The translations under genes and the position numbers were made by a program. A DNA stretch of 38,730 bases, taken from Hydrogenophilus sp. (GTDB lineage: Bacteria; Pseudomonadota; Gammaproteobacteria; Burkholderiales; Thiobacillaceae). Positions 1 to 38,730 of the stretch are shown piece by piece. The first letter of the stretch is position 1. Each line of letters starts with the position of its first letter. The DNA is taken from positions 1-38,730 of the forward strand of contig JAIMKU010000014.1 in the NCBI GenBank assembly GCA_020692235.1, in the 5' to 3' direction. The notes under the pieces are model-generated. The model was not told where the DNA came from and did no database searches. It saw nothing but the letters and a program-made list of their open reading frames with translations.

Positions 1-890
1 AGCAGCGCTTGAGGGGTTTGCGCCGGATCGATGAACGTGGCCCATTCCCAGGCCTCGGCGTCGTCAAGCAGGGCGCACAGCAGCGTGTTGTTCAGGCCAT
101 GCCCGGACTTGTAGGCGGCAATGGCGCCCAGCAAGGGGTGCCCGGCCAGGTAGAAGTCGCCCACGGCATCGAGCACCTTGTGTTTGACGAATTCGTCGGC
201 ATAGCGCAGGCCGTCGGCATTCAACACCCGGAACTCGTCCATGACGATGGCGTTGTCCAGACTGCCGCCCAGGGCCAGGCCGTTGGCGCGCAGGTATTCG
301 ACCTCCTGCATGAAGCCGAAGGTGCGGGCACGGCTGATCTCCTTGACGTAGGAGGTCTCGGCGAGGTCGATGCTGATTTCAGTGCCGGAGCGTTGCAGCA
401 CCGGGTGTTCGAAATCGATCTTGAACGACAGACGAAAACCGACATAGTGCGAGATCTCGGCCCACTTGTCGCCGTCTTCCACCCGCACGGTCTTTTTCAC
501 GCGGATAAAGCGGCGCGGCGCGTTTTGTTCCTCGATGCCCGCCGATTGCAGCAGGAACACGAAGGGCGCGGCCGAGCCATCGAGGATGGGCACCTCGGCG
601 GCGTCGATGTCGATGAAGATATTGTCTATGCCCAGCCCGGCCAGGGCGGACATCAGGTGTTCAACGGTGGCGACCCGCGCGCCATTGGACTCCAACGCGG
701 TGCACAGGCGGGTATCGCTAACCAGATGCGGCTCGACCCGGAACGAAACCGGTGTGGCCAGGTCGACGCGACGAAAAAAAATCCCGTTGTCGGGCGGCGC
801 CGGGCGCAGTGTGATCGCCACCTTCTGGCCCGAGTGCAACCCGACACCGGTTGCGCGTACAAGAGTTTTGATGCTGCGCTGCTTAATCAT
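1..890 (-). CDS. lpxC: UDP-3-O-acyl-N-acetylglucosamine deacetylase LpxC (3' end cut by window)
   Basis: This zinc deacetylase catalyses the committed step of lipid A synthesis in the cytoplasm. The frame starts at ATG 890 ([21 protein letters not shown]) and runs off the window after about 296 residues, so only the last few of roughly 305 are missing. The zinc-site motif EHLMSA is at about residues 77-82, followed by GLGIDN. Near the end are HKVLDAVGD and [16 protein letters not shown], which carry the other metal and catalytic His/Asp residues. It lies 36 bp downstream of ftsZ, the usual end of a proteobacterial dcw cluster. The ORF track lacks it because it has no stop inside the window. 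Confidence 0.96.
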
Positions 891-926
891 GCAGCGATTT
901 TAGCGTTATTCACTCCATTCGTAACC

Positions 927-2123
927 TCAGTCGGCCTGCCGGCGTATAAAAGCCGGTATGTCCAGCTTCTCAATGCCTCGTTGCGGCGCAACGTCGCCGG
1001 CGCCTGAACCACCGCCACGCTCGGGGTTAATGCGAATGTGGGTGGGGACGTCATAATCAGTTTCGACCGCCCCGCCACGAAATGCGCCTGGCCAACCGTT
1101 GGTGCCGTTGGCCTTAGCCTGAGCGTTGTCGATCACCACCTGCGGCTTGTTGGCCTTATTGCCCAAAGGACTGCCCAGGCCGGTCGCCACCATGGTGACC
1201 CGCAGGATGCCGCCCATGGCCGGATCCATGGCGGTGCCGACGATGACCGTAGCCTCTTCGGCGGTGAACGACTGGATGGTGTTCATGACCTCGTAGAACT
1301 CGTCCATCGTCAGACTGTCGTCGGAGGTAATGTTGACCACCACGCCGCGGGCGCCGCGCAGGTCGACGCTTTCTAGCAGCGGACTCTTCACCGCCGCCTC
1401 GGCAGCCTCGCGGGCGCGGCCTTCGCCTTCGGCCTGAGCGGTACCCATCATGGCCATGCCGACCTCGCTCATTACGGTGCGAACGTCGGCGAAATCGACG
1501 TTAATCATGCCTGGGTTGCTGATGATCTCGGCGATGCCGCCCACCGCGCTGTGCAGCACGTCGTTGGCTGCCATGAAGGCATCGTTGAGCTTCATGCCGC
1601 CGCCCAGCACCGAACGTAGCTTGTCGTTGGGGATGATAATCAAGGAATCGACAAGCTCGGCCAGTGCCTTGAGACCATGTTCGGCCACCCGTATACGCTT
1701 GCCTTCGAAGGCAAACGGCTTGGTCACCACGGCCACGGTCAGGATGCCCAGTTCCTTGGCCACTTCGGCCACTACGGGGGCCGCGCCGGTGCCGGTGCCG
1801 CCGCCCATGCCGGCGGTGATGAACAACATGTCGGCGCCATCGATTACCTCGGCGATCCGCTCGCGGTCCTCCAGAGCCGCCTCGCGGCCGATTTCCGGCT
1901 TGGCGCCGGCGCCCAAACCCTTGGTGACATCGGCGCCGATCTGCAACTGGAGCGGCGCCTGATTGTGGCGCAGCGCCTGGGCATCGGTATTCAATGCCAG
2001 AAATTCAACCCCGGTCATGCCCTTGCCGATCATGTGATCCACGGCATTGCCACCGCAACCGCCGACGCCGACCACCTTGATGATGGCGTCCTGTACGTCC
2101 ATGTCTTCCAGTTCAAACAGCAT
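927..2123 (-). CDS. ftsZ: cell division GTPase FtsZ
   Basis: FtsZ is the tubulin-like GTPase that polymerises into the cytokinetic Z ring at midcell. The 398-residue protein has the N-terminal nucleotide loop VVGVGGCGGNAV and the tubulin signature GGGTGTG at residues 107-113. It also has the NTDAQAL segment, a variable linker rich in Gly/Asn, and a typical C-terminal tail DIPAFIRRQAD that binds FtsA and ZipA in relatives. Length is normal for the family. An 85-bp gap containing a REP-like palindrome separates it from ftsA, the widest spacing at this end of the cluster. Confidence 0.98.
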   Translation of the reverse strand: MLFELEDMDVQDAIIKVVGVGGCGGNAVDHMIGKGMTGVEFLALNTDAQALRHNQAPLQLQIGADVTKGLGAGAKPEIGREAALEDRERIAEVIDGADMLFITAGMGGGTGTGAAPVVAEVAKELGILTVAVVTKPFAFEGKRIRVAEHGLKALAELVDSLIIIPNDKLRSVLGGGMKLNDAFMAANDVLHSAVGGIAEIISNPGMINVDFADVRTVMSEVGMAMMGTAQAEGEGRAREAAEAAVKSPLLESVDLRGARGVVVNITSDDSLTMDEFYEVMNTIQSFTAEEATVIVGTAMDPAMGGILRVTMVATGLGSPLGNKANKPQVVIDNAQAKANGTNGWPGAFRGGAVETDYDVPTHIRINPERGGGSGAGDVAPQRGIEKLDIPAFIRRQAD

Positions 2124-2170
2124 GTCTCTTTCCTTTACGCGCGAAAAAACAAAACATCACAAAGCGAATC

Positions 2171-2198
2171 CGTCATGTCCGCCTGCACGGGCATGACG
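2171..2198. repeat. REP-like palindrome between ftsA and ftsZ
   Basis: The arms CGTCATGTCCG and CGGGCATGACG form an 11-bp stem with one T-G wobble around the loop CCTGCA. No T-run follows on the minus strand, so this does not look like a simple terminator. The CGTCAT..CCCG shape resembles REP-type extragenic palindromes. In the ftsA-ftsZ transcript it would form a hairpin just upstream of the ftsZ ribosome binding region, where it could affect RNA stability or processing (inference). Confidence 0.55.
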
Positions 2199-2208
2199 AC
2201 GAAAAACG

Positions 2209-3447
2209 TTAAAACGTGTTCTTGAACCATGTCTTCATCCGTTCCAGCACCTGGCTGAAACTGGCGTTCTGAATCCTGGCCTCCTGGTCCGACTGGTGTT
2301 TCTCCATGCCGGCCAGCAACAGGCCGACGCCAGTGGCGTAGGCTGGGCTGCGTACTCGTTCCGACAGACCGCCGACGTACTCCGGCACGCCGACCCGCAC
2401 CGGCATGTGGAAGACCTCCTCGGCCAGTTCCACCATGCCCTTCATCTGACTCGAACCACCGGTGAGCACGATGCCCGAGGAGATTTGTTGTTCGAAGCCG
2501 CTGCGCCGCAACTCTGCCTGGACCAGGCTGTAGAGCTCCTCGACCCGCGGTTCGATTACCTCGGACAGCAATTGCTTGGACAGCATTCGGGCGCTACGCT
2601 CGCCGATGCCCGGCACCTCGATCATCTCCCTGGCATCGGTCAGTTGGCGCAGGGCGACGCCATGGCGAATCTTCAAGTCCTCAGCCTCGCGAGTCGGTGT
2701 GCGCAAGGTCATGGCGATGTCGTTGGTGATCTGCTCGCCGGCGATCGGCAGCACAGCGGTATGCTGGATGGCACCGTGGGTAAACACCGCCAGATCGGTG
2801 GTGCCGCCGCCGATGTCCACCAGGCAGGCGCCCAGTTCCTTCTCATCGTCGTTCAACACCGCCAGCGCCGAGGCCAGCGGTTGCAGTATCAAGCCCTTCA
2901 CTTCCAGCCCGCAGCGACGCACGCACTTGACGATGTTTTGCGCCGCTGACACCGCGCCAGTGACGATATGCACCTTCACCTCCAGACGCACGCCGGACAT
3001 GCCGAGCGGCTCGCGCACGCCTTCCTGGCCGTCGATGATGAACTCCTGGGGCAGGACATGGATGATCTGCTGGTCGGTCGAGATGTTTACCGCGCGCGCC
3101 GTTTCGACCACCCGGTCGATGTCGTTCTGGGTGACTTCACGGTCCCGGATCGGCACCATGCCGTGGGAGTTCAACGAGCGGATATGGCTGCCGGCGATGC
3201 CGGTGTAGACCTCGCCGATCTTGCAGTTGGCCATCAGTTCGGCGTCCTCCAGGGCGCGCTGGATGGCCGCCACAGTGGTCTCGATGTTGACCACCATGCC
3301 CTTTCTCAGGCCGATCGACTGCGCCAGGCCCATGCCCAGGATATTGACGCCGCCTTCGGGCGGCGACTCCGCCACCAGCGCCACGATTTTTGACGTCCCG
3401 ATATCCAGGCCGACAATCAGCTCTTTGCTGTCTCGCATCTTGTTCAC
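2209..3447 (-). CDS. ftsA: cell division protein FtsA
   Basis: FtsA is the actin-like ATPase that tethers FtsZ filaments to the inner membrane. The N-terminal phosphate-1 motif LIVGLDIGTSKIVALVAE, the phosphate-2 region LVDIGGGTTDLAVF and the adenosine motif IVLTGGSSQMKGM are all present. The C-terminal amphipathic end FSQVLERMKTWFKNTF fits a membrane-targeting helix. The track start is a GTG at 3447; ATG 3438 (MRDSKELIVG) is an equally plausible start three codons later, because neither has a strong Shine-Dalgarno sequence. It lies 11 bp after ftsQ. Length (409-412 residues) is typical. Confidence 0.97.
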   Translation of the reverse strand: MNKMRDSKELIVGLDIGTSKIVALVAESPPEGGVNILGMGLAQSIGLRKGMVVNIETTVAAIQRALEDAELMANCKIGEVYTGIAGSHIRSLNSHGMVPIRDREVTQNDIDRVVETARAVNISTDQQIIHVLPQEFIIDGQEGVREPLGMSGVRLEVKVHIVTGAVSAAQNIVKCVRRCGLEVKGLILQPLASALAVLNDDEKELGACLVDIGGGTTDLAVFTHGAIQHTAVLPIAGEQITNDIAMTLRTPTREAEDLKIRHGVALRQLTDAREMIEVPGIGERSARMLSKQLLSEVIEPRVEELYSLVQAELRRSGFEQQISSGIVLTGGSSQMKGMVELAEEVFHMPVRVGVPEYVGGLSERVRSPAYATGVGLLLAGMEKHQSDQEARIQNASFSQVLERMKTWFKNTF

Positions 3448-3458
3448 ACTCGCTAAAC

Positions 3459-4178
3459 TTATGTCCGCTGTTTCTCCGCCGAGCCGTTCTGGCCCCCCTC
3501 GCCCTGGACGGCGAAGCCGTTCGGGTAACGCATGTCAACCCGACGGATGGCCGCCATCCGGCTCGCCACCAGGGGGTAAAAGGCGACAAAGCGTTTGAGC
3601 CGTTCGGCCAGCCGGTCGTGGCCCAGCTCGACGGTCGGTCCCCCGGCCAGGGCAACCGTCCAGGTATGTCGTGCATCGACCTGGACCGCCGTGATCCGCC
3701 AGCCCCCCGGCGCCAGGGCCGAGGCGAATTCGCCATAGCGCCGGGCCGCTTCCTTGGTCATTCCGTCCGGACCGGACAATCGGGGCAGGCCAGGCCACGG
3801 CTGCGCCGCGAAGACCTCGCCATGCACATCGAGGAGCGCCAGATCGTTCCAGGCTGCGGCCGGCACGCGTTCTTCCAGGGTCACGGCCAGACCGTGCGGC
3901 CAGACCCGGCGCACACTGGCGCTCCGCACCCAGGGCAGGGCCTCGAAGCCGCGCCGGGCCGCCGCCAGATCGACCGAGAACAAACCGCCGGACAGCCCAG
4001 CCAGCACCGGCCGGATGGCCCGACGCGTCTCCAGGTGCGCGGCGCCGCTCACCGTCACCTCGCGCACCGGCAGCCAGGTCTCGGCGGCCTGCCTGCCCGC
4101 CATGGCGAGCGCGAACAACAACACCGCCAGCAGGAGCATCCGGGTTACACGGTTCAGGATTGCCGGGTTATCCCACAT
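3459..4178 (-). CDS. ftsQ: cell division protein FtsQ
   Basis: FtsQ is a bitopic inner-membrane divisome protein that links early proteins to the FtsL/FtsB/FtsI/FtsW complex. A short cytoplasmic N-terminus is followed by one membrane segment ([15 protein letters not shown], about residues 14-28). Next come a POTRA-like domain ([18 protein letters not shown], then [29 protein letters not shown]) and a periplasmic beta domain. The 239-residue length fits. Its start overlaps the end of ddl by 11 bp, so translation is probably coupled. The last residues are hydrophilic and poorly conserved. Confidence 0.93.
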
Positions 4179-5076
4179 GGGCCAACTCCAGAACGCGCAG
4201 ACAGAGGTCGGGAAAATCGATGCCCAGGGTACGGGCCGACATCGGCACCAGGCTGTGATTGGTCATGCCGGGGGTGGTATTCACCTCCAGAAAATAGGGC
4301 GTGCCGTCGGCGGCCAGGATCACATCGACCCGGCCCCAACCACTGCAACCGAGGACCTGAAAGGCGCGCAGGACGGTTTTGGCAAGCGCCGCCTCTGCCT
4401 CGGCCGGCAGGCCGGGACAGTGGTACACGGTGTCGTCGCGGAAGTACTTGGCCTGGTAGTCGTAAAACTCGCAGGGCGTTTCCACCAGGATAGAGGGCAG
4501 AATTTGATCGCCCAGGACCGGAAACTGCACCTCGCGGCCGGCAATAAACTGCTCGCACAGCACCAGCTTGTCGTACTTGGCGGCAGCCCGGTAGGCCGCC
4601 GCCAGGTCTTCGGCGCGCTTGACCTTGGTGACGCCAATACTGGAGCCCTCGGTCGCTGGTTTGACGAACAAGGGTAGGCCCAGTCGCGCGATCACCTCAT
4701 CGAAGTCGGTGTTCTCGTCCAGCATCGCAAACGGCGCGGTGGGGATGCCGGCCGCTTGCCAGATCAGTTTACTGCGCCACTTGTCCATGCCCAGGGCGGA
4801 GGCCATCACCCCGCTGCCGGTATACGGGATGCACAGCAGTTCAAGCAGACCCTGCATGGTGCCGTCCTCGCCGCCACGGCCGTGCAGGATGAGGAAGACA
4901 CGGTCGAAGCCCTCGGCCTTCAGCGCCGTCAGATCGCGCTCGGCCGGGTCGAAGCCATGGGCATCTACGCCTTTTTCCAGCAAGGCAGCTAGCACGGCCT
5001 TGCCGCTCATGAGCGATATTTCCCGCTCGGCCGAGTGACCGCCCATCATCACCCCAACCTTACCGAAATCAGTCAT
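4168..5076 (-). CDS. ddl: D-alanine--D-alanine ligase
   Basis: This is the ATP-grasp ligase that makes the D-Ala-D-Ala dipeptide used by MurF. The N-terminus [25 protein letters not shown] has the family GGxSxEREIS motif. ATP-grasp features include [13 protein letters not shown] and the metal-binding end [18 protein letters not shown]. At 302 residues it is a normal DdlB. ATG 5076 is chosen because AGAGGT lies about 6 nt upstream and the copy is in frame with the gene. The first 11 codons plus upstream DNA are repeated twice more upstream, in the gap to murB, which is unusual. Confidence 0.96.
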
Positions 5077-5203
5077 GCCATACCTCTACGCTTGACTCCC
5101 GGCGAGCGGTCACCGGCCGCCCTTCCCGCACCAACCCGTTATGCGGGCACCGAGTCAGGGCGGCCCCGTCCATCATCACCCCAACCTTACCGAAATCAGT
5201 CAT
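5069..5203 (-). other. leader ORF 2 created by the tandem repeat upstream of ddl
   Basis: This 44-codon frame begins with the same [11 protein letters not shown] as ddl, then diverges into the repeat (DGAALTRCP...) and ends at TGA inside ATGACTGA, which also holds the ddl start codon. The same AGAGGT Shine-Dalgarno as ddl precedes it. It is probably a by-product of the duplication rather than a real protein. It could still compete for ribosomes or couple translation to ddl (inference). Confidence 0.35.
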
Positions 5204-5330
5204 GCCATACCTCTACGCTTGACTCCCGGCGAGCGGTCACCGGCCGCCCTTCCCGCACCAACCCGCTACGCGGGCACCGAGTCAGGGCGGCCCCGCCCAT
5301 CATCACCCCAACCTTACCGAAATCAGCCAT
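5196..5330 (-). other. leader ORF 1 created by the tandem repeat upstream of ddl
   Basis: This 44-codon frame starts [20 protein letters not shown] and ends WHD-stop, overlapping the start of the second leader ORF by 8 nt. Its upstream flank (GCGGAGCAACGGC) differs from the repeat unit and continues into the murB side, so this may be the remnant of the ancestral ddl start. No function is assigned. Confidence 0.35.
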
Positions 5331-5395
5331 GCCGTTGCTCCGCCATAGGGCGGCCGATGACCACCGTGTCGGTCATGGCCCGACCTATGTATTCG

Positions 5396-6328
5396 CTATT
5401 TTTCACCGATGATCCTCACTTCCCGTTGCAGACGGATGCCGGTCTTTTCCGCCACCGTCAGTTCCACTTGATCGATCAGGTTTTCGATATCTGCGGCACT
5501 TGCTCCGCCCCGGTTGACGATGAAGTTGGCATGCTTTTCCGAGACCTGGGCACCACCGATCCGCACGCCCTTGAGGGCGCAGGATTCGATCAGGCGGGCG
5601 GCGAAATCGCCCGGCGGGTTACGGAATACCGAGCCGGCATTGGGCAATTGCAACGGCTGACTGGCGATTCGTTGTTCCAGCAGGCGGGTGATCTCGCGCC
5701 GGCTGGCCTGGCCGTCGCCGCGTTCGAACCTGAACCAGGCTGCCGCGAACCATTCGTCGCGCGGGCTATCCGGTTCGACATGGCGGTAGCCGATGGCAAA
5801 CTCGCCTGGGCCGCGTCGGTGCAGTTCGCCGTGTCGATTCACGGTCAGCGTTTGCGCGACATGGTCCCAGGTCTCGTGGCCATGGCAGCCGGCGTTCATG
5901 GCCATGGCGCCGCCCACCGCGCCGGGTATGCCGGCCAGAAATTCGGCCCCGACCAGGTCGTGATTGGCTGCGAACCGCGCCAACTTGGGGCTGGCGACCC
6001 CGGCCTCGGCATAAATGACGCCCTGGCCGGCGCGCGCCATGTCCCCGGCCGTCTCCAACTGGATCCGGTTGACAACGCCATGCAGACAGATCGCCGTGCC
6101 CTTGAGACCGCCGTCGCGCACCAGCAGATTGCTACCCAGACCGATGAAGTAAATCGGTTCGCACGCAGGTACGGTGGCCAGGAAGGCGCACAGGTCGGCC
6201 AGGTCGACCGGGGTATAAAGCCGTTCGGCCCGACCACCGGCCCGCCAACTGACATAATGGCCCATGGCCACGTCGCGCGCCAATTCGCCGCGTGGCGGCG
6301 CGGTCCGGGTTTGCCGCTCGGCCATCAT
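5396..6328 (-). CDS. murB: UDP-N-acetylenolpyruvoylglucosamine reductase MurB
   Basis: MurB is the FAD- and NADPH-dependent enzyme that reduces UDP-GlcNAc-enolpyruvate to UDP-MurNAc in the cytoplasm. The FAD-binding segment [14 protein letters not shown], the [18 protein letters not shown] motif and the catalytic-serine motif [18 protein letters not shown] are visible. [23 protein letters not shown] near the C-terminus is typical. At 310 residues it fits the shorter MurB type. Its start overlaps the murC stop by 4 bp (ATGA). The 319-bp gap after it is taken up by the ddl-associated tandem repeat. Confidence 0.96.
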
Positions 6329-7722
6329 GACTGGGTCCCCAGCGCGGCCAGCTTGATCGGCGTCTGACCAACCGATCCGGCGCCCATGGTCAGCACCACG
6401 TCGCCGTCCTGGACGAAATCAGCTATCGCCGCCGGCAGGTCGGCCACCTCGGGCACGAACACCGGTTCCACCCGGCCGGCCACCCGCACCGCCCGGGCCA
6501 GGCTACGGCCATCGGCGGCGACGATGGGTGCCTCGCTGGCGGCGTAGACCTCGGTGAGCAACAGCGCATCGACCAGCGACAAGACCTGAACGAAGTCCTC
6601 GAACAGGTCGCGGGTCCGGGTGTAGCGATGCGGCTGGAAGGCCAGTACCAGACGACGGCCGGGAAAGGCGCCGCGAGCGGCCGCCAGGGTGGCGCGCATC
6701 TCGACCGGGTGATGGCCATAGTCGTCGACCAGGGTGAAGCGGCGGCCATCGGCCAGATGAATCTCGCCATAACGCTGGAAGCGCCGGCCGACCCCGGAAA
6801 AACCGGCCAGCGCCCGTTGCACCGCGACATCGGGAATCTGCAACTCCCAGGCCACTCCGATCGCTGCCAGGGCATTCAGGACGTTGTGCATACCCGGCAG
6901 GTTGAGGCGAATGTCGATCGGCGAGCGGGTGCCGTTGCGTAGCGCGGTAAACGCCATCCGGCCATCCTCAACCCGGATGTTCACTGCCTGGATGGTGCAA
7001 TCGTCGGTGCTGCCGTAGGTCATTAGCGGTTTTTCGATCCGGGGCAGCAACTCGCGCACCACTGGATCGTCGGCGCACAGCACCGCCATGCCCCAGAACG
7101 GCAAGCGATGGAGGAAATCGACGAAGGCGGACTTCAAGCGTTCGAAATCGTGGCCGTAGGTCTCCATGTGGTCGGCGTCGATATTGGTGACCACGGATAT
7201 TGCCGGAGACAGGTGCAGGAATGAGGCATCCGACTCGTCCGCCTCAGCCACCAGCCACTCGCCCTTGCCCAGCTTGGCGTTGGCGCCGGCGGCCAGGAGC
7301 TTGCCGCCGATGACGAAGGTCGGGTCCATGCCGGCCTCGGCCAGCACGCTGGCGATGAGGCTGGTGGTGGTGGTCTTGCCGTGGGTGCCGGCGATGGCTA
7401 CGCCCTTCTTGAAGCGCATCAGTTCGGCCAGCATCATGGCCCGCGCCACCACTGGGATGTGGGCGGCGCGCGCGGCCTGCACCTCCGGGTTGTCCTGCTT
7501 GATGGCGCTGGAGACCACCAGCACGTCGGCGCCGGCCATGTTGCCGGCAGCATGACCCAGGAATACCTCGGCGCCCATGCCGGCCAGGCGGCGGGTCGCC
7601 GCGTTGTTGCTCGCGTCGCTGCCCGAGACCTGGTAGTTCAGGCTGAGCAGCACCTCGGCGATGCCGTTCATGCCGGCGCCGCCGATGCCGACAAAATGAA
7701 TCCGATGCACCTTGTGTTTCAT
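6325..7722 (-). CDS. murC: UDP-N-acetylmuramate--L-alanine ligase MurC
   Basis: MurC adds L-Ala to UDP-MurNAc, the first amino-acid step of peptidoglycan precursor synthesis. The long track ORF extends far upstream, but the real start is ATG 7722 ([25 protein letters not shown]). That start overlaps the murG stop by 4 bp and gives a normal 465-residue product. The Rossmann-like N-terminus GIGGAGM, the ATP-binding [25 protein letters not shown] and the C-terminal [18 protein letters not shown] motif identify MurC among the Mur ligases. Confidence 0.97.
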
Positions 7723-8849
7723 AGCGCCACCTCCTTGACGATGGCGGCCATCCGCCGCGCGGCATCGGGCTTGCTCAGGGCGTGGGCGTGTTCGGCCCGG
7801 CGCAGCAATTCGGTCCGGGTCAGGCTGCCCAGCCAGACTGCCAGCTCGTCCGCGCTCAGCGTGTCCTGAGGTAGTAGCCACGCGGCGTTGGCATCGACTA
7901 GAAAATGGGCATTCAGGGTCTGGTGGTCGTCCACTGCGTGCGGGTAGGGCACCAAGCCGGCCGGCACTCCGGCTACCGCCAGCTCTGCCACCGTCGAGGC
8001 GCCGGCGCGGCAGATGGCCACGTCGCACCAGGCATAGGCCGAGGCCATGTCGTCGATGAATGCCAGACACTCGGCCGCGACCCCTGCGGCGGCATAGTTG
8101 GCCTTGAGGGCATCGATATGTTTGGCGCCGGACTGGTGTCTGGCTTCCGGCCGCACCTCGGCCCGCATCTGGGCCAGGGCGCGCGGCACGACATCATTGA
8201 GCGCCTGCGCGCCCAGGCTGCCACCGATCACCAGCAGACGCAGTCGGCCCTCGCGTCCGGCATAGCGTTCGGCCGGCGCGGGCAGGGCGGCGATCTTCGT
8301 CCGCACCGGGTTGCCTACCCATTCGGTCTTGACCTTGCCGCACGGCAGAGGTTTGTCCATGCCTTGCTCGAAGGCGCCGGGCAGGCCGAGCAAAACCCGT
8401 TTGGCCAGGCAGGCGAGCACTCGGTTGGTCAGCCCGGCCACGGCATTCTGTTCGTGGATGACCAGCGGCTTGCCGCTCAGGGCCGCCATCGCCCCGCCCG
8501 GAAAGGCTACGTAACCGCCCAGGCCGACCGCCACGTTGGGTTTGACGCGGCGGATGACGCGGCGCGCCTGGCGGAAGGCGATCAGCATCTGGAACGGCAG
8601 CTTGATAAGGCGTGCCAGGCCCTTACCGCGGACCCCGGCGAAATCGATCCAGACCATCTCGAAGCCGCGTTCACGCCCGATGCGGGCCTCCATGCCTTGC
8701 CGGGTACCCAGCCAGACCACACGCCAGCCGGCGTCGCGCAGCACCTCGGCCACCGCCAGCGCCGGCATGATATGGCCGCCGGTACCGCCGGCCATGACCA
8801 GGGCGGTATGCAAGGGACGCGGGCGGGTCGCCTCTTGGCCAAGAATCAT
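7719..8849 (-). CDS. murG: undecaprenyldiphospho-muramoylpentapeptide beta-N-acetylglucosaminyltransferase MurG
   Basis: MurG is the peripheral inner-membrane GT28 glycosyltransferase that adds GlcNAc to lipid I to form lipid II. The N-terminal loop [17 protein letters not shown] and the second G-loop [15 protein letters not shown] are present. The C-terminal UDP-GlcNAc site [36 protein letters not shown] is also clear. At 376 residues it has about 18 extra N-terminal residues. ATG 8849 is kept because it overlaps the ftsW stop by 4 bp, as elsewhere in this cluster; a start at the internal Met just before AGGTGGH is possible. Confidence 0.96.
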
Positions 8850-10006
8850 TGCCGTTTACCTTTCATCAAGCGCCGATTCTCGAAGTCAATCCGCATCAGT
8901 AGCGCGATGGCCAGACAGTTGGCGACAATGCCGGAACCGCCATAGCTCATCAGCGGCAGGGTCAGACCCTTGGTCGGCAACAGGCCGAGATTGACGCCCA
9001 TGTTGATGAGGCTTTGCACGGCAAGCCAGATGGCGATCCCCTGGGCGGTCAGGGCCTGAAAATTGCGACCCATGAGCGCGGCCTGCCAGCCGATCGCGAA
9101 GGCCCGCCAGATCAGCCAGGCGAATAGGCCGACAATCGTCATGACACCCACGAAGCCGAGTTCCTCGCCGGTCACAGCGAGCAGGAAGTCGGTATAGGCC
9201 TCGGGCAGATAGAATAGTTTTTCCACGCTCTCGCCCAGACCGACGCCAAACCATTCGCCCCTTCCCAGTGCGATCAGTGCGTGGGTGAGCTGGTAGCCCT
9301 TGCCATAGGGATCGGCCCATGGGTCCATGAAGCCGATCACCCGTTGCAAGCGATAGGGCGACAGCCAGGTCAGCAGCACGAAGCCGATCGCCAGCATGAC
9401 GATCAGGCCGCCAAGCAACCGTCCGTTGAGGCCGCCCAGGAACAGCACGGCCAGGGCGATGGCGACGATGACCACGAAGGCACCGAAGTCCGGTTCCATC
9501 AGCAGTAGCCAGCCGACTACCAGCATGGCCATGAACATCGGCATGAAACCCTGCCTCGGGTTTTGCATCAGGGCCGCCTTGCGTACCGCGTAATCGGCGG
9601 CGTAGATCACGGTGAACAGCTTGGCCAGTTCCGAGGGCTGAAAATTGCCCAGCGGCCCGAGTGGAATCCAGCGTTGGCTGCCATATACCGCTCGGCCCAA
9701 CCCCGGTATCAACACCGCGATTAGAGCGATAACCAGGCCGAAGAACAGATAGGGCGCCATCTTCTGCCATAGGCTGGAAGGCAGTTGGAAGGCGCTGTAG
9801 GCGGCGGCCAACCCAACCACCAGGTAAGCGGCGTGGCGCATCAGGTAGTAGGTCGACTGATGATTGGCGCTCTTGGCCTCGGCGATGGCGGTGGACGCCG
9901 AATAGACCATCACCAGGCCCAGGCCGAGCAGGGCGAACACCGTCCACAATAGCGACCAGTCGATCGGCGCCAGCGAGGTGCGGCGGACGGCGGCGTTATT
10001 GAACAT
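8846..10006 (-). CDS. ftsW: SEDS-family peptidoglycan glycosyltransferase FtsW
   Basis: FtsW is the polytopic SEDS polymerase that works with FtsI to build septal peptidoglycan from lipid II. The 386-residue protein has about ten hydrophobic segments starting at LLWTVFALLGLGLVMVYSAS. SEDS signatures include LGNFQPSELAKLFTV, EPDFGAFVVI, AYTDFLLAVTGEELGFVG and the C-terminal GLLPTKGLTLPLMSYGGSG. It sits between murD (11-bp overlap) and murG (4-bp overlap). Confidence 0.97.
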   Translation of the reverse strand: MFNNAAVRRTSLAPIDWSLLWTVFALLGLGLVMVYSASTAIAEAKSANHQSTYYLMRHAAYLVVGLAAAYSAFQLPSSLWQKMAPYLFFGLVIALIAVLIPGLGRAVYGSQRWIPLGPLGNFQPSELAKLFTVIYAADYAVRKAALMQNPRQGFMPMFMAMLVVGWLLLMEPDFGAFVVIVAIALAVLFLGGLNGRLLGGLIVMLAIGFVLLTWLSPYRLQRVIGFMDPWADPYGKGYQLTHALIALGRGEWFGVGLGESVEKLFYLPEAYTDFLLAVTGEELGFVGVMTIVGLFAWLIWRAFAIGWQAALMGRNFQALTAQGIAIWLAVQSLINMGVNLGLLPTKGLTLPLMSYGGSGIVANCLAIALLMRIDFENRRLMKGKRQ

Positions 10007-11390
10007 GGGCCGCCTCCGGTTCCGGGTTCAGCGCCTTGACGGCGGCGATAAACGCCTCGGCACGGTGGACATAGTTGCGGAACATGTCCCAACTGGCGCA
10101 GGCCGGCGACAGCAGCACGGCATCGCCGGGTTGCGCTAAATCGTAGGCGCGCAGCACCGCTTCAGCCATGGTTTCGGCCCGGACGACTGGGCAGGTGCCG
10201 GCGATGGCCGCCTCGACCAAGGGCCCGTCGCGGCCGATCTGGACCACGGCCCGGGTATTGCCGACCGCCGCGCGCAGCGGCGTGAAATCCTGGCCCTTGC
10301 CATCGCCGCCGGCGATCAGTACGACCGGTATGCTAAAACCCTTCAGCGCGGCCGCCGTGGCCCCTACATTGGTGCCCTTGGAGTCGTCATAGAAGGTCCG
10401 ACCGGCCACGGTCGCCACCTGCTCGACACGGTGCGGCAGGCCCTTGAAAGTGCGCAAGGCCGGCAGCAGTTTTTCGTAGGGCAGGTCAATGGCCCGGCAC
10501 AAGGCCAGTGCGGCCAGGCAGTTTGCCGCGTTGTGCAGACCGGCGATGGGCAACTCATCGACCGGCAACAAGGCCTGTTCGCCCTCGGCCAGCCAGGGCC
10601 GCCCATGGCGTTCGAGCAGCCCATAATCGCCGCTGTTCAGACCGAAGGTACGCAGCGTCAGATCGGCGCGGGCCATGGCCATCACTGCCGGATCGTCGCG
10701 GTTCAGGACCTGGACGCCGGCGCTCAGGATGCGCGCCTTGGCGGCAGCATAATCGGCCAGACCGGCATAGCGGTCCATGTGGTCTTCGGAGATGTTCAAC
10801 ACCGTGGCGGCGTCCGGCCGCAGGCTGGCCGTCGTTTCCAACTGGAAGCTGGACAGCTCCAGCACCCAGACGTCGGGCAGGCGGTCTTTGAGCTCGCGTT
10901 CAGTCAAGGCATCCAGTACCGGCAGCCCGATATTGCCGGCCACCACGGTGTCCAGCCCGGCGGCAGCGCACAGGTGGCCGGCGAGTACGGTTACGGTGCT
11001 CTTGCCGTTCGATCCGGTGATGGCGATGACCTTGGAGTGGCTGCCGGCGATGGCTCGGGCGAACAGCTCGACATCGCCGACGATGTCCTTGCCGGCCCTT
11101 GCCGCCGCCTGGATCTCCGGCGTGGTCAGGGCCACGCCGGGGCTGACCACGACGAGATCGGCCCAGTCGAAATCGCCGGCGGCAAAGCCGCCCAGGGTGA
11201 GTGCGCTTTCCGGGAAGGACTCAGCCAGATGAACCGCATGGGGCGGTGCGGCGCGGCTATCGGTACCGCGCACCTCGGCATCGTGCTCGACCAGCCAACG
11301 CAGGCAGGCGGCGCCGCTATCGCCGAGGCCGACCACCAGCGCCTTGCGGCCCTGGAGCGCTGAGGGAGGGGTGAGGAGTGAGGCGTTCAT
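9996..11390 (-). CDS. murD: UDP-N-acetylmuramoylalanine--D-glutamate ligase MurD
   Basis: MurD adds D-Glu to UDP-MurNAc-L-Ala. The 464-residue sequence has the N-terminal uracil-binding motif [15 protein letters not shown], the ATP loop [16 protein letters not shown], the LELSSFQLE motif characteristic of MurD, and [17 protein letters not shown]. The end [23 protein letters not shown] is diagnostic. It overlaps mraY upstream by 4 bp and ftsW downstream by 11 bp. Confidence 0.97.
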
Positions 11391-12472
11391 CGCAGTTTCA
11401 GACTCGCCAAACCGATGAGTACCAGGATCATGCTGATGATCCAGAACCGGACGACGACTTGCGTTTCCTTCCAGCCCTTTTTTTCAAAGTGATGGTGGAT
11501 CGGCGCCATCAGAAATACCCGCTTGCCGCGCAACTTGAAGGAGCCGACCTGGAGTATGACCGAGATGGCCTCGGCCACAAACACGCCACCCATGATGAAC
11601 AGCGCGATTTCCTGGCGCACGATGACTGCCACGGTGCCCAATGCGGCGCCCAGCGCCAGGGCGCCGACATCGCCCATGAAGACCTCGGCGGGATAGGCGT
11701 TGAACCATAGAAAGGCGAGTCCCGCACCGACGATGGCGGAGCAGAAGATCACCAGCTCGCCGGCCCCCGGGATGTGCGGCAGGCCGAGGTAGTGCGAGAA
11801 CACGGCGTGACCGGCGACGTAGGCGAAGATGGACAGGGCGCCGGCCACCATCACCGTGGGCAGGATGGCCAGACCGTCGGCGCCATCGGTCAGGTTGACC
11901 GCGTTGCTGGAACCGACGATGACGAAATAGGCCAGGGTCACGAAGCCCACAGTGCCGAGCGGCATGACGAAGTGCTTGAAGAAGGGCACGATCAGCTCGG
12001 TCTGGGCCGGTAGGTGAGCCATCCAGGCCAGCCAGGAGGCGGCGATCATGGCGATGACCGACTGCCAGAAATATTTCCAGCGCGAGGCCATGCCCTTGGG
12101 GTTTTTGGCTACCACCTTGCGCCAGTCGTCGGCCCAGCCGATTGCGCCGAAGCCGAGCATGGTGAGCAGCAACGCCCAGACGTAATGGCTGGACAGGTCA
12201 GACCAGAGTAGCGTGGTCACGGTGATCGAGGCGAGTATCAGGGCGCCGCCCATGGTCGGTGTGCCGGCCTTGACCAGATGGGTCTGGGGGCCGTCGTCAC
12301 GCACCGGCTGGCCGACCTTCAACAGGGTCAGCTTGCGGATCATCCAGGGTCCGAGCAGGAACGAGATCAGCAGCGAGGTCAGCGCCGCCAACACCGCGCG
12401 CAGCGTGATGTAGCCGAAGACATTGAAGGCGCGGATGTCGTGGCCGAGCCACTGGGACAGGGTCAGGAGCAT
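11387..12472 (-). CDS. mraY: phospho-N-acetylmuramoyl-pentapeptide-transferase MraY
   Basis: MraY is the integral membrane enzyme that transfers phospho-MurNAc-pentapeptide to undecaprenyl phosphate, giving lipid I. The 361-residue length and ten-helix hydropathy fit. Catalytic motifs are ADDWRK on an early cytoplasmic loop, [24 protein letters not shown] and the late [13 protein letters not shown]. The substrate-binding PTMGG lies near the start. It overlaps murF by 10 bp and murD by 4 bp. Confidence 0.98.
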
Positions 12473-13815
12473 ACCTGGGCCTCGATAAACGACTTCACCA
12501 CTCGCTCCATCCGCATGAAGCGGGAGCCTTTCACCAGCACCGTGACCTCCGGACCCAGCGCCTGTTCGGTTTCGGCCAGCAATTCCTCGATCCGCTCGAA
12601 ATGCATGGCGCCGGGACCGAAGGCCTGGGCCGTGTTCATGGTCAATTCGCCCAGGCAGAGCAGGCGGTCGATGCCGGCCCGCTTTGCGGCCGCGCCGATC
12701 TCGCTATGCAGCCTGGCCGTGTCGGCGCCCAGTTCACCCATGTCGCCGAGTACCAGTATGCGTTTGCCCTGTTGCGCCGCGAGCACCTCGATCGCCGCGC
12801 CGACCGAATCCGGATTGGCGTTGTAGCTGTCATCGATTAGCCTCGCGCCCAGGATGCAGGCATGGGGCTGGAGCCGGCTCTTGACGCCGGTGTAAGCAGC
12901 CAAACCGCGGCCAATGTCGGCCGGCGACACGCCGGCGACGTGGGCCAAGGCGGCAGCGGCCAGGGCATTGCGGATGTTGTGCAAGCCCGGCACATTGAGG
13001 GTCAGCGCGACAGCGCCGGCCAGCGTATGCAGGGTCAGTTCCGAGGCGAAATCGTGGAGCCGGTAATCCGCCCGGATGTCGCCCCCTGCCAGACCGAAAT
13101 CGACGATGCGATGCGGGCCCGCCAGATCGCGCAATAACGCGGCATGGGGGTCGTCGGCGTTGACCAGGGCCACGCCGTCTGCTTTCAGACCGGCGTAAAT
13201 CTCGGCCTTCGCTTTTGCTACCGCCTCGACACTGCCCAGCCCAGCGAGGTGGGCGCGCAGCGCATTGTTGACCAAGGCCGCATCGGGCCGGGCCAGACGA
13301 CTTAGATAGTCCAACTCGCCGGGATGGTTCATGCCCATTTCCAGCACGGCATAACGATGTTCCGGGGTCAGCCGCAGCAGGGTCAGCGGCATCCCGATGT
13401 CGTTATTCAAATTGCCGACGGTAGCCAGCACGGCCGACTCGCCGGCTTGCGCCTTGAGGATCGCCACCAGCATTTCCTTGACCGTGGTCTTGCCGTTGCT
13501 GCCGGTGATGGCCAACACCTTGGCCGGCATACGGGTCCGGTGCCAGGCGGCCAACCGGCCAAGCGCCAGGCGGGTATCCGGTACCACGATGGCGGCTGCC
13601 AGATCAAGGTTGGCCGAGGCCTCTACCATCACCGCTGCCGCGCCCTGGGCCAGGGCCTGAGCGGCGAAGCGATGACCGTCGAAGCGCTCGCCGCGCAGGG
13701 CGACGAACAGCGCGTCGGCCGGCAGGTCGCGACTGTCGCTGGAGACCGCGCCGAATTCGACATCCGGGCCGATGGCGCGGGCGTTCAAGGCGAGGGCCAC
13801 TTCATGTAAGCGCAT
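12463..13815 (-). CDS. murF: UDP-N-acetylmuramoyl-tripeptide--D-alanyl-D-alanine ligase MurF
   Basis: MurF joins D-Ala-D-Ala from Ddl to UDP-MurNAc-tripeptide. The 450-residue product has the ATP loop [16 protein letters not shown], then [17 protein letters not shown], the [16 protein letters not shown] segment and [18 protein letters not shown], all typical of MurF. The C-terminal domain contains [11 protein letters not shown]. It overlaps murE by 14 bp upstream and mraY by 10 bp downstream. Confidence 0.97.
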
Positions 13816-15253
13816 GGTGCGTCTCCTGCAATGCCAGTTCCGCTACCGCCACATCCGAGAAGGGGTGCCGGACCCCGGCGACCTCCTGATAGTCCTCGTG
13901 GCCCTTGCCGGCGATCAGCACGATGTCCCTGGCCGTCGCCTCGGCGATGGCCGCGCGGATGGCGGTGGCCCGGTCCAATTTGACGGTCTGACCGGCCGGC
14001 ATCCCGGCCAGTATGTCGGCGACGATCTCGTTAGGTTGCTCGTGGCGTGGGTTGTCGCTGGTGACAATGACGCGATCGGCCAGCCGCACCGCCACCGCGC
14101 CCATCAGCGGGCGTTTGCCCTTATCCCTGCCACCGCCGCAGCCGAATACGCAAATCAAGCGGCCGGCGGCCAGGTCGCGCAGGGTGCTCAGGGTCTGGTC
14201 CAGGGCATCGGGAGTGTGGGCGTAATCGACGATCACGGTCGGTCGGCCGCCGTGGCTCAGGCGCTGCATCCGGCCGGCCACCGGGCGGCTCGGTGCCAGT
14301 GCGCCGAGCGCGTCGTCCAGGGTGACGTTACTAGCCAGCAGGACGCCCAGGCAGGCCAGCAGATTTTCAGCGTTGAAGCGGCCGATCAGGCCGGTGTGCA
14401 ACTCGCCGTGGCCCCAGGGGGTCGCTACCGTCATGGTCAGCCCTTCGGCGCTCAGCCGCAACGACTGGCCGCAAATCTCACCGGCGCCCAGGCCATAACT
14501 CAGCCGGTGTACGTCGTGCCCGGCCAGGTCGCGGTGCAGGCGGCGGCCAAGTTCGTCTTCCAGGTTAAGCACCGCCCATTTCAGGCTCGGCCAGTCGAAC
14601 AGCCTGGTTTTTGCGTGGGCATAGGCGGTCATGTCGCCGTGATAGTCCAGGTGATCCCGGGACAGGTTGGTCAGCGCCGCGACATCGAAGGCCACGCCCT
14701 TGACCCGACCCTGATCGAGGGCGTGAGAAGACACCTCCATGACCACGCCCGCCGCGCCGGCAGTACGGTATTCGGCCAGCAGACCTTGTAGCGTGACCGC
14801 GTCCGGCGTGGTATGGCAGGCGCCCTGCAATTTGCCCGGGAAGCCGTTGCCCAGGGTGCCGACGACCGCCGTTTTTCGCTTCAGTCGGCCGAACGCCTCG
14901 GCTAGCCAGTGACTGCACGAGGTCTTGCCGTTGGTGCCGGTGATGCCGGTCATCCAGAGCGATTGCGATGGCTCTTGCCACCAGGCGGCGGCAATGACCG
15001 GCGCCTTGGCCTTGAGCCCGGCAACCGGAAAGTTGACTGCATTCAATTCGCTCGGCCAGGCGTAACCATCGGCTTCCCAGAGCACGGCGGCGGCGCCTGC
15101 GGCCACGGCGGCCGGGATATGGGTGCGACCGTCGTGGGCGGCGCCGGGCATGGCCAGGAAGACATCGCCGGGCCGTACTTGGCGGCTGTCGGCAGTCAGG
15201 CCGGTTAGCCCCGGCAACAGATGCAATTTGGCGATCAGGGCGGCGACAACCAT
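13802..15253 (-). CDS. murE: UDP-N-acetylmuramoyl-L-alanyl-D-glutamate--2,6-diaminopimelate ligase MurE
   Basis: MurE adds the third residue of the stem peptide. Motifs are TADSRQVRPGDVFLAMPG at the N-terminus, the ATP loop ITGTNGKTSCSHWLAEA, MEVSSHALDQGRV and FGCGGGRDKGKRPLMG. The specificity motif DNPRHEQP points to meso-diaminopimelate rather than lysine, as expected for a Gram-negative. Length is 483 residues. Its ATG shares one base with the ftsI stop (TGATG). Confidence 0.97.
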   Translation of the reverse strand: MVVAALIAKLHLLPGLTGLTADSRQVRPGDVFLAMPGAAHDGRTHIPAAVAAGAAAVLWEADGYAWPSELNAVNFPVAGLKAKAPVIAAAWWQEPSQSLWMTGITGTNGKTSCSHWLAEAFGRLKRKTAVVGTLGNGFPGKLQGACHTTPDAVTLQGLLAEYRTAGAAGVVMEVSSHALDQGRVKGVAFDVAALTNLSRDHLDYHGDMTAYAHAKTRLFDWPSLKWAVLNLEDELGRRLHRDLAGHDVHRLSYGLGAGEICGQSLRLSAEGLTMTVATPWGHGELHTGLIGRFNAENLLACLGVLLASNVTLDDALGALAPSRPVAGRMQRLSHGGRPTVIVDYAHTPDALDQTLSTLRDLAAGRLICVFGCGGGRDKGKRPLMGAVAVRLADRVIVTSDNPRHEQPNEIVADILAGMPAGQTVKLDRATAIRAAIAEATARDIVLIAGKGHEDYQEVAGVRHPFSDVAVAELALQETHHALT

Positions 15254-16977
15254 CAGCTTGGCTCCTCCGCGCTGCCGCCCGCCGTCGGCACGATTTCCAG
15301 CGGCCGGTCGGGCGGGATGGCCATAAGGCGCAGGCTGTCGGCCATGACCTTGGCGAACACCGGGGCCGCTATCAGGCCGCCGTAGTATTGTTTGCCGGTT
15401 GGTTCGTCGATCATCACCGCCACCACCACGCGCGGGTTGGACATCGGCGCCATGCCGACGAACGAGGCGATGTATTTGTTGGCCGAGTAGCCCCCGGCCG
15501 TGGCCTTGTGCGAGGTGCCGGTCTTGCCGCCGACCCGATAGCCGGTAATCCGGGCCTGAGGCGCCGTGCCGTCCGACTGGGTCACGCTTTCCAGCATGTC
15601 GCGCATCGCCCTTGCGGTCTTGGCCGACAGCACGCGGACGCCGGCGGGCGCGGCATCGCGCTTCAGGATGGTGATCCGGGGCAGAACGCCATCGTCGGCA
15701 AAGGCACAGTAGCCGCGTGCCAGTTGCAGCAGGCTGACCGACATGCCCATGCCGAATGCCATGGTGGCCTTTTCGATCGGCCGCCAGGTCTCATAGGGGC
15801 GCAACTTGCCGCCGGCCTCGCCGGGAAACCCGGAACCCGGCGCCGTCCCGAAGCCGGCATGGCTCAGCACATTCCAGTAGTCCTCGGACTTCATGGCCAG
15901 GGCGATCTTGGCCGCGCCGACGTTGCTGGATACCTGGATAACCTCGGCGACGCTGAGCAGCCCTTTGGAATGGACGTTGTGGATGCGCTTTTCGCCGATT
16001 TGCAGCCAGCCCGGGTCGGTGTCGATGCGGGTTTCCGGGGTTACCGCGCCGGCCTCCAGCGCCGCCGAGACCAGGAATGGCTTGATGGTGGAACCTGGCT
16101 CGTAGGTGTCGGCAACCGCGCGATTGCGGTCCCGCTCCGGGGTCATGGTGGCGCGGTTATTGGGATTGAAGGTCGGCACGTTGACCAGGGCGAGTATCTC
16201 GCCGGTGCGGGCATCGAGTGCTACCAGGGCGCCGGCCCTGGCCTTGTTGGCGGCGACCGCGGCGGATAACTCGCGGTAGGCCAGGTATTGCAATTGCAGG
16301 TTCAGGCTTAAGGTCAGGTCCCGGCCCGCCTTGGGCGATCGGACCAGTTCAATGTCCTCGATGGTGTTGCCCAGGCGGTCCTTGACTACCCGCTTGGCGC
16401 CCGGTTCGCCGCCCAGCCAGGATTGATAGGCATATTCAATGCCTTCCTGACCGTCGTCGTCGGCCCCGGTCACACCGAGCACCTGGCCGATTACCTCGCC
16501 GGCCGGGTAATAACGGCGGTATTCAGGGGTCGAATGGACGCCCTTGATGGCCATGGCCAGCACCGAGTCGGCGACCTCGGGGTGTAGTTGCCGTTTCAGA
16601 TAGACGAAGGCCTTGCCTTTGTTCGCGAACAAGCGCGCCAGACTGTCCGGATCCCAGTCCAGCTTGCTGGCCAACGCTTGTATCTGGCTCGGCGTGGCGT
16701 CGGCCTCGCGCGGGTTGAGCCAGATCGACTCGACCGGGGTGCTGATCGCCAGCGGTTCACCCCTGCGGTCGGTAATCATGCCGCGATGGGCAGGTATTTC
16801 GACCACTCGCTGGACCCGCAGATCGCCCTGCTGGTTGAGGAAATCGTTGCGCCAGCCTTGTAGATAGGCGGCGCGCGCCGTTAAAACGGTAAATCCGCCG
16901 AACACCAACGCCATCAGGAGGCGTTTACGCCAGCATTGCAGATCGAGTTTCAAGATGGGGTTACGGGCGCGGCTCAT
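15253..16977 (-). CDS. ftsI: septal peptidoglycan transpeptidase FtsI (PBP3)
   Basis: FtsI is a class B penicillin-binding protein that crosslinks septal peptidoglycan together with FtsW. An N-terminal membrane anchor (about residues 19-36, LLMALVFGGFTVLTARA) precedes the pedestal domain (HRGMITDRRGEPLA). The active-site serine lies in GSTIKPF at about residue 296, followed by the SSN motif (VSSNVGAAKIA) and KTG (VGGKTGTSHK). Length is 574 residues. It overlaps ftsL by 4 bp. Confidence 0.97.
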   Translation of the reverse strand: MSRARNPILKLDLQCWRKRLLMALVFGGFTVLTARAAYLQGWRNDFLNQQGDLRVQRVVEIPAHRGMITDRRGEPLAISTPVESIWLNPREADATPSQIQALASKLDWDPDSLARLFANKGKAFVYLKRQLHPEVADSVLAMAIKGVHSTPEYRRYYPAGEVIGQVLGVTGADDDGQEGIEYAYQSWLGGEPGAKRVVKDRLGNTIEDIELVRSPKAGRDLTLSLNLQLQYLAYRELSAAVAANKARAGALVALDARTGEILALVNVPTFNPNNRATMTPERDRNRAVADTYEPGSTIKPFLVSAALEAGAVTPETRIDTDPGWLQIGEKRIHNVHSKGLLSVAEVIQVSSNVGAAKIALAMKSEDYWNVLSHAGFGTAPGSGFPGEAGGKLRPYETWRPIEKATMAFGMGMSVSLLQLARGYCAFADDGVLPRITILKRDAAPAGVRVLSAKTARAMRDMLESVTQSDGTAPQARITGYRVGGKTGTSHKATAGGYSANKYIASFVGMAPMSNPRVVVAVMIDEPTGKQYYGGLIAAPVFAKVMADSLRLMAIPPDRPLEIVPTAGGSAEEPS

Positions 16978-17255
16978 GATTGGTTATCCGGTGCCTTGAG
17001 TACCTGAATCTGTTTCAGATCCGGCACCGACATACGTAATTGGCCACGGGCGATTTGTTCGATCCGCGAGTGCATGGCCCAGGTGCTCTGCTCCAGTTGC
17101 AAACGGCCCCATTCGATATCCAGATACCAGCTCTTCTTCTGCTCGGACTGGAGTTCCATAAACAATTCTCGCGCCTGATGGCGCGCAGTGACGACGGCAA
17201 GGGAGCAGCCGACCAAGACCGCCGCCAGGATCGGATTTAACTTCACCCGGTGCAT
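16974..17255 (-). CDS. ftsL: cell division protein FtsL
   Basis: FtsL is a small bitopic divisome protein that forms a coiled coil with FtsB and links FtsQ to FtsWI. The 93-residue protein has one N-terminal membrane segment ([16 protein letters not shown]). A periplasmic helical stretch follows ([27 protein letters not shown]) and matches the usual FtsL pattern. It overlaps rsmH by 13 bp upstream and ftsI by 4 bp downstream. The assignment rests on position and architecture as well as sequence. Confidence 0.93.
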
Positions 17256-18208
17256 GTTGGCTCCACGAATCCTGCCGCGCTGCGTTCGGCTACCCTGAGC
17301 ACCGCGCTACGGGCGCGCGGATTGCGCGCGACTTCCTGATCCGAGGTCTTGATCGCGCGGCCGATCAGGCGCAGCCGGCCCGCTTTCAACTGCGCCGCGA
17401 GCAAGGGAATATCTTTCGGCACGTCCTCGCCTCTCGCCTCGGTGCGCATGAACCGCTTCACCAGCCGGCCCTCCAGGGAATGAAAACTGATCACCGCCAG
17501 CCGTCCTCGGGGACGTAACAAATCGACCGCCTGCGGCAAGGCCTCGACGATTTCGTCAAGTTCCCGGTTAATGTGAATCCGGATAGCCTGAAAGGTACGC
17601 GTGGCCGGGTCCTGGCCACGCTCACGGCTGTGCACCGCGCCCGCCACGATCCGCGCGAGCTGGCCGGTCGTGATAATCGGTTGCTCTGCGCGCGCCGCGA
17701 CAATCGCCCTTGCAACCGACTTAGCAAACCGCTCTTCGCCATACTCACGCACCACCCGGGCCAATTCGTCCTCCTGGACGAGGGCTAGCCACTGTGCCGC
17801 GCTGGAGCCACGGCTGGTATCCATGCGCATATCCAGCGGCGCGTCGTAGCGAAAGCTGAAACCCCGTTCCGGCGTGTCGATTTGCGGGCTGGAGATGCCC
17901 AGATCGAACAACACACCGTCCACCACGGTTATGCCGTGCGTCCGGGCCGCTTCGGCCAGGCGACTGAACGGCTCGTGGACAAACATAAAACGCGAATCGC
18001 GCCAAGTCCGTGCCACGGCGGCGGCCTCGGGGTCGCGATCCAGGGCCAACAGGCGGCCGTTCGGGCCGAGCATATCCAGGAGCGCCCGACTGTGGCCGCC
18101 ACGGCCAAAGGTGGCATCGATATAAACCCCATCCGATCGCAGGTTTAGCGCCGTCAGCGCTTCGTCGAGCAGGACCGAGGTGTGGCCCATGTCCTGGGCC
18201 GGGTTCAC
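17243..18208 (-). CDS. rsmH: 16S rRNA (cytosine(1402)-N(4))-methyltransferase RsmH
   Basis: RsmH (MraW) methylates C1402 of 16S rRNA using S-adenosylmethionine. The start [17 protein letters not shown] and the SAM loop [15 protein letters not shown] are typical. [37 protein letters not shown] and [17 protein letters not shown] are RsmH signatures. The product is 321 residues, starting [17 protein letters not shown] 18190 (MGHTSV) is a possible shorter start. It overlaps mraZ by 4 bp and ftsL by 13 bp. Confidence 0.97.
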
Positions 18209-18675
18209 AGCGAGAAGCCCTTGAGTTCATCCGGAATCTCGCCTTTGGTTAGTGCCTCATTCAGTTGGGCCGGGAGATCGCTGGCCGCGTCGCACTGCGC
18301 CTGCCAACCCGCCGCGCTCCAAAGCTCGAATCGGTTGCCCTGGCCGACCAGGACGACATCCCTGGCCAGTGCCGCACGCTCACGCAGCAGGGCCGGCAAC
18401 AGGATGCGGCCCGAGCCGTCCATTTCCAGATCGGTTGCGTTGCCGACCAGCAGGCGCTGCATCTGGCGGCTCAGTGGATTGAAGCTGGGTAGCGCATTGA
18501 GCTTGCGCTCAATCGGTTCCCACTCGGGGAAGGGGTAGAGTAGCAGGCAGCCAGCTAGGTCCAAGGTCAGGACGAGGTGACCCCCGCAACATTGCATCAG
18601 CAGGTCGCGTAACTTGGTCGGTATCGCCAGCCGGGCTTTAGCGTCCAGGGCAACGGGGGTTGCGCCGTGAAACAT
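18205..18675 (-). CDS. mraZ: transcriptional regulator MraZ
   Basis: MraZ is a double AbrB-fold DNA-binding protein that represses the dcw promoter in relatives. The start ATG 18675 ([24 protein letters not shown]) is chosen over the longer track ORF. The extra 16 codons lie inside the MraZ operator, and the family normally begins with MFxG. The second repeat unit ([23 protein letters not shown]) follows. The 156-residue length is slightly above average. It is first in the cluster and overlaps rsmH by 4 bp. Confidence 0.95.
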
Positions 18676-18697
18676 CTCGATTTCAAAGGTTTGGTGT

Positions 18698-18743
18698 TCC
18701 CACCAAATCCCATTTTCCTCCACTCTATCCCACTAATGCCCAC
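18698..18743 (-). promoter_or_regulatory. MraZ operator: five GTGGG-type boxes
   Basis: On the minus strand the boxes GTGGGC, GTGGGA, GTGGAG, ATGGGA and GTGGGA occur with an exact 10-bp period (18738, 18728, 18718, 18708, 18698 as lower ends). Known MraZ proteins bind tandem GTGGG repeats with this spacing just upstream of mraZ. The array overlaps the predicted -10 and extends into the leader, so autorepression of the dcw operon is the natural reading. Confidence 0.85.
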
Positions 18744-18771
18744 TATAGAGAAGGGAATGGCGCGACGTCAA
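18742..18771 (-). promoter_or_regulatory. predicted sigma70 promoter of the dcw cluster
   Basis: On the minus strand TTGACG (18771-18766) and TATAGT (18747-18742) are separated by 18 bp. The predicted start site falls at about 18735, inside the MraZ box array and about 60 bp upstream of mraZ. Confidence 0.65.
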
Positions 18772-19031
18772 GAAGTGAACACTAATTTTTTTAATGACAA
18801 CAATGACTTACAAACACAACAAAAGACTCGTCTATTGATTTTAATTAGTATGATAGGGGCAACACTTAAAGTTGTTTATGAAGTTTACTGAATGTCGATG
18901 AGGGGGTGGTAGTACGTTTGGGTCATACTGTGTGGGCGCGAGTTCAATACCTGACAATACGACTATGACATTGCCCTGATGGCCGCTGACTGGCACACTA
19001 GGCGCATTCGCAAATCAACCAAGGAACCCGC
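18772..19031. other. AT-rich divergent intergenic region
   Basis: This 260-bp stretch between the divergent dcw promoter and the DUF971 gene is noticeably AT-rich (for example TTTTTTTAATGAC and TTGATTTTAATTAGT). No ORF of useful length, RNA gene or repeat was recognised. It must hold the promoter of the plus-strand gene, but no convincing -35/-10 pair stands out. Confidence 0.5.
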
Positions 19032-19421
19032 ATGGCCGGTCTGTCCAACCAAACGCCCATCCCGACCGAGATCAAGCTGCACAAGCAGTCGAAGATCATG
19101 GAGATCGCCTTTAACGACGGTAGCCGTTTCAATTTACCGTTTGAGGGGTTGCGCGTGTTTTCTCCGTCCGCCGAGGTGCGCGGTCATGGCCCCGGCCAGG
19201 AGACGCTGCAAGTCGGCAAGAAGGATGTCGATATCACCGCCGTCGAGCCGGTTGGCCAGTACGCCGTGACGCTGGTATTCGACGACCAGCACGACTCGGG
19301 TATCTACTCCTGGGATTATCTATATGACTTGGGCCAGCATTACGATGTCTATTGGCGCGAGTATCTGCGCCGTCTGGCGGACGCAGGCGAGTCCAGGGAA
19401 GCCAAAACGCTGGTGAAATGA
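19032..19421 (+). CDS. DUF971 family protein (gamma-butyrobetaine hydroxylase-like N-terminal domain)
   Basis: This is a 129-residue protein of the DUF971 (GBBH-like N-terminal) family. The core is IPTEIKLHKQSKIMEIAFNDGSRFNLPFEGLRVFSPSAEV, ending LVFDDQHDSGIYSWDYLYDLG, a Trp/Tyr-rich motif shared by the family. In many proteobacteria it lies near ubiE; that neighbour is absent here. AAGGAA about 7 nt before ATG 19032 supports the start. The biochemical role is unknown; a metal- or cofactor-related role has been suggested for the fold. Confidence 0.88.
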   Translation: MAGLSNQTPIPTEIKLHKQSKIMEIAFNDGSRFNLPFEGLRVFSPSAEVRGHGPGQETLQVGKKDVDITAVEPVGQYAVTLVFDDQHDSGIYSWDYLYDLGQHYDVYWREYLRRLADAGESREAKTLVK

Positions 19422-19474
19422 CTTTGCTTGGGGCGTAGTCACGGCCGTCTGAGCGGTTAACACCAGGTTAACGG

Positions 19475-20926
19475 CTATATCAGGATGATGTCGTACTGCT
19501 CTTGGGTGAACAGGCTTTCAACCTGGAGCGAGACCGGTTTGCCGATGAAGTCGGACAGTTGCGCCAGGTTTTGCGATTCCTCGTCGAGGAACAAGTCGAT
19601 CACCGTCGGCGCGGCCAGGATGCGGAACTCGCGCGCGTCGAACTGGCGCGCCTCGCGCATCAGGTTGCGCAGTATCTCGTAGCACACGCTCTGGGCGGTC
19701 TTGATCTGGCCCCGGCCCTGGCAGGTCGGGCAGGGTTCGCATATTTGCCTGGCCAGACTCTCGCGGGTTCGCTTGCGGGTCATCTCGACCAGACCGAGCG
19801 AGGTGAAGCCGTTGACGGTGATGCGGGTGCGGTCGCTGGCGATGCCCTTGGTCAGCTCGTTGAGCACGGCTTCCTTATGGACGGCCACGTCCATGTCGAT
19901 GTAGTCGACAATGATGATGCCACCCAGGTTTCTCAAGCGCAGTTGCCGGGCGATGACCTGCGAGGCCTCCAGGTTGGTCTTGAAGATGGTCTCGTCGAAG
20001 GTTCGGCCGCTGGTATAGCCGCCGGTGTTGACGTCGATCGTGGTCAGCGCCTCGGTCTGGTCAATAATCAGATAGCCGCCCGATTTCAGGTCCACCCGTC
20101 GGCTTAGCGCCTTCTCGATTTCATCGTCGACGCCATACAGGTCGAACAACGGCCGTTCGGCGACGTAAAGGTTGATCTTCTTGACCAGGTTATGGGTGAA
20201 GTCCTCAGCGAAGCTCATCATGCGCTGATAGGTCTCGCGCGAGTCGATCAGTATGCGGTCGGTCTGGTCGTTGGCGAAGTCGCGCAGGACGCGGTGAGCC
20301 AGGTCGAGTTCCTGATAGATCAGGGTCGGTCCCTCGCTGGTGTCCGCGCGATTTTTGATGGCTTCCCACAAGGTGCGCAGATACTCGACATCGGCCGCCA
20401 ACTCGCAGTCCTCGGCGATGTTGGCCATGGTACGGATGATGAAGCCGCCATGTTCGTCCTGCGGCAGCAGGCCTTGCAGACGGCTACGCAATAGTTCGCG
20501 CTCGGCCTCGTCCTCGATCTTCTGGGAGATGCCGATGCGGGTCTCCTGCGGCAGGTAAACCAGGAAGCGGCCGGCCATGCTAATCTGGGTTGAAAGCCGC
20601 GCGCCCTTGGTACTGATCGGGTCCTTGATGACCTGAACCAGGATGTTCTGGCCTTCGTGCAGGACGCGCTCGATCGGTTGCAGGGTGTCGCCATCGCGGG
20701 CGTCCCAGATGTCGCCGACATGGAGAAAGGCGGCCCGCTCGATGCCGATGTCGATGAAGGCCGACTGCATACCTGGCAGCACTCGGCTGACGCGACCAAG
20801 GTAGGTATTGCCCACCAGGCCCCGTTGATTGGCGCGTTCGATGTGCAGTTCCTGCACCGCGCCCAGGTAGGTAACCGCAACCCGCGTTTCCTGCGGGGTG
20901 ACGTTAATCAGTATTTCTTCGCTCAT
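19475..20926 (-). CDS. rng: ribonuclease G
   Basis: RNase G is the endoribonuclease of the RNase E/G family that matures 16S rRNA 5' ends and degrades some mRNAs. The 483-residue length matches RNase G without the RNase E scaffold tail. The N-terminal S1-like domain includes GNTYLGRVSRVLPGMQSAFIDIG. The catalytic DNase I-like part shows TIDVNTGGYTSG and LGGIIIVDYIDM, with the metal-binding Asp residues, and the zinc-link CEPCPTCQGRG follows. It lies 67 bp downstream of maf on the same strand. Confidence 0.96.
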   Translation of the reverse strand: MSEEILINVTPQETRVAVTYLGAVQELHIERANQRGLVGNTYLGRVSRVLPGMQSAFIDIGIERAAFLHVGDIWDARDGDTLQPIERVLHEGQNILVQVIKDPISTKGARLSTQISMAGRFLVYLPQETRIGISQKIEDEAERELLRSRLQGLLPQDEHGGFIIRTMANIAEDCELAADVEYLRTLWEAIKNRADTSEGPTLIYQELDLAHRVLRDFANDQTDRILIDSRETYQRMMSFAEDFTHNLVKKINLYVAERPLFDLYGVDDEIEKALSRRVDLKSGGYLIIDQTEALTTIDVNTGGYTSGRTFDETIFKTNLEASQVIARQLRLRNLGGIIIVDYIDMDVAVHKEAVLNELTKGIASDRTRITVNGFTSLGLVEMTRKRTRESLARQICEPCPTCQGRGQIKTAQSVCYEILRNLMREARQFDAREFRILAAPTVIDLFLDEESQNLAQLSDFIGKPVSLQVESLFTQEQYDIILI

Positions 20927-20947
20927 GGTTGGTCCGGAATAGTGGAG

Positions 20948-20988
20948 AGTCGAGAGCCGGCCAAAACCTGCGTGGCCGACTCTCGACT
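20948..20988. repeat. long inverted repeat between maf and rng
   Basis: The arms AGTCGAGAGCCGGCCA and TGGCCGACTCTCGACT are 16 bp each with one mismatch, around a 9-nt loop. No T-run follows on either strand, so it is not an ordinary terminator. It would form a strong hairpin in a maf-rng transcript just ahead of rng, where it might act in processing. No other copy was noticed in the window. Confidence 0.6.
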
Positions 20989-20993
20989 CGCTG

Positions 20994-21587
20994 CTACAGT
21001 ACCTCGAAGCCCACCGCTTTCAGTAATTCGGAAGTCTCGAACAGCGGCAGCCCCATAACCCCGGAATAACTGCCCGATAGCCGTGCCACGAATAACGCCG
21101 CGCGGCCCTGAATGCCATAGCCGCCGGCCTTGTCGTAGCCTTCCTTGCTGGCCACGTAAGCGGCTATTTCTGTTTCTGAGAGCGGCTTGAAATGCACCTC
21201 GCTCTCGGAAATGGCCGACTCCAGGCGGCCGCCCAGGGCGACTGCAACGCCAGTCAGCACGGTATGGGTGCGGCCCGAATAACGACGCAGCATAGCGGCC
21301 GCCTCGTCGGCGTCGGCCGGCTTGCCGAGGATGGCGTGGTCTATCGTGACCGTGGTGTCCGCCGCCACGACCGGCAGGACCGGCAACCTGCGCTCGGCGA
21401 TGGCCTGCACCCCGGCCTCGGCCTTGCGCCGGGCAAGACGAGCAACATACGCTACAGCATCCTCACCGGGCAGCGGGGTCTCGTCGATAACGGCGCCTAG
21501 ACGCAGCGCGGTCGGCAGAAGGCCGATCTGGCGCAACAGTTCGAGCCGGCGCGGACTTTGCGAGGCGAGGTAAAGCGGTTTGCTCAT
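20994..21587 (-). CDS. maf: Maf-family nucleotide pyrophosphatase
   Basis: Maf proteins hydrolyse non-canonical or specific nucleoside triphosphates. The 197-residue product opens with LYLASQSPRRLELLRQIG, the phosphate-binding signature. Next come ETPLPGEDAVAYVARLARRKAEA, the catalytic-aspartate segment VVAADTTVTIDHAILGKP, the YSGRTHTVLTGVAV motif and KAGGYGIQGRAALFV. The gene is intact. Its first 32 codons and 19 bp of upstream DNA are duplicated exactly at 22640-22754 beyond the toxin-antitoxin insert. Confidence 0.95.
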   Translation of the reverse strand: MSKPLYLASQSPRRLELLRQIGLLPTALRLGAVIDETPLPGEDAVAYVARLARRKAEAGVQAIAERRLPVLPVVAADTTVTIDHAILGKPADADEAAAMLRRYSGRTHTVLTGVAVALGGRLESAISESEVHFKPLSETEIAAYVASKEGYDKAGGYGIQGRAALFVARLSGSYSGVMGLPLFETSELLKAVGFEVL

Positions 21588-21606
21588 GATGGCTGGATTC
21601 TACCTT
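21492..21606. repeat. 115-bp direct repeat, copy A (5' end of maf)
   Basis: This segment is identical base for base to 22640-22754. It covers the first 32 codons of maf plus the short spacer to the rlmH stop. It lies 1148 bp from copy B and, with it, brackets the toxin-antitoxin pair and the rlmH C-terminal fragment. The perfect identity implies a recent duplication or an assembly join. Confidence 0.97.
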
Positions 21607-21607
21607 G

Positions 21608-21691
21608 TTAATCCCGGTGATATGGATGATTGGCCAGTAGCGTCCAGGTCCTATACAACTGCTCGACCAGCAGTACGCGGGCCAGTAGCAA
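21608..21691 (-). pseudogene. rlmH: C-terminal fragment of RlmH (23S rRNA pseudouridine-1915 N3-methyltransferase)
   Basis: Read on the minus strand, [27 protein letters not shown]-stop matches the conserved end of RlmH (xxRVLLxEQLYRAWxxxxNHPYHRE). Upstream of LLL the sequence turns to unrelated RARPPPF, so about 100 central residues are missing. The stop is 20 bp before maf, the normal rlmH-maf junction. The N-terminal fragment lies about 1.1 kb upstream at 22753-22827. Confidence 0.85.
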
Positions 21692-21877
21692 AAAGGAGGG
21701 GGCCGGGCTCGAATCAATTTCGCGTCCCTTGCCAGTGGGGTGCGGGCATTTTCCTGGTGGCGATTACGCGTCAGCCACGCCATGCCGTGGAGCCAATAAA
21801 AGCTCGCACAAGGTCAGATTTGGCGCAGCCAAAAAGAACAACCGAACAGGGCAATCATTGGTGCTAAAGCGCGCTTC
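21692..21877. other. unassigned insert sequence between the rlmH remnant and the toxin-antitoxin promoter
   Basis: This stretch of about 185 bp belongs neither to rlmH nor to the toxin-antitoxin genes. The track ORFs here are overlapping shadows without recognisable domains. No transposase, tRNA or terminal inverted repeat was seen. It is probably foreign DNA that came in with the toxin-antitoxin pair. Confidence 0.5.
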
Positions 21878-21912
21878 TTGTTAAAAAATCCGAATCGGAC
21901 TAACATTAGTCC
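21878..21912 (+). promoter_or_regulatory. promoter and palindromic operator of the Phd/PIN toxin-antitoxin pair
   Basis: TTGTTA (21878-21883) and TAACAT (21901-21906) are 17 bp apart. Two overlapping palindromes, TCCGA-A-TCGGA (21889-21899) and GGACTAA-CA-TTAGTCC (21897-21912), cover the spacer and the -10. This is the layout expected for autorepression by the antitoxin or antitoxin-toxin complex. Confidence 0.65.
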
Positions 21913-21935
21913 ACAAAATCGAGGTGAGGTATATT

Positions 21936-22178
21936 ATGCAAACCGTCAACATCCATGAAGCCAAGACACAGTTCTCCCGTTTTGTTGATCGAGCGGAGGC
22001 AGGCGAGGAGATCGTGATTGCCCGCGCAGGTAAGCCAGTCGCGCGTTTGGTGGCATTGGAAAGTGCATCACTTAAGCCGCGCAAGTTGGGCTTGGGTAAA
22101 AAGCAATTTTCCTTTCCTGAGAAATTCGATGACTTGAGTGCTGGCGACATTGCCGATATGTTCGAGCACGGCAAATAA
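21936..22178 (+). CDS. Phd/YefM-type (VapB-like) antitoxin
   Basis: This is the antitoxin of a type II pair. It is 80 residues long with the Phd/YefM signature MQTVNIHEAKTQFSRFVDRAEAGEEIVIARAGKPVARLVAL in the DNA-binding N-terminal half. A variable charged C-terminus (KKQFSFPEKFDDLSAGDIADMFEHGK) would wrap the toxin. The start is ATG 21936, because GAGGTGAGG lies 6 nt upstream; the track start (GTG 21924) lies within that ribosome-binding region. The stop directly abuts the toxin ATG. Palindromes upstream suggest autoregulation. Confidence 0.9.
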   Translation: MQTVNIHEAKTQFSRFVDRAEAGEEIVIARAGKPVARLVALESASLKPRKLGLGKKQFSFPEKFDDLSAGDIADMFEHGK

Positions 22179-22586
22179 ATGGCCGAACATGTTTATCTGC
22201 TGGACACCAATGTGCTGCTCGCGGCATTGCTTGCTCCGGAACGTTTGCCGCCGGAGGTGGTTGCCGGTTTAACGGATGCGTCAAATACCGTGTATTTCAG
22301 TGCAGCCAGCACCTGGGAAGTGGCCATCAAGCGCTCGCTGCATCGTGCTGATTTTGATTTCTCGCCTGAGGATATTCATCGGCTGGCACTGGACACAGGC
22401 TTTACCGAGTTGCAGGTGAAGGGAGAGGATTGCTACCCGCTGGTGAACCTGCCTTGGCATCACCGAGATCCATTTGATCGTTTGCTGATCGCACAGGCGC
22501 AATCCTTGCCCGCTTACCTGCTGACGACAGATAGCGTGTTGAGTCAATACACTGAATTAGTTATTCGCCTGACCTTGGAACCTTAA
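22179..22586 (+). CDS. PIN-domain ribonuclease toxin (VapC family)
   Basis: This is the toxin partner of the upstream antitoxin, a 135-residue PIN-domain Mg-dependent RNase. The acidic active-site residues lie in LLDTNVLLAAL (N-terminal Asp), SAASTWEVAIK (Glu), HHRDPFDRLLIAQA (Asp) and LLTTDSVLSQY (Asp), so the site looks complete. The ATG follows the antitoxin stop with no gap, indicating coupled translation. The RNA target cannot be predicted. Confidence 0.9.
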   Translation: MAEHVYLLDTNVLLAALLAPERLPPEVVAGLTDASNTVYFSAASTWEVAIKRSLHRADFDFSPEDIHRLALDTGFTELQVKGEDCYPLVNLPWHHRDPFDRLLIAQAQSLPAYLLTTDSVLSQYTELVIRLTLEP

Positions 22587-22639
22587 GCACATTTCACAAA
22601 GGAAAAAGGCCCCGCGAGTTAAAAAGAATTAAGAGACCA

Positions 22640-22754
22640 GGCGCCTAGACGCAGCGCGGTCGGCAGAAGGCCGATCTGGCGCAACAGTTCGAGCCGGCGC
22701 GGACTTTGCGAGGCGAGGTAAAGCGGTTTGCTCATGATGGCTGGATTCTACCTT
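22640..22754. repeat. 115-bp direct repeat, copy B (orphan 5' end of maf)
   Basis: This is an exact copy of 21492-21606. On the minus strand it joins the truncated rlmH start directly to the maf leader and its first 32 codons. The maf frame then runs into the unrelated sequence AGAGACCAG, so this copy encodes no functional Maf. The 53 bp between the toxin stop and this repeat show nothing recognisable. Confidence 0.97.
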
Positions 22755-22827
22755 TGATGTATTCGCCTTCGGCGGTTTCGGCCCAGGCGGGCAATTTGTC
22801 GCCGACGGCCAGTATCAGTAGTTTCAT
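22732..22827 (-). pseudogene. rlmH: N-terminal fragment of RlmH
   Basis: From ATG 22827 the frame reads MKLLILAVGDKLPAWAETAEGEYIK, a clear RlmH N-terminus. It then crosses into the duplicated maf leader (GRIQPS-stop). The junction falls at AAAGGTAG, next to the end of the 115-bp repeat. Together with the C-terminal fragment this shows one rlmH gene with its middle deleted and foreign DNA inserted. The usual upstream partners rsfS and nadD are absent. Confidence 0.85.
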
Positions 22828-23082
22828 GGTGGCGACTATAGCAAAGCCCGCGTCGCAGCCTTGTGCTGTGTTGGCGCCCAATGCACCCGTCGAAGTGGTG
22901 TACACGCCACCTCGCCACCGGGCCGCGTTACGTCTGGGCGCTCCTGCTGGCGTGCATCTACCTGGCCAGCAAAGTTTTGACTTGACTTGGAATGTAATTT
23001 AAGGTACAAAAGCACCATTATTATTATAATAAATAAGGCCGTTAATAATGGCTATATCCCTTGTTGATATTGAGGAGACAAC
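22828..23082. other. intergenic region before the YeiH-like transporter gene
   Basis: This 255-bp region has a GC-rich first part and an AT-rich last part (ATTATTATTATAATAAATAA) that probably carries the transporter promoter. A 34-codon frame at 22881-22985 (MHPSKWCTRHLATGPRYVWALLLACIYLASKVLT) contains one hydrophobic stretch. It may be a microprotein or a remnant of a membrane-protein gene, but nothing supports its expression. Confidence 0.4.
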
Positions 23083-24228
23083 ATGAACGAAGATGCTGGT
23101 TTTTTTCGCAAACTACCCAGCGCCCTACCGGGTCTGGCCCTGATCGTTTTGACCATGGTGGTGATACGTAACTGGATCGAGCCATGGATGTCAACCGCAG
23201 TCGTATTCGGAATGAAGGGTTGGCTGGTCAAGGCCACGCACCTTAATTACATTCTGCTGGGCATCATCTTGGGAATGCTCTACCGCAATGTGATTTTCGG
23301 TGGAAAAATGCCCGCTGTCCTGAGCGACGGATTCAAGCTCTCCCGTCTCATGATCAAGACCGGTATTATTTTGCTGGGCTCGCTCTACACGGTTAACGCC
23401 ATCGTGCAGCTCGGCTCCATGGCGATCATCCTGATAGGCGGTTTCGTGATCCTGACCATCATCATGGTGTTGTGGTTCGGCACCATGCTGGGGCTTGACC
23501 GCTCCATGATCGGCGTCATGGCGAACGCGCTGAGCATCTGCGGCGTCAGCGCCGCTGTGGCCACTTCGCCGGCCGTTGAAGCCAAGGCATCGCATGTGGC
23601 CTACGCCATTGCCACCATTCTGGGCTTCGGCGTCCTGACCATGTTCATCAGCCCCTTCATCGGCCACGCATTGGATCTCACCGACTTGCAGTATGGCGCC
23701 TGGATCGGCACCGGCATTCTCAATTCCGGTCAGGTATTGGCGGCAGCGCTGGCGTTCAATCCCAACATAGCGCCGGGCACGGCGGCGTCGGTGGCGGAAG
23801 TCTGGAACATCATGCGCGTGATCTCTATCCCCTTCGCCGTGTTCGCTGTCACCGTCTGGTATTGGGCCGGCAAAACAGAATTGGGAGAAGGTGGCAAACG
23901 CAAAGGGCTGGGTACCTTGCTGGTCGAGAAATTTCCGGTGTTCGTGCTCGGCTTTTTAGGCATGGTGTTCCTTACCAGCATGGGCACGTTTGGTGATGTG
24001 GGCCTCAAAGGCGGTCCCGCAGCCTCCGATACCGTCAAAATGATGCGTCTGTGGATGACCTGGATCTTCGGCTTCGGCTTGGTCGGACTCGGTGGCTATA
24101 TTGATTTCAAGGAACTCCGCCAAGCCGGCGGCGCGCCGCTCAAGCTTGGCCTGATTGTGGGTGTCACCAAATATGTACTGGCATTGGTGGTGGTATTCCT
24201 GATCAAAGATTACTTGGTTGCAATTTAG
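23083..24228 (+). CDS. YeiH/UPF0324 family putative sulfate exporter
   Basis: This is a 381-residue polytopic inner-membrane protein with about ten hydrophobic segments. The family signature GVMANALSICGVSAAVATSPAVEAK (ICGxSA motif) is present, as are GTGILNSGQVLAAALAF and WIFGFGLVGLGGYIDFKELRQAG. The family is annotated as putative sulfate exporters, but transport substrates are mostly untested. A GAGGAGA Shine-Dalgarno lies just before ATG 23083. It is first in a three-gene plus-strand set with a single-pass microprotein and a Usp-domain protein, 27 bp and 14 bp apart. Confidence 0.85.
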   Translation: MNEDAGFFRKLPSALPGLALIVLTMVVIRNWIEPWMSTAVVFGMKGWLVKATHLNYILLGIILGMLYRNVIFGGKMPAVLSDGFKLSRLMIKTGIILLGSLYTVNAIVQLGSMAIILIGGFVILTIIMVLWFGTMLGLDRSMIGVMANALSICGVSAAVATSPAVEAKASHVAYAIATILGFGVLTMFISPFIGHALDLTDLQYGAWIGTGILNSGQVLAAALAFNPNIAPGTAASVAEVWNIMRVISIPFAVFAVTVWYWAGKTELGEGGKRKGLGTLLVEKFPVFVLGFLGMVFLTSMGTFGDVGLKGGPAASDTVKMMRLWMTWIFGFGLVGLGGYIDFKELRQAGGAPLKLGLIVGVTKYVLALVVVFLIKDYLVAI

Positions 24229-24255
24229 TAAAATCAACTGCTAGGAGAATGAATC

Positions 24256-24498
24256 ATGGCTAAAACAGGTAGCGAAACCATTGGCGCCACAGGCGATAAA
24301 GGCAAAATGACTTTGTTCAAGGATGACCGCGCAGAGGACATCGGCGCGATTATCATGGCCGTACTCGTCGTTGCCGCAATCATGGTCTTGACCATGAATA
24401 AACCGGCCGCCCAACCGGCAGCACCCGCTGCTCCTGCGGCAACCGCTGTCGCTCCGGTCATAGCGCCGATGGCGCCCGTTGAACCGGTAAAGAAATAA
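24256..24498 (+). CDS. 80-residue single-pass membrane microprotein
   Basis: I do not recognise the family. The N-terminal 30 residues are polar (MAKTGSETIGATGDKGKMTLFKDDRAED). One membrane segment follows (IGAIIMAVLVVAAIMVLTM, about residues 31-49). The tail is Ala/Pro-rich (NKPAAQPAAPAAPAATAV) and ends PVKK. AGGAGA lies 8 nt before the ATG, so the start is well supported. Sitting 27 bp after the transporter gene and 14 bp before the Usp gene, it may be a small accessory subunit of the transporter (inference). Confidence 0.75.
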   Translation: MAKTGSETIGATGDKGKMTLFKDDRAEDIGAIIMAVLVVAAIMVLTMNKPAAQPAAPAAPAATAVAPVIAPMAPVEPVKK

Positions 24499-24512
24499 GA
24501 ATCGGCGGCTTC

Positions 24513-24962
24513 GTGGGATTTAAAAACGTTGTTGTTGCGGTAGATGGTTCTGAAGCCTCGCAAGAGGCGTTGAACTGTGCCATAGAGTTGGCCCGTCAGA
24601 GCAAATGCGCCCTGACGGGCCTTTTTATTATCGACGGCGGCTGGCCCGATTATATTGGTAACGATTGGCAATCATCCAAAGGCGCGCGTCAAGGCTTTCT
24701 CGATTACATCCGCAAGGAGCAGGAAGAGCAGGCGGACGCGGCGCGTAAGCAATTCGAAGTAGCCAGCGCAGGGATGGCAACGGCATTCTCGCTGCTGAGT
24801 GGCGATCCAACCGAAGAGTTGCTCAAAATTGCCAATGCAGCAAGCACCGACATCTTTGTCATCAGCCGTCGGGTCTTCCAGGTAAGCGGACGGCCCAGCC
24901 TAAAATCCCTCGCCAAGACCCTGGCGCTAAAAGCCACGCGCCCCCTGTTGCTTCTTCCCTGA
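24513..24962 (+). CDS. universal stress protein (UspA domain)
   Basis: This is a 149-residue single UspA-fold protein starting at GTG 24513. The N-terminal strand and loop NVVVAVDGSEASQEALNCAIELARQSKCALTGLFIID and the late FVISRRVF and ATRPLLLLP strands are typical. The ATP-binding Gly-x2-Gly-x9-Gly-Ser motif is degenerate (SGRPSLKSLAKTLALK), so it may not bind ATP like UspFG. There is no clear Shine-Dalgarno; translation may be coupled to the microprotein gene 14 bp upstream. A terminator-like hairpin lies inside the gene. Confidence 0.88.
   Translation: MGFKNVVVAVDGSEASQEALNCAIELARQSKCALTGLFIIDGGWPDYIGNDWQSSKGARQGFLDYIRKEQEEQADAARKQFEVASAGMATAFSLLSGDPTEELLKIANAASTDIFVISRRVFQVSGRPSLKSLAKTLALKATRPLLLLP
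24590..24630 (+). terminator. intragenic terminator-like hairpin within the Usp gene
   Basis: GGCCCGTCAG (24590-24599) pairs perfectly with CTGACGGGCC (24612-24621) around a 12-nt loop. TTTTTATTA follows immediately on the sense strand. It has all parts of a Rho-independent terminator, yet lies about 80 bp inside the Usp coding sequence. Whether it ends transcripts of the transporter and microprotein genes is untested. Confidence 0.6.
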
Positions 24963-25074
24963 TTTTCCTCGCAGCAAAAAGGGTAGAGCAGAGGACAGGC
25001 TACTGTATTCCGCAGGTCAAGCTATCTGTTGCTGCACCTTCCCGTCTGGCGGCGAATAATTTGTAGCAATAAGG

Positions 25075-25123
25075 TTGTATGTCGCCTATTAACTATATAT
25101 AAACTGTATAAGCGGTATATAAT
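25075..25123 (+). promoter_or_regulatory. promoter/operator region of hipBA
   Basis: TTGTAT (25075-25080) and TATAAA (25098-25103) are 17 bp apart. A second perfect -10, TATAAT (25118-25123), lies 6 bp before the hipB ATG. The region TATATATAAACTGTATAAGCGGTATATAAT is rich in repeated TATA half-sites that could form a HipB operator. No Shine-Dalgarno precedes the ATG, so a leaderless transcript from the second -10 is possible. Confidence 0.45.
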
Positions 25124-25129
25124 TACCGA

Positions 25130-25450
25130 ATGAGCCAACTACTATTTAACACCCCGAACGAACTTCAGCACCTTCTGGGTGAGCGGATAAGGCGGCTACG
25201 CCTGAACCGCAACCTGGATCAGCGCACCACGGCGGAAAAAGCCGGTATCTCCGAGAAGTCCTTGCGTAATCTCGAGTCCGGGCGGGGTTCGACGGTAGAA
25301 ACCCTATTGCGCACACTAAAAGCACTCGAATATCTGCAAGGAATCGATATGCTGGCCCCGGAAACCAGTGTTAATCCGCTTGACTTGCTACGCCAGTCCA
25401 AGGCGCCGCAACGTGCGCGGCGAGTGAACAAACAGGCACGGGAAGACTGA
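25130..25450 (+). CDS. hipB: HipB-like XRE-family antitoxin
   Basis: This 106-residue protein has a Cro/C1-type helix-turn-helix (LGERIRRLRLNRNLDQRTTAEKAGISEKSLRNLESGRGSTVETLLRTLKAL, about residues 16-66). A basic C-terminal tail follows (KAPQRARRVNKQARED). As a HipB homologue it would repress the operon and neutralise the HipA kinase. The ATG has no upstream Shine-Dalgarno. The gap to hipA is 3 bp. Confidence 0.9.
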   Translation: MSQLLFNTPNELQHLLGERIRRLRLNRNLDQRTTAEKAGISEKSLRNLESGRGSTVETLLRTLKALEYLQGIDMLAPETSVNPLDLLRQSKAPQRARRVNKQARED

Positions 25451-25453
25451 TAC

Positions 25454-26743
25454 ATGGATACCCCGGTCATCGAGGTTCGCATCTGGGGGCAACGCATCGG
25501 TGCAGTGGCACCCGATCCGCGTCTTGGCTGTTATGTGTTCGCCTACGAGCCCGCCTGGCGGCGCACCGGTATCGAGTTGGCGCCATTGACCATGCCGCTG
25601 GATGACCCTCGGCAGAACTTTGCCTTTCCCGAGCTTGCCGAGCCGAGCTATAAACGTTTACCCGGGCTCCTCGCCGATGCCTTGCCGGATGATTTTGGCA
25701 ATGCCCTGATCGATGCCTGGATGAGCGCCAAGGGCGTCGAGAAACGCGCCATCACCACACTCGACCGCCTCGCCTACATGGGCAAACGTGGCATGGGCGC
25801 GCTGGAGTTCAAACCTGCGCGCGGTGCCCATCGAGAAAGTGCCGAACCCCTCGAAATGAAAAACCTGGTGGAGGCGGCGCGCAAGGTCGTCCATGGCGAC
25901 TTGTCCGGCGATGTTCATGCCCAGGCCGCGTTGGCCAACATCATCCGGGTCGGCACCTCGGCCGGCGGCGCGCGTGCCAAGGCAGTCGTCGCCTGGAATC
26001 CGCAAACCGAACAGATACGCAGCGGCCAGTTCGACGCCGCGCCTGGGTTCGAGCATTGGCTACTCAAGTTCGATGGCGTCGGCAAGGACGCGGAACTGGG
26101 TGGCAGCGCTAATTACGGCCGTATCGAATACGCCTATCACTTGATGGCCGAAGCCGCCGGCATCCACATGTCGCCATGCCGGCTGCTGGAAGAAAACGGC
26201 CGTGCTCACTTCATGACTCGCCGCTTCGACCGCGATGTCATCGAAGGCCAGACCATCAAGCACCACGTCCAGACGCTCTGTACCATGAGCCACCTCGACT
26301 ACAAGCAGCGAGGCACTCATGCCTATACCCAGCTATTCATGGCGATCGCCCAACTCAAGCTGGGCGACGAAGCTATCGGCCAGGTCTTCCGCCGCATGGC
26401 CTTCAACGTCATGACCAAGAACTGCGACGATCACAGCAAGAACTTCGCCTTCCGCCTGAAGCAAGGGGGTAATTGGCAACTGGCCCCGGCCTATGACGTG
26501 ACTCACGCTTACAACCCCAAGGGCGAGTGGACCTATCAGCACCTGATGAGCGTGAATGGCAAATTCAGCGGCATCAGCCGCGCCGATCTGCTGGTCGAAG
26601 CCGACCGCTTCGGCGTCCGCCGACCGCTGGATGTATTCGCCGACGTCAATAATGCCTTGGATAACTGGTCAAAGTTCGGCCGCGAGGCCGGCTTGGACCA
26701 GAAAACCATTGCCGAGAAACGTGCCGACTTTGAACTGATATGA
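25454..26743 (+). CDS. hipA: HipA-family serine/threonine kinase toxin
   Basis: HipA kinases phosphorylate translation factors (GltX in E. coli) and cause growth arrest or persistence. The 429-residue product has the HipA N-terminal barrel (VRIWGQRIGAVAPDPRLGCYVFAYEP). It also has the Gly-rich phosphate loop GTSAGGARAKAVVAW and the catalytic/metal segment NVMTKNCDDHSKNFAFRL, followed by APAYDVTHAYN. The active site looks complete. It is the second toxin-antitoxin system in 5 kb. No clear plus-strand terminator follows; the hairpin at 26810 points the other way. Confidence 0.93.
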   Translation: MDTPVIEVRIWGQRIGAVAPDPRLGCYVFAYEPAWRRTGIELAPLTMPLDDPRQNFAFPELAEPSYKRLPGLLADALPDDFGNALIDAWMSAKGVEKRAITTLDRLAYMGKRGMGALEFKPARGAHRESAEPLEMKNLVEAARKVVHGDLSGDVHAQAALANIIRVGTSAGGARAKAVVAWNPQTEQIRSGQFDAAPGFEHWLLKFDGVGKDAELGGSANYGRIEYAYHLMAEAAGIHMSPCRLLEENGRAHFMTRRFDRDVIEGQTIKHHVQTLCTMSHLDYKQRGTHAYTQLFMAIAQLKLGDEAIGQVFRRMAFNVMTKNCDDHSKNFAFRLKQGGNWQLAPAYDVTHAYNPKGEWTYQHLMSVNGKFSGISRADLLVEADRFGVRRPLDVFADVNNALDNWSKFGREAGLDQKTIAEKRADFELI

Positions 26744-26803
26744 ATTAATCGCCGCCAGCAAATACCATTCCCTTCAAGTCCGACATATCTGCTAGGGCAA
26801 AGC

Positions 26804-26829
26804 ATAAAAAAGGCGCCTTTCGGCGCCTT
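26804..26829 (-). terminator. Rho-independent terminator of the glnK-amtB region
   Basis: AAGGCGCC (26810-26817) and GGCGCCTT (26822-26829) form an 8-bp stem with a 4-nt loop. The run of T residues is on the minus strand (A-run 26805-26811 on plus), so it terminates minus-strand transcription from amtB. It lies 46 bp after the amtB stop. Confidence 0.85.
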
Positions 26830-26875
26830 GGTAAAAATGCCTGTGAGGGTAACAGACAGTAGGAGCAATCGTGAC

Positions 26876-27451
26876 TTACAGGTTATAAGCCCGCTCGCCG
26901 TGGCTGGCGGTATCGAGGCCTTCGCGTTCTTCCTCTTCCGAGACGCGCAGCTCGATGGTCAGGTCGATCAACTTGAACACCACGAAGGCGACCAGGCCGG
27001 ACCAGATCAAGGCGGTCAGTACCGCTTGCGCCTGAATCCAGACTTGAGCGCCGATCTCGGTATCGATGACCTTGTTGTTGACGTAGTCGACGATGCCGGT
27101 GCCGCCCATGGACCAGGTGTTGAACACGCCGGTCAGCAGCGCGCCGAGGATGCCGCCGATGCCGTGGATGCCAAACACATCCAGCGCGTCGTCGATATGC
27201 AGCATCCGCTTCAGGTCGGTGACGCCCCACAGACAGACCACACCGGCCAGGGCGCCGATGGCCAACGCGCCGCCGGCACCGACCCAGCCACAAGCCGGGG
27301 TGATGGCGACCAAACCGGCCACCGCGCCGGATGTGGCCCCCAGCATTGATGGCTTGCCCTTGAGCAGCCGCTCGGCGAGGGTCCAGGTCAGCGCCGCCGC
27401 CGCCGTGGCGTTAAGGGTGTTGACGAAGGCCAGCGCCGCCGTACCACCGGC
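26876..27451 (-). pseudogene. amtB: distal half of ammonium transporter AmtB, after a nonsense codon
   Basis: In frame below the stop at 27452-27454, the sequence continues as AGGTAALAFVNTLNATAAAALTWTLAERLLKGKPSMLGATSGAVAGLVAITPACGWVG. This is a clear AmtB C-terminal half, including the pore-histidine motif DVFGIHGIGGILG and the cytoplasmic tail. The first five or so membrane helices, with the Phe gate and first pore histidine, are absent from the window. An internal ATG (27346) could start a 156-residue fragment, but that would not make a channel. Confidence 0.88.
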
Positions 27452-27766
27452 TTACAGCGCCGAGCCGGCGTTGAAGCCGAACCAGCCCACCCACAGCAGT
27501 GAAGCGCCGATCTTGCCGGATTGGGCTGCCTTTTGAATGGCCTCGATGGCTTGGTCGAGCCGGTCGGCCATGACGGCGACCTCGACCTTGACCTTGGGCA
27601 GAAAATCCACCACGTACTCGGCGCCCCGGTATAGCTCGGTATGGCCCTTCTGGCGGCCGAAGCCCTTGACATCCGTGACGGTAATGCCGGACACGCCCAA
27701 CGTGGCCAGTGCTTCACGCACCTCGTCCAGCTTGAATGGCTTGATGATGGCGGTAACGAATTTCAT
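27452..27766 (-). pseudogene. glnK: glnK'-'amtB deletion fusion (PII protein joined to mid-AmtB)
   Basis: The start MKFVTAIIKPFKLDEVREALATLGVSGITVTDVKGFGRQKGHTELYRGAEYVVDFLPK is a typical PII protein, with the uridylylated-type Tyr in the T-loop. After SGKIG it should read DGKIFV but continues as ASLLWVGWFGFNAGSAL-stop, which is internal AmtB sequence. About 24 PII C-terminal residues and roughly the first 200 AmtB residues are therefore missing. The AmtB frame is also closed by a TAA. A good Shine-Dalgarno (TTAGGAGA) precedes the ATG. Confidence 0.9.
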
Positions 27767-28559
27767 GACAGTCTCCTAAAGTTCGTTCACCGGCTTGGAA
27801 GGTCTTGGCGAAGGACAAGGCCAGTCGACCATTGGCGACCCTCTTGCCGGACCAGGTGTAGGAAGTGTCGTGGGCATTGGTATCGGAATAAGCCATGGTT
27901 ACCGTGCCGTAACCAACATCCTTGGTCACGCCAATCTTCCAGTCGCTGTAGTTGGCATCGGCAATGTTCTTGACCTTCTGATGGCCGGCGTGACCCAGAA
28001 CGCCCCAGCCATTGCCCAGGTCGTAGTTGGCGTTCAGTTCCAGGTAGTCACTGCCCTTGGTTTTGGTAACGCCATCGCTGCCCCAGCCAATGAAGTAGTC
28101 GGAAATGGCATTGCTATATTTCAGCGACAGGAATTTCCAGCTCAGGGCGGCATAGGCCTCGACGGTGTCGGGAGTGGGCAGACCAGCGCCGGCGCCGGAG
28201 CGGCTGCCCGGGTAGTAGTAGCTGATCAGGCCAAGGTCATAGCCGACATCGGCGGGCAGGCTGCCGCGATAGCCGCCGTACAGGTCCCATTCCAGGCTGC
28301 TGTTGGTCTTGGCCGGGCCGGTTTCGACCCAGGCCTGGTTCGATAGCCAGGTGCCGACATACAGACCGCTGGCATGGCTGTAATCGAAACCACCGGAGAC
28401 CTCCGGCTGGTGCTGGGCTTGGCTGATACCCCGGAAGATATAATCCGAGGCAACCCCGATATTGCCGGTCAGCGTACTGGCGGGGGCGCCATCGGCAAGG
28501 GCGGCGGAAGCAAGTGAGGCAAGGCCGCAAAGCGCGATGGCGTGGGATAATTTCTTCAT
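27714..28559 (-). CDS. TorF family putative porin, apparent stop-codon loss
   Basis: This is an outer-membrane beta-barrel of the TorF/Gcw_chp family, common near glnK-amtB in betaproteobacteria. ATG 28559 (MKKLSHAIALCGLASLASAALADG) is chosen over the longer ORF because it has GGAG upstream and begins a clean signal peptide. NIGVASDYIFRGISQAQHQPEVSGGFDYSH and YGGYRGSLPADVGYDLGLISYYYPG are family motifs. The barrel should end at the Phe of LALSFAKTF. Instead a CAA codon (27795-27797) follows and the frame runs 27 codons further, into glnK. Confidence 0.85.
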   Translation of the reverse strand: MKKLSHAIALCGLASLASAALADGAPASTLTGNIGVASDYIFRGISQAQHQPEVSGGFDYSHASGLYVGTWLSNQAWVETGPAKTNSSLEWDLYGGYRGSLPADVGYDLGLISYYYPGSRSGAGAGLPTPDTVEAYAALSWKFLSLKYSNAISDYFIGWGSDGVTKTKGSDYLELNANYDLGNGWGVLGHAGHQKVKNIADANYSDWKIGVTKDVGYGTVTMAYSDTNAHDTSYTWSGKRVANGRLALSFAKTFQAGERTLGDCHEIRYRHHQAIQAGRGA

Positions 28560-28791
28560 CTTTGGCTCCATGAAAAGGGTATGGTGCAAAGGCGCACACC
28601 CTGCTTCAGCATTCCCCGTGCCAATAAAAAATAATCAAGTAAAACAACTTGTTATAAACGTACTGCGGCATTTATGGAGAAAACCGCACGGAAACGGTGC
28701 GGCGGCGATGCGGCCCGCACCATATAGGTACGAGCGATTGGCCGCCGGCCTTTGGTAAACTGCCTGAATCGTGGCTATGGAGGGATCGAAG
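28560..28791. other. divergent intergenic region between torF and ubiK
   Basis: This 232-bp region must carry promoters for both directions. The only structure seen is a short hairpin CCGCAC..GTGCGG at 28683-28701. No convincing -35/-10 pair, RNA gene or additional ORF was found. Confidence 0.45.
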
Positions 28792-29025
28792 ATGCTCAAG
28801 AAAAAATTGTTCGAAGAGGTTTCGGCGCGCTTATCCGAAGTAATGGCGGCTTCGCCGGCCAAGGACATCGAAAAGAACCTCAAGGCGGTCCTGGCCGGTG
28901 GCTTGGCCAAGCTGGATTTGGTCACCCGTGAGGAGTTCGATGTTCAGGCCCAGGTCTTGGCCCATACCAGAGAGCAGCTACAGGCGCTCGAACAACGCCT
29001 GGCCCGGCTGGAAAACACGCCGTAA
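28792..29025 (+). CDS. ubiK: ubiquinone biosynthesis accessory factor UbiK
   Basis: UbiK (YqiC, BMFP domain) is a small coiled-coil protein that assists the aerobic ubiquinone biosynthesis complex. The 77-residue product MLKKKLFEEVSARLSEVMAASPAKDIEKNLKAVLAGGLAKLDLVTREEFDVQ matches the family. The C-terminal coiled coil is AHTREQLQALEQRLARLE. ATG 28792 is preferred over the track GTG 28771 because GGAGGG lies about 6 nt upstream. It sits 31 bp before comM, its usual neighbour in betaproteobacteria. Confidence 0.93.
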   Translation: MLKKKLFEEVSARLSEVMAASPAKDIEKNLKAVLAGGLAKLDLVTREEFDVQAQVLAHTREQLQALEQRLARLENTP

Positions 29026-29056
29026 TCCCGCTGGCCGACCCAACCAAGGGAGGGAG

Positions 29057-30553
29057 ATGAGTAGTCTTGCGGTTTTATTTAGCCGCGCCCTGGCCGGTAT
29101 GAGCGCGCCGGAGGTGACGGTGGAGGTCCATCTGGCCAACGGTCTGCCGGCGTTTATCCTGGTCGGCCTGCCGGAGACCGAGGTGAAGGAGTCGAGGGAA
29201 CGGGTGCGGGCCGCCATTCTGCAATCCGGATTCGAGTTCCCGGCCCGTCGCATCACGGTCAACCTGGCCCCGGCCGATCTACCCAAGGAGTCGGGCCGGT
29301 TCGATCTGGCCATCGCCCTGGGGGTACTGGCGGCGTCGGGCCAGGTACCCGGCAACCGGCTGGCGGACTATGAATTTGCCGGCGAGTTGGCGCTGAACGG
29401 CCAACTACGCCCGGTCAGAGGGGCGCTGGCCATGTTGTTGGCGGCGCGTAACGTCGGGCGTGTCTTCGTGTTGCCCAGGGCCAGCGCCGGCGAGGCGGCC
29501 CTGGTCAAGGGCGCCCGGGTTTTACAGGCCGATAGCCTGCTGGCGGTCTGCGCGCACCTGAGCGGTCGCTGCGAATTGACCGCACCCGAAGCGGTCGAGC
29601 CGGTCGGCGTGGCAAGTTACCTGGATCTGGCCGATGTAAAGGGCCAACTGGCGGCCAAACGTGCCCTGGAGGTCGCGGCCGCCGGCGGTCACTCGTTGCT
29701 GATGCGGGGACCGCCCGGCACGGGCAAATCGATGCTGGCCAGCCGCTTGCCCGGTATCCTGCCGGCCATGACCGAACAAGAGGCGCTGGAGTCGGCCGCC
29801 GTGCAGTCCCTCGCCGGTCTCTTTCAGGTCGCCGCCTGGGGTGTGCGGCCTTTTCGTGGGCCGCATCACAGCGCCTCGTCGGTGGCCTTGGTGGGTGGCG
29901 GCGGCAACCCCAGACCGGGCGAGGTCAGCCTCGCACATTGCGGCGTCCTGTTTCTGGACGAGTTGCCCGAATTTTCCCGCCAGGCGTTGGAGGTGCTGCG
30001 CGAGCCGCTGGAGGCGGGCCGCATTACCATTTCCCGCGCCGCCCGGCAGGCCGATTTTCCGGCCCGTTTTCAATTGCTGGCGGCCATGAACCCTTGTCCA
30101 TGCGGTTTCCTTGGCCACCCATCGGGCAAATGTCGCTGTACTCCGGAACAGGTAAGCCGCTACCGGAGCCGACTTTCAGGACCGCTGCTGGATCGGATCG
30201 ACATGCATGTCGAGGTGCCCGCGTTGCCCGAGTCCGATTTGATGGCCGCTGCCAACGGCGAGGCGTCGGCGACCGTGCGGGCACGGGTGGTGGCAGCGCG
30301 CGAACGGCAACTTAACCGCCAGGGCAAGGCCAACGCCGCGCTGGAAACGGCCGAGGTGGACAGCCGCTGCACCCCGGACGCGGCCGGTGCCGAGTTGCTC
30401 AGGCAGGCCATCTCGCGCCTGAATTTGTCCGCCCGTGCCTATCATCGGGTATTGAAGCTGGCCCGCACGCTGGCCGATCTGGCCGGCCAGGACACCATCG
30501 TCGCCGCCCATATCGCCGAGGCCGTGCAATATCGCCGGGGGGCCAGCACATGA
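29057..30553 (+). CDS. comM: ComM/YifB family Mg-chelatase-like AAA ATPase
   Basis: ComM is a hexameric helicase that promotes branch migration during natural transformation; the family is widespread and also called YifB. The start is ATG 29057 (MSSLAVLFSRALAGMSAPEVTVEVHLANGLPAFILVGLPETEVKESRERVRAAI), preceded by GGGAGGGAG, not the upstream track start. Walker A GPPGTGKSMLA, Walker B VLFLDELPEF and the CPCGFLG..CRCTPEQVSRYRSRLSGPLLDRIDMHVEV C-terminal signature are present. Length is 498 residues. Confidence 0.95.
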   Translation: MSSLAVLFSRALAGMSAPEVTVEVHLANGLPAFILVGLPETEVKESRERVRAAILQSGFEFPARRITVNLAPADLPKESGRFDLAIALGVLAASGQVPGNRLADYEFAGELALNGQLRPVRGALAMLLAARNVGRVFVLPRASAGEAALVKGARVLQADSLLAVCAHLSGRCELTAPEAVEPVGVASYLDLADVKGQLAAKRALEVAAAGGHSLLMRGPPGTGKSMLASRLPGILPAMTEQEALESAAVQSLAGLFQVAAWGVRPFRGPHHSASSVALVGGGGNPRPGEVSLAHCGVLFLDELPEFSRQALEVLREPLEAGRITISRAARQADFPARFQLLAAMNPCPCGFLGHPSGKCRCTPEQVSRYRSRLSGPLLDRIDMHVEVPALPESDLMAAANGEASATVRARVVAARERQLNRQGKANAALETAEVDSRCTPDAAGAELLRQAISRLNLSARAYHRVLKLARTLADLAGQDTIVAAHIAEAVQYRRGAST

Positions 30554-30846
30554 ACCACAAGGCGCTCGAATCCTGGCGCGAGGAAAAACGCTCGGCCTAT
30601 CTCTATCGTCTGGTTTCGGATGCCGAATCGGGCACGGCGCGACAAATGCTGTTCCTGGAACTGGCCCAGGCGGCGGAACGGCAAGCGGAGCTCTGGCAAG
30701 CGGAGATCGGCAAGGCGGGCGCCACATTAAGCTTGTTTACCGGGCGCAAGGCCTGGCGGGGCGGCGCCCGGATGCTGCTGATCGGCGCGGCGGCGGGCGC
30801 GGCCACCTGGGCCATCGGGCGGGCGCTGGGGGTGGCCCTGAGTTAG
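30550..30846 (+). CDS. short VIT1/CCC1-like protein with N-terminal ferritin-like segment, probably internally deleted
   Basis: The first ~55 residues (ALESWREEKRSAYLYRLVSDAESGTARQMLFLELAQAAERQAELWQAEIGKAG) resemble the ferritin/rubrerythrin-like N-terminus of VIT1/CCC1-type metal transporters. The last ~35 (FTGRKAWRGGARMLLIGAAAGAATWAIGRALGVAL) resemble the final membrane helix of the same proteins. The middle, normally about 200 residues, is missing, so at 98 residues this is probably a deletion derivative. It overlaps comM by 4 bp and stays in frame, so a short membrane protein could be made. Confidence 0.6.
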   Translation: MNHKALESWREEKRSAYLYRLVSDAESGTARQMLFLELAQAAERQAELWQAEIGKAGATLSLFTGRKAWRGGARMLLIGAAAGAATWAIGRALGVALS

Positions 30847-30880
30847 AATCCGCACTAAAGCTTAGAACGAGAAAAATGAC

Positions 30881-31717
30881 ATGGCCGAGCATATCTTCAG
30901 CATGGAGTTCTTTCCGCCCAAGACGGCGGAGGGCGCGACCAAGCTACGCGAGACCCGGCGGCAACTGGCGCAGTTGAACCCGAGATTCTTTTCGGTGACC
31001 TTCGGTGCCGGCGGCTCCACCCGCGAGCGTACCCTGGAGACCGTGTTGGAGATACAGGGCGAGGGGCTGGGCGCGGCGCCCCATCTGTCGTGCATCGGTT
31101 CCACCGAGGAAAGCATCCGCGAGATATTGCAAACGTACAAGGCCCACGGCATCCGCCACATCGTTGCGCTACGCGGCGACCTGCCGTCCGGGGTGGCCGA
31201 CCCGGGCGAGTTCCGCTATGCCAACGAACTGGTGGCATTCATCCGCAAGGAGACCGGTGACTGGTTCGAGATTGAGGTGGCCGCCTACCCGGAAATGCAC
31301 CCTCAGGCCCGGAATTATCAGCAGGACCTGCTCAACTTCAAGCGCAAGGTCGAGGCCGGCGCCAACGCCGCCATCACTCAATATTTCTTCAATGCCGACG
31401 CCTATTTCCAGTTTCGCGACGAGTGTCTGGCGCTGGCCATCGACATCCCCATCGTGCCTGGCATCATGCCGATTTCCAATTATGGCCAGTTGGCCCGTTT
31501 TTCGACCATGTGCGGCGCGGAAATACCGCGCTGGCTGGCCAAGAAGCTGGAGAGTTATTACGACGACAGCGCCTCGATCAAGGCCTTCGGCCTCGATTTC
31601 ATGACTCAGTTATGCGACCGCTTGTTGACCAACGATGCGCCCGGGCTGCACTTTTACACGCTGAACCAGGCCGGCTTGACCTCGACCTTATGGCAACGCC
31701 TGGGATTGTCTCGATAA
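30881..31717 (+). CDS. metF: 5,10-methylenetetrahydrofolate reductase MetF
   Basis: MetF is the FAD enzyme that reduces methylene-THF to methyl-THF for methionine synthesis. The 278-residue protein starts IFSMEFFPPKTAEGATKLRETRRQLAQLNPRFFSVTFGAGGSTRERT. It contains HLSCIGSTEESIREIL, ALRGDLPSG, AAYPEMHPQA, GANAAITQYFFNADAYFQFRDEC and PGIMPISNYGQLARFSTMCGAEIP, all strong family motifs. Length and ends are normal and the gene looks intact. Confidence 0.97.
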   Translation: MAEHIFSMEFFPPKTAEGATKLRETRRQLAQLNPRFFSVTFGAGGSTRERTLETVLEIQGEGLGAAPHLSCIGSTEESIREILQTYKAHGIRHIVALRGDLPSGVADPGEFRYANELVAFIRKETGDWFEIEVAAYPEMHPQARNYQQDLLNFKRKVEAGANAAITQYFFNADAYFQFRDECLALAIDIPIVPGIMPISNYGQLARFSTMCGAEIPRWLAKKLESYYDDSASIKAFGLDFMTQLCDRLLTNDAPGLHFYTLNQAGLTSTLWQRLGLSR

Positions 31718-31730
31718 AGGCCAATCGTTA

Positions 31731-31859
31731 ATGCGCATCCTGCTCGCCGACGATCACCCGCTATTTCGGGAAGGGGTAAAGCCGGTACTGATGAAGCTGG
31801 CCGCAGAGGTGGGACAGCGGCAAAGGCATCGCCGAGGCGTTCCAGGAGCGGATTTTTGA
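31731..31859 (+). pseudogene. truncated response regulator start, frameshifted at a deletion junction
   Basis: The start MRILLADDHPLFREGVKPVLMKL is a typical NarL/LuxR-type receiver N-terminus with the acidic DD pair. After AAEV (about residue 27) the frame becomes GQRQRHRRGVPGADF-stop, while another frame continues as a histidine-kinase ATP domain. The rest of the receiver and its output domain are absent. It begins 13 bp after metF. Confidence 0.8.
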
Positions 31860-32478
31860 GGAATACTTTCAACTGGAAAACCCGGAACGGGGCAGGGATA
31901 AAGGCTTGGGCCTTGGGCTGGCTATTGTCCAGCGGCTGGCGCGGCTACTCGGTAGCCCGGTAGGGGTCCATTCCGCCGTGGGCAAAGGCTCCTGCTTCAG
32001 TATCCGGCTGGCGCGTTGCGAACTGCCGACTAGTCAGGAGGAAATCGCCCCGCCCCGGGAAGTGGCCGTCGTGGCACGGAATGGCCTGCCGCCGCTGGTC
32101 GTTTTTATCGACGATGATGAAACGATACTGGAGGCCATGACCCTGGTATTCGACCAATGGGGCATCGACCTCGCGGCCGGTTTCGACGTCAATCAGATCA
32201 AGGCGGACCTGGAGGAACTGGGCCGCAAGCCCGATGCCATCCTCACCGATTACCGGCTGCGCGACGGCCGGACCGGGGTCGAGGCCATCGCCGAATTGCG
32301 CGCTGCGTTCGGGCCGGACATTCCCGCCGTATTGCTTACCGGCGACACCGCGCCCGCCACCATCCAGGCGATCTCGAATTCCGGACTACCGGTCCTGCAC
32401 AAGCCGCTCCAGCCGGCGAGGCTGAGGGCCTATCTCAATCACATGCTGACCGGTTACCAGGAACCGGTGCCGGACTAG
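31813..32478 (+). pseudogene. C-terminal remnant of a hybrid histidine kinase (HATPase end plus receiver)
   Basis: From GAC 31813 the frame reads DSGKGIAEAFQERIFEEYFQLENPERGRDKGLGLGLAIVQRLARLLG. These are the G1, F and G2 boxes of the kinase ATP lid. A complete receiver follows: VVFIDDDETILEAM, phospho-acceptor Asp in AILTDYRLRDG, LLTGDT and the Lys in VLHKPLQP. The sensor, dimerisation domain and N-box are missing. The internal ATG 31906 in the track is not a natural start. A deletion has joined this remnant to a neighbouring response-regulator gene. Confidence 0.82.
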
Positions 32479-32578
32479 GAGTCTGTCCTCGTCCAGCCGA
32501 TTTCTCGCTTCGATTCTTCAAGTCCGCCAGGCTCCCAGATCGTCACCACGTTTTATTTTGGGTTTTACTTTGACGAGA

Positions 32579-38438
<5,860 letters not shown>

Positions 38439-38730
38439 TTTCGTATTGATCGCCAGTCGAGATGTCTAGATAAAAGGGCGGGGATTTTAAGCCCAAACAA
38501 GGGCTTCCGCCAAACGCCCCGGTATAGCCAGGCCGGCCATGTGGTCATTTTCGTCATACCCGCGAAGGGACGCCCTCCCCGAATGCGCTGGTCGGGTCAG
38601 GTATCCGGTAAACAGGGACAGACGTACGGTTTAATAATCACCCTGGAATAAGAAACTTTAAAAACTGTGGTCTGACCCCTAATTATTTGTGGCCTTCCGC
38701 CTGTTGGGCAGAGCGAGAAAACGGTGGCGC
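38439..38730. other. region upstream of gltB, no gene recognised
   Basis: This 292-bp stretch to the window edge holds the gltB promoter, but no strong -35/-10 pair or Shine-Dalgarno was identified before the gltB ATG. A partial REP-like sequence (CGTCATACCCGCGAAGG, about 38552) and the inverted repeat listed separately are the only structures seen. The 295-residue track ORF here is a shadow of gltB running out of the gene. Confidence 0.5.
38615..38679. repeat. imperfect inverted repeat resembling a REP element
   Basis: GGGACAGACGTACGGTTT (38615-38632) and AAAACTGTGGTCTGACCCC (38661-38679) are imperfect reverse complements sharing GGG-CAGAC-GTTT. They are separated by 28 bp. Such GGGxCAGAC..GTTT ends are a familiar form of REP-type repeats linked to Y1 transposases in proteobacteria. 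No transposase lies in the window. Confidence 0.5.

Follow-up and report, generated by a model that had tools for sequence, protein, structure and literature searches.

Three consecutive genes in the window, the whole 38,730-nucleotide stretch of Hydrogenophilus sp. DNA analysed here, form a real, conserved, operon-like set. They encode a transporter of the Putative Sulfate Exporter (PSE) family (PF03601, TCDB 2.A.98), a single-pass membrane microprotein and a Usp-fold protein (Table 1). The set, hereafter the module, is apparently undescribed so far. What was observed is a fixed gene order with small gaps, the strict co-occurrence and co-divergence of the three proteins, their invariant motifs, the Usp fold and a near-nesting in genomes that carry dsrA. 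As an explanation of these observations, we give an even chance to a model in which the three genes make up one operon for a transport complex of carrier, microprotein and Usp protein that would export sulfite or sulfate from the oxidative Dsr pathway.

Table 1 Features of the three-gene module. Positions are those of the window except where a locus is named.
Feature	Position	Strand	Basis
PSE/PF03601 transporter, separate subfamily, 381 aa	23083..24228	+	PF03601 164.4 bits; close and distant module relatives
Signature segment GTGILNSGQV of the subfamily, residues 209-218	23707..23736	+	44/44 modules; comparison with 18 further PF03601 proteins
Single-pass microprotein, 80 aa; core of ~48 aa and lineage-specific Ala/Pro tail	24256..24498	+	All 44 homologues lie between the transporter and Usp genes
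Invariant motif F-x2-DR-x-ED-x2-A, residues 21-31, predicted to lie on the cytoplasmic side of the membrane	24316..24348	+	44/44; side from charge bias
Single membrane helix of the microprotein, ~residues 29-47	24340..24396	+	Hydropathy peak in 44/44
Usp-fold protein, 149 aa, GTG start, lacking the nucleotide motif	24513..24962	+	PF00582; model; Foldseek
Conserved loop W44-W52 (WPDYIGNDW)	24642..24668	+	W44, D51 and W52 in 44/44
Type B rhodanese upstream of the transporter	L043:8199-8762; L045:7654-8247; L100:1748-2278; L103:10581-11039 (-); L104:3591-4085 (-)

The tight spacing and common strand noted in the original prediction were confirmed, with gaps of 27 bp and 14 bp between the open reading frames. 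Order and strand were identical in 44/44 distinct complete modules from Proteobacteria, a count of loci with all three genes present and duplicates removed, from which one module truncated where its contig stops (L010) and one copy lacking the Usp gene (L086) were left out. The recurrence in other genomes, on which the original prediction had staked the set, is thus strong. Close relatives of the window transporter (72–94% identity) occurred in Sulfuricella, Sideroxydans, Gallionellaceae, other Nitrosomonadales, a Hydrogenophilales MAG and a MAG named Thiodictyon, and wherever the contig extended far enough the next two genes encoded the microprotein and then the Usp protein. A profile of the microprotein gave significant matches in 20 of 369 genomes of the class, with two copies in G508; every match adjoined a module transporter, and a module Usp gene was likewise adjacent in each case except the second G508 copy. 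A 21st match was weak (G493, E 8.6e-4), had neither gene beside it and was set aside. The transporter profile gave nine strong matches in 399 genomes of the phylum, 9/9 with both partners, and at 18 other PF03601 loci neither a microprotein nor a Usp partner was found at E < 1. The constancy of order and strand, the position of the microprotein matches beside the transporter and the purifying selection on the microprotein (dN/dS against the window 0.08–0.29) argue that the set is more than a chance arrangement. No paper describing a transporter-microprotein-Usp set was found in the literature searched, in keeping with the original expectation of a new module.

Promoter and terminator scans gave nothing beyond the level in shuffled sequences, and a search of a plasmid collection returned no match. 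Two toxin-antitoxin-like pairs border the window module, a Phd/YefM antitoxin with a PIN protein upstream (21924-22586) and an HTH protein with HipA downstream (25130-26743). These flanks could mark a genomic island, and the module is absent from four genomes of the window's family that have dsrA.

The transporter matched PF03601 over residues 49-355 well above the Pfam gathering threshold of 24.5 bits. It scored 77.3 bits against the YeiH subfamily model TIGR00698, the cut-off of which (232.6 bits) was reached by none of the module transporters. In an alignment that included 18 further PF03601 proteins, the signature segment read GTGILN[ST][GA]QV in 44/44 module transporters, GST[IV]HEVAQV in most YeiH proteins, where on our reading of the alignment it may define the subfamily, and GTSEFADAAG in a second PF03601 group. 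The signature of this second group at loci L025, L026, L029, L030, L032 and L038 was GTSEFADAAGFAAA, distinct from those of YeiH and of the module transporter. The designation "YeiH-type" given to the transporter originally was therefore right as to PF03601 membership but does not extend to YeiH proper; judged by score and signature loop, the module transporter is a separate PF03601/PSE subfamily, for which the name YeiH is too narrow. It is the sole PF03601 gene in the window's genome and the only PF03601-type match in nearly all module genomes, and YeiH proper was almost missing, with 2/80 tested dsrA or module genomes above its cut-off. An AlphaFold model of the transporter, computed with 12 close homologues, had a pLDDT of 42 and was set aside. 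A published modelling study assigns PF03601 to the CPA/AT superfamily and gives it a reentrant-helix-reentrant fold (PMC8396727).

The microprotein family comprised 44 members of 39–81 aa with one helix each. Of the two features first ascribed to it, the membrane helix was recovered throughout, whereas the Ala/Pro-rich tail, present in 6/44 members, is not a core feature; among the four closest relatives the tail changed faster than the core. Residues F21, D24, R25, E27, D28 and A31 were invariant. Positive charges averaged 4.5 before the helix vs 0.9 after it, a bias by which the N-terminus with its motif is probably inside. No known small-protein family in Pfam or NCBIfam matched above cut-off. 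The best Pfam match, DUF4330 (E 0.12, 13 bits vs a cut-off of 27.6), was rejected, as was an OadG-like subunit, a candidate drawn from the tail, owing to the tail's rarity. The microprotein is a real family of its own, defined by the invariant charged motif ahead of the helix. KdpF of KdpFABC and AcrZ of AcrB are small single-pass transporter subunits, and the microprotein resembles them in being very short, in having one helix and in being encoded beside the gene of a large carrier; it differs from them in its invariant charged motif before the helix and in matching no Pfam or NCBIfam entry above cut-off.

The third protein belongs to the Usp family (PF00582, 50.8 bits vs a cut-off of 24), and its predicted structure is a good model (pLDDT 87.3). 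Foldseek ranked UspA (3s3t; E 2.7e-8, TM 0.71) first and TeaD of Halomonas elongata (3hgm) second. The degenerate ATP site reported from the sequence was correct yet understated: the ATP-binding motif G-2x-G-9x-G-[ST] is missing from 44/44 module Usps and not merely degenerate. After the second strand lies a loop with the pattern W...G[ND]DW, found in 43/44 members. TeaD offers a comparison for the proposal that a soluble Usp regulator and a membrane microprotein accompany the transporter, with which the anatomy of the module agrees. TeaABC is a TRAP transporter, not a PSE protein. As in that system, a Usp-fold protein is encoded with a transporter, here in a gene order kept on one strand in all complete modules, which would imply co-transcription; unlike TeaD, the module Usp has no nucleotide motif, and a separate microprotein family lies between transporter and Usp. 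A further precedent for coupling between a Usp protein and a transporter is Rv2623-Rv1747 (PMC5549992).

A second, more distant branch of modules, which we call type B, had transporters of ~41–43% identity. These were longer (~480–600 aa), being extended at the N-terminus, and the members that were aligned also had an insert before the last helices. The microprotein was shorter, the Usp gene was present, and there was usually a fourth gene, following the Usp gene in 20 loci (e.g. L093:10357-10974, L085:5757-6398, L097:9606-10232), for a protein of ~200 aa that has a hydrophobic stretch at its C-terminus. An SRPBCC-like assignment of this protein was dropped, as a Pfam search gave no match. Pairwise distances of the three module proteins were correlated, with r of 0.92–0.94 overall, 0.60–0.84 within type A and 0.52–0.63 within type B; this co-divergence is supportive and undecisive, since a common species history contributes to it.

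These data bear on whether the transporter acts alone, with the microprotein and the Usp protein as a separate stress pair, or as a factor for carrier assembly or stability, merely sharing its operon. We regard this as decidedly unlikely. Usp proteins are frequently general stress proteins, the type B Usp gene starts up to 149 bp away from the microprotein gene, and one module copy, the second in G508 (L086, 7898-9626), has transporter and microprotein without a Usp gene. On the other side, microprotein and transporter are never apart in the 44 modules, the Usp is missing from a single duplicate only, and the Usp loop is specific, with its two tryptophans and its aspartate invariant. In G508 the copy without a Usp gene is followed by a large, different membrane-protein-like open reading frame.

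What the genomes add to the first reading is chiefly a sulfur-oxidation context, unseen from the sequence alone. In a comparison of 76 genomes, in which dsrA fragments at contig ends were counted as present, dsrA occurred in 33/36 module genomes vs 13/40 others (Fisher p 7e-8) and soxB in 28/36 vs 18/40 (p 0.003). In samples unmatched for phylogeny, as was this comparison, dsrA was present in 11/12 module genomes of the order, where 40 of 200 sampled genomes had dsrA (p 6e-8), and in 17/20 of the class, where 119 of 369 did (p 8e-7). One further genome of the class, G515, had a dsrA fragment only. Genes for aprA were present above cut-off or as a fragment in all module genomes except G015, G170 and G467, and the window's genome carries dsrA, soxB, aprA and RuBisCO. 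The module is thus nearly nested in dsrA genomes, and its link with dsrA is tighter than that with soxB or RuBisCO. Both copies of dsrA in G014 (C13:145026-146365 and C59:90313-91624), unlike those of most other genomes, align to the family as two segments separated by an identical gap, at profile positions 127-160.

A role of the module in autotrophy, for example in the transport of inorganic carbon or organic acids, in place of sulfur metabolism was also weighed, given that RuBisCO large-chain genes were enriched in the same 76 genomes (31/36 module genomes vs ~17/40 others, p 8e-5). dsrA is, however, the stronger correlate; the five module genomes without RuBisCO (G618, G630, G664, G725, G729) have aprA in 5/5 and dsrA in 4/5, and six genomes with RuBisCO and without dsrA (G220, G252, G266, G370, G460, G474) also lack the module. 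We therefore hold such a role to be very improbable.

The relation between module and dsrA is one-way: most dsrA genomes have no module (29/40 in the sample of the order), and four of the window's family are among them. This predominance of dsrA genomes without the module counts against a Dsr-linked exporter, as do the position of the module in the window's genome, where it is not adjacent to dsr genes, and the complete genome G015 (L046), which carries a type B module and no dsrA, aprA or soxB above cut-off. Among the matches listed, the flanking genes varied by lineage, which suggests that the module is free-standing.

The Dsr-linked exporter nevertheless remains our preferred model, in the following form. 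The three genes would be co-transcribed as one operon and their products would assemble into a physical transport complex, with a PSE-type protein as the carrier. The microprotein would be a small single-pass subunit with its N-terminus inside and its FxxDRxED motif at the cytoplasmic face of the membrane, and the nucleotide-motif-free Usp protein would serve as a cytoplasmic regulatory or assembly subunit, docking at the FxxDRxED site through its W...GNDW loop. The carrier would most likely expel sulfite or sulfate that the oxidative Dsr pathway forms in the cytoplasm, and this export may keep sulfite under toxic levels. The suggested subunit roles rest on the strict linkage and the invariant motifs, with TeaD and Rv2623 as precedents; sulfite or sulfate export appears the most likely job of the transporter in view of the characterised PSE members and the link with dsrA.

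Among these members, yeiH is the gene on which sulfite resistance of Salmonella mainly depends in vitro (PMC12880088), and the YeiH gene of Hyphomicrobium denitrificans is induced 526-fold by thiosulfate, with sulfite expulsion as its proposed function (PMC11582611, PMC12423496). SuyZ of Paracoccus is a proposed sulfate exporter, for which the Hyphomicrobium authors favour sulfite. The module transporter shares with YeiH and SuyZ the Pfam family, the general membrane-protein architecture and sulfur-linked hosts; it differs from them in lying far under the TIGR00698 cut-off, in its signature loop and in its constant company of microprotein and Usp protein. No YeiE-type LysR gene was found beside the window module. 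Because the signature loop differs from that of YeiH, the substrate may differ as well.

The same three-part complex might instead import or exchange other sulfur species (sulfonate, thiosulfate or sulfane sulfur), or exchange sulfate for another anion, and so feed the Dsr pathway. The genomic link is with dsrA overall and with no specific efflux step, the signature loop is unlike those of both other PF03601 groups, and the transporter gene of five type B loci is directly preceded by one for a periplasmic-type rhodanese, which has an N-terminus resembling a signal peptide and a CNxxxCW loop and which counts in favour of the exporter model as well. Against this reading, which we consider unlikely, every PSE member for which data exist either acts in sulfite resistance or has a proposed export function, and no binding protein or import component was linked to the module among the matches listed. 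Returning to the Dsr-linked exporter, a more detailed version would have it as a novel type of three-subunit carrier within the CPA/AT superfamily, in which a PSE transporter, an obligate microprotein and a nucleotide-independent Usp gate, coupled to the carrier via the microprotein, would form the sulfite or sulfate exit of many Dsr oxidisers. We put this version forward tentatively, with somewhat less than even confidence.

For the exit of cytoplasmic sulfite or sulfate from sulfur oxidisers of the Dsr type, the module offers a concrete, testable exporter candidate across several proteobacterial lineages. The undescribed microprotein family and the Usp variant can be used as markers, and the module is a clean case for learning how Usp proteins serve transporters. 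In two Sideroxydans MAGs among the matches listed, a SLAC1/TDT transporter gene and a LysR gene lie a few kb downstream of the module (L009:8802-10822 and L012:5006-7056, both on the minus strand); the SLAC1/TDT family includes Ssu1, the yeast sulfite pump.
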